From assembly GCA_938045955.1 (NCBI GenBank), contig CALIBK010000096.1, positions 1-58,110 on the forward strand: a DNA stretch of 58,110 bases, in the 5' to 3' direction. Source of the stretch: an uncultured bacterium (GTDB lineage Bacteria > Desulfobacterota > BSN033 > UBA1163). The notes under the pieces were generated by a model. It was not told the origin of the DNA. It searched no databases and saw only the letters and a program-made list of their open reading frames with translations. Below are positions 1 to 58,110 of the stretch, piece by piece (position 1 is the first letter of the stretch; the number at the start of each line of letters is the position of its first letter). The position numbers were made by a program, and so were the translations under genes.

Positions 1-2066
1 TTTAACTTGTCAGCATCGTGCTTTGATTTTTCCAACTCTTCTGTAACCAATTGGGCGAACCTATGGATTGGAAATTGCGGTTTAACTAAAAGAATTCCAC
101 CCGATAATGTAATATTAGGATTTTGACAGGTATACTCTCTAAAGTCTTTATAAATTTCCAATGACAGCTCAATAATTTTATCCCAGGGGCCAATGATAAA
201 AAGATCATCTCCCCCAGAATAAACGATATAAAAAACACTACCTAAGTTTTCACAAATTTGATTTAACCATGCACCAAAAAAAATTTCTAAGTTACTACTT
301 AACGTTGCAATTCTTGATATAGAGGGATTATTAATCCCTAATGAAAATAATAGACCAAGATAATCTATATCCATTTTTAAAATGCCAAGGTATTTTGCAC
401 CTGTACTTCGATTGGCTATTCCTTCAAATTCAAGCACCTCCCCATCAATTCCTATGGGTACAGAATTTCCTAAAAATTTAAACCCAAATGACACTGGCTT
501 TTCATTTATATTTTCCTTTAAGAATTCAAGACCAAGATCTTGGCTAAATTTTGGATTAATTGAAAAAATACAAGAATTCAATTTCAATTTACCATTTAGA
601 ATTTTTTCCATTTCTTCTTCGTTTTGCAATAAAACTGTAACTCCAAAATCTTCAAAAGGTATTTCAGTTCCATGAAATTCTTCACATTTCCCATAAACGA
701 AAGAAATAAATTCCTTTTTTGGAAGATCGGAGCCAATTTTAAAATGAGTTTCGCAATGCTGGCATATTTGACCTTTAGATACTGGAACAATCAAACAAAC
801 ATTACATAGGTCGCTAACCTGTTCAGTTGAATGAAAGAAATCACCTTTTGTAATCATTTCGTTAAATTTTTTCATTTTAGATTCAGATAATTTATCTTCA
901 GCTTTTTTATAAATTTGATTAAACTCAAAGAAATCTTTGGGGGCTACTTCAACTACAACTAACTGGATACTAAGTTCCCCGTAAAATTCTTCTAATAGCC
1001 ATTCATCAAGAAATTGTTGAAGATTCTTCAATTTCTTTTTTGTAAAATCTGAATTTGGTATTAAAATATCGAATCTACCTCCACCACAAAAAAGTAAATT
1101 TGGTATAGGCAATTGCATCTCCCTTATAATCCAATCAGAAATCACATCTGTAAGAAGTGAGATGTAAAAAGATCTCCCCCTCAGTCTTTTTGAAGTCCCT
1201 TTTGTTTCGGCTTTTGGCTTAGTAATACTGTAAATAAATTTCTGAATGCCAGCTATGTCACCCCTTAAAAGTATGAATAAAGGTTTTTGAGCTGTCTGTG
1301 AAGATTCGAGAATAGACCTCCTTTTTTCTATATCCATTTCTTTATGGTGTTGCTTTAATGTTTCAATTAGATTAAGCATTTCGGTATTTGAAAAGTCATC
1401 TTCGCTTAATTTTTTTAGGCAAGCTGCTATAGCACAAGTTACTTTAGAATGGTCAAATAATGATATGTCTGGAATCGTCCTATTATATTGGTCTTCTTCC
1501 CAAGGGGTTGCTGAAGGTACAAAGGTGCCGAATTCCTTGAGTATGAAAAATAATGTCGTAAAATCATAAGGTTGATATTTTTTTAATAATCCAATCTTTT
1601 TGATAAATCCATTCCAAACTCTTTCATATCCTCTCTCTTCAACAAATGGTCTGTCTTTTGGAAATAAGACCTCTTTACTAATTTTTAAAGAGTCCAATCT
1701 ATAGAATTTTTCCTTCCCACAATCCTTCCTGAAATTTATTCTCGAAGTCACCGCTAAAAGAGCTGCTTCGTTTGATTTAAACTGCCCTCTTTCCTCTTTA
1801 ACTCTTTCCCCAGCCGCAAGTTTATCCGCTATGTGAATGATATATTCATTTCGAGTAGAAGGAATTTCATGATGTTTCTCTATAAGATTTGCAATATCTT
1901 TTGTTAAATCATCACCAAAATAATTTCTTAATGAGCTTATAAAATTTCCGGAGAAATCCGAGTGCTTAGTGTAATATTCCCCACCTTCTCTCTGTGAAAT
2001 CTTCCCAATATCATGAAGCAGTGCGGCTAAAATTACGGTTTGGAACTCTTTATCATCAAATCCCAT
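1..2066 (-). CDS. cas10: Cas10 (Csm1-like), type III CRISPR effector large subunit, cut by left edge
   Basis: About 688 codons are open from ATG at 2066 to the window edge with no stop, so the C-terminus lies outside. An HD-nuclease motif HDIGK begins at residue 18. Two CxxC pairs (C421/C424 and C435/C438) form the zinc-ribbon-like part. The palm cyclase motif is Y-S-G-G-D-D with GGDD at 618-621. All these motifs were checked to be in one frame, so the gene looks intact. In this family the HD domain cuts ssDNA and the GGDD palm makes cyclic oligoadenylates (cOA) on target RNA binding. The start has GGAGG upstream (ggaggggtaaaaATG). It is the last gene seen of the cas run; csm/cmr backbone subunits would be expected beyond the left edge, so subtype III-A versus III-D cannot be fixed from here. 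Confidence 0.93.
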   Translation of the reverse strand, partial: MGFDDKEFQTVILAALLHDIGKISQREGGEYYTKHSDFSGNFISSLRNYFGDDLTKDIANLIEKHHEIPSTRNEYIIHIADKLAAGERVKEERGQFKSNEAALLAVTSRINFRKDCGKEKFYRLDSLKISKEVLFPKDRPFVEERGYERVWNGFIKKIGLLKKYQPYDFTTLFFILKEFGTFVPSATPWEEDQYNRTIPDISLFDHSKVTCAIAACLKKLSEDDFSNTEMLNLIETLKQHHKEMDIEKRRSILESSQTAQKPLFILLRGDIAGIQKFIYSITKPKAETKGTSKRLRGRSFYISLLTDVISDWIIREMQLPIPNLLFCGGGRFDILIPNSDFTKKKLKNLQQFLDEWLLEEFYGELSIQLVVVEVAPKDFFEFNQIYKKAEDKLSESKMKKFNEMITKGDFFHSTEQVSDLCNVCLIVPVSKGQICQHCETHFKIGSDLPKKEFISFVYGKCEEFHGTEIPFEDFGVTVLLQNEEEMEKILNGKLKLNSCIFSINPKFSQDLGLEFLKENINEKPVSFGFKFLGNSVPIGIDGEVLEFEGIANRSTGAKYLGILKMDIDYLGLLFSLGINNPSISRIATLSSNLEIFFGAWLNQICENLGSVFYIVYSGGDDLFIIGPWDKIIELSLEIYKDFREYTCQNPNITLSGGILLVKPQFPIHRFAQLVTEELEKSKHDADKL

Positions 2067-2196
2067 TTTTACCCCTCCAAGATTAAAGATTTAAACGATA
2101 AAACCACAATGTAAAATTATTTTCATTAAAGATCATCTTTATTATTACGAGTAAGCAAATTTGGGATTAAAAATTCAATATTAAAAATCAAAAAGG

Positions 2197-3429
2197 TTAA
2201 GGCTCGGGTTCTTCAGAATCTATCAATGTTTTAAATTCCAAACTTTTTATCTCCGGAAGCGAAGCGCCAATAATACCCTGCATATCTCCATACATTCGTG
2301 TAATATTTTTAATCACTCTCTCAATCTGTTTCTCACGCTTTGCCCAGATTCTATTCATCACCGCCTTTTCACTTTCAAGATCGTTCTTCATGGATAAAAA
2401 AGCTGTAACAATTGCCTCAACTTTTTGCTTGAATTCAGGGCCATTTAAGTAACTATATAATGCCTCCATCTTTTCGTGCTTCCCCATCGCTGCCCTTTTC
2501 TCGTTTGCCAGTTGAATAAGATTCATCCTTAACGCTGTTGCCAGGCATGGTGCAAGGCTATATTCTGTTACCCAGACCCCATCAATCAGCTTGAAACTAT
2601 TCACTTCTTTTGGCATAGCTGTTGTCGCAATCACTGCGATTTCAGCCCTGGTTTCCCTCTGATCCTCTTTTAATTTATCAATCCACCCTTCATTCCAGTT
2701 TTTTGTTCTTTTTGCCTCCCAGATAATTGTCCCACAATATTGACCTAATTGATTATGAACCCTCTGAATAATATCAGCCCCTTTCTTCCCTTTCGAAACA
2801 GGCTCAATCTGATCCATTGGGAAATTGTCTTTAAGAAGATCTTCAAGTTCTATCTCTAAAACCTCGCCCTTTAAATGAATTGGACCCTGCTCAGCTTTTC
2901 TCTTCAGTTCTTCAATATCTCTTAAAAGATCATTAATTTTTTTATCTTTTTCGAGGTCTTTTAGTCTATATTCCTCAGCGATTCTACTTTGTGCCTCTTG
3001 CCTGATCTTTTCCCGTTCTTCGTCCAATCGACGGGTTATTTCGAGTTCAAATAATTTCTGCCTCTCCTCGAGATCCCTCCTCTCTTTCCGAAGATGAAGC
3101 TCCGTCTTGCGCATCTCTTCTAATTGTTCATTTTTATGTTTTAACTCTTCTTCAAGATCTTTCATCCTTAGGTTAAAGGAGTCTTCCAATTGCTTTCTCA
3201 TTTCAGCTTCAATCCTTGCCTTCTCCATTGCCAGTTTTTCAACAATTTCTTGTGAGATTGCTTTTTCTTTCTTTAAAAGGAACTCTTCCTTTTTTGCTAA
3301 CTCCTCTTGCCTCTTGGTTAGTTCCTTTTCAAACTCCTTCTGAATCTCCTCACGAATAGAATGGGTGATCGCTTCGGAAAGAGGAATTTCTCTACGGCAG
3401 TATGGACAAACAATGATTTGTTCTGGCAT
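2197..3429 (-). CDS. DUF2130 family protein: zinc finger, long coiled coil, PD-(D/E)XK-like domain
   Basis: 410 aa. The N-terminus has a CPYC knuckle (C8, C11). Residues about 25-180 are almost unbroken E/K/R-rich heptads, a long coiled coil. The C-terminal part resembles a restriction-endonuclease fold: a helix with E189/E192, GAD at 217-219, then WEAK with E238 and K240, matching the D...ExK order of PD-(D/E)XK nucleases. The family is PF09903/DUF2130, whose function is not established to my knowledge. The gene lies between cas10 and the four-helix-bundle gene on the same strand, with an AT-rich gap on each side, so it could be a CRISPR accessory protein or a passenger in a defence island. 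The nuclease call is inference from motif order. Confidence 0.8.
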   Translation of the reverse strand: MPEQIIVCPYCRREIPLSEAITHSIREEIQKEFEKELTKRQEELAKKEEFLLKKEKAISQEIVEKLAMEKARIEAEMRKQLEDSFNLRMKDLEEELKHKNEQLEEMRKTELHLRKERRDLEERQKLFELEITRRLDEEREKIRQEAQSRIAEEYRLKDLEKDKKINDLLRDIEELKRKAEQGPIHLKGEVLEIELEDLLKDNFPMDQIEPVSKGKKGADIIQRVHNQLGQYCGTIIWEAKRTKNWNEGWIDKLKEDQRETRAEIAVIATTAMPKEVNSFKLIDGVWVTEYSLAPCLATALRMNLIQLANEKRAAMGKHEKMEALYSYLNGPEFKQKVEAIVTAFLSMKNDLESEKAVMNRIWAKREKQIERVIKNITRMYGDMQGIIGASLPEIKSLEFKTLIDSEEPEP

Positions 3430-3498
3430 CTTCGATAATCCTTAATTTAAAAGAATTTAAAATTCAAAATTTAATATTCAAAATTCAAGATTTAAAAC

Positions 3499-4024
3499 AA
3501 ATTCAAGATTCAAAATCAAAAATACTTTACTCTTTCTTGTTGAATTTTGAATCTGGAATGTTGAATTGTTTCGTAAATTCATCGAATCTTTCCTTAAAAC
3601 TTTTATATTCCTTTTTAAACTTCTGGCCTTTAAGTCTTGAGCCTTTGAGATAATCAATCAAACCGCTTAACTGACCTGAGATGTCTTTACAAAGATAAAC
3701 TCCCTTATCAAATTCATCTTTAGTTATATAGTTTTGATCAAGGGCAACATAAAATTGTGATCTTGTCTCTCCTGCTGAACCCTTTGATATAAATAAGAAC
3801 TGAATGAATTCAGTATTTGAACCCCGTTCAAATCCTTCGGAAATGTTATACATAATCGAGGTTGAAGAACGTCTGATCTGGTCGATAAGTGTAAAGTCGC
3901 GGCAAAAATTTTCCTTTTTTGTTAAATCGTAAACATATTTAACAAGGTCTCTTGCCTTTTGCCAGACTGGAAGTTCTTCAAAGCTTTTTGGCATGAAATA
4001 CTCCTTCCTTAAATTCAAGATTCA
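3499..4024. repeat. 14-bp direct repeat flanking the four-helix-bundle gene
   Basis: The 14-mer aaattcaagattca occurs at 3499-3512 and again at 4011-4024, bracketing the gene at 3527-3994. Degenerate copies of the same AT-rich word (aaattcaagattta at 3481, aaatttaagatttta near 5380) lie at other junctions of this locus. The pattern could be a cassette boundary or simply low-complexity spacer DNA. Confidence 0.6.
3527..3994 (-). CDS. Four-helix-bundle protein (23S rRNA intervening-sequence protein family)
   Basis: 155 aa from ATG 3994, chosen over the in-frame ATG at 4018 because AAGGAAGGAG lies 6 nt before it and the family normally starts close to F-E-x-L-x-V-W-Q-K-A. The sequence has the typical order: F-E-E-L-P-V-W-Q-K-A-R-D-L near residues 4-16, D-Q-I-R-R-S-S, N-I-S-E-G-F-E-R-G, and a final helix with K-G-S-R-L-K. 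Members of this family are small pentamer-forming helical proteins, first found in insertions of 23S rRNA genes, with no settled function. Here it sits inside a cas operon between direct repeats, which suggests a mobile passenger, though a role in the locus cannot be excluded. Confidence 0.8.
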   Translation of the reverse strand: MPKSFEELPVWQKARDLVKYVYDLTKKENFCRDFTLIDQIRRSSTSIMYNISEGFERGSNTEFIQFLFISKGSAGETRSQFYVALDQNYITKDEFDKGVYLCKDISGQLSGLIDYLKGSRLKGQKFKKEYKSFKERFDEFTKQFNIPDSKFNKKE

Positions 4025-4028
4025 TAAT

Positions 4029-5189
4029 TTAAGATTCGATTGAAATCTTTTTCTTTTCGGTTCGAATCCCATAGCGTTTGCTTCCATGTTTACCAACAGG
4101 TGTAATAGTATAATAAGGATAAAGGGTTTCGTCTTCGATAAATTCTTTCAATGTATTATTGATTTTACTTATATTCTGCCTCAGCGTATCCTGATCGATA
4201 CCCCCTTTTTCGCCCCAGTGTTTTATAAACTCCTCCACCCGACCAGAAAAGGGACCATAGATTTTTTTATAGTCTTTCAACATTTCTTCCAGAGCCTTTC
4301 TTTTTGAAATCTCTCCTAAGGTTAGAAAACAATCTGTGCAATCGAAACAATAGATTCGATCAGGGAAAGAACATCCGTTTATCTTCTGCCTCAATAAATA
4401 GGTGTAGATAACCAGTTGAATTGGAACCATGTCTATGGATACCTCGCCCACCCGAACAATCCTTTCTCTTAAATCGACTCGGAGGAGGGGTTGAATTAAA
4501 GCCATATCAATCTCTTTTTGTCCCTCTGCCACAAGTTCTCGAAAGCTCTTTCCATTAAGGGGAACTTTTTCCCTTAGACGAATAAATGGGAGTTCTGCCA
4601 ATGAGATATGAACATCTCGAGTATGGATTTTTTTAATTAACTTTCCATTATGATTTCTTATCTCGATAAATCTATCCCTTTTGGGTTTATAGTAAAATTC
4701 GGGATGGGATTCCAATTCAGGAGGAACAAGGACATGATACAGTTTATCCCAGGGACGTCCAAAAAGCTGGAGTGCCGAACCCAGATAAAAGGACATAGTT
4801 TTACGGCCTCCTGCTAAAGAGCAATGGAGACGAGCCTTTGGATCAGAGGTCTTTTCTTTTATAAAATTTGCAATAAGATCACCTACTCTCTCATTATGAT
4901 CAGTTTTACGAATATCTTCGAGCCATTGCCCATTTTCTCCTTCGATTACATGAATTGACTTATTAGATAAAACGAATTCCGGGAGTCCAAATTCTTTAGA
5001 GAAAGCTGATAATCTTTCCTTTTTGATCAATTCTTCTTCAATCTTTTCCTTTCCTATGGAAGTTGTAATTATATGAATTTCTTCAGGAATAACAGGAGGT
5101 TTGAATTCTTGAGTAAGTGCATAGAGAGTTTCGGTAATAATTTGAGGCGTGGTCCCGATTACAAAAACCAGGATCTCTCTATATTTCAT
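4029..5189 (-). CDS. CRISPR-associated CARF protein, Csm6-like/ring nuclease (Cas_NE0113 family)
   Basis: 386 aa from ATG 5189 (SD GGAGGGG just upstream; a GTG four codons earlier is less likely). Residues 1-150 form a CARF-type Rossmann domain: I-G-T-T-P-Q near 11-16 and the signature S-L-A-G-G-R-K-T-M, with GGRKTM at 127-132. Such domains bind cyclic oligoadenylate made by Cas10, and this family is described as ring-nuclease-like. The C-terminal half has no R-x4-6-H HEPN motif that I can see; it resembles a winged helix ending in Y-Y-T-I-T-P-V-G-K-H-G-S-K-R-Y-G. I therefore read it as a CARF-wHTH cOA sensor or ring nuclease rather than an RNase effector. It lies directly downstream of cas6 and upstream of the four-helix-bundle gene. 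Confidence 0.82.
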   Translation of the reverse strand: MKYREILVFVIGTTPQIITETLYALTQEFKPPVIPEEIHIITTSIGKEKIEEELIKKERLSAFSKEFGLPEFVLSNKSIHVIEGENGQWLEDIRKTDHNERVGDLIANFIKEKTSDPKARLHCSLAGGRKTMSFYLGSALQLFGRPWDKLYHVLVPPELESHPEFYYKPKRDRFIEIRNHNGKLIKKIHTRDVHISLAELPFIRLREKVPLNGKSFRELVAEGQKEIDMALIQPLLRVDLRERIVRVGEVSIDMVPIQLVIYTYLLRQKINGCSFPDRIYCFDCTDCFLTLGEISKRKALEEMLKDYKKIYGPFSGRVEEFIKHWGEKGGIDQDTLRQNISKINNTLKEFIEDETLYPYYTITPVGKHGSKRYGIRTEKKKISIES

Positions 5190-5368
5190 TTTCCCCTCCA
5201 CAATCTATACGATAAATTATCCTCTGCTCCCTAATCGTTTTTTTCTTATTAATAAAAAATAGAAGGGCGAGATACAAAATAGAAAATATTTTAAAAACAT
5301 TTCGATTGATATATTCCTTATCGTTCGGTCATTTACTCCGCATTAACCTTCAATAAAAAATCCAAAAA

Positions 5369-6319
5369 TTAAGATTCCAAATTTAAGATTTTATATTTAC
5401 CAAGACCGAAACTCGTCCCTTTGCCAACATGAAGATATTCTCCAAGAAGGAGATAAGGGATAAAAGGCTTAAAATCACCTTCAAAGATTATTTCTCCAAT
5501 AAGACCTCCCATCTTCATCCTTGAAGATTGACGATTAGAATAACGCTCCCAGTCAAACCATTTGAGATCTGATTTTATGACTTTTACCTTTTTAGACTCT
5601 TCAATCAGACCCTTATAATCAATGTCCAGTTCCTCTTCACAATGAAAATAGGAAAGAAGGGAAATCCGCCTCAATAGATTTCGGAAAAGGATGTGAAATT
5701 CAAGATGAGGAGTTAATCTCTCACCATATTTCAATCGAACAGGAGTTAAAAATGTCAGATGTAGGGTCAATGGGGAAGAGGAGGGAATAAGATCACTTAT
5801 CTGGATCATTCTGAATTCGCTCTGTAGAATTTTATCCTGACCTGTATAAATGGTTTTCCCCTTTTCTTCGGGAAACGGGTGGGATACCCTAACCTCTTTC
5901 AGCAAATATCTTCCTTTCCCTTTCCCGATTCCTCTCCGGCCCAATTCATCAAAGGTGTAGATGAAGTAGGGCAGAAAATCGATACATTTCCCAATTAAAA
6001 TCAATTCAAAACAAAGAGGATCTCCGGGGTGATAATCCTTTTTCTCTTCCAGAGGAGGGGTGAGGACAAAGGGATGAGGGGCATAGGGATATTTCTTCAT
6101 CTTTGAAGAATCTGGAGGAAGAGGAGTCTCAAAAGTATAAGAATAGACACATTGATTCTTCAAAAGACAAGGTTGGCAATTCTTTTCCCTCTTGATGCAA
6201 ACAACTTTTTTAAAGGTATGGCCAAAGGCACCTCTGAGAGTTGACCCTTTATAGGAAGGAAGGTGAATCCGATCGATAGGATCGAGAAGAAAATAAAATT
6301 GAGCGAACCTGAAATGAAT
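5369..6319 (-). CDS. cas6: Cas6, CRISPR pre-crRNA endoribonuclease, probable ATT start
   Basis: 316 aa if translation starts at ATT 6319. The N-terminus then holds the family's opening ferredoxin-like segment: L-P-S-Y-K-G-S-T-L-R-G-A-F-G-H at 20-34 and four cysteines C41, C48, C51, C57. Further on are G-R-R-G-I-G-K-G-K-G-R-Y, the T-F-L-T-P-V-R-L-K segment with a following F..L-x-R-N-L-L-R-R-I helix, and the C-terminal G-K-G-T-S-F-G-L-G-K-Y loop of RAMP proteins. No ATG, GTG or TTG occurs between the upstream in-frame stop (6365-6367) and the TTG at 6163, and starting at that TTG would cut away residues 1-52. GGAGG lies 9 nt before ATT 6319. First gene of the visible cas run. Confidence 0.85.
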   Translation of the reverse strand: MHFRFAQFYFLLDPIDRIHLPSYKGSTLRGAFGHTFKKVVCIKREKNCQPCLLKNQCVYSYTFETPLPPDSSKMKKYPYAPHPFVLTPPLEEKKDYHPGDPLCFELILIGKCIDFLPYFIYTFDELGRRGIGKGKGRYLLKEVRVSHPFPEEKGKTIYTGQDKILQSEFRMIQISDLIPSSSPLTLHLTFLTPVRLKYGERLTPHLEFHILFRNLLRRISLLSYFHCEEELDIDYKGLIEESKKVKVIKSDLKWFDWERYSNRQSSRMKMGGLIGEIIFEGDFKPFIPYLLLGEYLHVGKGTSFGLGKYKILNLES

Positions 6320-6424
6320 GGGGATTTTCCTCCAAAAAAGTTTTGTTTTTGAAACTGAGGTCCGCTAATTTGTTTTCACCTTACCAAAAGATCTTAAAAA
6401 AATCAATCAATTTTTTAATCAAAA

Positions 6425-6586
6425 CCTAAATTGAGCGATTTTTCGTCATTCATTGAATCAAATATACTGGATTCCTGCTTCCGCAGGAATGACAACTACC
6501 ACTCAATAAATGAAAACGTCATTCCCGTGAAAACGGGAATCCAGAAGGGTTATCTTTAAATAATACTAAGAATCGCTCAATTTAGG
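6425..6586. mobile_element. MITE-like palindromic element, copy 1 (162 bp)
   Basis: The ends are perfect 14-bp inverted repeats, CCTAAATTGAGCGA at 6425-6438 and its complement at 6573-6586. CAAAA lies on both sides (6420-6424 and 6587-6591), consistent with a 5-bp target-site duplication. Inside are two 8-bp-stem hairpins, ATTCCTGC-ttcc-GCAGGAAT and ATTCCCGT-gaaa-ACGGGAAT, that are also complementary to each other. It contains no ORF. A near-identical copy is at 26310-26470. It separates the cas region from the rest of the window. Confidence 0.85.
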
Positions 6587-6599
6587 CAAAAATAAGAAT

Positions 6600-7223
6600 C
6601 TATTTTTTCATGAATACCCATAAGCCTCCTTCCCTTATAATTTTGAAATTTACATTTATATTGCTTTCCCTGATTTTCTCGTAAATTTGATCCTCGTTTA
6701 TCTCCACTTTTCCGATTTCGAAATTCAATTTTCGTGACCTTTCTCCTATTCTCTTTATCACTTCGTCAGGGGTATATTTCCCAAACCCTCCTCCTACAAG
6801 GGCTATCCCTCCGGGTTTAAGAATTCTATCGATGGCTTTAAAATCCAACTTAAACAAAGAGGGAAAGAAGAGGGCTCCGCGAAAGATAGCAAGATCTATC
6901 TTTCGGTCATCGATCTCCTTTAAGGAAGAATCTGTTTCAATAATTTTTATCCTTTTTTCCAATCCTCTTTTACGAGACTCCTCGAGAAAAAAGTCTCCCA
7001 TCCCTTTTGGAAAGGTTGCGATGGTAAAGGAATCCCCAATTCCCTGTTCTATTAGAGTGAAGATGACCCCACAAAAGGGTCCAATTTCTAAGACATCCCC
7101 ATCCAATCGGGAATAGATCTCTTTGATCTGTTTTGTCAGGAAGGGATATACAGGATCCCAAAGGAGATCTATTTCTTGAATTAGATTTAAAGGGTTCGTA
7201 TTCTCTGAAATCCCACCCCTCAT
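6600..7223 (-). CDS. Class I SAM-dependent methyltransferase-like protein
   Basis: 207 aa; start ATG 7223 follows a strong SD (GAGGAGGG). Motif I is V-L-E-I-G-P-F-C-G at 44-52, an acidic/loop motif E-T-D-S follows near 97, and R-I-L-K-P-G-G-I-A-L is the post-motif III strand typical of class I methyltransferases. The GxGxG loop is degenerate (GPFCG), so the substrate and even activity are uncertain. It lies alone between the MITE and the TIGR01777 epimerase, on the same strand as the downstream cluster. No substrate can be named from sequence. Confidence 0.65.
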   Translation of the reverse strand: MRGGISENTNPLNLIQEIDLLWDPVYPFLTKQIKEIYSRLDGDVLEIGPFCGVIFTLIEQGIGDSFTIATFPKGMGDFFLEESRKRGLEKRIKIIETDSSLKEIDDRKIDLAIFRGALFFPSLFKLDFKAIDRILKPGGIALVGGGFGKYTPDEVIKRIGERSRKLNFEIGKVEINEDQIYEKIRESNINVNFKIIREGGLWVFMKK

Positions 7224-7299
7224 TTGTTACCCTCCTCTAAATAATTAGTCCGCAACGGCAAAGATTTCTCTAATTGAAGGAAAGAGGCTTACCAGGAGT

Positions 7300-8208
7300 T
7301 TATGACCCTATAATACTCTGGATTGCCTGGTGGATATCGGAATATTGAAAAACAAAGCCATTCTCCAAGAGACGTTTGGGAATGACCCGTTGACCTTCAA
7401 GAATGACCGATCCAAATTCTCCCAGGACCCATCTTACCATAAACGCCGGGGCCGGGATAAATGAGGGACGATGAAGGGCCTTTCCAAGAGCCCTGGCAAG
7501 TTCTTTATTTCGCACGGGTTGAGGTGAAGAGACGTTGACGGGACCCGAAATCTCTGAATGTTTTAAAAGGAAAACAAAAGCCTCTGTCAGATCCTTAAGG
7601 TGAATCCAGGAAAACCACTGGTTTCCACTCCCGATCGGGCCTCCGATATATTTTTTAAAAAGAGGAATCATCTGACCGAGGGCTCCTCCTTTTTCTCCCA
7701 GAACAATCCCGAACCGGGTAATGACCACGCGTGCCCCTTTTTCTCGAGCCTTCAGGGCCTCGCCTTCCCATTCGGCCGCAATTCGGGCTAAAAAGTCATC
7801 TCCCGGAGGAGAGTCCTCCGTCAGCTCCTCATCGCCACAAAAACCGTAGTAGCCTACCGCAGAGGTACTGAAGAGGTGGAATGGTTTTTCCAGAGGAAAA
7901 GGAATTCCCTCAACAATATTTTGGGTGGTAAGGATTCGACTTTCCCTGATCGCCTTTTTGTGCTCCTCCGTCCATTTAGTGAAAATCGAGGCTCCAGCTA
8001 AATTGATTAATCCGTCGTGATTTTTGATCTCTCCCTGCCAGGCTCCCTTCCTGGTTGGATCCCCTTCGAGATAGGAAACTCCTTTTGGAGCTTCCCTTCC
8101 CCCTTTGAGCGACCGGGTTAGAATGGTGATTTCATGGCCATCCTGAACAAGGCGGGAGGTCAACTGTCTTCCCACAAATCCTGTTCCCCCGGTTATCAGA
8201 ATTTTCAT
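7300..8208 (-). CDS. TIGR01777 family NAD(P)-binding epimerase/dehydratase-like protein
   Basis: 302 aa, the usual family length. It opens with the Rossmann dinucleotide motif T-G-G-T-G-F-V-G (residues 6-13). The family segments N-L-A-G-A-S-I, S-A-V-G-Y-Y-G and R-F-G-I-V-L-G follow, and the C-terminal DUF1731 region has R-W-V-L-G-E-F-G and a late Q-R-V-I-P-K-R-L. These are extended SDR proteins related to E. coli YfcH, with no fixed substrate. It lies 22 bp after the PPOX-fold gene, and this family is often found near photolyase genes, as here, suggesting a stress-linked role. That role is inference. Confidence 0.85.
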   Translation of the reverse strand: MKILITGGTGFVGRQLTSRLVQDGHEITILTRSLKGGREAPKGVSYLEGDPTRKGAWQGEIKNHDGLINLAGASIFTKWTEEHKKAIRESRILTTQNIVEGIPFPLEKPFHLFSTSAVGYYGFCGDEELTEDSPPGDDFLARIAAEWEGEALKAREKGARVVITRFGIVLGEKGGALGQMIPLFKKYIGGPIGSGNQWFSWIHLKDLTEAFVFLLKHSEISGPVNVSSPQPVRNKELARALGKALHRPSFIPAPAFMVRWVLGEFGSVILEGQRVIPKRLLENGFVFQYSDIHQAIQSIIGS

Positions 8209-8230
8209 TGGACGAGCCTCAAAAACGATT

Positions 8231-8617
8231 CTATTTCTTATCCCCGATTAAAGGGAGTACCTGATCAATATGGAAATAGACAAGGTATCTCATACTTTCC
8301 TTATAGGCCTTATATACCGGGCAACTCTCTTTTCGCCGTATCTGATCGATCAAGTCCTTGTTCTTCTCTTCCTTAATTTTGGTTAGATAGAGTCTCTTAC
8401 CTGCATATCCTTTTTTATCCTCCATAAAAAGATAGGCAGCATGGGGGTTCGATTGGAGATTCTTGTGCATGAGACGATCGGCCATAATAAAGGCGATGGT
8501 CTTTTCGTCAATAAAGTGAGGTCTTGCGTACACCGCAATACCTACCTTTCCCTCAGAATCCGAGGTGGCCAGGACTCCTCTTCCTTCTGTTTTCTCAAAA
8601 TACTCACTCAGTTTCAT
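8231..8617 (-). CDS. Pyridoxamine 5'-phosphate oxidase-fold (FMN-binding) protein
   Basis: 128 aa. The split-barrel pattern is present: L-A-T-S-D-S-E-G-K-V-G-I-A-V-Y, then F-I-M-A-D-R-L-M-H-K-N-L-Q-S-N-P-H-A-A-Y, the classic strand and N-P-x-A segment that binds FMN phosphate in small general-stress flavoproteins. It is short and lacks the PdxH-specific C-terminal R-x-L-x-P region, so a flavin or heme-binding stress protein is more likely than a true PdxH. It sits in a tight minus-strand run between the photolyase and the TIGR01777 epimerase. ATG 8617 is preceded by a good SD (AGGAGGAGAAC). Confidence 0.75.
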   Translation of the reverse strand: MKLSEYFEKTEGRGVLATSDSEGKVGIAVYARPHFIDEKTIAFIMADRLMHKNLQSNPHAAYLFMEDKKGYAGKRLYLTKIKEEKNKDLIDQIRRKESCPVYKAYKESMRYLVYFHIDQVLPLIGDKK

Positions 8618-8662
8618 CTGTTCTCCTCCTGAAGAATAGTTTTCAAAATTATAACAAAAATT

Positions 8663-10021
8663 TTAATTTTTGACTTCAATTTTCTTTATTTTTTCCACAT
8701 AGTCATCCGCATCAAACTTCCTCTTTAAGCCGCGATCATTCATATATCTTACCGTTCCAAAGATCGCCCTTTCAGCCCAGGGACGATCATGCTTCCCAAA
8801 ACACCAGGCCACTCCGGCAAATCCATTCGGGTCCCTTCCATCAAGTTCATATTTGTTATTGAGATAAAGTGCAATTCGATAGGCTTCCTCAGGTTTTTTT
8901 ACCCATTCGAGAATCTTCTTCCCCCAATACATTCTCATATAACCATGCATCTTTCCTGTAAGAACCATCTCCCGCTGTGCTGCATTCCAGTAAGGATCAT
9001 GAGTTTCACCCCTTTCAAGCTTTTCAAGGGTATAAAGATAAGGTCGTTTGTCCTTTTGATGGACTTTAAGCGTCCTTTTTGCCCACATGGGCAGTCCCTC
9101 AAACAAATCGTACTGTTCATTGTAAAAAACAAAATTCATACTTAACTCTCTTCGAACAATCAATTCTTCCAGAAAAGCTTCTTTTCCAGGGCTATCGGTC
9201 TGTTTCACCTTTAAGGCGATATAGAGAGGAGAGATCTGTCCGAAATGAAGATAAGGACTCATGTGAGAAAGACCATCCCGGGTGGGATCGTTCCTTAATT
9301 CTCCGTAGTCATCCAATTTTTCATTCAAGAATATCTCGAAATATTTTAAGGCTTCTTTAATCCCCCCTCGGAAAGAGGTAACTTTTTTAACGCTTCGATC
9401 AATCTGAAGCTTCGAAAGGGCTTCTTCCACATCTTCAATCTCAAATGAACTGAATTCCATGGAAAGAGAGGAAAGCTTTGGTTCCTGCTCATCAAGGGGG
9501 ATAAGAAAAAAGGGGAGTTTCTTGTAGATTTTTGGCCTGAGAGTGGCTGCGGTATACTCTTCCTTAGATGAGGCTTCCTCCACCGGCACGATCACATCAC
9601 TCTCTACCTGAATCAGGGGGGCTTCAATCCTTTTAGCCACATAGTCTCTCCATTGCCTCTGGATTCTCAGGTACCCCCGATCCACAACGACCAGAGAAGC
9701 CTTTTTTGCCATCTGAAGCGCTCCAAGCTCAGGGGATTGATGGCGAATCACCATCTGAATCCCCCTGTCCCGAAGCCCTTTCCTCACCTCCTTGAGCCCT
9801 TCGAGCATAAAGGCATAATGTCGTAGATTGGCTTCCGGGAAATGATCAGTGATCCCGAAAAAAACAACCAGAGGCTTTCTCAGCTCATTGGCTTTGAGGA
9901 TAGAAAACTCCAGGGCATGATTATACATCGCCCTCTGAGAGGCCTGCATCCAGTAAAGGACATAGGATCCCTTTTTTATCCATTTCTGATTTAGAGGTTT
10001 TATCCTTTCTTTTTGAATCAT
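8663..10021 (-). CDS. phr: Class II CPD photolyase
   Basis: 452 aa, full length. The N-terminal photolyase-related domain includes V-L-Y-W-M-Q-A-S-Q-R-A near 22-32. The C-terminal FAD domain includes S-H-M-S-P-Y-L-H-F-G-Q-I-S, the R-R-E-L-S-M-N-F helix, H-D-P-Y-W-N-A-A-Q-R-E-M and G-K-M-H-G-Y-M-R-M-Y-W-G-K-K, which are class II signatures, and later N-N-K-Y-E-L-D-G-R-D-P-N-G. It would repair cyclobutane pyrimidine dimers with near-UV/blue light and FADH-. It begins 4 nt after the TspO gene stop, implying co-transcription. A photolyase is notable beside oxygen-sensitive metabolic genes. Confidence 0.93.
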   Translation of the reverse strand: MIQKERIKPLNQKWIKKGSYVLYWMQASQRAMYNHALEFSILKANELRKPLVVFFGITDHFPEANLRHYAFMLEGLKEVRKGLRDRGIQMVIRHQSPELGALQMAKKASLVVVDRGYLRIQRQWRDYVAKRIEAPLIQVESDVIVPVEEASSKEEYTAATLRPKIYKKLPFFLIPLDEQEPKLSSLSMEFSSFEIEDVEEALSKLQIDRSVKKVTSFRGGIKEALKYFEIFLNEKLDDYGELRNDPTRDGLSHMSPYLHFGQISPLYIALKVKQTDSPGKEAFLEELIVRRELSMNFVFYNEQYDLFEGLPMWAKRTLKVHQKDKRPYLYTLEKLERGETHDPYWNAAQREMVLTGKMHGYMRMYWGKKILEWVKKPEEAYRIALYLNNKYELDGRDPNGFAGVAWCFGKHDRPWAERAIFGTVRYMNDRGLKRKFDADDYVEKIKKIEVKN

Positions 10022-10025
10022 AGAT

Positions 10026-10523
10026 TTATCGATTCAGAATCCAGATGGAAAAGTTGAGAAGAACGGCTAAACTTACCCACACGAAGTAGGGCAATAGCAG
10101 GAAGGCTCCTGTTCTCGAAATCCTGGCAAATCTTTCCATGGTTAAAAGAATGGCCACCCAGAGAAATAGGATCTCGATCAGTCCCGAGAGAGGTGATCGG
10201 AGACCAAAAAAGAGGATGGACCAGAGGGCATTCAATATTAGTTGAATAAAAAAGAAGAAAAGGGCGCCCCTGACCTGGGGATTCCCTTTGTCTTTTTGCC
10301 ATATAAGAAATAGTGATATCCCCATGAGGAAATAGAGGGTGATCCAGGCTGGAGCAAAAAGCCAGTCGGGTGGAGTGAAATAGGGCTTTTTTAATGTCCA
10401 ATACCAGTTGGCAATGGCCGGTCTTGTAAAAATCGAACCCACGACTCCTGCCAGTTGGCAGAGGATGAGACTGATCGGCAATTTCCATAAATGGCTCCTC
10501 GTCGCTCCTTTCATATTCACCAT
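10026..10523 (-). CDS. tspO: TspO/MBR family membrane protein
   Basis: 165 aa with five hydrophobic segments. Signature residues are present: N-W-Y-x-x-L-x-K-P-x-F/Y-x-P-P (W-Y-W-T-L-K-K-P-Y-F-T-P-P), then W-x-x-L-Y-x-L-M-G, the N-A-L-W-S-x-L-F-F-G-L segment, and a final P-Y-x-x-W-V-S-x-A-x-x-L-N. The family binds tetrapyrroles and acts in stress or light/oxygen responses in bacteria. It lies between the photolyase (4 nt) and the Nudix gene (6 nt), so it is part of one transcript. An alternative ATG at 10514 is possible. Confidence 0.93.
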   Translation of the reverse strand: MVNMKGATRSHLWKLPISLILCQLAGVVGSIFTRPAIANWYWTLKKPYFTPPDWLFAPAWITLYFLMGISLFLIWQKDKGNPQVRGALFFFFIQLILNALWSILFFGLRSPLSGLIEILFLWVAILLTMERFARISRTGAFLLLPYFVWVSLAVLLNFSIWILNR

Positions 10524-10529
10524 TTCCTT

Positions 10530-11105
10530 TCAGGTTGAAATTAAATCCAAGAATTGCTTAAGAATTCGGGCCGTCGCTCCCCAAATAATATGATCGCCAT
10601 ACTGATAAGCGTAGACCCATTCGCTTCGACCCATTCGGAAGATCTCTCGTTCGCTGAAGGAGTCTTTTGCAAGTAAATAGGAGAGAGGAACCTCGATGAG
10701 TTCTGCAATCTCAATCTGGCTTACTTGAAAAGGATAGGGATAGGGGAAGAGGCCCACGATGGGGGTTACAATAAACTCTGTCACCGTAACAATGTCATCT
10801 AATAGTCCAATAATCTCAACATCGCTCTCCTTTAAGCCGATCTCTTCCCGGGCTTCTCGAAGAGCGGTATGGATAAGTTCCCGGTCCTCTTCGTCGACCA
10901 TTCCTCCGGGAAAAGAGATTTCTCCCTTATGGTATTTGACCTGATCGGATCTCTTGGTAAAGAGAAGATGACACTCTCCTTCTTTCCGATATAGAGGGAC
11001 AAGGACCGCGGCGTGAGAAAAAGGGGGATGATTGATGATCTTTCTCTCTCTGGAGGAAAGCTTTTTTCTGAGTCGATCAATAAATTCCTTTTCGCAATCC
11101 TTCAT
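10530..11105 (-). CDS. Nudix hydrolase, CoA pyrophosphatase type (NudL-like)
   Basis: 191 aa. The Nudix box runs from G-G-M-V-D-E-E-D at 67-74 to R-E-A-R-E-E-I-G at 83-90. Just before it is the CoA-pyrophosphatase element L-L-F-T-K-R-S-D-Q-V-x-x-H-K-G-E-I-S-F-P (47-66). It should hydrolyse CoA and acyl-CoAs to phosphopantetheines and 3',5'-ADP in the cytoplasm, which fits a CoA-ester-rich metabolism. It is part of the close-packed minus-strand run with tspO and phr. Confidence 0.88.
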   Translation of the reverse strand: MKDCEKEFIDRLRKKLSSRERKIINHPPFSHAAVLVPLYRKEGECHLLFTKRSDQVKYHKGEISFPGGMVDEEDRELIHTALREAREEIGLKESDVEIIGLLDDIVTVTEFIVTPIVGLFPYPYPFQVSQIEIAELIEVPLSYLLAKDSFSEREIFRMGRSEWVYAYQYGDHIIWGATARILKQFLDLIST

Positions 11106-11178
11106 CGGTAAATTTCCAGATCAATTTTAACCCATTTTTTGCTATCCTTTCATTCCAATCCTCTACTATTTCAATCTT

Positions 11179-11745
11179 TCATTCCCCTATCTCCCTTAAA
11201 AACTCCTTTAGAGTGAGGATCCTTAAGAGGGGGTAGAGAGCAAAATCTCGATAGAGATTAAGACAGGATTGATGAAGCTCTCTGCTTCGGCTTGCACAAC
11301 AATCCTCTACAAGGATGACTGAAAAATCATGACACAGGCCGTCCATGGCTGTCATTAACACACAGACCTCTGTGGTCATCCCGGTAACCACAATGGTATC
11401 AATTCCAAAGGTGCGGAGGGTCTGATCGAGATCCGTTTTAAAGAAGGCACTGAAACGTCTCTTGGGGAGGATAAAATCTGTGGCTTGAGGGTTTAGCTCA
11501 TCGATCACTTCCGCTCCTTTTGAGCCTCTTAGAGAATGAGGTTTCATCCTTCCACGGAAAATAAAATCATCCTTAAGAAAGCTATCACAGGCAAAGATGA
11601 TAGGAAATCCCTTTTCCCGGCCCTTCTCCAAAAGGCTTCGCAAGTTCGGGAGGATAGCTCTCCCTTCCTGATAAAAAGGGTTTTTTGGATTCTCTTTGAA
11701 GTTATCCTTCAACATATCTACCACAATGATGGCCGGCTTCATCAA
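11179..11745 (-). CDS. Isochorismatase-family cysteine hydrolase
   Basis: 188 aa. The family triad is visible: D10 in I-I-V-V-D-M, K95 in L-P-K-R-R-F-S-A-F, and C128 in G-M-T-T-E-V-C-V, followed by M-D-G. Members hydrolyse nicotinamide, N-carbamoyl compounds or similar amides; the substrate here is not evident. The start ATG 11745 is followed by a second ATG one codon later. One copy of a dispersed intergenic repeat lies 40-110 bp upstream, and the gene stands 73 bp before the Nudix gene. Confidence 0.88.
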   Translation of the reverse strand: MMKPAIIVVDMLKDNFKENPKNPFYQEGRAILPNLRSLLEKGREKGFPIIFACDSFLKDDFIFRGRMKPHSLRGSKGAEVIDELNPQATDFILPKRRFSAFFKTDLDQTLRTFGIDTIVVTGMTTEVCVLMTAMDGLCHDFSVILVEDCCASRSRELHQSCLNLYRDFALYPLLRILTLKEFLREIGE

Positions 11746-11786
11746 ACTTATCCTCTCTTCATTTTTTCATCATAGCGGATTGAATC

Positions 11787-11857
11787 TGAGAGCTTTAGGG
11801 GGAATTTAAGATAACCGCGCTAAGGTTTCCCGAACACCCCTATCAGGCCTATTCTCC
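11787..11857 (-). repeat. Dispersed intergenic repeat R, copy A
   Basis: Read on the minus strand it contains GAATAGGCCTGATAGGGG, then GGGAAACCTTAGCGCGGTTA, CTTAAATT and an AAGCTCTCAG tail. It aligns with 26525-26594 and 54272-54332. It sits between the tatD stop and the isochorismatase-like gene start, pointing toward the latter. Confidence 0.7.
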
Positions 11858-11873
11858 ACTCCTGATTAAAGGA

Positions 11874-12653
11874 TTAGCTTCCATCAGATTTTATCCTATA
11901 AACTGTTAAAGCATTTCGGGTAGTTGCTTCTGCGACCTTTTCAAATGGAATCTTTTTAATCTCTGCGATTTTTCGGGCTGTATATGGAATGAAGCTCGGT
12001 TCATTTCTCTTCCCTCGAAAAGGCTCAGGGCTCAGGAAAGGCGAATCGGTTTCGATGAGAAGGAAATCCAGGGGGATCTTTCTTACAACCTCTCGAAACC
12101 GTTCTGCATTTTTAAAGGTAATGCTCCCGGGAATGGAGATGTAAAAACCCATCTCGATACAATCCTTTGCCATCCCGTAATCCCCCGAGAAACAGTGGAT
12201 TATCCCTCCACAGACTTCCGCCTTTTCGGTTTTCAGGATTTCAACGGTCTCCTGATGCGCCTCCCGATCGTGGACAACGATTGGAAGGCCAAGTTCCTTG
12301 GCCAAACCGATCTGCTCTCGAAATCGCTTAAGCTGAACCTCTCTTGGAGAAAGATTTCTGAAGAAATCCAGCCCGATCTCTCCCACCGCTTTGACTTTCC
12401 CATTTCGGCAAAGACTTTTTAAAAGGGGATAGGTTTCGGAATCGATCTCCTTTGCATTGTGCGGGTGAACACCCAGGATGGCATAAAGAGAAGGATATCG
12501 ATGACAGATTTCAAGGGTTCTCTGCCAATCCTTTTTCTCTGTTCCCACTGTAAAAATATAATCAACCCCTGAATTTTTAGCCCTCCCAATAACCTCCTCG
12601 AGATCCATTCGAAACTCGGGCATTTCAAGATGGGCATGAGAATCCACAAGCAT
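11874..12653 (-). CDS. tatD: TatD family metal-dependent DNase/hydrolase
   Basis: 259 aa, standard length. Metal ligands are in D-S-H-A-H-L (H6, H8); further family motifs are V-G-E-I-G-L-D-F, P-I-V-V-H-D-R-E-A, G-G-I-I-H-C-F-S-G, and L-L-I-E-T-D-S-P-F-L with the catalytic aspartate. Family members are TIM-barrel 3'-5' nucleases/AP-endonuclease-like enzymes. Its ATG overlaps the TAA of the phospholipase D-like gene (TAATG at 12651-12655), so the two are translationally coupled. Confidence 0.92.
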   Translation of the reverse strand: MLVDSHAHLEMPEFRMDLEEVIGRAKNSGVDYIFTVGTEKKDWQRTLEICHRYPSLYAILGVHPHNAKEIDSETYPLLKSLCRNGKVKAVGEIGLDFFRNLSPREVQLKRFREQIGLAKELGLPIVVHDREAHQETVEILKTEKAEVCGGIIHCFSGDYGMAKDCIEMGFYISIPGSITFKNAERFREVVRKIPLDFLLIETDSPFLSPEPFRGKRNEPSFIPYTARKIAEIKKIPFEKVAEATTRNALTVYRIKSDGS

Positions 12654-13237
12654 TATTCCTGCCTTTCCTTCGTAAGAGTTTTACTTCCTTTTACTTTCAC
12701 CTGTTCAAAGTAGCTGATTAACGATTTGGCAAGCCCTCTGGAGCGAATCAATACCGAAACTTCATGATTGTGGGTCAATGCGTGATAAGTCCAGTTCGTG
12801 CTTCCGATGAGAGCAAGCTCCTCGTCCACGAGCATCCATTTGGCATGGGTCGTTCTCAAGATGGGGTCGAAAATCACTCGAACCCCACCCTCGGATAAGA
12901 TCTTTCCGGTCTCTCGATTCCGTTCAGTGGTCTTCTCTTTTCCTTCCCCTTCTCCAACTTCTAAGATGACCTCTACCTGAACCCCTCTTTTCCTTGCCTC
13001 AATGAGTTCCCGGATCAGGAGATTTGAAGGAGAACTGGGATGTTTCCCATAATAACCCATTTCAAACATCATGATTCGAATGGAGGACTTTGCCTCCTGA
13101 ATCATTTTTTTTGCCACTTCGAAATATTGTTCATCAACCACTAACTGAACATCCTCGGCTGGCAATCCCCATCCAATGGAAAATGGAAAAATCCAGAGAA
13201 AGAAAAGGAGTCTGATAAAAAATCTTATTCTTTTCAA
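12653..13237 (-). CDS. Exported single-HKD phospholipase D-like nuclease
   Basis: 194 aa. An N-terminal K-R-x-R start and a hydrophobic stretch to about residue 24 look like a Sec signal peptide (possible cleavage near G-W-G-L-P-A). One HKD motif is seen: H131-A-K133-x4-D138, followed by G-S-T-N-W-T at 145-150. Single-HKD proteins of this size (Nuc-like) act as homodimers and cut nucleic acids; some hydrolyse phospholipids. It lies 2 bp after the tsaC-type gene and overlaps tatD. Export suggests a periplasmic site of action. Confidence 0.87.
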   Translation of the reverse strand: MKRIRFFIRLLFFLWIFPFSIGWGLPAEDVQLVVDEQYFEVAKKMIQEAKSSIRIMMFEMGYYGKHPSSPSNLLIRELIEARKRGVQVEVILEVGEGEGKEKTTERNRETGKILSEGGVRVIFDPILRTTHAKWMLVDEELALIGSTNWTYHALTHNHEVSVLIRSRGLAKSLISYFEQVKVKGSKTLTKERQE

Positions 13238-13238
13238 T

Positions 13239-14210
13239 TTAAGAACCTCCTTCCCCTTTCAAAGTGGAACTCGCTTTTCGGAGACGATCCATAATGGCCC
13301 GTCCGAGACCTACCTCGGGAACAGGTTCGGCCAGAATCAGATCCAGCCCTAAACGATCCAGTCGCCTCATGGCTGAGAAGAGATTCGCTGCAGCCTCCCG
13401 AAGATCTCCTTTTTTGGAAAGAATTTCAATATGAGAAAAATTAAAAAAAACCATTGGTTCTCTAAAGGCGAGAAGGCCAATTCTTTTCTCTTTAAGTTCC
13501 TCTGGGGAAGCTTCATCCCAGTTGAGCAAAACAGGTGTCCGAGGAGCATAATGTTTTGGGAGCATTCCTGGAGCCAAAGGCCCCTTCTCCCCGGACTTTG
13601 TGATATTTACCTTCCCAATAATGGATTCAATCTCTTCAAGAGGAATCCCACCGGCTCTTAACAGCGCCGGACCTTCCTCAGCAAAAGAGACGATTGTTGA
13701 CTCTACACCCACTTCACAGGGACCTCCATCGAGAATAAAATCGACTTGATCTCCTAATTGTTCCTGAACATCTTCAGCCCTTGTTGGACTTAAGTAGCCA
13801 AAGGGATTTGCACTCGGTCCCACGATAGGGGTCTCCGCGAGCTGGATGAGCTGGAGAGTCATTGGATGTTTGGGCATTCTCACAGCTACGGTTTGGAGAC
13901 CGGAGGTCACGATCTCCGGAACCTCCTCTTTCTTAAAAAGCACCAGGGTCAGGGGTCCGGGCCAGAATTTCTCTATCAACCTCTCTGCTTTAGAGGGAAT
14001 CTCTCTCACCAATCGATCTAAATCTTTGAGGGTGGCGAGGTGAACGATGAGCGGATCAAAATAGGGTCTTCTCTTTACCTCGAATACTCGAGCTACGGCG
14101 ATCGGATTGAAGGCATCTGCTCCCAGCCCATAAACCGTTTCCGTTGGAAACGCAACAACTCCCCCTCGCCTGATGATCTCTGCCCCTTTACGAGTCTCCT
14201 CACTCATCAT
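13239..14210 (-). CDS. L-threonylcarbamoyladenylate synthase (Sua5/YrdC/TsaC)
   Basis: 323 aa, the long Sua5 form. The YrdC domain has [15 protein letters not shown] at 16-30, the K-R-R-P substrate loop, G-P-x-T-L-V-L and P-S-A-N-P-F-G. The linker [10 protein letters not shown] precedes the Sua5 C-terminal Rossmann-like domain. It makes threonylcarbamoyl-AMP from threonine, bicarbonate and ATP for t6A37 tRNA modification. The start overlaps the purE stop (ATGATGAGTGA), so either of two adjacent ATGs could be used. Confidence 0.94.
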
Positions 14211-14703
14211 GAGCTCGATCCTTTAAGACCTTTGCTCTTTCTTCTAAATCCTTCCTCATTCTTTCTCTATAGTCTTCTAATTTTTTCGCAATCTCAGGAT
14301 ATTTAATCGATAGAATCTCACAGGCAAGATAGGCTGCGTTCTTTGCCCCGTCAATCCCAACCGTGGCCACAGGAACCCCTGAGGGCATCTGAACGGTGGA
14401 GAAGAGGGCATCCACCCCATTCAATGCCCCTGATTTGAGAGGGACACCAATCACCGGAAGGGTTGTGTGGGCTGCCAGAACCCCTGCAAGATGGGCGGCC
14501 ATCCCTGCCCCTGCAATGAGGACTTCAATCCCCCGCTCCCTCGCAGTCTTCGCATAATGGGCTGTCTTTTCTGGCATCCGGTGAGCGGAACTGATTTCCA
14601 TCTCATAAGGAACACCCATCTCTTTCAATACCTCTGCCGCCTTTTCCATCACCGGCAGATCACTCTCACTTCCCATTAATATTCCAACTAAAGTTTTTCC
14701 CAT
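14200..14703 (-). CDS. purE: N5-carboxyaminoimidazole ribonucleotide mutase PurE
   Basis: 167 aa. G-S-E-S-D-L-P-V-M at 12-20, S-S-A-H-R-M-P-E near 38-45, G-A-G-M-A-A-H-L and G-V-P-L are the class I PurE active-site segments. It converts N5-CAIR to CAIR in purine synthesis. First gene of the run purE-tsaC-PLD-tatD; GGAGGG precedes the ATG. No purK partner is seen in the window. The AIR carboxylase-related larB at 33.3 kb is a distinct gene. Confidence 0.95.
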
Positions 14704-14855
14704 AAAACCCTCCTACTTTCTCAAATTTCATAGGATTTCCTCTCCTCCGATTATCTTAAGCGTAGGTGAGGGATACTTCTATTTGCGATTTCAAATCTGC
14801 AATCTGAAATTCGAGTTGATATCATCTTAAAAAATTTCCTCACCTTTCACAAGAG

Positions 14856-14891
14856 AATAAAAAGCCCTCTCTTTATTAAAAAGAAAGGGGC
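14856..14891 (-). terminator. Rho-independent terminator after the P-type ATPase gene
   Basis: On the minus strand GCCCCTTTCTTT, a short TTAA loop and AAAGAGAGGGC form an imperfect stem of about 11 bp (one bulge, one G-U), followed at once by TTTTTATT. It lies 44 bp past the ATPase stop and before purE. Confidence 0.75.
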
Positions 14892-14934
14892 CTATTTAAA
14901 TCAATGTGATGGTCTTCACGGCCAAGAAAGAGAG

Positions 14935-17679
14935 TCAGACAGAGATTTTTCTTCTTAGAGACATTTTTTTCCTTAAAATCGCTTTGATCACTTCCATGGA
15001 GATAAAGACAACGACGCCAAAGCTCAATATGATCTTTAGATCTGGCCACGAGGGTTTAGTGATCCCAAAGGCATCGAGGATGGAGGGGACCTGGATTAAA
15101 AGTGAAATCAATAATAATTCCCACGCAATAGCCAAGAGAAGCCATTTGTGAGGAGGGACTTTAAAAATGCTATATCTCATCGAGCGGAAATTCAGTGCGA
15201 TGATCAACTCGATGACGATAAAAAGGAAGAAGATCTCTGTCCTGGCGTGGGCAAGGTCTACTAGTTCATGATAGAAAAGGTAGTAGAAGAAAGGAACTTC
15301 AATCATAAGGGCTAATAAAATAAAGGCTCTAACATCCCAGGAAAAAACACTCTCCTTTGGATTTCTCGGTGGCCTCTCCATAATATCAGGGTCAGGAGGT
15401 GACACCCCTAAGGCAAGTGCAGGAAGCCCATCCGTTGCAAGGTTCATATATAAGATGGCCGCTGGGAGCAGGGGTAGATATTCCGGACCCGAAATGATGA
15501 CCACCCCTCCGATGACCGTTACCTCCGTAATATTACATCGGAGGAGGTAGGTGAGGTATTTCTTGATATTGTCATAGATCCACCTTCCGCGCTCGATGGC
15601 TTTAACAATGGTGGCGAAATTATCATCACTGAGGATCATATCCGAGGCTTCTTTAGTTACTTCCGTTCCTGTAATCCCCATGGCCACTCCAATATCTGCA
15701 TGCTTGAGGGCTGGGGCGTCATTCACACCATCCCCTGTCATGGCAACCACTTCACCCTTAGCTTTCCATGCTTTAACAATTTTTAATTTGTCTATGGGTG
15801 AGACCCTTGCATAAACAGTAATTTTATCTACCATCTTTTCAAAATCTTCATCCGATATCCTTTCAAGTTCTTCTCCTGTTAAAACTCGATCTCCTTCCTT
15901 CAATATGCCCATTTCCTTAGCGATAGTGATTGCCGTAAGGGGATGATCTCCAGTAATCATAATAGGACGAATCCCTACCCGTTTACATATCTTTATCGCT
16001 TCAATTGCCTCTTCCCTCGGCGGATCCATCATCCCTGCAAGACCAAGAAAGATCATCCCTTGTTCAATATATTCTTCACTACCAATTAAATCTTCTGGGC
16101 AATCTCGATAAGCAAATCCCAGAACCCTTAATGCCTCCTGGGCCATCTCTTGGTTGATCTCCAAAATTTTTTCTCTCTTTTCCGAATTTAGTTCTCGAAC
16201 CTCACCGTCCTCCAAAATACTGGGGCTTCTGGCTAATACAATCTCTGGAGCACCTTTCATAAAAACTATTCTTTTTCCATCATTCATTTGATGGATAGTG
16301 GTCATCCTCTTTCTTTCAGAACTAAAAGGAATCTCTTCGATCCGAGGATTTTCAATTCTTAATTCAGATGGGTGAAACCCAGCTTTTACTGCCGCAACTA
16401 TCAGGGCCCCCTCGGTGGGATCCCCTTTTATGACCCATTTCCCTTCCTTTTGTTCTAAGGTAGCATCGTTACATAGAAGACCTGCCTTAAGAAGCATCGA
16501 GAGAGATTGATTCTCCTTTACATTAATACTCGGCGAACCTTTAAATTCCCCCCTGGGGTCGTAACCCGTTCCTGTCACCTCAATCATTTCATTATTGGTA
16601 AATATCTTTCTTACTGTCATCTCACCTTTAGTAAGTGTTCCTGTTTTATCAGAACATATGACCGTTGTGCATCCAAGGGTTTCTACGGCTGGCATCTTCC
16701 TTACCAACGCATTTCGCTTTGCCATCTGATGCATGCCAATGGCAAGGGCTCCTGTCACAATGGCGGCCAAGGCTTCGGGCACAGCAGCCACAGCCAGGGC
16801 AATGGCAAACATCATCAAAGTAATAATGAATTGAAAATCAACTTTCCCCCCTCCAAAAAATTCTCTAAGGATACTCACACCTGCCACAAGAAAACAGATA
16901 CTAAGGGCAACGATCCCGAGCCATTTACCGATCTCCTCTGTTCTCTTCTCCAGAGGCGTCTTCTCAACCACGACAGAGGTGACCTCCTGAGCAATCTTCC
17001 CAAATTCGGTATTCATTCCTGTGGAGGTCACGACCGCCTTGGCTCGACCAAAAGTCACGGTTGTCCCCGCAAAGACCATATTCTTACGATCGGCGACCCG
17101 TATTTCGGGAGGTAAAGGTTTTACATCCTTGCTAACAGGCATGGATTCTCCGGTGAGAGGTGCTTCATCACACCGCAGAGAATGGTTTTCCACCAATCTC
17201 GCATCCACAGGGATCTTATCCCCCGCTTCGAGAAGTAAAATATCACCTGGCACAAGCTCTTTGGATGGAGCCTCTATCTCTCTGCCTTCTCTAAGCACGG
17301 TAATTGTTGGGGTGAGCATCTTCTTCAATGCCTCCAGAGCACGCTCTGCTCGATATTCCTGAACAAACCCGAGGACAGCACAGAAGACGACAATCACAGC
17401 TATGATGGCCGCATCCACCACCTCCCCCACCAACGCTGATAGGATGATGGCGATGATAAGAATAATAATGAGGATATTTTTGAACTGGTTGATGAAAAGA
17501 GTAAGTGGAGAAACCCTTTTTTCCCTCTTCAATTCATTATAGCCATATTTCTTAAGGCGGTTTTTAACCTCCTCCTCGCTCAAACCTTGATGGGGATCAA
17601 CTTTTAATTCATATAAAACTTGTTCTTTTTCCATTATATGCCATGACGGCGATCGTTCCTTATTTGCCATCCTTCCCAT
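14935..17679 (-). CDS. Cation-transporting P-type ATPase (P2A, Ca2+-ATPase-like)
   Basis: 914 aa (ATG 17670, three codons in, has better SD spacing). Domain order is complete: cation ATPase N-terminal domain, actuator with T-G-E-S at 176-179, ion-site helix P-E-A-L-A at 301-305, phosphorylation motif D-K-T-G-T-L-T with D344, K-G-A-P-E nucleotide site, T-G-D-G-V-N-D-A-P hinge, and the C-terminal four-helix block. The PEALA helix and overall length fit Ca2+ pumps of the PacL/LMCA1 kind, but the transported ion is not proven. It is the last gene of the Na+-decarboxylase subunit operon, 22 bp after the beta-subunit gene, and is followed by a terminator. Confidence 0.9.
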   Translation of the reverse strand: MGRMANKERSPSWHIMEKEQVLYELKVDPHQGLSEEEVKNRLKKYGYNELKREKRVSPLTLFINQFKNILIIILIIAIILSALVGEVVDAAIIAVIVVFCAVLGFVQEYRAERALEALKKMLTPTITVLREGREIEAPSKELVPGDILLLEAGDKIPVDARLVENHSLRCDEAPLTGESMPVSKDVKPLPPEIRVADRKNMVFAGTTVTFGRAKAVVTSTGMNTEFGKIAQEVTSVVVEKTPLEKRTEEIGKWLGIVALSICFLVAGVSILREFFGGGKVDFQFIITLMMFAIALAVAAVPEALAAIVTGALAIGMHQMAKRNALVRKMPAVETLGCTTVICSDKTGTLTKGEMTVRKIFTNNEMIEVTGTGYDPRGEFKGSPSINVKENQSLSMLLKAGLLCNDATLEQKEGKWVIKGDPTEGALIVAAVKAGFHPSELRIENPRIEEIPFSSERKRMTTIHQMNDGKRIVFMKGAPEIVLARSPSILEDGEVRELNSEKREKILEINQEMAQEALRVLGFAYRDCPEDLIGSEEYIEQGMIFLGLAGMMDPPREEAIEAIKICKRVGIRPIMITGDHPLTAITIAKEMGILKEGDRVLTGEELERISDEDFEKMVDKITVYARVSPIDKLKIVKAWKAKGEVVAMTGDGVNDAPALKHADIGVAMGITGTEVTKEASDMILSDDNFATIVKAIERGRWIYDNIKKYLTYLLRCNITEVTVIGGVVIISGPEYLPLLPAAILYMNLATDGLPALALGVSPPDPDIMERPPRNPKESVFSWDVRAFILLALMIEVPFFYYLFYHELVDLAHARTEIFFLFIVIELIIALNFRSMRYSIFKVPPHKWLLLAIAWELLLISLLIQVPSILDAFGITKPSWPDLKIILSFGVVVFISMEVIKAILRKKMSLRRKISV

Positions 17680-17701
17680 CCCTTTTCTTTAAATCAAATC
17701 T

Positions 17702-18859
17702 TTATCGGAGCATTCCCATAAATATTCCGGCGACCAAAGAGGTTCCAATGGCACCTGCCATGTTAGGTCCTAAGGCGTGCATGAGAAGATAATTTTTAGG
17801 GTTGGCTTTCTGTCCTTCTATTTGGGCGACTCGTGCGGCCATTGGTATCGCTGAAACTCCTGCGGCCCCAATAATCGGATTAATCTTCTCTTTTAGAAAG
17901 AGATTGACAAATTTTGCTCCTAACAAACCCCCTACAGTTGAAAAGACAAAAGCGAGAATAGCCAAACCAAAGATCAATAAGGTTCGTGGATTAAAAAATA
18001 CCTGGGCAGGCATAAGAGATCCAACGGATATTCCAAGTAGAAGAATAAGGATATCATTTAATATTCCTCCGGCACGAGCAAGCCGCTCTGTAACCCCACT
18101 CACTCTTAATAGATTCCCAAACATCAGCATTCCAACCAGAGGAGCACTTTTAGGAACAAAGAGGGAGGCGACAATGAAAACGATGATTGGAAAGAGGATC
18201 AATTCTAATTTTGAAACTTTTCGTATTTGAGGTTTCATCATAATCGTTCTTTCCTTTTTTGTTGTAAGTAAACGAATCACAGGAGGTTGGAGGATAGGAA
18301 CCAAGGCCATGTATGAATAAGCAACCATTGTAATGGGACCCAATAATACGGGAGCTAATGCCACTGTAAGATAAACCGTAGGAGGACCATCTGAGCCGCC
18401 AATGATACCAATACAGGCGGATTCATTAATGCTAAACATTCCACTCAAATGAGCAATCAAAAAAACGATAAAGACTCCTAATTGGGCAGTTGCTCCGAAC
18501 ACAAGGGAAATGGGACGGGCAATCGTGGGGCTAAAATCCATGAGTGTCCCCACGCCTAAAAAGATCAGTAAAGGAATAATTTCTGTTTCCAGTCCATAAT
18601 AATAAAGGAGATTAAGAATACCGATTTTTCCTTCTGCAATCTCTTTTACTCCTCCAATCGCTGGTAGTCCCTCAGGAGTATAGGTCATAATCCCTGCAAT
18701 CGGTAAATTGACCATGAATATCCCAAACCCAATTGGCACCAAAAGTATGGGTTCCATCTTTTTAACAATCCCTAAATAGATCAACACTCCACCAATTAGA
18801 AGCATAGCAAGGTGGCCCAGAGTCATCTGCCCTAATGCGCTCTCATATAACCCAAACAT
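17702..18859 (-). CDS. Na+-translocating decarboxylase beta subunit (OadB/GcdB), copy 2
   Basis: 385 aa with about nine to eleven hydrophobic segments. The functional loop G-G-S-D-G-P-P-T-V-Y matches region IIIa, whose aspartate is needed for Na+ transport in OadB, and the C-terminal M-H-A-L-G-P-N-M-A-G-A-I-G-T is also typical. In complete pumps this subunit couples decarboxylation of biotin-bound CO2 to Na+ export. No carboxyltransferase (alpha) or biotin carrier gene is in the window. It is preceded by its own small gamma-like gene and is clearly diverged from the neighbouring beta copy. Confidence 0.92.
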   Translation of the reverse strand: MFGLYESALGQMTLGHLAMLLIGGVLIYLGIVKKMEPILLVPIGFGIFMVNLPIAGIMTYTPEGLPAIGGVKEIAEGKIGILNLLYYYGLETEIIPLLIFLGVGTLMDFSPTIARPISLVFGATAQLGVFIVFLIAHLSGMFSINESACIGIIGGSDGPPTVYLTVALAPVLLGPITMVAYSYMALVPILQPPVIRLLTTKKERTIMMKPQIRKVSKLELILFPIIVFIVASLFVPKSAPLVGMLMFGNLLRVSGVTERLARAGGILNDILILLLGISVGSLMPAQVFFNPRTLLIFGLAILAFVFSTVGGLLGAKFVNLFLKEKINPIIGAAGVSAIPMAARVAQIEGQKANPKNYLLMHALGPNMAGAIGTSLVAGIFMGMLR

Positions 18860-18875
18860 CTCTTCCTCCTTTAAT

Positions 18876-19007
18876 CTATTTGGCTTTTTCTTTCTTCTGG
18901 ATCATTAAACTGGCAATCCAGATGATCACGGAAATGATGACTAAAACTAAAATATTAATTCCATATCCAGCCCCAGAAATTAAAAAAGCCAACTTCCAAT
19001 TAACCAT
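18876..19007 (-). CDS. Small OadG-like (gamma) subunit, copy 2, 43 aa
   Basis: The peptide starts at ATG 19007 with AAAGGAG 8 nt upstream. It has one hydrophobic helix (about residues 6-36: L-A-F-L-I-S-G-A-G-Y-G, then I-N-I-L-V-L) and a short charged tail Q-K-K-E-K-A-K. This is the layout of gamma subunits of Na+-pumping decarboxylases, minus the histidine-rich tail. It lies between the two beta genes, 16 bp before copy 2. A longer open frame extends upstream into copy 1 but that part is not family-like. Confidence 0.75.
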   Translation of the reverse strand: MVNWKLAFLISGAGYGINILVLVIISVIIWIASLMIQKKEKAK

Positions 19008-19053
19008 TTTTTCGCTCCTTTCATCAGATATTTGAGAATATCTTTTTAGGAAA

Positions 19054-20193
19054 TTAGATGACTCCCATCCCTTTGAGGACAGAGAGCATGACGGCGGCAG
19101 CCATGACCGAACCCACCTGTCCACCCGTATTGGCTCCCATGGCATGCATGAGAAGGTAGTTCTTTGGGTTGTATTTCTGACCCTCTCTCTGAACCACCCT
19201 GGCTGACATTGGATAAGCGGAGATTCCGGCAGCACCAATGAGAGGGTTAACTTTCCCACCGGTTAATACCTTCATGACTTTTCCAAAGAGAACTCCACAG
19301 GCCGTATCCAAACAGATCGCTAAAAAGCCAAGTCCTAAAACGACCAAAGTCTGGGGTTTAAGGAAGATTCTTCCATCCATGGTAGCTCCTATAGAAATCC
19401 CCAAAAGGAGCGTGACAATGTTTGGAATCTCATTTTCAGCTGCTTTTGTGAGACGCCCGACGACCCCACACTCTTTCATAAAATTCCCGAGCATGATCGT
19501 TCCTAATAAAGGCAGGCCTCTCGGGGCAATCAAACCACCGATTACTGTGACGATCAATGGAAAAAGGAGTTTGGTGGTTTTTGAAACCGATTTCTTCACC
19601 ACTCCCATATTGATTTTTCTTTCCTCCTCCCCGGTGAGAAATCTCATAATGGGGGGTTGAATCACCGGGACCAGTGACATATAGGAGTATGCGGCGACCG
19701 ATACCGCACCCAGCAAATGTGGAGCATATTTGGAGGTGACATAAATGGCAGTTGGTCCATCACAGGCGCCTATAATCCCGATGGCCACTGCATCCTTTTG
19801 AGGAAATCCTAAGGCGAGGGCCAACGCTAATGTTAAGAAGATTCCAAACTGCCCTGCTGCACCTAAGAGGAAAATCTTAGGATTCTCAAGCAAGGGTCCA
19901 AAGTCGGTCATGGCCCCAATCCCCACAAAGATAAGGAGTGGAAACAGCTCTGTCATAATTCCCGCGTCATAAATAATCCTTAAGAAACCTTCTTCTTCCA
20001 TTAATCCTGCTAAGGGGATATTGACCAGGATTGCTCCAAATCCAATGGGAACCAGAAGCAACGGTTCGAAATCTTTTTTAATTCCGAGGTAGAGCAAAAG
20101 ACACCCAACTCCGATCATGATGGGATTGGACCAGTGAAGGTTAACAAATCCCGAAATGAGCCCCTGAATTCCACCCCAAATGGCCTCTGACAT
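19054..20193 (-). CDS. Na+-translocating decarboxylase beta subunit (OadB/GcdB), copy 1
   Basis: 379 aa, polytopic. The Na+-coupling loop is G-A-C-D-G-P-T-A-I-Y, and the C-terminal M-H-A-M-G-A-N-T-G-G-Q-V-G-S segment is conserved with copy 2. G-I-S-A-Y-P-M-S-A-R-V-V is another family stretch. It is 21 bp after the first gamma-like gene. Presence of two beta copies in one operon without alpha or biotin carrier suggests that cytoplasmic subunits are encoded elsewhere and that two pumps, or a hetero-complex, exist. Confidence 0.92.
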   Translation of the reverse strand: MSEAIWGGIQGLISGFVNLHWSNPIMIGVGCLLLYLGIKKDFEPLLLVPIGFGAILVNIPLAGLMEEEGFLRIIYDAGIMTELFPLLIFVGIGAMTDFGPLLENPKIFLLGAAGQFGIFLTLALALALGFPQKDAVAIGIIGACDGPTAIYVTSKYAPHLLGAVSVAAYSYMSLVPVIQPPIMRFLTGEEERKINMGVVKKSVSKTTKLLFPLIVTVIGGLIAPRGLPLLGTIMLGNFMKECGVVGRLTKAAENEIPNIVTLLLGISIGATMDGRIFLKPQTLVVLGLGFLAICLDTACGVLFGKVMKVLTGGKVNPLIGAAGISAYPMSARVVQREGQKYNPKNYLLMHAMGANTGGQVGSVMAAAVMLSVLKGMGVI

Positions 20194-20214
20194 CTCTTAG
20201 ACCTCCTTTTGAGT

Positions 20215-20352
20215 TTACTTCCCCTCTTCCTCCTTTTTATATGGAAAGGCACTTTTCAAAATACTCATAATAAGACTCAGGATCCAAAGGGTTAATAGAG
20301 TCCCTCCCATTCCCACGACAACCATAGTGACTGCAAATGTCAAATTATCCAT
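20215..20352 (-). CDS. Small OadG-like (gamma) subunit, copy 1, 45 aa
   Basis: ATG 20352 has CAGGGGGAA about 7 nt upstream and the frame ends with TAA at 20215. The 45-residue product has a single N-terminal transmembrane helix (F-A-V-T-M-V-V-V-G-M-G-G-T-L-L) and a basic/acidic tail Y-K-K-E-E-E-G-K, as in OadG-type subunits. It is first in the operon, directly behind a recognisable promoter. Too short to identify by sequence alone; position decides the call. Confidence 0.72.
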   Translation of the reverse strand: MDNLTFAVTMVVVGMGGTLLTLWILSLIMSILKSAFPYKKEEEGK

Positions 20353-20387
20353 CTTTTAATTCCCCCTGTAAAGATTGAAACTTTTTT

Positions 20388-20416
20388 TTTATATCACTTG
20401 GGGAAGAAAATTTCAA
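20388..20416 (-). promoter_or_regulatory. Sigma70-type promoter of the decarboxylase-subunit operon
   Basis: Minus strand: -35 TTGAAA (20416-20411), 17-bp spacer, -10 TATAAA (20393-20388), giving a leader of about 30 nt with an SD. Three AAGTGAT words lie around it (20391-20399 inverted, 20423-20429, 20440-20448) and could bind a regulator. Confidence 0.65.
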
Positions 20417-20467
20417 TAAAATAAGTGATTTTTTTAACAAAGTGATATTTCTATTAATTCCAACTTG

Positions 20468-23400
20468 TTATAGATTCTTGGAATGCCTTTTTTGAAATTC
20501 CTTGGCCTGATACATGAAGGCTTCAAGGCGGGTAAGGGTATTGGTTTGTTCCTGACCATCGTAGGCCATATTGAGGATGGGAATATTGTTATTCTCTTCT
20601 CGATACCGTTTTAGAATGGTACTCACAATCGTTCCAGGCATGCAGGTAAATGGCATAATATTGACGATTCCACAGACGCCTCTTTTTGCGAAATCGATAG
20701 TCTTCCCGATGGAAAGGATCGCCTCTCCTTCAAAGGAATAATCGAGATAGGGTTTAGCCTTCTTAAATATCGCTTTTGTCTTAGGTTCTCCAAAATTTCT
20801 GAGATGACCTTTAAAAATCCTCTCGAGATGATGTTCATCCTTCTTCTGATAATAGTCGGTTAGGAAGACCCTCAAAAGATTTGAAAACGATTTCTTTCTT
20901 AAACTTCTCTGCTTGGAGATCGTATTGACATAGAAGATCCACTCCGTTAGAGGAGCAATCCAGGCTTCTCCTCCAAACTGCTCAATCTTCCGGATCACAT
21001 TCTCATTGGCAAATCGATTGAGTCGAACAAAGATTTCCCCCACGATCCCAATCAATGGTTTTCCCCCAACCCCATTCACCTCGATCCGGTTAAATTCTCT
21101 CAGGATCTCTCTGAGAGTCTCCTCCAGATCCCCTCCTTCTCGGATGGTGTTGCAAATCTTACTTAACGATCTCTGATAGACCTCGTCGGATTCGCCCTTT
21201 CTCCTTTCGTAGGGTCGGGTCTCCAGGAGTTTCTTCATCAAGAGATCGACAGCTACAATCCCTTGCCATCCCAGGCGAGTAAACTGTGAACCCATGATCC
21301 CTAAATCACTATAAAGGGTCTCATCCTGATTGGGCGAGTAGATGGGAACGTGTTTAAATCCGAGCTGGTCGAGCACCAGACGATGGAACCGATGATACTG
21401 CCCGAACCGACAGGGACCATTCCCGGAGGGCATAAAGAACGCTGCCCTCTCGTGGTCGAAATGTGGATCCTTCAGAAGCTTCACCATATCCCCTGTGGTC
21501 AGGATACAGGGATAACACTCTTTCCCGGAGGTCAATTTCCTCCCCCAATAGAGGGTTTCGTCATCCGATTCAGGAAAAACCTCGGCCTCCACTCCACAGG
21601 CCTGAAACGCCGCAGCGACCGCAAAAGAATGGTCACACATATAAGGAATATAGATTTTCTTGGTTCGATCCGTTTTGGGCCTCGTTCTTTCAACCAGGGG
21701 AACCCTTTTGGGCTTCACATTCTTCAAACTATCTAAAAAAGCCTCACACCTTGTGATCGCACCCGCATCCGCACTGTGTTCATCGATTTCCAATTGAAGA
21801 TAGGGCTTCTCTTTGGAAAGCTCCCTAAAGAAGTGACTGATGAAAGAATCGGGCCCGCATCCGAAGTTAGTAATATAGACCCCATAGAGCCTTGGATCAT
21901 CATTAATAATCATTCCTGCGGAAAGAATCTTTTGCCCATATCTCCAGTACATCTCTCGAATCTCAGAAGTGGGCTTCACGGAATCCAGAGGCAAAAAATC
22001 CATGGGAATGGCCAGGACCCCAAGGTCCTTCAATTTCTTTGGAATATCGAGATTGACCCCGGAATCACAGGAGTTGTAAGGCCTTCCCACAATCACCATG
22101 GCCTTCTCTTCGGGTCCAATTTTGTCCAGAATCTCTTTACCCCGGTTCAATAAAGATTGGTAGAATCGAGCCTGGAACCTCTCGGCTTTCTCCAGTGCCT
22201 TTCTCACCTGTTTTGCACTGCGTCGAAGGACCTTCCCGAAACGAATTAACTCCTTCTCAAGTGTCTCTCTCCCGAATCCAAAATGGAAGATGGGTTGAAG
22301 AACCTCCACCCCATTTTTCTTAAAATCGATAGAGGAATGAACCGCATAGGGGAGTGCCTGGACATAGGGACAGGCGGTATTGGTGGGAATCTCCGGGTGT
22401 GAGGATTTGAGATTGATAATGCTCGGAAGAAAGATTCTCTTTACTCCTTTCTCTAAAAGGTTCAGGATGTGGCCATGGCTCACCTTAATCGGAAAACAGG
22501 TTTCTGAAACGACATTTTCAACCCCTTTCCGAATTAACTCCTTGTTCGTAGGATCGGAGAGAATCACGCGGTATCCCAATTCCGTAAAAAAGGCCTTCCA
22601 GAAAGGAAAAAGCTCGTGGAAAAATAAAATACGGGGGATGCCAAGCTCCGGCGAATCGACGGAAAGATTTTCTTCTCCTTCATAGGGAGCAAGGAGCATC
22701 CTCTCTCTTTCTTCAAAAAGGTCAGGGAGATTCGATCCTTTTGTCCTTTTAATGACATCGTATTTCTCGCATCGACTCCCATAGAAGAGGGGCTTCTCTC
22801 CTTCGACACTGACCTTTCGAATCAAACAGTAGTTCGCACATCCTTTACATTCAAACGAGGTTTGTTCATATCGCCTTCGGCTGAGATCGAATCCCTTGAA
22901 GCTCGATCGTTCCCAGGTTCGCTCTTCCATCGCCAGGATGGCCACTCCAATGGCTCCGGTGACATCATGATCGGGAGGAACGATAATTGGTTTCCCGAGG
23001 ACACTCTCAAAGGCCGCCACCACCCCTTTGTTAAAAGCGGTTCCCCCCTGGAAAAAGATTCGGTTCCCAATTCGACGATCTCCCACCACTCGATTGAGAT
23101 AATTTTGAACGATCGAATAACTGAGACCCGCTACAAGATCGTCCTTCTCAGCCCCTCTCTGCTGGTGATGGACTAAGTCTGATTCAATAAAGACCGTACA
23201 TCGCTCTCCCATCCGAACCGGCTCTTTGGCAGAGAGGGCAAGATCCCCGAACTCCTCTTTGATAGAGATGTCGAGCTTCTCTGCCTGTTCCTCAAGAAAA
23301 GAACCTGTCCCAGCAGCACAAACCTTATTCATCTCAAAATCAACCACGACCCCATTATCAATGCTGATGTATTTGGAGTCCTGTCCCCCAATTTCGAAGA

Positions 23401-24685
23401 TCGTATCTACCTTTGGATCAATATGGATGGCCGCAGTGGCCTGAGCCGTAATCTCGTTTCTCACTAAATCGGCCCCCACAAAATCCGCCGTGAGGTAACG
23501 TCCAGACCCTGTGGTGCCAACGCCTTTAATCTCCACTCGATCTCCAATCTCTTCACCAATCTCTTGAAGCCCTTTGCGAATGGCCTCAATCGGTCTCCCC
23601 GCTGTCATCAGGTATCGTTTGGATAGAACCTTCTTATTCTTGTCAATGACCACAAGGTTTGTACTGATGGAACCCACATCCAGACCAAGGTAGGCTTCGA
23701 TCTTTTCTTCGGGAGGGAGGCTCTTCCGGAAGGTTTCAGAAGAGGGACCGGGATTGGAATGCCTTTGAGAAGAGAGAAGATGATGGGGAGAAAGAGAGAG
23801 TGAAGGTAAGGGTTTCTCCTTTTCCTGATATCTCGCGAGATAATCCTTGAGCTCCGTAAGGTCTAATCGCTTAAGGGTTTTGCTCTCCTTATTCTCTTTT
23901 GAGACCAGGACGGCTCCGATAGCCCCCATAGAGGCAAAATATCTTGGGATGATGAGATCACCCTGAGAAAGCTCAAGGACATCCATGAAGGCCTTTCTCA
24001 TTCCAACATTGGCTGCCACTCCTCCCTGAAAAATGACCGGTTTGACAAAGGTCTTCCCTTTTCCGATATTGCTCTTAAAATTTCTTGCCAGGGCATAACA
24101 GAGACCTGCCACAATATCATAATCCGGGGTGGCGATCTGTTGAAGATGAATCATATCGGACTTCGCAAAGACACTACAGCGTCCTGCAATTCTCGGAGGG
24201 TTTTTCGATTTCAACGCCAGTTCACCAAACTCTTCTATGGTGAGACCCAATCGACTGGCTTGTTGATCAAGAAAGGAACCTGTGCCTGCAGCGCAAAGGG
24301 TGTTCATCGAGAAATCGCTAATTTTTAGACGACCATCCTCCTCTTCGAGAAAGATCAATTTAGAGTCCTCTCCTCCAATATCGATGATCGTTCGGACCTG
24401 GGGATAGAGAGTCTGGACGGCTTTCGCCTGGGCAATGATCTCATTGATAAAATTTCCACCCAAAAGTTCGGAGGCAAGTTTTCCTCCAATCCCGGTGAAT
24501 GAGACCGAAACAAAATGCTCGGCAGGGATTCGTTTGAGGATCTCCTCTAAGATTCTCTGAACTGTCTGAAGGGGCTGGCCTTTGAGTCGATCATAATGTT
24601 CTTCCAGAATCTCATCTTGTTCATTCATGATGATCGTATTGGCACTCACAGAGCCAATATCCATTCCTAAGTAAAGTTTTTCCAT
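20468..24685 (-). CDS. Large activase-dehydratase fusion (two BcrA/D-type activase domains, DUF2229, HgdB-like region)
   Basis: 1405 aa from ATG 24685 (an in-frame GTG at 24700 is the alternative). Two ASKHA activase domains occur in tandem: the first opens Y-L-G-M-D-I-G-S-V-S and has N-T-L-C-A-A-G-T-G-S-F; the second, after a 40-residue linker, has Y-L-G-L-D-V-G-S-I-S and N-K-V-C-A-A-G-T-G-S-F. The cysteines would hold the bridging [4Fe-4S] cluster. A Cys cluster C-K-G-C-A-N-Y-C follows, then DUF2229 and a region like the 2-hydroxyacyl-CoA dehydratase beta subunit. Such fusions are common in anaerobes and are thought to be ATP-driven electron activators, but the partner and substrate are unknown. 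Confidence 0.88.
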   Translation of the reverse strand: MEKLYLGMDIGSVSANTIIMNEQDEILEEHYDRLKGQPLQTVQRILEEILKRIPAEHFVSVSFTGIGGKLASELLGGNFINEIIAQAKAVQTLYPQVRTIIDIGGEDSKLIFLEEEDGRLKISDFSMNTLCAAGTGSFLDQQASRLGLTIEEFGELALKSKNPPRIAGRCSVFAKSDMIHLQQIATPDYDIVAGLCYALARNFKSNIGKGKTFVKPVIFQGGVAANVGMRKAFMDVLELSQGDLIIPRYFASMGAIGAVLVSKENKESKTLKRLDLTELKDYLARYQEKEKPLPSLSLSPHHLLSSQRHSNPGPSSETFRKSLPPEEKIEAYLGLDVGSISTNLVVIDKNKKVLSKRYLMTAGRPIEAIRKGLQEIGEEIGDRVEIKGVGTTGSGRYLTADFVGADLVRNEITAQATAAIHIDPKVDTIFEIGGQDSKYISIDNGVVVDFEMNKVCAAGTGSFLEEQAEKLDISIKEEFGDLALSAKEPVRMGERCTVFIESDLVHHQQRGAEKDDLVAGLSYSIVQNYLNRVVGDRRIGNRIFFQGGTAFNKGVVAAFESVLGKPIIVPPDHDVTGAIGVAILAMEERTWERSSFKGFDLSRRRYEQTSFECKGCANYCLIRKVSVEGEKPLFYGSRCEKYDVIKRTKGSNLPDLFEERERMLLAPYEGEENLSVDSPELGIPRILFFHELFPFWKAFFTELGYRVILSDPTNKELIRKGVENVVSETCFPIKVSHGHILNLLEKGVKRIFLPSIINLKSSHPEIPTNTACPYVQALPYAVHSSIDFKKNGVEVLQPIFHFGFGRETLEKELIRFGKVLRRSAKQVRKALEKAERFQARFYQSLLNRGKEILDKIGPEEKAMVIVGRPYNSCDSGVNLDIPKKLKDLGVLAIPMDFLPLDSVKPTSEIREMYWRYGQKILSAGMIINDDPRLYGVYITNFGCGPDSFISHFFRELSKEKPYLQLEIDEHSADAGAITRCEAFLDSLKNVKPKRVPLVERTRPKTDRTKKIYIPYMCDHSFAVAAAFQACGVEAEVFPESDDETLYWGRKLTSGKECYPCILTTGDMVKLLKDPHFDHERAAFFMPSGNGPCRFGQYHRFHRLVLDQLGFKHVPIYSPNQDETLYSDLGIMGSQFTRLGWQGIVAVDLLMKKLLETRPYERRKGESDEVYQRSLSKICNTIREGGDLEETLREILREFNRIEVNGVGGKPLIGIVGEIFVRLNRFANENVIRKIEQFGGEAWIAPLTEWIFYVNTISKQRSLRKKSFSNLLRVFLTDYYQKKDEHHLERIFKGHLRNFGEPKTKAIFKKAKPYLDYSFEGEAILSIGKTIDFAKRGVCGIVNIMPFTCMPGTIVSTILKRYREENNNIPILNMAYDGQEQTNTLTRLEAFMYQAKEFQKRHSKNL

Positions 24686-24723
24686 CTTTTGAAGATTCAC
24701 CTCTCTTGAGATAAATTAATAAA

Positions 24724-24753
24724 ATTCTAATCGATTCATTTTTTAGTTTTCAA
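24724..24753 (-). promoter_or_regulatory. Candidate promoter of the large activase gene
   Basis: Minus strand TTGAAA (24753-24748), 18-bp spacer, TAGAAT (24729-24724), about 30 nt before ATG 24685. The fit is good for a housekeeping promoter, in an AT-rich divergent intergenic region. Confidence 0.5.
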
Positions 24754-24838
24754 GTTTATTTTCCTGAGTCCGCTCGTCCCCTTACCTTCCGATAGTGTTT
24801 GGAACAACTCCCTTTTGATTTAAAACGAATCTTATGGT

Positions 24839-25132
24839 ATGTATCAAATCGTTATGGAAAAGGTAAGGGCGAGGGTGATCATTGAAGGAAGGGTCCAGGG
24901 AGTCTTCTTTCGCTATCATACACAGGAGATGGCCTACCGATTAGGGATTAAAGGATGGGTTAAAAATCGAAGGGATGGTCGTGTGGAAGCAGTATTTGAA
25001 GGGGAAAGGAATCGCGTCAATCAAATGATTGAATGGTGTCATCACGGGCCTCCGGAGGCAAGGGTCACGGGAGTTCGAGTGACCTGGGAAGAGCATACCG
25101 GGGAGTTTCAGGATTTCTCAATCACCTATTGA
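24839..25132 (+). CDS. acyP: Acylphosphatase
   Basis: 97 aa, with a possible later start at ATG 24854. The active-site loop [10 protein letters not shown] (phosphate-binding loop plus catalytic Arg) and the [12 protein letters not shown] segment with the catalytic Asn are complete, as is the [10 protein letters not shown] end. It hydrolyses acyl phosphates such as acetyl or carbamoyl phosphate. It is the only plus-strand gene before radC; its last 7 bp overlap the tail of the converging small membrane-protein gene. Confidence 0.93.
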
Positions 25133-25353
25133 CCCTTCTTGGGAGCCTCTTTTTCCTCTTTCAGAATCTTCTTTTGAATCTCCTTTCCTATCTCTCCCTT
25201 CTCTTTTCTCACCAGTTCCTCGATGACCTCCATTCGCTTCCCTGTTTCCGTCAATCCCTCTCCCATCTTCTTTACGGTCTTTCCTCCTCCAAAATAGATG
25301 AAGAAAAAGAAGATGAGAATTCCAATAATCACTCCAAACAAGAATCGTATCAT
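25126..25353 (-). CDS. Small single-helix membrane protein of unknown function
   Basis: 75 aa. The first 22 residues ([12 protein letters not shown], then F-F-F-F-I-Y-F) form one transmembrane helix. The rest is a charged, probably helical region rich in K and E ending [17 protein letters not shown] precedes the ATG. It begins 12 bp after the selenoprotein gene stop, so it is likely co-transcribed with it. I do not recognise a family. It could anchor or regulate a partner at the membrane, but nothing in the sequence shows this. Confidence 0.65.
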
Positions 25354-25365
25354 TCTTCATCCCCT

Positions 25366-26268
25366 TTAGCTTTTAGATGGAGCTTCGGAGGCTTGCTGTC
25401 TGGCCTTTTTAATATCCTCCAGATAATACCTGATCAGAGGAGACATCTCCGGCGGTTGCCAGTCCGTTTTTTTGGGATCCTCTGGCCATTGAAAGGGAAG
25501 ATGCCATACCTCTCCTGGATTTTTGGCCTTTTCGAAAACCTCAAGGGTTTTAAGAAGAACCTTTCTCTGTCCCTCGCGGTCTCCTGCCTGTCCTACGGGT
25601 CTACCGTAAGGGTATTCTATCGCTGCTGTTCGAGGGATTCCGACAGCCCGATGAAATTCCCAGGTAGTACTTAAAACAATCGTTGAAAATCCCCTCTCTT
25701 CAAGGAATCGAGCAGCCAGCCCCACGGACTGGTTACAGAAAGGTCAAGCAGGCGTTAGAAGAACGGCTTCCACTCCTTCTTCTTTCATTGACTGGGAAAT
25801 AGGTTCGATCGCCTCTTTTAAAAATTCAGTATTTTGCCACTGAAATCCATAAAAGGAGTAAGCGGTTGGGGCAAGCCTGCCAATTATTCCCTCTCGTTCA
25901 AATTCCTCCATTCTCTGAAGAGGAAGCATGACGTTGATATCCTGTTTAATCCAGTTTGTGTTGATATGAAGGTGGTTGACATCGATATCCTTTTCGGTTG
26001 TCCCTCTGGGGATCCTCCGGAAAGACCGATCTCCCCAGAGAGGCTCCCTTTTTTCTCTCTCCATATCAAAAGGAGGATCTGTTTTTAGACTTATCCCAGC
26101 ACTGGTGATCAGGCCTAAAATAATTTGATTTAAAGGTTTTGAGAGAGGTGTCCAGGGAATAGGACCATTAAACTCATGATCCGGAATAAAGGTCTTGATC
26201 CAGGCTTTAAGTCCTGGCGGAAGAAATTTAAAACCATCCACAATCTTTTTCCCCTCCTCCAACATCAT
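25366..26268 (-). CDS. Selenoprotein: GrdB-like glycine/sarcosine/betaine reductase B family, Sec at residue 175
   Basis: One 300-residue frame is interrupted only by an in-frame TGA at 25744-25746, read here as selenocysteine (residue 175). The context is L-L-T-P-A-U-P-F-C-N-Q-S-V-G-L, a U-x-x-C redox motif at the place where related family members have Cys or Sec. Sequence similarity continues across the TGA, and a SECIS-like hairpin follows. An N-terminal H-L-H-I-N-T segment is family-like. The start has AGGAGG 4 nt before ATG 26268 (or 7 nt before ATG 26265). Short GrdB-like proteins of this kind lack an assigned substrate. sel genes are not in the window. A MITE copy lies just upstream. 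Confidence 0.82.
25716..25732 (-). promoter_or_regulatory. Candidate bacterial SECIS hairpin
   Basis: Minus-strand CCAGTCCGTGGGGCTGG starts 12 nt after the TGA. CCAG pairs with CTGG, a single T is bulged, CC pairs with GG, and the loop is GUGG, putting G-U at nt 19-20 after the UGA. A bulged U and apical GU are features of SelB-recognised bacterial SECIS elements. Confidence 0.6.
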
Positions 26269-26309
26269 TGCACCTCCTGAGATGAAAAAAAACTTACCGA
26301 TTATATATA

Positions 26310-26470
26310 CCTAAATTGAGCGATTTTTCACCATTAATTGAATCAAATATACTGGATTCCTGCTTCCGCAGGAATGACGACTGCCACCCGATGAATGAAA
26401 ACGTCATTCCCGTGAAAACGGGAATCCAGAGTGGTTATCTTTAATATTACCAAGAATCGCTCAATTTAGG
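26310..26470. mobile_element. MITE-like palindromic element, copy 2 (161 bp)
   Basis: It has the same 14-bp perfect terminal inverted repeats as copy 1 and the same two internal hairpins, with scattered substitutions in the less structured parts. ATATA flanks both sides (26305-26309 and 26471-26475), a 5-bp duplication different from that of copy 1, which supports independent transposition. Confidence 0.87.
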
Positions 26471-26524
26471 ATATAAAAACCTCAAAAAATAATCAAGGAA
26501 AAAGTAATCCATTCGTCATGGGTT

Positions 26525-26594
26525 TGGGATAGGCCTGATAGGGGTAAGGAGAAAATCATGAATGCGGTTACCTTAAACTGCCCCAGAAGCTCTC
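26525..26594 (+). repeat. Dispersed intergenic repeat R, copy B
   Basis: Plus strand: GGGATAGGCCTGATAGGGGT, then GGAGAAAATCATGAATGCGG, TTACCTTAAACTGCCCC and AAGCTCTCAG. It aligns with copies A and C and points toward radC. Confidence 0.7.
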
Positions 26595-26646
26595 AGGCCA
26601 GAATGATTCCGCCCCCCGTTGAGGGATTACGAAATCCTTCCTTTTC

Positions 26647-26666
26647 ACAATTAGAAATTGTATAAT
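26647..26666 (+). promoter_or_regulatory. Palindrome overlapping a TATAAT box upstream of radC
   Basis: ACAATT-AGA-AATTGT (26647-26661) is a perfect 6+6 palindrome whose last base is the first base of TATAAT (26661-26666). The -35 region 17 bp upstream (TTCCTT) is weak, as in regulated promoters. Start codon is 21 bp after the box, so the leader would be short. Confidence 0.4.
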
Positions 26667-26687
26667 GAGGTTCCAAAAGATTGAAAT

Positions 26688-27377
26688 ATGTCAGAGAAAC
26701 CCCATTATATAGGACATCGGGAAAGGTTAAGAGAACGATTTAGAAAAGGTGGCCCCGATGGGTTTCATGATTATGAGCTTCTCGAACTTCTCCTCACCTA
26801 TGCCATTCCCAGACGCGATGTGAAACCCATTGCAAAGGAGTTGATCAAACGCTTTGGGAGTCTTTCGGGGGTCCTTGATGCCGGTCAGAAAGAGCTTGAA
26901 GAGATTTCTGGAATAGGACCCTTTTCAGCCATCCTGATCCGGATGGTCAAAGAAATCTGTTCGGTCTACCTTGGAGAAGGGCTCAAAGGGCGAGACGTTC
27001 TCTCTTCACCTAAGGCCGTCGTTGACTTCGTCCGGATGAAACTCTCTGGCCTTCCTTACGAGGCCTTTATGGTCATCTATCTCAATACGAAAAACGAGGT
27101 TCTAAACTGGGAGGTGATCCAGGAAGGAACCGTTGATCGAGCGGTCGTCTTTCCAAGAAGAATTATAGAGGGAGCTCTTGCCCAGCATGCATCAGGCCTC
27201 ATCCTGGTTCATAATCATCCGAGCGGACACCACTCCCCTTCGGAGGAGGATCAATACCTCACAAGAACTATTGTAGGTGCCGCAAGGACACTTGACCTTC
27301 GAATCCTCGATCATATCGTCGTTGGGAAAGACGGACATTTCAGTTTTATGGAAAATCGCCTCCTTGACAATATTTAA
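26688..27377 (+). CDS. radC: RadC/JAB-domain DNA repair-family protein
   Basis: 229 aa. The N-terminal UPF0758 region has G-H-R-E-R-L-R-E-R-F and D-Y-E-L-L-E-L-L-L-T-Y-A-I-P-R-R-D, then a helix-hairpin-helix I-S-G-I-G-P. The C-terminal JAMM-type metal site is H-N-H-P-S-G with a following S-x-x-D (S-E-E-D). Role in repair is debated; the fold is a metalloprotease-like MPN domain. It is the first plus-strand gene of a new block and has a palindromic site over its presumed promoter. Confidence 0.92.
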   Translation: MSEKPHYIGHRERLRERFRKGGPDGFHDYELLELLLTYAIPRRDVKPIAKELIKRFGSLSGVLDAGQKELEEISGIGPFSAILIRMVKEICSVYLGEGLKGRDVLSSPKAVVDFVRMKLSGLPYEAFMVIYLNTKNEVLNWEVIQEGTVDRAVVFPRRIIEGALAQHASGLILVHNHPSGHHSPSEEDQYLTRTIVGAARTLDLRILDHIVVGKDGHFSFMENRLLDNI

Positions 27378-27437
27378 GGGTCTGGCTTATATCTTATTTA
27401 GATTTCAAATAGTTATTCGTTCTGGAGAGAGATAAAG

Positions 27438-28121
27438 TTGTCTTTCTTTATTACTTTCGAAGGGGTGGAGGGAAGTGGCAAGACCACTCAAATCCGTCGC
27501 CTCAAGAAGTACCTCTCACGTAAAGGAATTCCATGTAAAGTCACCAGGGAGCCCGGAGGAACCCGTATTGGCGAGAAGATTAGAAAGATTCTTCTAAATC
27601 CCGAGCATCGGGAAATGATCCCCCTCACAGAGCTTCTTCTTTATGAAAGCTCGAGAGCCCAGCATGTTCAGGAGGTTATTCTCCCTCTTCTCAAAAAAGG
27701 GATCGTCGTTCTTTCAGACCGCTTTGCAGACGCAAGTACTGCCTATCAGGGATATGCTCGAAAAATAGACCTAAAATGGGTGGAAAAACTTAATCGACTT
27801 GCCTCCTTTGGAATCAAACCCGATATAACCTTTCTTTTAGACTGTCCTACAAATCTGGGCTTGAAGAGGGCCCTTGAAAGAAACAGAAGGGTCAAAAATG
27901 AAAAAGAAGGACGATTCGAAAAAGAACAGATCGAGTTTCATGATCGAGTAAGAAGAGGCTATTTAGCCTTAGCCAAAAAAGAACCCGAACGGGTAAAGAG
28001 GATCGATACCCGGCAGGGAGAGGAGAAGGTTTTCGAGAAGATCCGAGGATTGGTAGATGAACTCATGGGATTAAAGAAAATAAAACCAGGATCTCATCGG
28101 GAAACGGACCCTACGGTATAA
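27438..28121 (+). CDS. tmk: Thymidylate kinase (dTMP kinase)
   Basis: 227 aa from TTG 27438, with GGAGAGAG about 8 nt upstream. The P-loop is F-E-G-V-E-G-S-G-K-T-T at 6-16, the T-R-E-P-G-G-T dTMP-binding loop follows, and the D-R-F-A-D-A-S-T-A-Y-Q-G motif and a charged lid complete the enzyme. It phosphorylates dTMP to dTDP. It opens the run tmk-holB-ricT-metG, with a 6-bp gap to holB. Confidence 0.95.
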   Translation: MSFFITFEGVEGSGKTTQIRRLKKYLSRKGIPCKVTREPGGTRIGEKIRKILLNPEHREMIPLTELLLYESSRAQHVQEVILPLLKKGIVVLSDRFADASTAYQGYARKIDLKWVEKLNRLASFGIKPDITFLLDCPTNLGLKRALERNRRVKNEKEGRFEKEQIEFHDRVRRGYLALAKKEPERVKRIDTRQGEEKVFEKIRGLVDELMGLKKIKPGSHRETDPTV

Positions 28122-28127
28122 ATTGCG

Positions 28128-29114
28128 ATGTCTTTTAAAACCGTTTTAGGACATGAAAAATCGATCCGCTGGCTCAAACAGGCGATCCTTCAAAAGAGGG
28201 TCGTTCACAGTTATCTCTTCTGGGGAAACGAAGGGATCGGAAAGAAGTATGTTGCCCTCCAATTTGCCAAGGTTCTCAACTGTCTGGACAAAGGATGGGA
28301 GAAGGGGGATGCCTGTGATAGCTGTGTTTCGTGTAAAAAGATTGATCAATCTCTCCATCCCGATGTTTTGGTCCTTGAACCTGAAGGGCAGACATTAAAG
28401 GTGGATCAGGTCAGGGAGATGCAAAAGGATCTGGCTTATCGGCCTTATGAGGGACGATATCGAGTCATCATCCTTTCGGCGGCTGATCGAATGGCCCCTC
28501 AGATGTCGAACACCCTTCTTAAAACCCTCGAGGAGCCTCCTCTTCATACGATTCTCATCTTGATTGCGAATCATCCACGAGGAATGCTTCCAACCATCCT
28601 CTCTCGATGTCACTCTATCCCATTCAGTCCCTTGCCTACTTCTTTAGTTGTCCGGTGGCTTGTAGAAAAGAAAAAAATAAACGAAAACGAGGCCTCCCTC
28701 CTGGCTCTTCTCTCAGAGGGCAGCCCGGGGAAGGCCTTAGAGATAAAGGAGGAGATTGAACAGATTGCAAGGGAAGATCTGCTAAAGCAATGGGTGGGAG
28801 TAAAATCATTTACCCTCGGAGAAATAGAAAGATTCATCGACTCCCTTCCTTCTCAAAGACAGGGTCTCCTCCTGATCCTTGAGATTTCCAAGAGCCTCCT
28901 GAGAGATCTCATCATGACAAAGATCTCAAAGGATTTTTCAGAATGGATCCATCCAGATCTTTCCGGAGTGTATAAAGCCATAGTCTCGCAGTGGGACTTC
29001 ACCTCCCTTTTTCACCGGCTGGAGACACTTCAGGAGACGACGAGGGCCATTCAAAAGAATGCCAATACTCGATTAGCCCTTGAGACCATGATGCTCTCCT
29101 GGGTTGAAGGATAA
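28128..29114 (+). CDS. holB: DNA polymerase III subunit delta'
   Basis: 328 aa. The clamp-loader AAA+ fold is seen: G-H-E-K-S-I-R-W-L near the start, a degenerate P-loop G-N-E-G-I-G-K-K (not KT, as usual for delta'), a four-Cys zinc module C-D-S-C-V-S-C with an earlier Cys, and T-L-L-K-T-L-E-E-P-P sensor region with S-R-C-H. It is a non-ATPase stator of the beta-clamp loader. Neighbouring ricT starts 3 bp later. Confidence 0.93.
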   Translation: MSFKTVLGHEKSIRWLKQAILQKRVVHSYLFWGNEGIGKKYVALQFAKVLNCLDKGWEKGDACDSCVSCKKIDQSLHPDVLVLEPEGQTLKVDQVREMQKDLAYRPYEGRYRVIILSAADRMAPQMSNTLLKTLEEPPLHTILILIANHPRGMLPTILSRCHSIPFSPLPTSLVVRWLVEKKKINENEASLLALLSEGSPGKALEIKEEIEQIAREDLLKQWVGVKSFTLGEIERFIDSLPSQRQGLLLILEISKSLLRDLIMTKISKDFSEWIHPDLSGVYKAIVSQWDFTSLFHRLETLQETTRAIQKNANTRLALETMMLSWVEG

Positions 29115-29117
29115 AAG

Positions 29118-29903
29118 ATGAGTCGAATCGTCTATGTGAAAATATCGAATGGAAAAGTCGAAGGGTTTGATCCCGGAGATCTCTCTCTGGAACCGGGGGA
29201 CTCTGTCGTCGTAGAATCCGAAAAAGGATTATCCTTAGGAAAAGTCCTCTCCTCTCCTCAAGAAAAGAAAGGAAGCCCTTCATTCCCATCGGATAGAAAG
29301 ATCATCCGGAAGGCTACGAGTGAAGATCTTGAACAATCTGAGAGGAATAAGGAACTCGAGAAGGAGGCTTTTCAATTCTGTCTCCAAAAGATCCAAGAGA
29401 AAAATCTCTCGATGAAACTGGTCAAGACGGAAGTCCTCCTGGACCGATCCCGGATCATCTTTTATTTTACAGCCGAGAAGCGGGTAGACTTTCGGGAATT
29501 GGTCAAGGAGCTTGCCTCCAGGTTCCGGATGAGAATCGAGATGCGACAGATCGGCGTGAGGGATGAAGCGAAGATGATCTGTGGGATCGGGAGTTGTGGA
29601 TTAGAACTCTGTTGTTCCAAATTTATGAATCAATTTGAACTGGTCTCTGTAAAAATGGTGAAAGAGCAGAACCTTGCTCTGAATCCCAATAAACTCTCGG
29701 GTCTCTGCGGTCGATTGATGTGCTGTCTCGCTTACGAATATCCAACCTATGTGGAATTAAAAAAAGGATTGCCCAAGGTTGGAAAATCAGTCCGCACCCG
29801 TTTCGGAAAAGGGAAAGTGATCAGGCAGAATGTCCTCAACCAAACCCTTACCATAGAGCTTGAGGAAGGAGGAGAGATTACCATTCATGCATCAGAAATC
29901 TAA
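29118..29903 (+). CDS. ricT: PSP1/RicT family regulatory iron-sulfur protein
   Basis: 261 aa. The PSP1 C-terminal domain is followed by the Cys-rich signature C-G-I-G-S-C-G-L-E-L-C-C-S-K-F and L-C-G-R-L-M-C-C-L-A-Y-E. In Bacillus the related YaaT/RicT joins a complex that affects RNase Y and sporulation; in this lineage the role is unknown. Its order after holB is the same as in many bacteria. The last 17 bp overlap the start of metG. Confidence 0.9.
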   Translation: MSRIVYVKISNGKVEGFDPGDLSLEPGDSVVVESEKGLSLGKVLSSPQEKKGSPSFPSDRKIIRKATSEDLEQSERNKELEKEAFQFCLQKIQEKNLSMKLVKTEVLLDRSRIIFYFTAEKRVDFRELVKELASRFRMRIEMRQIGVRDEAKMICGIGSCGLELCCSKFMNQFELVSVKMVKEQNLALNPNKLSGLCGRLMCCLAYEYPTYVELKKGLPKVGKSVRTRFGKGKVIRQNVLNQTLTIELEEGGEITIHASEI

Positions 29904-31452
29904 AGGAACCTTCTATATCACGACTCCCATCTACTATGTCAATGATGTCCCCCATATCGGTCATGCCTATACCACTATTGCAGCCGATATCCTTGCTCGA
30001 TTTAAACGTCTGGAGGGGTATCAGGTCTTTTTTCTTACAGGAACCGATGAGCATGGTCAAAAGGTAGAGAAGGCGGCTCAAGAACGAGGGGTCGATCCAA
30101 AGAGTCATTGCGATGAGATGGTCATTCGATTTCAGTCTCTCTGGAAGAGACTGAACATCTCGAATAATGACTTCATTCGAACGACCGAGCCTCGCCATAA
30201 GAGAGTAGTCCAAAAAATTTTGCAGGATCTCTATGATCGAGGAGAGATCTATCAGGATAACTATGAAGGATGGTATTGTGTCCCCTGTGAACGTTTCTGG
30301 ACGGAGAAAGACCTGGTCAATGGGAAATGTCCGGACTGCTATCGGGAAGTCTCCGAACTCTCGGAAAAGAACTACTTCTTCAGAATGAGCCGGTATCAAT
30401 CCTGGCTGATCGAGCATATTGAAAAGAATGAACGTTCCATCCTTCCTCCCTCAAGGAGAAATGAGATCTTGGGATTCTTAAAGAATCCCCTGGAAGACCT
30501 CTGTATCTCAAGACCGAAGAAACGATTAAAGTGGGGGATTGAACTTCCTTTCGATACCGAGTATGTGACCTATGTCTGGTTTGATGCTTTGATCAACTAT
30601 GTGAGTGGAATTGGATACGGGGATGATGGAGAGACCTTCTCACGATTCTGGTCTGAAGCCATCCACCTGATCGGAAAGGACATTCTTACGACCCATACCG
30701 TCTATTGGCCTACGATGCTTAAAGGGATAGGTCTTCCCCCTCCTAAAACGGTTTTTGCCCATGGATGGTGGACGATTGAGGGAAAGAAGATGTCTAAATC
30801 CCTTCAAAATGTGGTGGAGCCGAATCGTCTGATTGATACCTATGGAGTCGATGCGGTTCGTTACTTTCTCGTTCGGGAGGTTCCTTTTGGAATGGATGGA
30901 GATTTCTCCCATGCCGCCATGGTTCACCGAATTAATAGTGATCTGGCCAACGATCTTGGGAATCTTTTTAGCCGAACCCTCCATATGGTCCTTCGATATT
31001 TCGATGGAATCATTCCAGCCCCTGCTTCCTGCGAGGAGATCGATGGCCGGCTCCAAAAAGTCTCGGATCATGTCCTTTCCCAGCTTCCTTCGTTCATGAA
31101 TGATTTCGCATTTCATAGGGCGCTCTCCACCATCTGGGAACTCATCGGAGCGGCCAATAAATATGTGGATGAAACGGCCCCATGGAGTTTAGCCAAGGAA
31201 GGAAATACCTCTCGTCTCTCTACGGTTCTCTATCAAACGATGGAGGCCCTTCGAATGATTGCCCTCTTTCTTGCTCCATTTATGCCTTCAACTTCGGAGC
31301 GGATGTGGAAGGAACTTGGTCTCGAAAGCAATCTCTGGGAACAAAACCTTGAAAGGGATGGCATCTGGGGAGGACTTCGACCCGGGAGAAGAATAGAGAA
31401 ACCTCACCCCCTATTCCCGAGGATTGAATCGAGGAAGATCACCGGAGTATGA
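29887..31452 (+). CDS. metG: Methionyl-tRNA synthetase
   Basis: 521 aa from ATG 29887, which overlaps the end of ricT and has GGAGG/GGAGA in that gene's tail; an upstream TTG is not needed because family homology begins at F-Y-I-T-T-P-I-Y-Y. The signature H-I-G-H is in D-V-P-H-I-G-H-A-Y. A C-V-P-C...C-P-D-C tetracysteine metal knuckle and the K-M-S-K-S loop are present. The C-terminal EMAP/tRNA-binding domain is absent at this length, so it is the short form. Class Ia synthetase in the cytoplasm. Confidence 0.96.
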   Translation: MHQKSKGTFYITTPIYYVNDVPHIGHAYTTIAADILARFKRLEGYQVFFLTGTDEHGQKVEKAAQERGVDPKSHCDEMVIRFQSLWKRLNISNNDFIRTTEPRHKRVVQKILQDLYDRGEIYQDNYEGWYCVPCERFWTEKDLVNGKCPDCYREVSELSEKNYFFRMSRYQSWLIEHIEKNERSILPPSRRNEILGFLKNPLEDLCISRPKKRLKWGIELPFDTEYVTYVWFDALINYVSGIGYGDDGETFSRFWSEAIHLIGKDILTTHTVYWPTMLKGIGLPPPKTVFAHGWWTIEGKKMSKSLQNVVEPNRLIDTYGVDAVRYFLVREVPFGMDGDFSHAAMVHRINSDLANDLGNLFSRTLHMVLRYFDGIIPAPASCEEIDGRLQKVSDHVLSQLPSFMNDFAFHRALSTIWELIGAANKYVDETAPWSLAKEGNTSRLSTVLYQTMEALRMIALFLAPFMPSTSERMWKELGLESNLWEQNLERDGIWGGLRPGRRIEKPHPLFPRIESRKITGV

Positions 31453-31928
31453 AGAAACCTCAACCCATCCACACTATTCTTTGCGATACCCTGAAAGCTC
31501 TGAATTTAGACTTTCCCCTGAAGACCTCTTTGCTCCTTCGGTCGTGGAAGGAGATTGTGGGGGAACCGATTGCCCTTCAGACTCAACCTTACGCCATTCG
31601 AAATCGAATACTCTTTATTTATGTTTCCCATTCCGTCTGGCTCCAGCAACTCCAATTTTTTAAGCCTGCCCTTCTCGAGAAAATCAATCAATTTCTGGGG
31701 GAACCCCTTCTTCAGGATATCCGATTCAAATTGGGAGGGATTCAAGAAAGACCTTCTTCAAGGATTCGAGAATGGGAAGGAGAAAAACTGGATAGAAGAA
31801 CCCAGGAGGAAATTGAACGACTTCTTAAAAAGATCAATGATGAAGGGGTGAAGAGAGGTTTGATGGAAGTCTTGATCAAAAGTGCAAAGCTGGAAAAATC
31901 AAGGACGGGGAAGAGACAAAAAATCTAA
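31449..31928 (+). CDS. DUF721 (DciA-like) protein
   Basis: 159 aa; its ATG overlaps the metG stop (ATGA). The KH-like DUF721 pattern is visible: L-L-L-R-S-W-K-E-I-V-G, then the N-R-I-L-F-I-Y-V-S-H-S-V-W-L-Q-Q-L segment and L-L-E-K-I-N. DciA proteins are the common bacterial loaders of the replicative helicase DnaB. Downstream of tmk and holB this fits a replication-linked operon, but the C-terminal half is charged and not clearly conserved. Confidence 0.75.
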   Translation: MKKPQPIHTILCDTLKALNLDFPLKTSLLLRSWKEIVGEPIALQTQPYAIRNRILFIYVSHSVWLQQLQFFKPALLEKINQFLGEPLLQDIRFKLGGIQERPSSRIREWEGEKLDRRTQEEIERLLKKINDEGVKRGLMEVLIKSAKLEKSRTGKRQKI

Positions 31929-32102
31929 ACCTTTCTCTCCACTTTGGTCCTCTCCTCTTTTCTCAGGGAATCCGTTTTCGTAAAGAAGGCTATTCTCTTC
32001 TAATGCCCCCATTGATTCTTGTTCGCAGTCAAGATCGCAGTAATGGTTTTTAAGAAGACACCTCGAATGATCATAGAATTCACACGTTTTTTCTAACCCC
32101 AT
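31899..32102 (-). CDS. Small four-cysteine hypothetical protein
   Basis: 67 aa. The N-terminal half has C7, C15, C22 and C26 in a compact pattern (C-x7-C-x6-C-x3-C), as in small metal-binding proteins. AAAGGGGGG lies 6 nt before ATG 32102. The C-terminal third is antisense to the 3' end of the dciA-like gene and is acidic/low-complexity. I do not recognise a family; the good SD and Cys spacing favour a real gene, but a spurious frame cannot be excluded. Confidence 0.45.
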   Translation of the reverse strand: MGLEKTCEFYDHSRCLLKNHYCDLDCEQESMGALEENSLLYENGFPEKRGEDQSGEKGLDFLSLPRP

Positions 32103-32288
32103 TCGATTCCCCCCTTTCTACAGGGTATGGTTAATTTTCATACAATAAAGAATTGCAATCCCGATGCCAGGGGAATCTGACTCTCTTTTCGCCCCATTTC
32201 ATTGAAATTGATCTGTACGGGAATGAACGAAGAGAAAGGGTGAGATTTTTCTACTCAGGCTATATGACAAAAATGAACAGAGTTTCTG

Positions 32289-32306
32289 AAAAACCGACTT
32301 TTCGGA
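32289..32306 (-). terminator. Weak hairpin-T terminator after the cyclophilin-like gene
   Basis: Minus strand CCGA-AAAG-TCGG followed by TTTTT, 17 bp after the stop of the cyclophilin-like gene. The 4-bp stem is short. Confidence 0.4.
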
Positions 32307-32322
32307 GGTCTCTTGATTTTGT

Positions 32323-32697
32323 TTAGGCTTTTTCTAAGAAGATTCTCTCTCCGTCTTTCACCTTCCGGAAAACCTTGGGATCTCCTGAGAGCCTTCCAAT
32401 AATATTCACTCGACTGGCTGCTCGAATCTCCTCTCCTCGGCTCACGGGGGTTGGACCAAAAAAGATACAGAAGGCATTCCCTGCAGGCCAGTATCCCAGT
32501 TCTCCTGCTGAAACGACCTCCCTCGACCCTTCCTCCAAACCCATCTTCACAGGGATAGAAAAGTAGATTTCCTCGCCCCAGGTATTAACCCGACCCTCTA
32601 TGGGCAGGGCATCCCAGATCGATTGGGCAGTTTTCGAATCGTTCAATTCGGCCTCCACATGGAGTGGACCTACCCGGATCTTAATCCTTCTTTCCAT
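32323..32697 (-). CDS. Cyclophilin-like fold protein (TM1367/PF04126 type)
   Basis: 124 aa from ATG 32697, chosen for the strong AAGGAGAAGGGG just before it. The order I-K-I-R-V-G, A-E-L-N-D-S-K-T-A, I-W-D-A-L-P, W-G-E-E-I-Y-F-S-I-P, G-E-L-G-Y-W-P-A-G-N-A-F-C-I-F-F-G-P-T-P matches small archaeal/bacterial cyclophilin-like proteins of unknown activity. The start lies within the 3' end of the membrane-protein gene (17-bp overlap), so the larB-membrane protein-cyclophilin set is one transcript. Confidence 0.8.
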   Translation of the reverse strand: MERRIKIRVGPLHVEAELNDSKTAQSIWDALPIEGRVNTWGEEIYFSIPVKMGLEEGSREVVSAGELGYWPAGNAFCIFFGPTPVSRGEEIRAASRVNIIGRLSGDPKVFRKVKDGERIFLEKA

Positions 32698-33304
32698 CCC
32701 CTTCTCCTTTCTCAAGAGGGCTGAATTCATCATAAAGGGCTCTCTTCTCTCCAATCTCACTGAGATGATTTGAATAGAATAGGATCTCCCGATCCATCTT
32801 GTCCATTTCGCCCTTCATCGAAAAGAATCGACGACTCTGGTCCTTTAAAAGAAAGAACCCTAAAATCACGATGACATAGTGAGGAAGCTCCCTTGTAAGA
32901 AGATAATAAAGCCGAGATTGAAGGCCAAAGAAGTAATAGGACTCGATAAGAAGTCTAAAGCTATTGAGAAGGAGGGCCAGGGTGAGGAATTGGAGGAATC
33001 GGTTAGTCCTGGTGACATTCTTAGAAAGGGTCTCCAGATATTGATCATAAGTCCTCTTAAAATTTTTCCAACCCTCCGAAAGATTTCGGAGGAGTTCCCG
33101 GTAGATTTTCTCATCCTCACCATAGAGTTTCATCCGGACCTTAAGATCTTCACGAAACAGGAGATAACGCCTGAAGGTCTCCTCTCTTTCGGAGAGAAGT
33201 CCGTGATTCTTTGTCACTCCTTTATACAGGATCACTCCGACACTGATGAGCAGAATAAGGGTTACCCCTTCATTAAAAAACTTTATCCAGAGGACCTCTT
33301 CCAT
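32681..33304 (-). CDS. Membrane protein of unknown function with helical cytoplasmic region
   Basis: 207 aa from ATG 33304 (GGGAG 3 nt upstream). A hydrophobic segment at about 13-27 is followed by a long charged helical stretch, then two to three more hydrophobic segments around 100-155 (F-L-Q-F-L-T-L-A-L-L-L, Y-V-I-V-I-L-G-F-F-L-L) and a charged C-terminus. I do not recognise the family. It starts 10 bp after larB and overlaps the cyclophilin-like gene, suggesting a shared process that the sequence alone does not reveal. Confidence 0.7.
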   Translation of the reverse strand: MEEVLWIKFFNEGVTLILLISVGVILYKGVTKNHGLLSEREETFRRYLLFREDLKVRMKLYGEDEKIYRELLRNLSEGWKNFKRTYDQYLETLSKNVTRTNRFLQFLTLALLLNSFRLLIESYYFFGLQSRLYYLLTRELPHYVIVILGFFLLKDQSRRFFSMKGEMDKMDREILFYSNHLSEIGEKRALYDEFSPLEKGEGDGKKD

Positions 33305-33314
33305 CTTCTCCCTT

Positions 33315-34064
33315 TTACATCTGATTGATGAGACTGGCCATATACCCTGCTCCAAATCCATTGTCAATGTTGACGACCGCCACCCCAGCGGCACAGGAAT
33401 TCAACATGGAGAGCAATGCCGCAATTCCACCAAAACTGGCCCCGTATCCAACACTGGTGGGAACTGCGATGACAGGTTGATGGACCAGCCCCCCCACCAC
33501 GCTTGGAAGTGCACCTTCCATTCCGGCAACGACCACCAATACCCTCGCCCTCTCGATCTTCTCTCTTTCTGAAAGAAGACGATGGATTCCTGAAACCCCT
33601 ACATCATAGAGAGTGTCTACTTGATTTCCCATAAATCTTGCTGTAAGAGCAGCCTCTTCAGCCACAGGGATATCCGTAGTCCCTGCAGTAATGATGAGGA
33701 TCAACCCTTTCCCAATAAGTTCTATGGGATGGGTTAAATAGATAAGGACTCTGGAGAGAGGATGGTACTCACTTTTAGGAAAGACTCTCTGGATCCTTTT
33801 TGCTTTCTTCTCATCCAAACGGGTGATAAGGATATTCTGACCTTTTTCTTTCATCTGTCTCATGATGGAAAGGATCTGTTCGGAGGTCTTTCCCTCGCCC
33901 CAGATCACCTCTGGAAATCCCTTTCGAAGAGGCCGATGATGGTCTATCCGGCTATGGCCAAGGTTTTCAAAAGGAAGCACTCTTAATTGATCCAAAGCTT
34001 CCTCGATCGAGAGTTTTCCCTTCTGAATATTCTTTAAAAGTTGTCTCAGTTTTCGAATCTCCAT
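33315..34064 (-). CDS. larB: LarB, pyridinium-3,5-biscarboxylic acid mononucleotide synthase
   Basis: 249 aa. The N-terminal L-R-x-L-L-K-x-I-x-x-G domain precedes a PurE-like C-terminal domain with T-A-G-T-T-D-I-P-V-A-E-E-A, V-V-V-A-G-M-E-G-A-L-P-S-V-V and V-P-T-S-V-G-Y-G. LarB carboxylates and hydrolyses nicotinic acid adenine dinucleotide in nickel-pincer cofactor synthesis for lactate racemase-type enzymes. larA, larC and larE are not in the window. It is the first gene after a good promoter with an overlapping palindrome. Confidence 0.92.
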   Translation of the reverse strand: MEIRKLRQLLKNIQKGKLSIEEALDQLRVLPFENLGHSRIDHHRPLRKGFPEVIWGEGKTSEQILSIMRQMKEKGQNILITRLDEKKAKRIQRVFPKSEYHPLSRVLIYLTHPIELIGKGLILIITAGTTDIPVAEEAALTARFMGNQVDTLYDVGVSGIHRLLSEREKIERARVLVVVAGMEGALPSVVGGLVHQPVIAVPTSVGYGASFGGIAALLSMLNSCAAGVAVVNIDNGFGAGYMASLINQM

Positions 34065-34072
34065 GGGTCAAA

Positions 34073-34115
34073 TAGAATGAATCTAATTCTATGCAGTCCT
34101 TCAATCAAAAGTCAA
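34073..34115 (-). promoter_or_regulatory. larB promoter with overlapping palindromic operator
   Basis: Minus strand: -35 TTGACT (34115-34110), 18-bp spacer, -10 TAGAAT (34091-34086). The -10 is one arm of TAGAAT-n7-ATTCTA (34073-34091), which also covers the expected transcription start. The leader would be about 15 nt without a clear SD. Confidence 0.6.
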
Positions 34116-34128
34116 CAGGACTTTATTC

Positions 34129-34632
34129 TTATTGTTTATGTTTGATAGTTTTCTTTCGGAGGTGGGGGATTAAGCCTCCATCGCGAAGGAGCTCCTGCAT
34201 GAAGGGAGGAATCGGTTTCGAAAGGAATCTCTTCTTCTTGGTGAGATCATAGATCTCCCCTGTAGAAAGATCCACTTGAATTCTGTCTCCTTCCTCAATC
34301 GCCTCGGAAGCTTCTTGAGATTCCAGAAGGGGTAGCCCAATGTTGAAAGCATTCCTGAAAAAGATTCGAGCAAAACTTTTGGCAATGATACAGGAGATTC
34401 CAGCTGCCTTTAGAGCCAGGGGGGCGTGCTCTCTGGAAGAGCCGCAGCCAAAATTCTTTCCCGCAACAAGGATATCCCCCCTCCTCACGTCCTTGGAAAA
34501 GGAAGGCCTTTCGTCTTCCATCACGTGTTTCGCCAGTTCTTTAGGATCTGACTGGTTGAGATATCTGGCAGGAATAATGGCATCGGTATCGATATCTGAA
34601 CCAAATTTCCAAACCCTTCCTTCCAATTTCAT
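34129..34632 (-). CDS. leuD: 3-isopropylmalate dehydratase small subunit
   Basis: 167 aa from ATG 34632, which has AAGGGAGAGA just before it (a GTG at 34650 would overlap leuC). The swivel domain shows G-S-D-I-D-T-D-A-I-I-P-A-R-Y, the N-F-G-C-G-S-S-R-E-H-A-P loop and F-F-R-N-A-F-N-I-G-L-P. The short form resembles archaeal-type LeuD/HacB. With LeuC it isomerises 2- to 3-isopropylmalate. A palindromic AGTCCT...AGGACT hairpin lies just after it. Confidence 0.95.
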   Translation of the reverse strand: MKLEGRVWKFGSDIDTDAIIPARYLNQSDPKELAKHVMEDERPSFSKDVRRGDILVAGKNFGCGSSREHAPLALKAAGISCIIAKSFARIFFRNAFNIGLPLLESQEASEAIEEGDRIQVDLSTGEIYDLTKKKRFLSKPIPPFMQELLRDGGLIPHLRKKTIKHKQ

Positions 34633-34646
34633 TCTCTCCCTTCCCC

Positions 34647-35927
34647 TCACCCTCTGCTTCTTAAGACCTCTTCGGGATGAGCAATCCTTCCCTTTACGGC
34701 ACTTGCGGCCGCCACCGCGGGACCCGAGAGATAGACCTCACTTTCGGGGTGTCCCATCCTTCCTTTAAAATTACGGTTTGTAGTTGCCAACGCCCTCTCC
34801 CCTGCTGCTAAAATACCCATATATCCTCCCAGGCAGGGTCCACAGGTGGGAGGACTGACCACTGCTCCGGAAGATAAAAAGACCTCGATGAGACCCTCCT
34901 TCAAGGCCTGCCGATAAATCTCTTGGGTGGCCGGGATGATAATCAATCTTAACGTGGAGGCTACCTTTTTTCCTCTCAAAATCTTAGCCGCAACCCTCAG
35001 ATCTTCGAGATGACCGTTGGTGCATGAACCAATGACCACCTGATCAATCTCAACGCTTCCCACTTCCCTTACATCCTTCACATTGGAGGGAAGATGGGGT
35101 AGGGCGACCTGTGGACCAATCCTCGACACATCAAACTCCATGACTTGCTCATAACGAGCCTTCGGGTCACTTCTAAAGATACGATAAGGCCTTTGGGCTC
35201 TCCCTTTTACAAACTGAAGGGTCACCTCATCGGGTTCGATCACCCCATTTTTTCCCCCTGCTTCGATGACCATGTTGCATATGGTAAAGCGACTCGCCAT
35301 GGAGAGCTCGTGAACAGTCTCCCCTGAAAATTCCATCGCTCGATAGAGGGCTCCATCCACTCCAATGGCTCCAATGGTCGCAAGAATCAAATCCTTTCCG
35401 CTAACCCAGGGTCGCAGTTTTCCATAGTAAATGAATTTTATCGTCTCTGGGACTCTGAGCCAGATCCGACCTGTGGCCATCGCTGCACCGAGTTCCGTAC
35501 TCCCAACCCCGGTGGAGAAGGCTCCAAGCGCTCCATAGGTGCAGGTATGACTGTCTGCCCCAATGATCACCTCTCCTGGATTAACAAGTCCTTTCTCCGG
35601 AAGAAGAACATGTTCGATCCCGCATTTCCCAATCTCGAAATAATGGGGGAGGCGTTGGGCCTTTGCAAACTCCCTCATCACCTTGCACTGCTCGGCCGAA
35701 AGGATATCCTTGGCAGGAGCGAAGTGGTCGGGGACCAGCACGACACGATCCCGGTGAAAGACTCTTTTAGCGCCAATCTCGCGGAAGGCCTCAATGGCCA
35801 GGGGAGCAGTAATATCATTAGCCAGCACAAGATCGACCCGAACATCCAGGATCTCCCCCGGGGAGACCCATTTTCGGCGAGAATGGGAGGCTAAAAGCTT
35901 TTCCGTAAGAGTCATCGGATGGGCCAT
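34647..35927 (-). CDS. leuC: 3-isopropylmalate dehydratase large subunit (LeuC/HacA type)
   Basis: 426 aa, the shorter archaeal-type aconitase-superfamily form. Cluster ligands appear in G-S-C-T-N-G and the later P-P-T-C-G-P-C-L-G-G; G-A-D-S-H-T-C-T-Y-G-A-L-G is the substrate-binding region. It holds the [4Fe-4S] cluster. It is 2 bp after leuA and its stop lies just before leuD, giving the order leuA-leuC-leuD without leuB. A homoaconitase role is an alternative but leuA context favours leucine synthesis. Confidence 0.94.
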   Translation of the reverse strand: MAHPMTLTEKLLASHSRRKWVSPGEILDVRVDLVLANDITAPLAIEAFREIGAKRVFHRDRVVLVPDHFAPAKDILSAEQCKVMREFAKAQRLPHYFEIGKCGIEHVLLPEKGLVNPGEVIIGADSHTCTYGALGAFSTGVGSTELGAAMATGRIWLRVPETIKFIYYGKLRPWVSGKDLILATIGAIGVDGALYRAMEFSGETVHELSMASRFTICNMVIEAGGKNGVIEPDEVTLQFVKGRAQRPYRIFRSDPKARYEQVMEFDVSRIGPQVALPHLPSNVKDVREVGSVEIDQVVIGSCTNGHLEDLRVAAKILRGKKVASTLRLIIIPATQEIYRQALKEGLIEVFLSSGAVVSPPTCGPCLGGYMGILAAGERALATTNRNFKGRMGHPESEVYLSGPAVAAASAVKGRIAHPEEVLRSRG

Positions 35928-35929
35928 CT

Positions 35930-37456
35930 TTACATTCCAATCAGTTTCTTCTTTTTGAACTCCATTTTATTCAGGGCATTAATGTAGGCCTTGGCACTGG
36001 CTACAATCACGTCTGTATCTGCTCCCTGACCGATCACGGTCTGTCCCTTCTCCTCTAACTTCACCGTGACTTCTCCCTGAGCCTCGGTGCCACTGGTGAT
36101 GGCGTTGATGACAAACTGAAGGAGTTTTGATCGGCTCCTGGTGATCTTCTTAATCGTTTTAAAGGTTGCATCGACCGGCCCATCTCCGAAACCAGCTTCC
36201 TGAACAAGCTTCCCATCCACCTCCATCTGTACCGTTGCGGTTGGAACCGTCAAATTTCCTGCTACCACATTGAGGTAGACTAATTTGAAACGTTTTGGAA
36301 CTCGAAGGATCTCATCGACAACGATCGACTCAATATCCTCGTCAAAGATCTCCCTTTTTTTGTCGGCCAGTTGTTTAAACCTTGTAAAAGCCCGTTCAAG
36401 ATCTTCCTCGGAAAGCTGATATCCCAGTTCTTTAAGCCTTTCCCTGAAGGCATGACGTCCTGAGAGCTTTCCTAAAATAATGGAACTTTTGGGGATTCCC
36501 ACCGACTCCGGCGTCATAATTTCATAAGTCAATTTCTCCTTCAACACCCCATCCTGATGAATCCCTGACTGATGGGCAAAGGCATTTGCTCCCACCACGG
36601 CCTTATTGGGTTGAATGACCATTCCTGTAATTTTTGAAACCAATCGACTGGTCGAAAAGATCTGTTTCGTATTGACCTGGGTATGGAATTGGAAAAGGTC
36701 TTTCCGGGTCTTCAAGGCCATCACAATCTCTTCAAGAGATGCGTTTCCTGCCCTTTCTCCGATCCCATTGATGGTACATTCTACCTGCCTTGCACCATTC
36801 TCGATAGCAGCGATGGAATTTGCGACGGCCAACCCGAGATCGTTATGGCAGTGGACACTCAGGGTTACCCTGTCGATGCCTCTTACCCTTTCGCGGATGG
36901 TCTTGATCAGTCTTCCAAACTCGGAAGGGATCGCATATCCCACCGTGTCCGGAACATTGATGGTGGTGGCTCCAGCCTGAATGACTCTCGAGAAGACTTC
37001 GCAAAGAAACTCAATATTACTTCGGGTTGCATCTTCCGCTGAAAACTCCACATTCTCACAGAGACTCCTGGCATATCTTACTGCCTTGACTGCTTCTCTC
37101 AAGGCCTTCTCTCGAGACATTCGAAGTTTATATTTCAGATGAATATCTGAGGTTGCAATAAAGGTATGAATTCGGGGGTTAACTGCAAATTTTACCGCTT
37201 CCCAGGCCCTTTTGATATCCGTTAAAGAGGTCCTCGCCAGAGCGGCCACTTCCGATCGCTTGACCTTCTTTGCAATCTCTCTGACGGCCTCAAAATCTCC
37301 TTCTGAGGAGATGGGAAAACCCGCTTCAATGACATCCACCCTTAATCTCTCCAGCTGCTCGGCAATCCTCACCTTTTCAGCGACGTTCATCGTCGCTCCA
37401 GGGGATTGCTCTCCATCCCGAAGGGTGGTATCAAAGATTCTCACTTGCTCGCTCAT
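35930..37456 (-). CDS. leuA: 2-isopropylmalate synthase
   Basis: 508 aa, full length. The HMGL-like TIM barrel opens [13 protein letters not shown], with H-C-H-N-D-L-G-L-A and N-G-I-G-E-R-A-G-N metal/substrate motifs. The C-terminal LeuA allosteric domain (residues about 375-500) includes the [10 protein letters not shown] segment that senses leucine. It condenses acetyl-CoA with 2-oxoisovalerate. Citramalate synthase is less likely given the close match to LeuA and the neighbours leuC and leuD. Confidence 0.95.
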
Positions 37457-37507
37457 CCCTGAAAATTCCCCCTTCCAAATTTTTAAAAAAAATTTTTAAC
37501 CCATCCT

Positions 37508-38578
37508 TTAAAAAATTTCCATCACCCTTCTATAAAATTCCTCCTCCTCCCATATCTTCACATCGATCCGCAGGGCCAATAGGGGAATTGAAAAAGAAGA
37601 GCCGGCCAATTTCACCATATCCTTCTCTGTCGTCAAAATGAAGTCCATTCCCCTGGCTTCTCTCCTTATCCCTTCTAAGTCTGAAGGAGAATAAGAATGG
37701 TGATCTGGAAAGACCACTTCCTTTTTGATTTCAATTCCCATTTGCTTAAGAAGAGAAGAGAAAGTCTCGGGTCGAGCGATTCCTGAAAAGATAAGGGCTC
37801 TCCCTCCTTTCAGCGAGGAAAGCTCTTGAATCTCCCCATGGGGATTCACGAATGCAATAGGTTCATAATGACTATGAAAAATCTTTGCCCGGGGTTGAAG
37901 CTTCTTCAGTTCGGACTCGAGCAAATGACAATCCATTTCCTTCTTCACCCTGGTCAGGATGAAAAGATCTGCTCTCTCGAGGCTGGAGAGGGGCTCCCTT
38001 AGAATTCCCCTTGGAAGGAGATGTCCATTACCAAACCCGATGAGGGAATCAATCAGAACAATATTGAGATTTCGATAGAGAGAGAGGTGCTGGAACCCAT
38101 CATCCAGAAGAAACCCTTGAATCTTAATCTTTTGAAGGGCCATTAAGCCACTTTCAAACCTATCCTTTCCAACCAGCACAGGAACGTTTCCGAGCCTTTG
38201 AGCCATTAAATAGGCTTCATCCCCGGATTCTTCAGGTGTAAGAAAAACCGTTTTCCCATCGCTCACCAAAGGACCCAATTCTTTCTTCCTTTTATATCCC
38301 CTGCTGAGAATGGCTATGGATATTCCTTCTTCTTTGAGTCTCCGGGCCAGATGGATGACCAAGGGAGTCTTTCCTGTTCCTCCCACCGTAATATTTCCAA
38401 TACTGATGACAGGACAGGGAAGCCTCCTCTGTTTTAGAAAGCCTGAACCATAGAGAAGAGCCCTCATTGAAACAGCCCAACCATAAGGAAGAGAGGCCAG
38501 ATAAAGAGGGAAGAGAAAGACCCTTTCCCCCAGGGAGGAACCCTTTCTATAAAGGAAGTGGTCCATTCGCCAGTTCAT
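37508..38578 (-). CDS. lpxK: Tetraacyldisaccharide 4'-kinase
   Basis: 356 aa. The P-loop G-N-I-T-V-G-G-T-G-K-T-P lies at 61-72, preceded by a membrane-associating N-terminus; S-R-G-Y-K-R-K and the L-D-D-G-F-Q-H motif (catalytic Asp) are present. It adds the 4'-phosphate to the lipid A disaccharide on the inner-membrane face. It is the last gene of the envelope cluster, 39 bp after waaA. Confidence 0.95.
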   Translation of the reverse strand: MNWRMDHFLYRKGSSLGERVFLFPLYLASLPYGWAVSMRALLYGSGFLKQRRLPCPVISIGNITVGGTGKTPLVIHLARRLKEEGISIAILSRGYKRKKELGPLVSDGKTVFLTPEESGDEAYLMAQRLGNVPVLVGKDRFESGLMALQKIKIQGFLLDDGFQHLSLYRNLNIVLIDSLIGFGNGHLLPRGILREPLSSLERADLFILTRVKKEMDCHLLESELKKLQPRAKIFHSHYEPIAFVNPHGEIQELSSLKGGRALIFSGIARPETFSSLLKQMGIEIKKEVVFPDHHSYSPSDLEGIRREARGMDFILTTEKDMVKLAGSSFSIPLLALRIDVKIWEEEEFYRRVMEIF

Positions 38579-38617
38579 AAAGCCATAAGTGTTCGCCTTT
38601 CGTTATCTCCGTTCTTT

Positions 38618-39901
38618 TTATCTTCCAACCAGGTAGGCTCGGATTTCATTCATGGTTCTTTCCGTGGCACCACGATGCATTTGAACAAATTGGTATCCCC
38701 TCTCTCCGACCTCCCTCCTTTTTCGCTCGTCCCTCAGAAGCTCATCCAATTGAAATGCAAGCTCTTCCTCATCTTTTACCTGAATGGCTCCACCGAGATC
38801 GACCAAATGCTGGGAGATCTCCATAAAATTGAACATGTGAGGTCCAAAGAGGACACATTTCTTGAAAAAGAGAGGTTCCAGAGGGTTATGTCCCCCCACC
38901 GGAACCAGACTACCTCCAATAAAAACAATAGTCCCGTACTGATAAAGGGTCCTAAGCTCACCAAGGGTATCGAGAAGAATGACCTCCTTCTTCCCTTCCC
39001 CCTCTATCGTATGAAGGGCTGTTTTTTTCACCCAGGAAAGGTCTTCCCTTTTTAAGATTCTTTCCACTTCCTCCACTCGATTCAGGTGGCGAGGAGCGAG
39101 AAGGAGACAAAGAGAAGGATGACCCTCTTTGAGTCTTTTGAAAAGACGGAGAATAGTCTCTTCTTCCCCTGGATGGGTCGATCCGGCAATCCAAAGGGGA
39201 ATGGCCTTCAAAAAGATGAGCCTATCGTCTTCCCTCTCCTTCTTCAGACCTGGAGAAGACACTGTCTGGTCAAATTTAAGATTCCCGGTGACACGAGTCT
39301 TCTCCACAGGAACCCCCATCTCAATGATTCGCCTCCGATCCTCTTCTGTCTGCATTAAAAAGAGGGATACGGAGCGGAAAGGAATTTTAAAAAGGGATTT
39401 TAAGCATCTATATCTCCCGAAGGATTTCCGAGAGATCCTTCCGTTAAAAAGGAAAACGGGAATTCCTTTCTCTCCACAGAGGCGAAGAAGATTGGGCCAG
39501 AGCTCGGTTTCTGCGATGAGTAAAAGAGAAGGGGAGAGAGTGCGAAACGCTCTATTAAGAATCACAGGGTGATCAAAGGGAAAGTAAAGAATCCTATCCA
39601 CTCCTGGTAGATTCTTTTGTGCCGTCTCTTTTCCGGCTTGAGTCATCGTTGTAAGAACAATTTTAAAAGAATGGAACTCTTCTTTCATCTTTCTGATCAA
39701 TGGAAGGGAGCAAAGAACCTCTCCCATCGAGGCTGCGTGAATCCAGATGGGTCGAGACAGAGAAAGAGAGGGGTAAAGGGCCAATCTCTCTCTGAGGAGT
39801 TCTCGAAGGGACTTCTGAAAGAGACTTTTAACGAAGAGAAAAGGAATATAAAAAAGGAGGAATAGGGTGAAGATTAAATTATAAAGATAGGATAAAATCA
39901 T
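38618..39901 (-). CDS. waaA: Kdo transferase (3-deoxy-D-manno-octulosonic acid transferase)
   Basis: 427 aa. An N-terminal membrane helix (I-L-S-Y-L-Y-N-L-I-F-T-L-F) is followed by a GT30 domain: I-H-A-A-S-M-G-E-V, E-T-E-L-W-P-N-L-L with its catalytic Glu, G-S-T-H-P-G-E-E and F-I-G-G-S-L-V-P-V-G-G-H-N-P-L-E-P. It transfers Kdo from CMP-Kdo to lipid IVA. Whether it adds one or more Kdo units cannot be told. Adjacent to the acyltransferase gene (20 bp). Confidence 0.95.
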   Translation of the reverse strand: MILSYLYNLIFTLFLLFYIPFLFVKSLFQKSLRELLRERLALYPSLSLSRPIWIHAASMGEVLCSLPLIRKMKEEFHSFKIVLTTMTQAGKETAQKNLPGVDRILYFPFDHPVILNRAFRTLSPSLLLIAETELWPNLLRLCGEKGIPVFLFNGRISRKSFGRYRCLKSLFKIPFRSVSLFLMQTEEDRRRIIEMGVPVEKTRVTGNLKFDQTVSSPGLKKEREDDRLIFLKAIPLWIAGSTHPGEEETILRLFKRLKEGHPSLCLLLAPRHLNRVEEVERILKREDLSWVKKTALHTIEGEGKKEVILLDTLGELRTLYQYGTIVFIGGSLVPVGGHNPLEPLFFKKCVLFGPHMFNFMEISQHLVDLGGAIQVKDEEELAFQLDELLRDERKRREVGERGYQFVQMHRGATERTMNEIRAYLVGR

Positions 39902-39921
39902 AAAAAGAAGTCTTATTCTCC

Positions 39922-40590
39922 TCAGCCATGGTTAAAATAACGATCCGCCTCTTCGGTGAGTTCGTTCAGGCGTTTCTCTAAAAAGGCCCTTCTCTCTTCA
40001 AGATAGTCTCGATCTCCTTTCGGATTCACATAGATGGGCTCTCCCCAGATAAAAACGCCTTTGGAGAAAGGTCTTGGAAGGAGGAATCGATCCCAAGTCT
40101 TCATGAACTTCTTTTTGGAGGCACTGAAAGAGACCGGGAGGATAGGAGCTCCGGTGCGGCGGGCCAATTCGATGACGCCCAACTGAACCCGCTGACAAGG
40201 TCCCCTGGGTCCATCCGGGACAATCGCTATATCAAAACCTTCATGAATTGCCCTGACCATCTCCTGAAAGGCCTGATTTCCCCCCTTGTTAGAAGATCCG
40301 AGAATCGGCATGAAACCGAATTTTTTAAAGGCTCGCCCCACAATCTGGCCATCTCGATGTGGGGAGACTAAGAAACCTAACCTCTTCCCCTTATAGACGA
40401 CCGGCATCATAAGAAGCCGACTATGCCAAAAAGCTCCAATGATAGGAATCCCACCCTTCCAGAAGGACTCAGGGATCTCGGCATGGAGAACTTCAAAACG
40501 CATGGTTTTAGTGAGAAGCCTAACCGCCCAATAGGCAAGCCACGGACCCAATTTTTCGACCAACCTTTTTTTGATTCTTTTGATGGTCAT
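39922..40590 (-). CDS. Lysophospholipid acyltransferase-like protein (DUF374)
   Basis: 222 aa. F-W-H-S-R-L-L near 55 is the H-x4-D-like catalytic block of this family, S-P-H-R-D-G (78-83) and P-D-G-P-R-G-P-C-Q are the DUF374 hallmarks. The enzyme lies between msbA and waaA, as in many deltaproteobacteria, and probably acylates a lipid A or phospholipid intermediate. It could supply the late acyltransferase role normally taken by LpxL, which I do not see here; that is inference. Confidence 0.85.
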   Translation of the reverse strand: MTIKRIKKRLVEKLGPWLAYWAVRLLTKTMRFEVLHAEIPESFWKGGIPIIGAFWHSRLLMMPVVYKGKRLGFLVSPHRDGQIVGRAFKKFGFMPILGSSNKGGNQAFQEMVRAIHEGFDIAIVPDGPRGPCQRVQLGVIELARRTGAPILPVSFSASKKKFMKTWDRFLLPRPFSKGVFIWGEPIYVNPKGDRDYLEERRAFLEKRLNELTEEADRYFNHG

Positions 40591-40597
40591 CTTTCGG

Positions 40598-42358
40598 TTA
40601 GTAGATTTTCTTTCCTTCCCTCCTCCCGACCTTCATCCCATCATCCCTAAATTGAAGTTGATAGAGTCGATAATACTCACCTCCACGGGCCATGAGTTCC
40701 TCATGGGTCCCTTCTTCGACAATCCTTCCCTCTGAAAGGACAATGATTCGATGAGCATTTCGAATGGTGGAGAGCCGGTGGGCAATGACAAAAACCGTTC
40801 GGCCCTTCATCAATCTTTCCAGAGCCTTTTGAACCTCCATTTCGGATTCGGAGTCAAGAGAAGAAGTCGCCTCATCGAGGATCAAAATGGGCGCATCTTT
40901 AAGGAGGGCCCTTGCTATGGCAATCCGTTGCCGTTCTCCTCCAGAAAGCTTGACTCCCTGCTCTCCGATGAGGGTCTCATATCCCCGGGGAAGTTTTTGA
41001 ATAAACTCATGGGCATAGGCGGCCTTTGCGGCCTCGATGATCTCCTCTTCAGAACGGTTTGGACTCCCGTAAGCAATGTTGTTTCGAACCGTATCGTTAA
41101 AGAGAATGGTCTGCTGGGTGACCAGTCCAATTTGATCCCTTAGAGATTTCAGGGTCACTCTTCGAATATCATAGCCATCGATTAGGATCTCTCCTTCCTG
41201 GATATCATAAAATCTTGGAAGAAGGTTGACCAATGAGGTCTTTCCTGCTCCACTCATCCCGACAATCGCGATGATCTCCCCCACTCGAACAGAGAGGTTA
41301 ATCCCCTCGAGGATTGGTTCTCCATCATATTTAAAGTAGACATCCCGAAATTCGATGCCCTTGGAGATCGGGGGGAGAGGAATCGCTCCATCTTCGTCCT
41401 TAATCTCTAATTGCGTATCCAGGAGTTCAAAAACCCTTCCAGCCGCTGCAAGACCTTCCTGAATTTCAAGATTCACCTTACTGAGATCCCGCACAGGAGC
41501 ATAAAGCATGAAAAGGGCTGTCATGAAGGAGAAGAAGGTCCCGGGAGTCAGTTCCCCCCGAATCACACTATAACCTCCAACCCAGATGAGGAGTGCCACT
41601 CCGATCCCGCCTAAAAGTTCCATTAGAGGATGAGAAATGGCCCTCACCCTGACCCGTTTCAAGAAGACTTTGAAAAACCGTTCATTCTCCTGCGAAAATC
41701 GACGCATCTCATAATCTTCCATATTGAAGGCCTTCACGATTCGATTTCCTGTGATGGTTTCGTGAAGGAGGGTCGTAAGAGATCCCATCCGCTGCAGTCC
41801 CTTTCGACTGAATTTTCGAAGTCTCTTTCCAAACTCTCTGATCGGGATGATCGCTAAAGGGAAGACGATGAGGGCCAGCAGGGCAAATTTCCAATGCTGG
41901 TAGAAAAGGACTCCGATCAGACCCAGGATCGTAAAGACATCTTTGATTAAACCGGTAATAGCATTTGACACGGAAGATTGGATGAGACCAACGTCATAGG
42001 TGATGCGGGAAATGAGGGTCCCTGTAGAAGTCTTTGTGAAGAAAGAGAGGGAGAGCCTTTGAATATGCTGATAAAGTTTCTCCCTGAGGTCTGCAACAAT
42101 CCTTAACCCGACATAATTCATGAGATAAGCCTGACCATAATCGAAGAGTCCTTTTAAGAGGAACAGAAGCACAATGGCCAGGGGAAGGAGAAAGAGACTC
42201 TTCTCGTCCCTCTTTAGAAAGATCTCATCTAAAGCAGGTTTCACGAGGAAGGCCTGAGCGGAGGTGAGAAGAGAAACAAAAACCATGCAGAGCATGGCAA
42301 AGACCAATCTCATCCAGTAGGGTTTAATCCACTGAAGGAGACGTCGGTAAAGGTCCAT
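40598..42358 (-). CDS. msbA: Lipid A flippase, ABC transporter MsbA
   Basis: 586 aa, half-transporter. Six predicted membrane helices fill about 15-300. The nucleotide-binding domain has Walker A G-M-S-G-A-G-K-T-S, signature L-S-G-G-E-R-Q-R, Walker B I-L-I-L-D-E-A-T-S and the H-loop A-H-R-L-S-T. It flips Kdo-lipid A across the inner membrane. The cluster context (lpxB upstream, acyltransferase and waaA downstream) supports MsbA over a generic exporter. Confidence 0.93.
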   Translation of the reverse strand: MDLYRRLLQWIKPYWMRLVFAMLCMVFVSLLTSAQAFLVKPALDEIFLKRDEKSLFLLPLAIVLLFLLKGLFDYGQAYLMNYVGLRIVADLREKLYQHIQRLSLSFFTKTSTGTLISRITYDVGLIQSSVSNAITGLIKDVFTILGLIGVLFYQHWKFALLALIVFPLAIIPIREFGKRLRKFSRKGLQRMGSLTTLLHETITGNRIVKAFNMEDYEMRRFSQENERFFKVFLKRVRVRAISHPLMELLGGIGVALLIWVGGYSVIRGELTPGTFFSFMTALFMLYAPVRDLSKVNLEIQEGLAAAGRVFELLDTQLEIKDEDGAIPLPPISKGIEFRDVYFKYDGEPILEGINLSVRVGEIIAIVGMSGAGKTSLVNLLPRFYDIQEGEILIDGYDIRRVTLKSLRDQIGLVTQQTILFNDTVRNNIAYGSPNRSEEEIIEAAKAAYAHEFIQKLPRGYETLIGEQGVKLSGGERQRIAIARALLKDAPILILDEATSSLDSESEMEVQKALERLMKGRTVFVIAHRLSTIRNAHRIIVLSEGRIVEEGTHEELMARGGEYYRLYQLQFRDDGMKVGRREGKKIY

Positions 42359-42382
42359 GAATCATCCTCTCTTTTATTGTTA

Positions 42383-43525
42383 TCATAACTCTTTCCCATT
42401 AAGCAAGGAAAGAATGATCTGTGCCGCTCTTTGAGCGGCGCCAGGCTCCCCAAGATTTTTCCGTATGGCTTGAAGAGAGGCGACCACCTTTTGATAAAGG
42501 GTTTCATCTTTCAGAAGACGAAGGGCCTCCTTTGCAATCTTTTCAGGGGTTGCCTCTTTTTGAATCAACTCTTTAACGATCTCCTGACCTGCCAAAAGAT
42601 TGACCAGACCGATATGTTTTACCTGAATGAGTTCCTTCCCTATCCAGTAGGAAAGTAGAGAAACTTTATAGAGAATGACCATGGGTTTTTCAAGGAGAGT
42701 CGCTTCCAGCGTTGCCGTCCCGGAGGCTAAAAGAAGAAGCTCCGAAAGACTCATCATATCGTATACGAATCCCTTGATCATCTTCACCTCAATGGAGTGC
42801 CTCTCTATGAGGGTTCGAACCTTGATCTCCGGGATGGCAGGGGCCAGAGGGATGACAAACTGAAGGTCTGGAAGCTCTTTTTGAAGAAGAATGGCCGAGC
42901 GGAGAAGGACAGGGAGATGTCTTCGAACTTCTGCCGGGCGACTTCCGGGTAGAAGTCCGATCGTTCTTTTCCCTGGGTCGAGACCGAATTTTTGAAAAGC
43001 CTCTTCCCTTGGAAGCGAGGGTTTCACGATATCAAGAAGAGGATGTCCGACCCATGAAACATCCACCCCTTCATTTTCGTAGAAGGGAACTTCAAAGGGG
43101 AGAAAAACGATCATCTTTCGGATATACTTTGCAATCCGTTTAACCCTCCCCCTCCTCCAGGCCCAGATCTGGGGACTGATATAGTAGACCACGGGGATTC
43201 CCAGATGATAGGCAATCTTTGCTAATCGAAGATTAAACTCCGGGAAGTCTATCAAAATCATCAGATCGGGTCTTTCCCGTTCCATCCAATTTCTTAATTT
43301 CCTGAGGGCCATTAAGACGGTAGGAATCTTTGAGAGAGCCTCCGTAATCCCCACGACTGAGAGGCGATGGGCCTCGATGAGAATCTCCATCCCTGTAGAC
43401 TTCAGGGACTCTCCTCCCATCCCGAAAAACCTGATGCGAGGGTCCATCCTCCGAATGGCCTCCACGAGATGGGCTCCGTGAAGATCTCCTGAAACCTCTC
43501 CGGCAGAAAGGAAAACCTTCTTCAT
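42383..43525 (-). CDS. lpxB: Lipid-A-disaccharide synthase
   Basis: 380 aa. S-A-G-E-V-S-G-D-L-H-G-A at the N-terminus, I-D-F-P-E-F-N-L-R-L, Y-Y-I-S-P-Q-I-W-A-W-R, L-P-G-S-R-P-A-E-V and A-S-G-T-A-T-L-E are all LpxB (GT19) signatures. It joins UDP-2,3-diacylglucosamine and lipid X. The UDP-2,3-diacylglucosamine hydrolase (lpxH/I/G) that makes lipid X is missing from the cluster. Confidence 0.95.
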   Translation of the reverse strand: MKKVFLSAGEVSGDLHGAHLVEAIRRMDPRIRFFGMGGESLKSTGMEILIEAHRLSVVGITEALSKIPTVLMALRKLRNWMERERPDLMILIDFPEFNLRLAKIAYHLGIPVVYYISPQIWAWRRGRVKRIAKYIRKMIVFLPFEVPFYENEGVDVSWVGHPLLDIVKPSLPREEAFQKFGLDPGKRTIGLLPGSRPAEVRRHLPVLLRSAILLQKELPDLQFVIPLAPAIPEIKVRTLIERHSIEVKMIKGFVYDMMSLSELLLLASGTATLEATLLEKPMVILYKVSLLSYWIGKELIQVKHIGLVNLLAGQEIVKELIQKEATPEKIAKEALRLLKDETLYQKVVASLQAIRKNLGEPGAAQRAAQIILSLLNGKEL

Positions 43526-43526
43526 C

Positions 43527-44462
43527 TCACGATGTGGGGTTTCGTTGAGAGTGAATCTGTTGAATGATTTGGAGGGCCAATTCCAGTGCTCGTATTCCCT
43601 CCTGTCCAGACACCTTTGCTCCTCGCCGCTCTCTCACACTCTGGATAAAATCTCGAATTTCTAACTCCAGGGGATCACTTGGGCTGACCGGAATCTCTCT
43701 TACCCTCGTCCCTGAATGTCCTTCTTTCTGAACACAAGAAGCCTTCTGGGTCAAAAAATCAATCAGCACCATATTATCGGGTTGAAAAATGAGGGCTTTT
43801 CTCACCTTCTCCTTGGAGAAGCGGCTGACCAAGAGGGAGGCAATACAACCATTCTCAAACTCAATTCGTGCGTGGGCTACATCGGAATTGGAAGTCAGAA
43901 TGGGAAGTCCAACCGAAAAGATGGATTTAATCGGGGAAGAAATCCAGCTTAAAAGGAGATCAATATCGTGAATCATTAAGTCCAGGACCACATCGACTTC
44001 GATTCCTCTTCCAGTAAAAGGAGTCAATCGTTGAAATTCGATCACTCGTGGCTCATGGATCAGCTCCTGGGTGGCTAAGAAGGCTCCATTAAACCGTTCC
44101 AAGTGTCCGACTTGAAAGACAAGCCCCTTCTGTTCCACAATTTGAATCAGTTCCTCAGCTTCTCTCAGGTTCGTGACCATAGGTTTCTCAAGGAGAACAT
44201 CAATCCCTTGAAGCAAGAAATCTCTGGCAATAGAATAGTGAGAAGGAGTGGAAGAGACAATACTTACCGCCTGAACCTTATCGAAAAGTTGAGTATGATT
44301 CTCGAAGAATCGGGTTTGATATCGTTGGGAAATCTCTCTCGAACGGGTGGAGTCAATATCCACCACCCCAACCAGTTCGACCTCCTCCATTTTTGAATAC
44401 TTCTCTATATGGAACTGGCCGAAGTATCCAACTCCGACCACACCCACTTTGATCTTATCCAC
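43527..44462 (-). CDS. Gfo/Idh/MocA-family oxidoreductase in the lpx cluster (GnnA-like?)
   Basis: 311 aa. The Rossmann motif G-V-V-G-V-G-Y-F-G starts at residue 7 and the family signature E-K-P-M lies near 95. G-H-L-E-R-F-N-G-A and L-D-L-M-I-H-D-I-D are the substrate/catalytic segments, with H in the position of the usual catalytic His. It lies exactly between lpxA and lpxB with gaps of 0-2 bp. GnnA, a UDP-GlcNAc 3-dehydrogenase for diamino lipid A, occupies this place in Acidithiobacillus, so a GnnA role is plausible; a gnnB transaminase is not in the window. Confidence 0.85.
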   Translation of the reverse strand: MDKIKVGVVGVGYFGQFHIEKYSKMEEVELVGVVDIDSTRSREISQRYQTRFFENHTQLFDKVQAVSIVSSTPSHYSIARDFLLQGIDVLLEKPMVTNLREAEELIQIVEQKGLVFQVGHLERFNGAFLATQELIHEPRVIEFQRLTPFTGRGIEVDVVLDLMIHDIDLLLSWISSPIKSIFSVGLPILTSNSDVAHARIEFENGCIASLLVSRFSKEKVRKALIFQPDNMVLIDFLTQKASCVQKEGHSGTRVREIPVSPSDPLELEIRDFIQSVRERRGAKVSGQEGIRALELALQIIQQIHSQRNPTS

Positions 44463-45236
44463 CTAACGGCTAATCCCCCTCCTGGTTTGCTTGATGAATT
44501 GGATGAGATGCTGAACTTCTAAAAACCGAGAGAGCTCGGATTCCTCAAGATTTCGGAGAGCCTTCTCCAGAGCCAGCCCTGAACGGAAGATGATTCGATA
44601 GGCTGTCTTGAGGGCTTTGATCGTTTCGTCAGAAAATTGATGGCGTTTAAGACCCACGGTATTGAGACCGAATAGCTTTGCACGATTTCCAGCAGCCAGG
44701 GTATAAGGGGGGATATCCAGTGTGACTCCGGTAAGGCCACTCACAAAGGCATGGGCACCAATTCGACAGAATTGGTGGACAGCCGAAAGCCCTCCGATCA
44801 CAGCGTAATCTTCGATCAAAATGTGACCGGCCAGGGTAGCCCCATTGGCCAGAATCACCTGATTCCCAATCCGACAGTCATGGGCCACATGGGCATAGGC
44901 CATAAAAAAATTATTATTCCCGATGACCGTCTCTCCTCCCCCCTTGAGGGTCCCTCGATGCAGGGTCACACACTCTCGAATGATATTTCGATCTCCCAAT
45001 TTGAGGGTAGTCTTTTCACCCCGATAGGCTAAAGCCTGCGGAGCCTCTCCAATAGAGGAAAATTGATAGATCTGACAATCCCTCCCGATCGTTGTTCCTT
45101 CCCGAACGACCACATGGGAAGCGATTCTCGTTCCTTCACCGATAAATACCCCTTCCTCAATGACAGAATAAGGCCCAATCTCCACGTCCTTAGAGATCTC
45201 TGCTTTTGGGTGAACAATGGCTGTGGGATGGATCAT
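44463..45236 (-). CDS. lpxA: UDP-N-acetylglucosamine O-acyltransferase LpxA
   Basis: 257 aa from ATG 45236, which overlaps the fabZ stop (ATGA) and follows a GGGAGAAGAG SD. The left-handed beta helix is made of hexapeptide repeats from I-H-P-T-A-I-V to about 190. [10 protein letters not shown] carries the catalytic His. The C-terminal helices contain G-L-K-R-H-Q-F. It adds the first acyl chain to UDP-GlcNAc (or GlcNAc3N if a Gnn pathway exists). Confidence 0.95.
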
Positions 45237-45670
45237 TTCTCTTCTCCCATCATTGCCAGCAGATCGGCCTCCGCCACTAATTTCCCTTCCACCCAAGCCT
45301 TTCCTTTGAAACCCCATATGGATTGCCGATGGCGGGTTACCTCGAGTTCCAGTCGAAGCTGATCCCCTGGAACGACAGGTTTCCGAAAGCGGACGTTATC
45401 AATTCCTAAGAAATAGACTGGTCTTTTCTGTTTCTCTTCGGGCATCGATTTAAAAGCAAGGACTCCTGCGGTTTGAGCCATGGCTTCAACAATGAGGACT
45501 CCTGGCATAATCGGTCGCTCGGGAAAGTGACCAGGAAAGAAAGGTTCGTTATAAGTTACATTTTTAAGACCGACAATTCTCTTTCCCGGTTCGATCTCCA
45601 AAATCCGATCGACCAGGAGAAAAGGGTAGGCGTGGGGAAGAATATTCATGATCTCCCTAATCTCAATCAT
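45233..45670 (-). CDS. fabZ: 3-hydroxyacyl-[ACP] dehydratase FabZ
   Basis: 145 aa. The hot-dog fold active site is seen as [12 protein letters not shown] with the catalytic His, F-P-G-H-F-P, and [11 protein letters not shown] with the catalytic Glu. It dehydrates 3-hydroxyacyl-ACP and competes with LpxA/LpxD for the same substrate pool, hence its usual place between them. It overlaps lpxD by 8 bp and lpxA by 4 bp. Confidence 0.96.
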
Positions 45671-46718
45671 CCTTTTTCTCCTTCTCTTTGGAATAGATCA
45701 ACTCCTCGAGCTTTTTTAATCGTTTTTCGAAATCAAGTAGACTCTTTCTCATTTCGGGCAATTTGGGGAAGGTGGTGATGGCTCGTAGAAACTCCTGATG
45801 AGGTAGAGCAGGGGAACCCGTATATCCTTGATTTGGAGCAAGATCATAAGGAACCCCTGATTGGGCACCTACCCTGACATTATCTCCGATTTCAACATGA
45901 TCCACCACCCCTACCTGTCCTGCAAGAATCACGTTTTTGCCAATTTTGGTTGAACCTGCAATCCCCACCTGTGCGACAATGAGAGAGTCTTCTCCGATTT
46001 CAACGTTGTGGGCGATCTGAACCAGATTGTCTATTTTTACCCCCTTCCGAATAATAGTCTCTCCAAAGGTCGCTCGATCTATCGTTGTATTAGCCCCCAG
46101 CTCCACATCATCTTCTATCCTCACCCTGCCGAGCTGAGGAATCTTTAAATTCTTCGTTCCCTCCTTCACATATCCAAAGCCATCGGCTCCGATGATCACT
46201 CCACTATGGAGGATGACTCTTTTCCCGATGATAGAGCGTGGATAGAGCGTGACATTTGGATAGAGAATGGAGTCCTCCCCAATGACTGAATCCTCTCCAA
46301 TATAGACCCCCGGGAAGAGGGTCACTCGATCTCCAATTCTGCATCGATCCCCGATATATACAGAAGGATAAACCGAAAGATCTTTTCCCAGTTCTGCTGA
46401 GGGGCTGATCCACGCCCCTGGATCAATTCCTCGAGGTTGATAGGGTTTACTGGTGAATAGGATTAGAATCTTAGTAAAGGCGAGAAGAGGATTTTCTACA
46501 GAGAGGAGGGGCTTTCCAGATTCTCTGATTTCCTTTGAGACAACGATAGCAGAGGCCTCGGTATCCTTTAATTTCCCGAGGTATTTTGGATGTGCAATAA
46601 AGGTAATCTCCCCGGCCTTAGCCCCTTCAATCGAGTTCGCACCAACGATCTCTATCTCTCCATTTCCAAGAACCTCTCCTCCCACCATCTCGGCAAGTTC
46701 CTTAAGCTTCTTCCTCAT
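45663..46718 (-). CDS. lpxD: UDP-3-O-acylglucosamine N-acyltransferase LpxD
   Basis: 351 aa. The N-terminal uridine-binding domain includes I-T-F-I-A-H-P-K-Y and V-V-V-S-K-E. The hexapeptide beta-helix follows with [20 protein letters not shown] (catalytic His) and [12 protein letters not shown]-terminal helix ends the protein. It adds the N-linked 3-hydroxyacyl chain in lipid A synthesis. It lies 8 bp after the ompH gene. Confidence 0.95.
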
Positions 46719-46726
46719 AACTCTCC

Positions 46727-47272
46727 CTACTTCTTTTGCATATCGTGAAGTTTAATCACACGATCCGTCAGATCAATAGCCTTTGAAGCAAAAAGAACGA
46801 TCATCTCATTCTTGTCGAGGATAAGGGAGTATCCTTCCTCCTCTCCTAATTTTTGGATGACTTTCTGGAGACCCAGAGAGATCGTTCGCTCCATCTCCTT
46901 TGTCTTTTGATTCACCTCGTTCTGCACATCTTCCTGCCATCTCTGAAATTCTCTAATCTTGGTTTGAAGCTCCTTTTCTTTGTTGGCACGGACATCAGGG
47001 TTCAGCATAGGGGCCTGTTTCTCCAAAGATTCTCTCATGGCCTGAAGTTCCTTCTGCTTCTCTAAAAATTGCCGATTATATTTCTCTAACTCTTTGGCTA
47101 TTACCTTTTTAGCTTCCTTTCCCGCCTGACATTCATTGACCGCCCTCTGAATATCAACAAAACCGATCTTGATGTTATTGGCCAGAGTGACTTTAAACGA
47201 TCCTCCGATAAGGAGAACCACAAGGATAGGAATAAAGATTCTGTGAAGTCTCATTTCTTTCTCCTTCTTCAA
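46727..47272 (-). CDS. OmpH/Skp-family periplasmic chaperone
   Basis: 181 aa. A basic start (K-K-E-K-E-M-R-L) and hydrophobic stretch to about 31 form a signal peptide. I-G-F-V-D-I-Q-R-A-V-N-E opens the mature domain and the rest is the long alpha-hairpin coiled coil of Skp, closing with Y-S-L-I-L-D-K-N-E. It would guard unfolded outer-membrane proteins in the periplasm. Directly after bamA (9 bp), the common order. Confidence 0.92.
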   Translation of the reverse strand: MKKEKEMRLHRIFIPILVVLLIGGSFKVTLANNIKIGFVDIQRAVNECQAGKEAKKVIAKELEKYNRQFLEKQKELQAMRESLEKQAPMLNPDVRANKEKELQTKIREFQRWQEDVQNEVNQKTKEMERTISLGLQKVIQKLGEEEGYSLILDKNEMIVLFASKAIDLTDRVIKLHDMQKK

Positions 47273-47281
47273 TTTTTTTAT

Positions 47282-49519
47282 CTAATAAATGGTTCCCACA
47301 GTAAAGTCAAAGACCTTTCGTTTCTCTCCCCGTTTGGGGTTGGGATTCACCCCGAGGTCAATATGAATCGGACCTAAAGGAGAGAACCAACGAATTCCCA
47401 CTCCAGCCCCCATCTTCAGAGGGGTGAGATCGGTCCATTTATCAAAACCCTTCCCAATATCAAAAAAGAGAGCCCCTCGAAGCCCGATCTCCCGGGAGAT
47501 GGGGAAGATGAGTTCTGAGGTCGCCACGACCATCTTCTCCGAACCCAGAGGTTCTTTATTTTCATCATAGGGTCCTGCCATTCCGTATTCAAACCCTCTA
47601 ATGGTATAAAGCCCTCCCACAAAGAATTTTTCGTAGATAGGGGTCTTCTTTCCCCCATAAGGCTCAATGACTCCCGCCTTCCCTCGAAGATTGAGAACCA
47701 GGTTCCATGGAAGGGGAAAATACCAGCTGGTCGATCCTGTGATCTTTAAAAAGTAATTATCTCCACCCAAGATGCCTCCCGCATTCTCAAGAGTAAGGTT
47801 ATGACGTCCTCCTTTGGTGGGGTTAAAATAATCGTTTCGTGTATCCATCGTAAGACCGATCGAGATTGAGCTTGTGACCCTATCTCCTTCCTGTTCTTTA
47901 ATATAACGAGAGGCCTCAGCGGTGACCTCGTGAACCCGGATTCTTTCAAGTTTATAAATTCCATCGGCTCGAAGGTTCTCCGTGAGTTCCTTTCCTCCCC
48001 GGAGCGACCCTCCTGTAATTTTATAAGAATAGGTATCGAGATCTCGATTCTCATGATAGAGATCGATTCCTGCAGAATATCGGGTTCCGAGAAAGTAGGG
48101 GTCGGTGAAACTGAGCCTAAAATCTTTAGAAACAGAACCAAGGGTAAATTTTAAGACCCCATGATATCCGAGGCCAAAAAGGTTACGATCCGAGACGGAG
48201 GCGGTCCCTACCACCTTCTCGATGGAGCTATATCCGACTCCAAAGCTTAAAGCCCCGGTAGGGGCTTCTTCCACTTTAATATCCAGGTTGACCTTCTCCT
48301 CTGAACTTCCCCGGCTGGTCGTAAACTCCACTTCCTTAAAATAGCCCGTGCGTCTCAGTCGATCCCGGCTCTTATTCATTTGGGAAGCACTGTAGAGTTC
48401 TCCTTCGGCGACCAGAAGCTCCCTACGGATCACCTTATCCCGGGTCTTTGTGTTTCCGGAAATCTCAATCTTCTCGTAAGAGACACGCTTCTTCTTATCG
48501 ATTTCAAAGGTGAGATGAACAAGATGTCTCTTCGGGTCTGTGGTCGTATGAGGGGTGATATCCACATTGGCATATCCCTGATTGGCAAACTTCTCGATAA
48601 GGGCCTGGATATCCTTTCTAATGGCGGTAGTACTGTAGATATCATCTCGTTTAATTTGAATCGTTCGGAAGAGGTCCTCCCGGGTGGTCAGGACGTCTCC
48701 TCGGAAATCGATGTCTCCAAAATGATACTGGGGACCTTCTTCAATCTCAATCTCGATCCCTATCCTTCGAGGGTCTCTAAGATCAAGCTTGGGCTCAGAG
48801 ATCTTGACTTCAAGAAATCCATGGTCAATGTAGTAGGCGGTGAGAAGCTGAATATCATTCTTGAGAATATCCTCGTCAAGGATACCCGTTTTAGTAATCA
48901 GGGAAAGGAGATTCCTCTGTTTGGTTGACATAAGCTTCCTGAGCTCAGAGGTTTTAATCTTCTGGTTTCCTTTAAAGAGAATCTTCTTGATATATCCTTT
49001 AGGCCCCTCGGTAATCTCGAAGATGACCACGGCCTCGTTCGTTTCCAGATATTCCACCCGGTATCCCAACTGGACTCCATAATAACCTTTTGAAAAATAG
49101 AGTTTCCGAATCTGTTCCTCATTCTCTTTCACCTTCTCAAGATTGAGGATTGAGCGGGGAGCAAGAGTGATCTTCTCTTTGATATCCTCCAGTTTAACCT
49201 TTTGATTCCCGACGATCCTCACCTCCCTTATCGAAGGCTTTTCCACCACCACAAAAATGACCTCTTTCCCCTGAGGGGTCGATTTCACATCCACCTGCAC
49301 ATCGGAGAAATAACCTAATCCATAAATCGTTTTCAGATCCTCCCGTACCTGATCCAGAGAAAAGGGTCCCCCCTCCTTACTCTTTACCGCTCCTCGGATG
49401 ACCCCTTCCTCCACCTTGACATTCCCAAGGATTAGGACCCTAAAGATCTTATCCTCTTCCGCCCTTCCAATGGAAAAAAAGGGGAAAAATAAGATGATCA
49501 GAAGAATCATTCTCTTCAT
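47282..49519 (-). CDS. bamA: Outer-membrane protein assembly factor BamA
   Basis: 745 aa from ATG 49519, which begins a clear signal peptide (K-R-M-I-L-L-I-I-L-F-F-P-F-F). Five POTRA domains cover about 25-415 (recurrent G-x-x-x-V-x-F/V patterns, e.g. I-R-E-V-R-I-V-G-N and I-E-I-S-G-N). The C-terminal Omp85 barrel includes G-F-E-Y-G-M-A-G-P, close to the conserved G-x-R-G-F motif region in I-R-G-F, and ends in an aromatic-terminal strand (D-F-T-V-G-T-I-Y). Confidence 0.95.
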   Translation of the reverse strand: MKRMILLIILFFPFFSIGRAEEDKIFRVLILGNVKVEEGVIRGAVKSKEGGPFSLDQVREDLKTIYGLGYFSDVQVDVKSTPQGKEVIFVVVEKPSIREVRIVGNQKVKLEDIKEKITLAPRSILNLEKVKENEEQIRKLYFSKGYYGVQLGYRVEYLETNEAVVIFEITEGPKGYIKKILFKGNQKIKTSELRKLMSTKQRNLLSLITKTGILDEDILKNDIQLLTAYYIDHGFLEVKISEPKLDLRDPRRIGIEIEIEEGPQYHFGDIDFRGDVLTTREDLFRTIQIKRDDIYSTTAIRKDIQALIEKFANQGYANVDITPHTTTDPKRHLVHLTFEIDKKKRVSYEKIEISGNTKTRDKVIRRELLVAEGELYSASQMNKSRDRLRRTGYFKEVEFTTSRGSSEEKVNLDIKVEEAPTGALSFGVGYSSIEKVVGTASVSDRNLFGLGYHGVLKFTLGSVSKDFRLSFTDPYFLGTRYSAGIDLYHENRDLDTYSYKITGGSLRGGKELTENLRADGIYKLERIRVHEVTAEASRYIKEQEGDRVTSSISIGLTMDTRNDYFNPTKGGRHNLTLENAGGILGGDNYFLKITGSTSWYFPLPWNLVLNLRGKAGVIEPYGGKKTPIYEKFFVGGLYTIRGFEYGMAGPYDENKEPLGSEKMVVATSELIFPISREIGLRGALFFDIGKGFDKWTDLTPLKMGAGVGIRWFSPLGPIHIDLGVNPNPKRGEKRKVFDFTVGTIY

Positions 49520-49573
49520 AAAAAAATCCCTTCTTCCATACCAGATCCGACTCATTTTGTAAATAGAGGGGCT

Positions 49574-50248
49574 CTAAGAATTTACCTTTCCATCCACCAG
49601 GTGGATCTGCCTTGGAAGCTCCCCTGCCAGTTTGAGGTTATGGGTGACCATAATGAGAGTTACCCCTTTCTCCTGATTGAGTTCCCGAAGAAGAGTAAAA
49701 ATGGCCTCTCCTGTTTTTGTATCCAGATTCCCTGTAGGCTCATCGGCCAGAAGGACCTTAGGCTCCAGGACGAGTGCCCTCGCTACGGCCACACGCTGCT
49801 GCTCCCCTCCGGAAAGCTCTCCAGGTTTATGAGTGAGCCGGTCTTTTAATCCCACTGTGGCAAGAATTGCTTCGGCCCGAAGGGCGGCCTCTTTCTTCGA
49901 GATCCCCTGGATGAGACAGGGCATCATGGTATTTTCGAGAGCATTGAATTCAGGGAGGAGGTGGTGAAATTGAAAAACAAATCCAATTTCCCGGTTCCGG
50001 AAATGGGCAAGCTCTTTCTCCCCCATCGTAAAAATATCCTTCCCTTCGTAAAAGACTTTCCCGGAGGTGGGGCGGTCGATGGTTCCTAAGATATGGAGCA
50101 AGGTGGTCTTTCCGGCTCCGGAGGCACCCACAATGGCTACACTCTCTCCCTGATAAAAGGTAAGATCGATCCCCTTTAGGGCCTCCACCCGTTTGGCCCC
50201 ATTCCCGAAGGATTTATAGAGCTGTTCCACTCGAATCAGCTCCTTCAT
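49574..50248 (-). CDS. lolD: Lipoprotein-releasing ABC transporter ATPase LolD
   Basis: 224 aa. Walker [10 protein letters not shown] at 41-49, Q-loop [10 protein letters not shown] (typical of LolD/MacB ATPases), signature L-S-G-G-E-Q-Q-R, Walker [13 protein letters not shown] and H-loop T-H-N. It powers lipoprotein release from the inner membrane. Its ATG overlaps the stop of the cyclic-nucleotide-binding gene (ATGA), which separates it from its permease. Confidence 0.94.
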
Positions 50249-51429
50249 ATCCCGATCCCCTTCGCCCTCTCAGCGACCCTTCGTGAAAGCGTCTCTTTCA
50301 TTCGAATCAACCGTTTGGAGGATAGCTCCTTAACCTTCAATCGAAGTTTAGGAAATTGGAAAATGAGATCCTCAAAATCTTCTTTGGTCATTTCAAGCAA
50401 TTCGGTCTCCCTGGTGGTCTTTGCGAAGGCCATCCTCGGGGTCTTGAGCAATACCCCTATCTCTCCAAAGAAATTACCACTCCCTAATTTTCCCAGCAGG
50501 GTCTTTCTCCCGCCGGAATCTTGGGTAAAGATCTCTACCTCTCCTCTTTTGATCACATAAAGAGAAGAGGAGGTCTCCCCTCCTTTGAAGATGACGGTTT
50601 CAGGGGGGAGGACCTTAAGTCTAAACCTCTTTCCAACCACCTCTCGCTCCTTTGGATCTAAGGGAGAGAACAAAGGGGAAAGGGCAAGAAGGAGGTCAAA
50701 GACTTTCTTTTTGTAGAATTCATGGAGGACCTCTTTCATCCCTGGATGGAGTCTGAGGATCTCCTCCAGTTCAGCCCGAGGGATTTCGATAAGCTCACCA
50801 TCGGTTTTTGCCTCGATTTTTGCATGTCTCTTTCCATCCAGAAAGAAACCAAACTCCCCAAAACAGTCCCCCTCTCGAAGATCCCGAATCCAAATCTCTC
50901 TTCCTTTCGGATCCTTTTTTGAGACCCTCAGTTCTCCTCTCGCGAGAATCATGATTGCATCCCCTTCTGACCCTTCCTCCCAGATAATCTCTCCCTTTCG
51001 AAAGGTCCGTGTTTGAAGACGATCCATCAAACTCTGAAGTTCGTCCTCCTTTAACTCAGAAAGAATCGGGATGAAAGGAATGGAGGAAAAACCTCTCCTC
51101 TCTCCCTGGAGCCTCTTAAGATAGAGTTGAGCCAATCGTTGATGGATCTGTTTCGCCTGAGGATCGAGTCTCAAGAGGATTTTGTTTACTGAAATGGCTT
51201 CAAGAATAAAACCATCTTTTGCATAAGCCTCTTCGACTTCGCGGTAGGTCGAAATGGCCTCTTCCCTCTTCCCTAATCTTTCCAGAAGTTCAGCTACCTT
51301 CATTCGTGATCGAAGATCCTCAGGGTTCCGATCACAAATTCTCTGAAAGAGAGTCAGGGCCTTCTCCCACTCCCTGCGTGAGAGGGCTCTTAAGGCCTCC
51401 TCCCTCAGGGATACCTTCTCCTTATTCAT
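50245..51429 (-). CDS. Protein with TPR-like N-terminus and two cyclic-nucleotide-binding domains
   Basis: 394 aa. Residues 1-115 contain TPR-like helices ([22 protein letters not shown]). Two cNMP-binding (CAP-family) domains follow at about 120-240 and 250-375, with beta-roll signatures [21 protein letters not shown] and [20 protein letters not shown]. No DNA-binding or enzymatic domain is seen. It is translationally coupled to lolD (4-bp overlap) and overlaps lolC/E by 8 bp, so it is made together with the lipoprotein exporter. Confidence 0.88.
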
Positions 51430-52678
51430 AACGTAATGCCTCAGCCGGATCGAGTCGGGATGCCCTCCAGGAGGGGTAAAGGGTCGCCAGTAAGCTGATG
51501 AGAATGGCCGTCGAGACGATCAAAAAAACATCGAGAGGATTGACCTGGGAAGGGAGTTTGTCGATGTAGTAGACGTCGCTTGCCAAAATTTTAAAGCCAA
51601 ACAGGTGTTCTACGAAATCGGTGATTTTTTCCAGATTCAATGCCGCTGCAAGACCCAGGAAGGCTCCTAAGAAGGTTCCCACCACCCCGATTACTCCTCC
51701 TTCAATCATAAAGATCTTTAATATTCCTCTCGATGGAGCTCCCATTGATTTAAGAATAGCAATATCCTTGTTCTTCTCCATGACCACCATAATGAGGGTG
51801 GAGATGATATTGAAGGCAGCCACCAGGACGATGAGGACAAGAATGATAAACATGGCAATCTTTTCTAATTTCAAGGCGGAGAAAAGGTTTCGATTCATCT
51901 CCATCCAGTCCTTGGTCCAGAAAGGAAAGCCTAATCTCTTTCGAATCTCTTTAGCAATCCCCTTCACTTTATAGATGTCATCGGTCTTCACCTCGATTCC
52001 GGTCACCCGCGATCCCATACCAAGGAACTTCTGTGCACTCTCAAGAGCAATATAGGCCATCGTGTTATCATACTCATACATCCCTGAATAGAAAATCCCC
52101 TTCACCTGAAATCTTTTCATTTTTGGCATCATTCCCATCGGAGTCATGGTGCCCAGAGGGGTGATCACTTGAACAGAATCCTCCAGGGAAAGACCGAGGT
52201 GCTTGGCCAATTCCACTCCCAGGATAATCCCTGGAGGTTCGCCCTCTCTCTCCCCCTTCAGATCTTCCAGACGACCTGCTTTCAGATTCCGTGCAAGATC
52301 TGTAACTCCGCCTACCCTCTCTGGGTCGATCCCTTTGAGGACCACTCCTGAAACCCCTGATTCTGATGAGAGCATCACTTGGCTAAAAATGAATGGGGCG
52401 GCAGAAAGGACCCCCTTAATTTCCTCTACCTTTTTAACGACTTCCTCCGGTTGATCCATTCCTTGGTCACTTGCTTTGAGGACCACCAGATGGGCCTGCG
52501 TCCCCAGGATCTTCTCTTTTAGGGTCTTCTCGAACCCACTCATCACAGAAAGAACGATAATCAGGGCCATCACTCCGACCATCACTCCAACAATGGAAAT
52601 GACGGTGATAATGGAGATAAAGGTTTGTTTTCGTTTTGCCTTAAGGTATCTCAGGCCAATGAACCACTCGTATCTCAT
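51422..52678 (-). CDS. lolC: Lipoprotein-releasing ABC transporter permease LolC/LolE family
   Basis: 418 aa. MacB-like topology: first membrane helix at about 22-47, a large periplasmic domain, then three helices (F-I-I-L-V-L-I-V-L-V-A-A, G-V-I-G-V-V-G-T-F-L-G-A, and V-F-L-I-V-S-T-A). F-I-S-I-I-T-V-I-S-I-V-G-V-M-V-G-V at the start and the C-terminal [19 protein letters not shown] are Lol permease signatures. Only one permease gene is present, so it may form a homodimer (LolF-like). Confidence 0.93.
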   Translation of the reverse strand: MRYEWFIGLRYLKAKRKQTFISIITVISIVGVMVGVMALIIVLSVMSGFEKTLKEKILGTQAHLVVLKASDQGMDQPEEVVKKVEEIKGVLSAAPFIFSQVMLSSESGVSGVVLKGIDPERVGGVTDLARNLKAGRLEDLKGEREGEPPGIILGVELAKHLGLSLEDSVQVITPLGTMTPMGMMPKMKRFQVKGIFYSGMYEYDNTMAYIALESAQKFLGMGSRVTGIEVKTDDIYKVKGIAKEIRKRLGFPFWTKDWMEMNRNLFSALKLEKIAMFIILVLIVLVAAFNIISTLIMVVMEKNKDIAILKSMGAPSRGILKIFMIEGGVIGVVGTFLGAFLGLAAALNLEKITDFVEHLFGFKILASDVYYIDKLPSQVNPLDVFLIVSTAILISLLATLYPSWRASRLDPAEALRYE

Positions 52679-54165
52679 GTAGCTGACCTCTCCGGTCGGA
52701 GCAAAGGAAAGAAGATCACATCTCGAATGGAAGGTGAATCGGTTAGGATCATGACCAGACGGTCAATCCCGATCCCCTCTCCTGCCGTGGGAGGCATTCC
52801 AAACTCAAGGGCCAGGAGAAAATCTTCATCCATCAGGAGAGAAGCATCCGCCTCTTCTCCTCTTTCACTGATTTGCTGAAGAAAACGTTCTCTCTGGTCA
52901 AGGGGATCATTGAGTTCAGAAAAACCATTGGCAATCTCTCTCCCGGCGATAAAGAGTTCGAATCGATCCACGAGCTCTGGATTCTCTTCGTTTCTTCTTG
53001 AAAGGGGAGAGACGGCTGTTGGATAGTGGGTGACAAATGTGGGTTGATCAAGACGAGGTTCCACTACCTCCTTAAAGAGGTCTGCCAGTACCCTTCCATG
53101 AGAAGTTCCCTTTTTAAGTTCCAGATTGAGACCCCTTGCTACTTCTACCGCCTTTGAGGGTTCCCGTAAGATAGCGGGGTCGAGGCCTCCGATCTCCAAG
53201 AGGGACTCTTCAAATCGAATTCTCTTCCAGGGAGGGGTGAAATCGATCTCCCTTCCTTGATAGGGGATAGAGAATTGGCCATATATCTCTTTTACGAGAG
53301 AACAGATGAGGTCCTCTGTCATCTCCATCATCTCAAGATAGGTCGCATAACTCTGATAAAATTCGAGCATGGTAAATTCTGGATTATGGAGGGTAGAGAT
53401 TCCCTCATTTCGAAAACTTCGGTTAATCTCAAAGATTCTCTCTAATCCACCGATGACCAGACGCTTTAGATAAAGTTCCGGAGCAATCCTCAGATAGAGA
53501 TCCATTTCGAGGGCATTGTGGTAGGTTTTAAACGGTTTCGCCGTTGCCCCTCCAGGAATGGGATGGAGCATGGGGGTCTCGACCTCATAAAACCCTCGAG
53601 CTGTAAAGAATTCTCGAATCCTCTGGATAATTTGGATTCTCCTCAAAAAGACCTCTTTGGTTCGGGGATTAGCAATCAGATCCAAATATCGCTGTCGATA
53701 GCGTGTTTCTATATCCGTAAGTCCATGCCATTTTTCAGGAAGGGGACGAAGTGATTTGACCAGGAGTCGAAACCGATCGACCTGGATGGTAAGCTCTCCT
53801 GTTCTGGTCTTAAAAGGTCTTCCTTCCAATCCAATGTAGTCCCCGATGTCAAATCGCTTAAAGAACCGAAAACTCTCCTCTCCTAAGATGTTTTTCTGAA
53901 GATAGGCCTGGATCTTTCCCTCCCGGTCTTTAATGTGAATAAAGGCAGCCTTTCCAAAATCTCGAATGGCCATGATCCGTCCAGCAAGGGAGAAACTCTC
54001 TTCGAAAGTTTGGAGCTCCTCATTGGAGAGAGAACCGCATCGCTCAAAGACCTCTTTTGAGGTATGGGAGACTTTAAAATCGTTCGGGAAAGGATTGATT
54101 CCTTCTTTTTTTAGGAGTTGAAGTTTCCGGACCCTCTGCTCGAAAAGATCGCTCATTTCATCCAT
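52675..54165 (-). CDS. lysS: Lysyl-tRNA synthetase, class II
   Basis: 496 aa. An OB-fold anticodon-binding domain (G-R-I-M-A-I-R-D-F-G-K-A-A-F) precedes the class II core: motif 2 F-R-N-E-G-I-S-T-L-H-N-P-E-F-T-M-L-E, and motif 3 G-I-G-I-D-R-L-V-M-I-L-T. A typical P-L-S-R-R-N-E segment is present. It stands first in the envelope supercluster, with a 4-bp overlap to the Lol permease gene, as in many deltaproteobacteria. Confidence 0.96.
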   Translation of the reverse strand: MDEMSDLFEQRVRKLQLLKKEGINPFPNDFKVSHTSKEVFERCGSLSNEELQTFEESFSLAGRIMAIRDFGKAAFIHIKDREGKIQAYLQKNILGEESFRFFKRFDIGDYIGLEGRPFKTRTGELTIQVDRFRLLVKSLRPLPEKWHGLTDIETRYRQRYLDLIANPRTKEVFLRRIQIIQRIREFFTARGFYEVETPMLHPIPGGATAKPFKTYHNALEMDLYLRIAPELYLKRLVIGGLERIFEINRSFRNEGISTLHNPEFTMLEFYQSYATYLEMMEMTEDLICSLVKEIYGQFSIPYQGREIDFTPPWKRIRFEESLLEIGGLDPAILREPSKAVEVARGLNLELKKGTSHGRVLADLFKEVVEPRLDQPTFVTHYPTAVSPLSRRNEENPELVDRFELFIAGREIANGFSELNDPLDQRERFLQQISERGEEADASLLMDEDFLLALEFGMPPTAGEGIGIDRLVMILTDSPSIRDVIFFPLLRPERSAT

Positions 54166-54237
54166 TGGATCACCATTCTCCTTATGAGCGAAAAAGAATG
54201 TAAGATTGAGGAGTTATCTTATTATTTTGGACTATTT

Positions 54238-54266
54238 AAACTAACCCATTTTCCCACCTCCGTCAA
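54238..54266 (-). promoter_or_regulatory. Candidate promoter of lysS and the envelope cluster
   Basis: Minus strand: TTGACG (54266-54261), 17-bp spacer, TAGTTT (54243-54238), about 70 bp before the lysS start. It lies directly downstream of dispersed repeat copy C. The -10 match is moderate. Confidence 0.4.
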
Positions 54267-54271
54267 GTAAA

Positions 54272-54332
54272 AGGCAATTTAAGGTTCCCGCATTCAGGTT
54301 TTCTCCAATACTCCTATCAGGCCTATTCCCCC
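54272..54332 (-). repeat. Dispersed intergenic repeat R, copy C
   Basis: Minus strand GGGGGAATAGGCCTGATAGG, then GGAGAAAACCTGAATGCGG and GAACCTTAAATTGCC. It aligns with copies A and B over about 60 bp and points toward lysS. Copy C lacks the AAGCTCTCAG tail found in A and B. Confidence 0.7.
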
Positions 54333-54426
54333 GTGCATGGCTAATAGGTCATATTTTTTATAAATATTTCTTGATTCTTCTCTCGGAGCTTAATAAATCG
54401 GGGAGAAAATTTTAGATGTGGGAAAT

Positions 54427-55269
54427 TTATAGGATCTCCACCTCTTCCAATCGCCGCTCTTTAGTTTTGAGATCTATTCTATTTTTCTTTGATTCTTCGA
54501 CAATTTCTCGAGCTATCAAAGCAGCACCGAGAGCTCCAGTGATCAGGGGTTCTTCCGGAACAGTAAGTCTTTCTCCAAGGACCTCTGAAAGGGCATGAAG
54601 GAGTCCCTTATTTCTCCCTCCCCCTCCAGTGACCACAATGGCCTTCTCGATCTTTAATCGACTGACCATTCTCCCAATCCTTTCTGCCAGGGAGAAGTGG
54701 ACCCCTGCCAGTAAATCAGAAATCTTAACGCCCTGGGCTAAACTGGCAGCGACTTCTTGTTGAGCCCATATCGTACAGATATTGCTGATCTTTGCCGGAT
54801 TTCGACTCTGGAGAGAAAGCTCTCCCACATCTTTGAGAGAGATTCCAAGGGTATCCGCGATGACTTCGATAAACCGACCGCTTCCCGCTGCGCATTTGTC
54901 ATTCATCACAAAATCAAGGACCTTGCCACTTCGGTCAATCTTTATCCCTTTTGAATCTTGACCCCCAATATCAATGATGGTTCTTGCTTCAGGGATGAGA
55001 TAGTTCACACCCCTCGCATGGCAGGTGATCTCTGTGATCTGACGGTCAGAAAATGGGACGTTCATTCTTCCATAACCGGTAGAGACGATATACATAATCT
55101 CAGAAAAAGGGAGGCTGGCTTTCTTTAAAGCCTCTTCCATCACTTTGTTGGCCAGACGACGTTGTTCAGGCCCTGTGGGACCGATAATGGAGGTAATGAG
55201 CCCATCCTTCAGGATCACGACTTTGGTCATGGTTGAACCGATATCTATCCCTGCAACGTAGGAGGTCAA
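54427..55269 (-). CDS. BcrD/BzdP-type CoA-reductase activase (ATPase subunit)
   Basis: 280 aa. ASKHA fold: V-A-G-I-D-I-G-S-T-M-T-K phosphate-1 loop at 4-15, D-I-G-G-Q-D-S-K, and N-D-K-C-A-A-G-S-G-R-F whose Cys would bind one side of the bridging [4Fe-4S] cluster; V-V-T-G-G-G-G-R-N-K-G is the adenosine loop. It hydrolyses ATP to push a low-potential electron into the catalytic subunits. It is the last gene of the benzoyl-CoA-reductase-type operon, 27 bp after the B-type subunit. Confidence 0.9.
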   Translation of the reverse strand: MTSYVAGIDIGSTMTKVVILKDGLITSIIGPTGPEQRRLANKVMEEALKKASLPFSEIMYIVSTGYGRMNVPFSDRQITEITCHARGVNYLIPEARTIIDIGGQDSKGIKIDRSGKVLDFVMNDKCAAGSGRFIEVIADTLGISLKDVGELSLQSRNPAKISNICTIWAQQEVAASLAQGVKISDLLAGVHFSLAERIGRMVSRLKIEKAIVVTGGGGRNKGLLHALSEVLGERLTVPEEPLITGALGAALIAREIVEESKKNRIDLKTKERRLEEVEIL

Positions 55270-55296
55270 TGTTCTCTCTCGATGGAAATTTAAATC

Positions 55297-56700
55297 TCAA
55301 TAGGCCCTGTTGACCCGATAGGACTCTAAGGTTTCGATAAAGGCATCGATCTTATTGCGAGTATCCACTTCAGAATAGGAAGTAATGTCAATAATATCAC
55401 TTTCTAAAATCAGAGAAGGAAGTTCCTTCATGACGATCTCTCTTTTACCATCTTTTCCAATGACATAAAGGGGAATCGGCTTATAGATCTTTCCCAGTTG
55501 ATGGAGTTGCCAGATAAGACCCACATGCCAGGTTCGACAGGAAAAGGCCTCATGCATCACGATCCCATCAATCTTATATTCTTCAATCCAGTTGATTAAC
55601 CGCTCTACATCGGGCTCAGAATCGGGTCTTTTCCTCGCTTTGTCATACCAGAACGTCCAGTATCCAAGCCATCTCCAGGCTAAATGTTCGATCGGATCCT
55701 TTGTTTCCGGAATATCCATCTCGTAGAGAGGGAGAACCATTCGATAGGTGGTCTCCACAGGGAATGAAGCCCCTTTACTGTTAAAATAATTAAAGTCATT
55801 TAAGGCATACCATGCTGGTAATCCTCCTCCCCACATGAGTCGATACTTCTCATTTTCCACCTCTCCCTCTCCTTTGGCAATCTTCTCTTCCAGCTCCTTT
55901 TTGAGTTCCACAAAGAAGTCATAGGCTTTCTGGGTAGCCATCATAAAACAGATCGGAACCATAGTATTCATCGCATCGCCTGTCCCCATCGGGCAGGGAA
56001 CGGCCTTCCGGAGACGGTAGGTTTCATCAATAAGATTCCAGGTCCGGTCACTTAAATCGACCAACTCCCGGAGCCGATCATAATCCATCTTCTTTTTGGT
56101 CTGTTCCTCAACAAAAGCGACCAGTCCCCTTAATTGCTTGACGATATACTTATGGTAGTAGCCCCAGACTTCCCGGTGATCCTGGTCCCTTTGAAAAAGA
56201 GGGTAGGGAAGATCGATATTATAGATAGGGACATCAGGCATAAACTGTTGAGAGGCCTGGTACCATTTTGATCTCGGATCACAGAGAATCTGTCCGCTGG
56301 AGATCATAAAATCAGGCCTCGCCATCCCTCCCCAGGGAGAATCAGGAGGCATCTCACCCAATTCTTCTCTCCACTGATCAAATCCAATTCCACAAAGGGC
56401 ATAGGTGCATAAGGAGCGAGAGAGTCCTAAGGATTCTGCTCTCTGGAGGAACCTCTCGGCATCTCGCTTTGCTCCACAGACCCCGGCAAAATTCTCTGTC
56501 CAGATCGGGATTACATCCATGGCCCTCAGGATTTCCTCATGATGGCAAACGATAAAGGTGTAGGCCAGTTTCTGCTTTCCTTCGGCTCGTGCTTGAAGGG
56601 TTTCGGTGATAAAACTCTTGACCATGGGACCGATCGATGCTGCTGCCCGGGTAGCCGTCATCCTCTTCTTCGGTTTAGCCTCTTTCTGCTGCTCAGTCAT
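55297..56700 (-). CDS. Benzoyl-CoA reductase-type subunit B (BcrB/BzdO; 2-hydroxyacyl-CoA dehydratase family)
   Basis: 467 aa. The fold family (HGD-D) is shown by W-T-E-N-F-A-G-V-C-G-A near 82-92, R-S-L-C-T-Y-A-L-C-G near 115-124 and the H-E-A-F-S-C-R-T-W segment near 395, with Cys residues placed to hold the active-site [4Fe-4S] cluster. It pairs with the next gene upstream as the heterodimeric catalytic core. Length and neighbours best match class I (BzdO) subunits, but related reductases for other aryl-CoA esters are possible. Confidence 0.8.
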   Translation of the reverse strand: MTEQQKEAKPKKRMTATRAAASIGPMVKSFITETLQARAEGKQKLAYTFIVCHHEEILRAMDVIPIWTENFAGVCGAKRDAERFLQRAESLGLSRSLCTYALCGIGFDQWREELGEMPPDSPWGGMARPDFMISSGQILCDPRSKWYQASQQFMPDVPIYNIDLPYPLFQRDQDHREVWGYYHKYIVKQLRGLVAFVEEQTKKKMDYDRLRELVDLSDRTWNLIDETYRLRKAVPCPMGTGDAMNTMVPICFMMATQKAYDFFVELKKELEEKIAKGEGEVENEKYRLMWGGGLPAWYALNDFNYFNSKGASFPVETTYRMVLPLYEMDIPETKDPIEHLAWRWLGYWTFWYDKARKRPDSEPDVERLINWIEEYKIDGIVMHEAFSCRTWHVGLIWQLHQLGKIYKPIPLYVIGKDGKREIVMKELPSLILESDIIDITSYSEVDTRNKIDAFIETLESYRVNRAY

Positions 56701-56716
56701 CGTTAAACCTCCTTTT

Positions 56717-57874
56717 CTATCTACTGATCATTTCCAGAAAAGCCTGGATCCTTGTTCGGAGTTGCCCCAGATTTCCCGCCGAATAGGTATCCTCCAGATG
56801 AAGCATGGGGACCTGGATCGACTGATAATAGGCCTTTCGGGCAGGAACCTCAAATCCAAAGGGATCACAGTATTTGTAGACATAGAGGATGGCTCCCTCC
56901 ACACGAAACTCCCGGGCATAAGTCCCAATGTCACCAAATCGGTTAGCAATATCACCTTCAAAGGTTCCGGCCTTGTTTGCCCGATAGGTCTTCGGACAGT
57001 TGAGCTTATCAAGATACCGACGGGACAGGGCCTGAATAGGATCTTTCGATTCCTCTGTCTTTGGGAAAGAATCTCTTGCCCCATTGCATATTGTATCGGC
57101 TACCACATTCCCTCCCAATTCCTCGACCAGTTTGACCAACTCGATATGGTCGATACAGGCCCCATCGATTAAAATCCTTGGTCCCTTAGAAAGGGGAGAG
57201 CCCCCTCTTCCTTTAACTGCTGCGATCACCTGATCGAACCATTCATTAGATTCATCGATGGGAAGGCCTGATCCTGCTGTCAAGGCCATGGTCAATTCGG
57301 TCCCCGAGATGAGGGGGGGATCATTCTTTCTCAGTTCATAGAGAGCTCTAATCTTATCCCTGTTTTTGTTATAGAGCTGGATAGCCTTTGAAAGGTCTTC
57401 ATCCTGAATAGATTTCCCTGTAAACCTCTCAAGACTTTTTTTGAAATTCTTCAATTCCTCTTCGAAGAATTCAAATGAGGACTCTTCACAGACGGTGGGA
57501 ACATTGACGAAATGAAAATAGGAATAGGGAAGCGAGTAACTCCAGACACTGTAGCTCCTTACCATGCTGTCACAGGCATGGGGAATGACCAGTCCGGAAA
57601 GGAATTCATACCTCCCCTTGATGGAAAGGTCAAAACAACTTCGATAATAGGGACAGACGATGGTTTCAAGGAGGGTATCCCCAAGGGTGATGGGTTCCTG
57701 AATACTTCCCCTCACACGGAAAGGAATGGCTCCTGAGGCCGCAATCATCTCCAGAGGAACAAAGGAGCATACATAACCAATAATCTTTCGGCCTTCTTTA
57801 TGGAGCTGTCTCGCTCTGGACCCATAATCTTTAAATTGTTTTTCGATCTTAAAAAAGACTTCATCCGGTCTCAT
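56717..57874 (-). CDS. Benzoyl-CoA reductase-type subunit C (BcrC/BzdN)
   Basis: 385 aa, near the usual length. V-C-S-F-V-P-L-E-M-I-A-A-S-G-A-I-P-F-R near 35-53, C-P-Y-Y-R-S-C-F-D and H-A-C-D-S-M, and the C-terminal Y-K-Y-C-D-P-F-G-F-E are family marks with the cluster Cys. It begins 44 bp after the partial activase gene and ends 16 bp before the B subunit. The set (two activases plus B and C types) is that of ATP-dependent class I benzoyl-CoA reductase, central to anaerobic aromatic breakdown. Confidence 0.82.
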   Translation of the reverse strand: MRPDEVFFKIEKQFKDYGSRARQLHKEGRKIIGYVCSFVPLEMIAASGAIPFRVRGSIQEPITLGDTLLETIVCPYYRSCFDLSIKGRYEFLSGLVIPHACDSMVRSYSVWSYSLPYSYFHFVNVPTVCEESSFEFFEEELKNFKKSLERFTGKSIQDEDLSKAIQLYNKNRDKIRALYELRKNDPPLISGTELTMALTAGSGLPIDESNEWFDQVIAAVKGRGGSPLSKGPRILIDGACIDHIELVKLVEELGGNVVADTICNGARDSFPKTEESKDPIQALSRRYLDKLNCPKTYRANKAGTFEGDIANRFGDIGTYAREFRVEGAILYVYKYCDPFGFEVPARKAYYQSIQVPMLHLEDTYSAGNLGQLRTRIQAFLEMISR

Positions 57875-57918
57875 CTCTTCTCCCCTTCTCTCAAAGATTT
57901 TAAGGTTCCTCTCGAATT

Positions 57919-58110
57919 TTATTTACTTGAATCCATTTTATGGGCATTTTCTCTCGCAAGAAGAGCTGCACCTAAGGCAGCGATCATATGGGGTTCAGGA
58001 GGAACCAGCACTTCAAATCCTGATACCTCCACGAAGGCCTGAATCAACCCCACGTCCCTTGCTCCCCCTCCTACGATGGCCACCTCCTTTTCCACACCGA
58101 TTCTCTCCAT
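57919..58110 (-). CDS. C-terminal fragment of a BcrA/BzdQ-type activase, cut by right edge
   Basis: Only the last about 63 codons are in the window; no start is implied by the leading residues. V-A-I-V-G-G-G-A-R-D-V-G-L is the adenosine-binding loop and P-P-E-P-H-M-I-A-A-L-G-A-A-L-L-A-R is the C-terminal ASKHA signature of this family. The second activase of the operon; paired with the gene at 54427 it would form the ATPase module. Confidence 0.85.
   Translation of the reverse strand: MERIGVEKEVAIVGGGARDVGLIQAFVEVSGFEVLVPPEPHMIAALGAALLARENAHKMDSSK

Follow-up and report, generated by a model that had tools for sequence, protein, structure and literature searches.

DUF2130 coiled-coil proteins with a predicted PD-(D/E)xK nuclease domain recur between CARF genes and cas10 in some type III-A CRISPR operons

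A gene of the DUF2130 family, encoding a predicted PD-(D/E)xK nuclease carried on a long helix, lies between a CARF gene and cas10 in type III-A CRISPR operons of several genomes. The association of this well-preserved predicted nuclease family with the III-A operons of a few lineages is real, and from it we infer a mechanism. Type III loci encode varied effectors, and in nearly every case it was a CARF or SAVED sensor fused to the effector that led to its recognition; a recruited nuclease lacking such a sensor would escape surveys based on these fusions. The earlier note on this DNA had proposed that the protein is a nuclease accessory of a type III locus, an interpretation that is partly supported overall: the repeated III-A position beside a CARF gene, beyond chance, bears it out, whereas most of the family is not CRISPR-linked.

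The window locus and its proteins

The window, that is, the whole stretch of 58,110 bases that was analysed, is an entire contig (G000:C96) from a genome that is incomplete, with 177 contigs totalling 2.69 Mb. Near its left end, cas6, an NE0113-type CARF gene, an S23 gene, the DUF2130 gene and cas10 follow one another in this order of transcription on the minus strand. The features are:

2197-3429, minus strand: DUF2130 coiled-coil, predicted PD-(D/E)xK protein, 410 aa, ATG start (open reading frame, PF09903 match, conservation, AlphaFold2 model)
3397-3408, minus strand: Cys pair C8-x2-C11 (half zinc knuckle) of DUF2130 (invariant in 59 sequences)
2896-3381, minus strand: long helix, residues 17-178, predicted coiled coil (model secondary structure)
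2500-2880, minus strand: predicted restriction-endonuclease-like domain, residues 184-310, with E192, D219, E238 and K240 (fold matches and invariant residues)
3-2066, minus strand: cas10 (csm1, III-A), 3' end lost at the contig end (TIGR02578, E 1.5e-168)
3527-4018, minus strand: four-helix 23S_rRNA_IVP (S23) gene, between CARF and DUF2130 (profile match)
4029-5201, minus strand: NE0113-type CARF, C-terminal winged helix, without a nuclease domain (TIGR02584, E 5.4e-64, and model)
5369-6163, minus strand: cas6 (profile match)
3449-3525, minus strand: AT-rich TTGAAT-type repeats between S23 and DUF2130 (repeat inspection)

The DUF2130 gene thus occupies the place between cas10 and the CARF gene that had been claimed for it, but it is not directly beside the CARF gene in the window, where the S23 gene intervenes. 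The window Cas10 has both its HD motif (residue 18) and its GGDD motif (residue 618) intact, and further Cas10 matches are present on contigs C156 and C82 of the same genome, which also encodes six S23 members. The frame that matches the cas6 profile stays open to 6364 (5369-6364, minus strand) and extends beyond 6163, where the first common start codon lies; either the start is unusual or the N-terminus is damaged. The AT-rich TTGAAT-type repeats are found in several gene gaps of the window cas operon (2157-2187, 3449-3525, 4007-4037 and 5347-5391), and also in intergenic stretches of L174, L175, L007 and L188. An exact-repeat script detected no CRISPR array in the window or in any other locus with DUF2130 in this position, hereafter the slot.

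The 410-residue reading frame belongs to DUF2130: its residues 157-398 match PF09903 with E 3.1e-68 and 230.3 bits, the curated threshold being 26.7 bits. When 59 diverse homologues that share 36-69% identity with the window protein are aligned, C8, C11, G188, E192, D219, E238 and K240 are among the invariant positions. This conservation agrees with the Cys pair and with three of the four catalytic residues named in the earlier note, D219, E238 and K240. The fourth, E189, is conserved in at least 90% of the homologues, yet it is not invariant, and the motif-I glutamate is more likely the invariant E192.

An AlphaFold2 model of the protein (pLDDT 83.8, pTM 0.39) predicts a Cys pair, a helix, a restriction-endonuclease-like (REase) domain and a helical tail. 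The coiled coil, previously put at about 150 residues, appears as a single helix of 162 residues (17-178), and the Cys-pair region as low-confidence strands (5-7 and 14-16). The elements after the long helix (helix 188-202, strands 207-210, 220-225 and 231-240, helix 248-260 and strand 264-269, before the tail) stand, from 188 to 269, in PD-(D/E)xK order. The predicted REase core, the order of the E, D and ExK motifs and matches to REases with Z of about 7 to 10 thus place the protein in the PD-(D/E)xK superfamily, and the modelling proposed in the earlier note gives a predicted nuclease fold with a complete active-site motif.

Against the PDB, residues 184-310 of the model matched TBP-interacting protein (Z 10.5), VC1899 (10.4), which we take to be a CARF-REase protein, McrC (9.9), Cdn1 (9.7), Can1 (9.3), Can2 (9.2), Hjc (about 9) and Card1 (7.0). 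Matches with Z within 1 of each other count as tied; since McrC, Hjc and further REases score on a par with the type III nucleases, the comparison supports the superfamily fold and not a function or a closer kinship. These REase matches came from a second look with VIA, as Foldseek alone returned no match to the PDB at E 0.001; RmuC structures were absent from the VIA match list, which excludes nothing. Among solved structures, a single-sequence search gave no relative of DUF2130 and a profile search apparently only coiled-coil and zinc-finger chance matches, while matches in BFVD include restriction-endonuclease-like viral proteins. DUF2130 relatives are also encoded on 29 IMG/VR contigs (L211-L239). 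As the earlier note had stated, the protein has no visible sensor, with no match to a CARF or SAVED domain in Pfam, PADLOC or NCBIfam.

The neighbouring CARF protein was modelled from five sequences (pLDDT 77). Its residues 8-213 match the Crn1 ring nucleases Sis0455 (Z 12.6) and Sso2081 (12.3), and residues 236-389 match the OmpR/PhoB-type DNA-binding domains of CovR (9.8), CadC (9.4) and PhoB (8.3). No nuclease domain was found in it with profiles or in the model, and a sequence search of solved structures gave no relative. According to a 2014 review, NE0113 proteins are without an effector domain and are predicted transcription regulators (PMC4012209). The lack of a nuclease in the CARF protein and of an effector in NE0113 proteins makes a trans-acting nuclease next door attractive.

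Distribution and history of the slot

Eight cas-type profiles and a DUF2130 profile, built from the L007 operon, were run over the loci. The same-strand order CARF-(S23)-DUF2130-(S23)-cas10 was found in the window, L008, L007/L012, L017, L022, L025/L115 and L116. L007 and L012 count as one genome, as do L025 and L115, which leaves seven distinct slot genomes in two DUF2130 clades; L008 is counted among them although its contig stops 180 nt after DUF2130 and cas10 itself is unseen. Gaps from CARF to the next gene are 1-167 nt; between DUF2130 and cas10 the distance is 54-130 nt in four loci and larger in two more, L017 (488 nt, with an S23 gene in between) and L116 (799 nt). Where the contig is long enough, csm2, csm3, csm4 and csm5 come next. 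An eighth genome (L076), of a third DUF2130 lineage, has DUF2130, a CARF2-HEPN Csx1 (E 3.4e-132) and cas10. The GGDD and HD motifs are kept by Cas10 in all six checkable slot copies, and the D and ExK motifs in the type III-linked DUF2130 copies. In L022 (Syntrophorhabdus PtaB.Bin027), DUF2130 (9962-11272) is interrupted by an in-frame TAA and csm3 also appears split, in an operon that is otherwise largely intact.

In a sample of the phylum, DUF2130 occurs in 30 of 395 genomes. Five of the 30 genes are in the slot, one of these cut before cas10, and for 23, of which three are on contigs shorter than 4 kb, none of the eight cas profiles matched in the part of the contig that was read. One (G368, L137) lies 1.3 kb upstream of cas6, followed by cas2/cas1-type genes named by eye. 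A divergent copy in G076 (L138, 7663-8607) is followed after 15 nt by a CRISPR array of 52 copies (8623-12166) and then by a Cas4-Cas1-like gene, named by eye. Within 5 kb of a strong cas10 match, four DUF2130 genes were observed among the 30 DUF2130 genomes sampled and about 0.06 expected, from Cas10 counts read by eye among the matches listed (Poisson P about 5e-7, or about 0.002 when they are counted as two families). A random distribution relative to cas genes, which the earlier note had named as grounds for abandoning its proposal, is thus not what is seen; with these four genes and the seven slot loci, DUF2130 has the repeated location beyond chance of a type III ancillary gene.

Of the 46 genomes in the class to which the L022 genome belongs, 7 carry DUF2130 (four in the slot, one at the cas6-cas2-cas1 place and two unlinked to cas genes), although three of these seven repeat phylum-sample genomes, judging by coordinates; the corresponding figure for the class of the L076 genome is 8 of 240. 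Among the best 80 of 368 DUF2130 loci, five have cas genes and 75 are without the eight profiles, many of the contigs being short. The link between DUF2130 and type III CRISPR is real: it far exceeds chance in a few lineages, and most of the family lacks it.

A DUF2130 tree of 103 rows, built by a quick method with SH-aLRT as its sole support measure, puts the slot copies into two clades separated by unlinked relatives, and L076 apart from both; this arrangement requires at least four label changes. In the CARF tree (57 rows, 50 different), all seven slot CARFs belong to one 15-row subclade (support 99), which mixes them with CARFs without DUF2130. One gain with losses and two gains both fit.

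Close relatives L174 and L175 have the same CARF with S23 and a slot without DUF2130. S23-like genes, recognised by eye, are in the slot in L174 (4461-4943), L175 (1522-2034) and L188 (3625-4083), and a different S23 member is the one between DUF2130 and cas10 in L017 (11315-11701). In the stretch from S23 to cas10, L175 has remnants resembling the starts of two further cas10 genes, and L174 has one remnant similar to the start of the window's cas10, as if cas10 had been replaced in these loci. A protein of about 680-720 aa takes the slot in further NE0113-cas10 operons (L176 5842-9277, L177 5403-8364, L181 4885-6939), with one of about 206 aa after it in L176 and L177.

Proposed role and alternative explanations

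Wherever the region downstream of a slot operon can be seen, in four loci, a standard CARF-HEPN or CARF-PDDEXK effector is encoded as well: CARF1-HEPN in L007, CARF4-PDDEXK and CARF2-HEPN in L017, CARF4-PDDEXK in L022 and CARF9-HEPN in L116, while the window, L008 and L025 end before this region. DUF2130 as the sole effector of slot operons was rejected for this reason. With standard effectors of cyclic oligoadenylate (cOA) present, DUF2130 is more safely called an accessory nuclease than a cOA effector; judged from gene content, it may be an additional nuclease.

The best explanation draws on gene order, fold prediction, the invariant active-site residues and the intact GGDD and HD motifs of the neighbouring Cas10. 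It holds that DUF2130 would be a PD-(D/E)xK DNase recruited as an accessory of some III-A operons and, having no cOA sensor, controlled in trans, a reading to which we give about an even chance. The parts that we infer are dimerisation, zinc, nuclease activity, substrate, co-transcription and the control step. The protein would be expressed together with cas6, CARF, cas10 and csm2-5; its nuclease domain would be carried on the long coiled coil, probably as a dimer whose two CxxC pairs would probably share a zinc, and it would cut DNA (RNA less likely) during the type III response. Control in trans would most likely come from the adjoining CARF-winged-helix protein, which would bind cOA made by Cas10 and thereupon activate the operon or interact with DUF2130 physically. 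Against this reading stand the standard effectors in the four slot loci and the Csx1 of L076, the slots of L174 and L175 without DUF2130, the internal stop in L022, and the 75 of the 80 best loci in which none of the eight cas profiles matched. The repeated III-A placement beside a sensor without a cutting domain suggests that DUF2130 is perhaps an unrecognised nuclease helper. A split cOA response, in which the CARF-winged-helix protein senses and the separate coiled-coil nuclease is switched on in trans, is improbable. A nuclease recruited with no sensor on its own chain would suggest that sensing and killing may be divided between two proteins in type III immunity. It would also give the little-studied DUF2130 family a first testable function and the effector-less CARF proteins of the NE0113 type a role.

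The genes around unlinked DUF2130 copies lend some weight to a general DNA-repair or end-processing nuclease that is not cOA-gated, is RmuC-like or works with AddAB/RecBCD, and is placed in CRISPR loci for trimming broken foreign DNA or supplying fragments for spacer capture. Among 126 flanking proteins, PDDEXK_1 (8) and SMC_N (7) are the most frequent Pfam families, and UvrD_C is found in 5; the PADLOC matches include six each to mad3 and mad8 and three to GajB-like helicases. These are raw counts, uncorrected for any background and taken in part from closely related loci, and they give a lead towards DNA repair or defence, not a test. AddAB/RecC-type neighbours were confirmed in L019, L032 and L083, and the G368 copy near cas6 and cas2-cas1-type genes would suit a part in spacer capture. 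The architecture is also co-linear with that of RmuC (366 columns in hhalign), but this profile-profile comparison is not significant (probability 3%), the RmuC profile (PF02646) gave no match to the window protein at E 0.1, and the window's genome encodes a separate RmuC. Near the slot operons read, cas1 and cas2 were not recognised by eye. We regard this explanation as rather unlikely.

That DUF2130 is a passenger, collected with other unrelated genes by a recombination-prone CARF-cas10 junction, would account for relatives in which the slot is filled by S23, an HTH-like ORF or other proteins, and for the AT-rich repeats and cas10 remnants in L174 and L175. Yet a second clade (L025, L116) keeps DUF2130 in the slot without those repeats, the third lineage has it beside Csx1 and cas10, and the active-site residues are intact, so that we regard a passenger as unlikely. 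DUF2130 could also be a standing antiviral nuclease in its own right, comparable to Shield ShdA, with no tie to the CRISPR operon beyond a common promoter: a nuclease with an RmuC domain is described as an anti-phage protein (PMC10270631), and some unlinked DUF2130 genes adjoin restriction or defence-like genes. This very unlikely alternative leaves the repeated placement beside one CARF subclade unexplained.

Comparison with known systems

No earlier description of a DUF2130-type III link was found in the literature searched, including the accessible parts of PMC11229360, PMC12669027, PMC12409355 and PMC10910872; it may be listed in the CRISPR-linked-gene surveys by Shah (2019) and Shmakov (2018) or in the CARF classification of 2020. 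DUF2130 does appear in a correlation table in PMC3597751.

Outside CRISPR loci, DUF2130 proteins are of the same family and have the same active site without cas genes nearby, and some of their neighbours are recombination or defence genes. RmuC and Shield ShdA (PF02646) resemble DUF2130 in a long helical part, an REase-like domain, a helical tail and co-linear motifs, without a significant sequence relation; ShdA differs in being membrane-bound (PMC10270631). NE0113 CARF proteins (CARF5 in PADLOC), with a winged helix and without an effector, are the operon neighbour and likely partner. The CARF-REase effectors Can1, Can2/Card1, Cdn1 and VC1899 are, like DUF2130, PD-(D/E)xK proteins of similar predicted fold in type III loci, but they unite sensor and nuclease in one chain, whereas DUF2130 has a CxxC pair and a long coiled coil instead.

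Follow-up and report, generated by a model that had tools for sequence, protein, structure and literature searches.

Two questions are raised by a gene of GrdB-like appearance in the genome of an uncultured bacterium of the Desulfobacterota (lineage BSN033; UBA1163), namely whether the UGA that interrupts its reading frame is decoded as selenocysteine (Sec, U), and what role a selenolate of the GrdB type would have in a protein that appears to lack a pyruvoyl-bearing partner. In glycine and proline reductases, the amine binds to a carbonyl (pyruvoyl) group on a partner subunit, and the selenolate of GrdB or PrdB attacks the substrate carbon, so that a partnerless architecture leaves the function of the selenolate to be explained. 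We address both questions using the window, by which we mean the whole 58,110-nucleotide stretch analysed (contig CALIBK010000096.1 of assembly GCA_938045955.1), the genome to which it belongs (a 2.69 Mb draft in 177 contigs, 91.65% complete), and 395 genomes of the phylum, which were searched for homologues with the protein.

A reading frame continued through UGA

The gene and its associated elements lie on the minus strand (Table 1). Its frame is interrupted solely by one TGA and, when this triplet is translated as U, yields a 300-aa product with the Sec residue in the context VLLTPA-U-PFCNQSVG. Continuity of the frame across the TGA and a U-x-x-C motif (here TPA-U-PFC) had both been described in a first-pass annotation of this DNA, which named no strand, and both were borne out. 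Under the standard code, an ORF finder splits the gene into ORFs of 174 and 119 aa, and part of the selenoprotein family may, for this reason, stand in records as two truncated ORFs.

Table 1. Features of the selenoprotein locus, in window coordinates.
Feature	Position	Strand	Remarks
Stand-alone PrdB/GrdB-like selenoprotein gene (predicted)	25366..26268	minus	ATG at 26268, stop TAA at 25366-25368 following 300 codons; residue 175 is Sec
In-frame UGA for selenocysteine U175	25744..25746	minus	Same lone in-frame TGA in nearly all homologues
Bacterial SECIS hairpin	25715..25733	minus	Stem UGA+11..29; covariation and synonymous-codon tests
Shine-Dalgarno-like sequence AGGAGGTGCA	26269..26278	minus	Directly upstream of the start ATG; read from the sequence

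Homologues were found in 98 of the 395 genomes, nearly all of them with exactly one in-frame TGA. Among 92 aligned homologues, the residue at the Sec site (residue 175, where the first-pass annotation had proposed to look for U or Cys) is U in 87 and Cys in three, the latter being the PrdB of Enterococcus gilvus and two proteins from aerobic alphaproteobacteria (Roseomonas and Haematobacter); it is Gly in one and missing from another, a fragment. Such exchange of Cys and Sec is the expected pattern of a selenoprotein family. One locus (L044, genome G359) has GGA (Gly) at the site where its relatives have TGA, together with an intact SECIS hairpin (-17 kcal/mol) and SelB, and reflects either a sequencing error or a change that happened very recently. 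Purifying selection acts on the coding sequence before and after the UGA (pN 0.11-0.28 versus pS 0.69-0.94).

The genes for Sec synthesis and insertion, whose presence had been proposed as a further check, are all in the genome: SelA (539 bits), SelB (376 bits), tRNA-Sec (78.4 bits, cut-off 47) and SelD, whose gene also has an in-frame TGA. Co-occurrence with SelB across the phylum carries no information, since the SelB cut-off is passed by 353 of the 395 genomes, whether or not they have the gene studied here. SelD is probably a selenoprotein itself, because a single TGA interrupts its gene (locus L018, G000:C139:3756-4682).

Two ways of reading the UGA other than as Sec were weighed against these data. 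If it were a real stop, arising from a nonsense mutation, a sequencing error or the juxtaposition of two genes, the two ORFs returned by a standard ORF finder and the draft state of the genome, in 177 contigs, would be easily understood, but the recurrence of TGA in this alignment column among homologues of many families, strong purifying selection 3' of the UGA and the covariation of the SECIS described below all speak against it; conservation has already refuted a real stop, to which we give hardly any probability. Genome-wide reassignment of UGA to another amino acid, for which the analysis found no support, has a practically negligible probability: the adjacent acylphosphatase gene (24839-25132) has TGA as its stop codon, and tRNA-Sec, SelA, SelB and SelD are present.

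A conserved SECIS hairpin

The hairpin that follows the UGA has an apical loop GUG at 25723-25725 (UGA+19 to +21), closed by a 7-bp stem, and the loop consensus in relatives is GUN at +19 to +21. An apical GU at nucleotides 19-20, as claimed in the first-pass annotation, is therefore where it was said to be, but the bulged U also claimed there has no place in the conserved helix; the window has instead an A.C mismatch at the base, in the outermost pair (25733/25715). Across 25 relatives, 97.5% of the cells of the helix are paired, three pairs show two-sided changes (GC/AU, CG/UA and UA/AU), and in a slid control, with the partner moved by 1-3 nt, pairing falls to 7-46.5%.

Tests of synonymous recoding and synonymous conservation were added because shuffles among sequences ignore relatedness. 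Compared with synonymous recodings of each sequence, the SECIS is far more stable, with a mean z of -2.8 and p<=0.05 in 20 of 25. Codons 180-184, which span the SECIS loop and stem, form the most synonymously conserved five-codon window of the gene in 37 orthologues (0.81, versus a gene mean of 0.42); Ser181 is encoded by TCC in every one of them. The free loop position is the third base of Val182, a codon that varies at the normal rate of the gene. The fold energy of the window's hairpin taken by itself was modest (z -1.1 and -1.3) and, being non-significant against shuffles, was left out of the evidence. A search of the window against Rfam at curated cut-offs gave no match.

With U or Cys at the site, a covarying SECIS, the Sec machinery and purifying selection on both halves, the interrupted gene is, as judged by comparative sequence evidence, a genuine selenoprotein encoded by a single gene, as the first-pass annotation had supposed. 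The SECIS just after the UGA (25746-25744) would recruit SelB and Sec-tRNA-Sec, so placing selenocysteine at residue 175 of the 300-aa protein. Very probably, then, this is a translated stand-alone selenoprotein of the PrdB/GrdB superfamily.

Placement within the GrdB/PrdB superfamily

The Pfam GRDB profile (PF07355) matches the protein with 41.4 bits (gathering cut-off 22, E 1.4e-10) over profile positions 214-345 of 347. Its best NCBIfam match is PrdB (TIGR04483), at 142.6 bits over residues 38-261 versus an equivalog cut-off of 300; true PrdBs score 408-425 bits on the same profile. The GrdB-type NCBIfam profiles reach 39-50 bits versus cut-offs of 65-800 and are matched only in their C-terminal half (the GrdB/GrdF/GrdH profiles compared being PF07355, TIGR01917, TIGR01918, NF040794 and NF040795). 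Since these scores fall under the equivalog cut-offs, the protein is, by profile assignment, a member of the GrdB/PrdB superfamily but an equivalog of neither PrdB nor GrdB. The earlier term GrdB-like accordingly holds at the superfamily level, through Pfam GRDB, but PrdB is the nearer relative by TIGR04483, and the protein cannot be counted as GrdB or PrdB in the strict sense.

In a quick tree, 37 sequences including the protein form a clade (SH-aLRT 99) that is separate from biochemical PrdB and has a Chloroflexi sequence as sister. The named members are metagenome-assembled genomes labelled Syntrophaceae, Desulfomonile, Desulfobacterales, Desulfosarcina, Desulfatitalea and Desulfarculaceae, and the gene is, judging from this tree, part of a stand-alone Desulfobacterota clade. 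An N-terminal VDGFRFLPP...AW and a C-terminal extension (WPEDPKKTDWQPPEMSP) are found clade-wide, and the close clade keeps UPxCC, with N179 in our protein where other members have Cys. Elsewhere in the superfamily, four loci (L041, L045, L046 and L049) form a starred clade of their own with the motif A-U-P-L-D-H-Q-S-V-G, in which Sec is kept and the resolving Cys is replaced by Asp. Another starred clade (L116, L117, L118, L119 and L128) consists of Sec proteins of about 366-413 aa, mostly with VPVUPxCTRAVG and a long extra part.

Absence of recognised partner subunits

Neither PF09338 (GrdE/PrdA-type) nor GrdA was found in the genome, which is 91.65% complete, and the same holds for 12 of the 13 genomes of the close clade that were searched; both searches found positive controls from the same phylum, and the PF09338 model recognises a true PrdA. 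The exception, genome G237, has its GrdB, GrdE and GrdA on one contig, 139 (C139), and the clade gene on another, 81 (C81). A scan of neighbours at this locus and at other clade loci found no prd or grd operon partner. In the window the neighbours are acylphosphatase, RadC, thymidylate kinase, PSP1 and other housekeeping genes, in a synteny kept only within the family and replaced by different genes at other loci. A partner subunit too divergent for PF09338 could nevertheless lie elsewhere in the genome.

These results bear on whether the protein is simply the PrdB of a D-proline reductase, or the GrdB of a glycine, betaine or sarcosine reductase, working with a pyruvoyl-bearing partner. TIGR04483 as the best NCBIfam match, a UxxC position common to PrdB and GrdB, and a PrdB-like length would suit such a subunit, but the match lies well below the equivalog cut-off, the clade is separate from PrdB, prd and grd neighbours are lacking, as are, in all but one of the genomes searched, GrdA and PF09338 partners, and in G237, the only clade genome where the Grd set is complete, the clade gene and that set are on different contigs. 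We consider membership of either complex quite improbable.

Some other features of the surroundings were recorded. A 75-aa membrane-like ORF with a hydrophobic N-terminus (25126-25353, minus strand) begins 12 nt past the selenoprotein stop; its homologues adjoin acylphosphatase in related genomes and, in some relatives, lie apart from the selenoprotein gene. Upstream of the selenoprotein gene is a MITE-like element of 161 bp (26310-26470, and also at 6425-6586), with inverted repeats of 19 bp at its ends (CCTAAATTGAGCGATTTTT) and one of 28 nt inside; its terminal motif has 101 copies per strand in the genome versus 1-2 for a reversed control and is often at contig ends. Farther away, at 17702-20193 on the minus strand, two tandem OAD_beta genes (Na+-transporting decarboxylase beta subunit) adjoin a gene for a 1410-aa BcrAD/BadFG-type CoA dehydratase activator.

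Predicted structure and proposed mechanism

An AlphaFold2 model built with 33 orthologues is confident (pLDDT 93.4, pTM 0.92) and has an alpha/beta fold, with U175 in a loop between a strand (168-172) and a helix (178-191). Foldseek gave no match in the PDB at E<=0.001 (best E 0.011, TM 0.31), and a PDB sequence search found no believable relative; a confident model without a PDB counterpart makes the protein a useful structural target.

The protein has the catalytic C-terminal domain, without the N-terminal GrdB domain and without a recognised pyruvoyl subunit (GrdE/PrdA). Most likely, its selenolate would attack a small substrate at an activated carbon or heteroatom; the Se-adduct or selenenyl-sulfide so formed might then be resolved by Cys178 (joined by Cys179 in orthologues), and the final reduction could come from thioredoxin or a similar thiol donor. 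With thiols regenerating the selenolate and no pyruvoyl subunit taking part, the protein would be a Sec-dependent reductase made by one gene and not a component of a Stickland complex; the most likely reading is a Sec reductase that acts alone and depends on thiols, and the step of net reduction, taken by itself, seems to us rather probable. Cys178 may not serve as resolving residue throughout the superfamily, since the UxxD subfamily (UPLDH, in L041, L045, L046 and L049) keeps U without a resolving Cys.

That same subfamily, as a case of Sec without CxxC-type chemistry, would fit a Sec-dependent nucleophilic enzyme that carries out no net reduction, acting for example in cleavage of C-halogen, C-S or onium bonds or in a transferase-like manner, with thiols serving only to regenerate the selenolate; in addition, a GrdB-like selenoprotein has been implicated in fluoroacetate defluorination (PMC10838667, where GrdB/PrdB-type selenolate chemistry is also discussed). 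Set against this are the conservation of UPxCC in the close clade and the lack of substrate evidence of any kind, and we regard such an enzyme as unlikely, though deserving some weight. Returning to the stand-alone reductase, we see about an even chance that the clade of about 300 aa with UPFCC represents a Sec-dependent reductase, made from one gene by anaerobic Desulfobacterota and not set apart before, whose substrate and mode of substrate activation would both be new, which would work without a pyruvoyl partner of the sort that accompanies characterised PrdB and GrdB, and whose fold has no solved counterpart.

Comparison with known systems

Selenoproteins of this general kind are already known. 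A 2006 catalogue lists PrdB-like UxxC selenoproteins in the non-Stickland bacteria Anaeromyxobacter and Geobacter uraniireducens (PMC1794560), and a 2008 survey of the GOS metagenome gives 235 Sec and 110 Cys PrdB-like forms (PMC2398784). Current tables list such proteins as D-proline reductase (PMC9312934, PMC13188914), and the roles of GrdB and GrdA have been reviewed (PMC13188914). Nothing specific to a partnerless PrdB branch was found in the open-access literature. The first-pass description of a little-studied branch is thus fair, though the kind had been catalogued, as is its statement that the substrate is unknown; what is new is the delimitation of a clade that has neither partner nor operon.

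With PrdB (TIGR04483) the protein shares homology over residues 38-261, the same U-x-x-C site and a similar size, and PrdB has a Cys version in Enterococcus; it differs in scoring a third of a true PrdB, in having neither a PrdA partner nor a prd operon, and in additions, conserved across its own clade, of about 35 residues at the N-terminus and 40 at the C-terminus (WPEDPKKTDWQPPEMSP). GrdB, GrdF and GrdH have the same U site, with Sec directly after the matched PF07355 positions 214-345, but are full-length proteins of about 430 aa, whose N-terminal part of about 210 residues is absent here; moreover, the protein falls under all their curated NCBIfam cut-offs, and its genome is without GrdE or GrdA. 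The stand-alone "Glycine/sarcosine/betaine reductase selenoprotein B family protein" of Roseomonas and Haematobacter (WP_207415257.1 and WP_035710215.1, 302-308 aa) is homologous around the site, but has Cys there (NCPVCHQT and NCPICHQT), is only 26-27% identical and comes from alphaproteobacteria. Of the same broad kind are the survey selenoproteins termed "Proline reductase PrdB (pfam07355, UxxC)", which are likewise PrdB-like UxxC proteins occurring outside Stickland clostridia in Sec and Cys forms, but among which, in the portions of those surveys consulted, the UPFCC clade of about 300 aa is not set apart, nor the missing partner discussed (PMC2398784, PMC1794560). Such surveys count PrdB-like selenoproteins as "proline reductase", whereas the branch described here, having no recognised partner, probably does something else.
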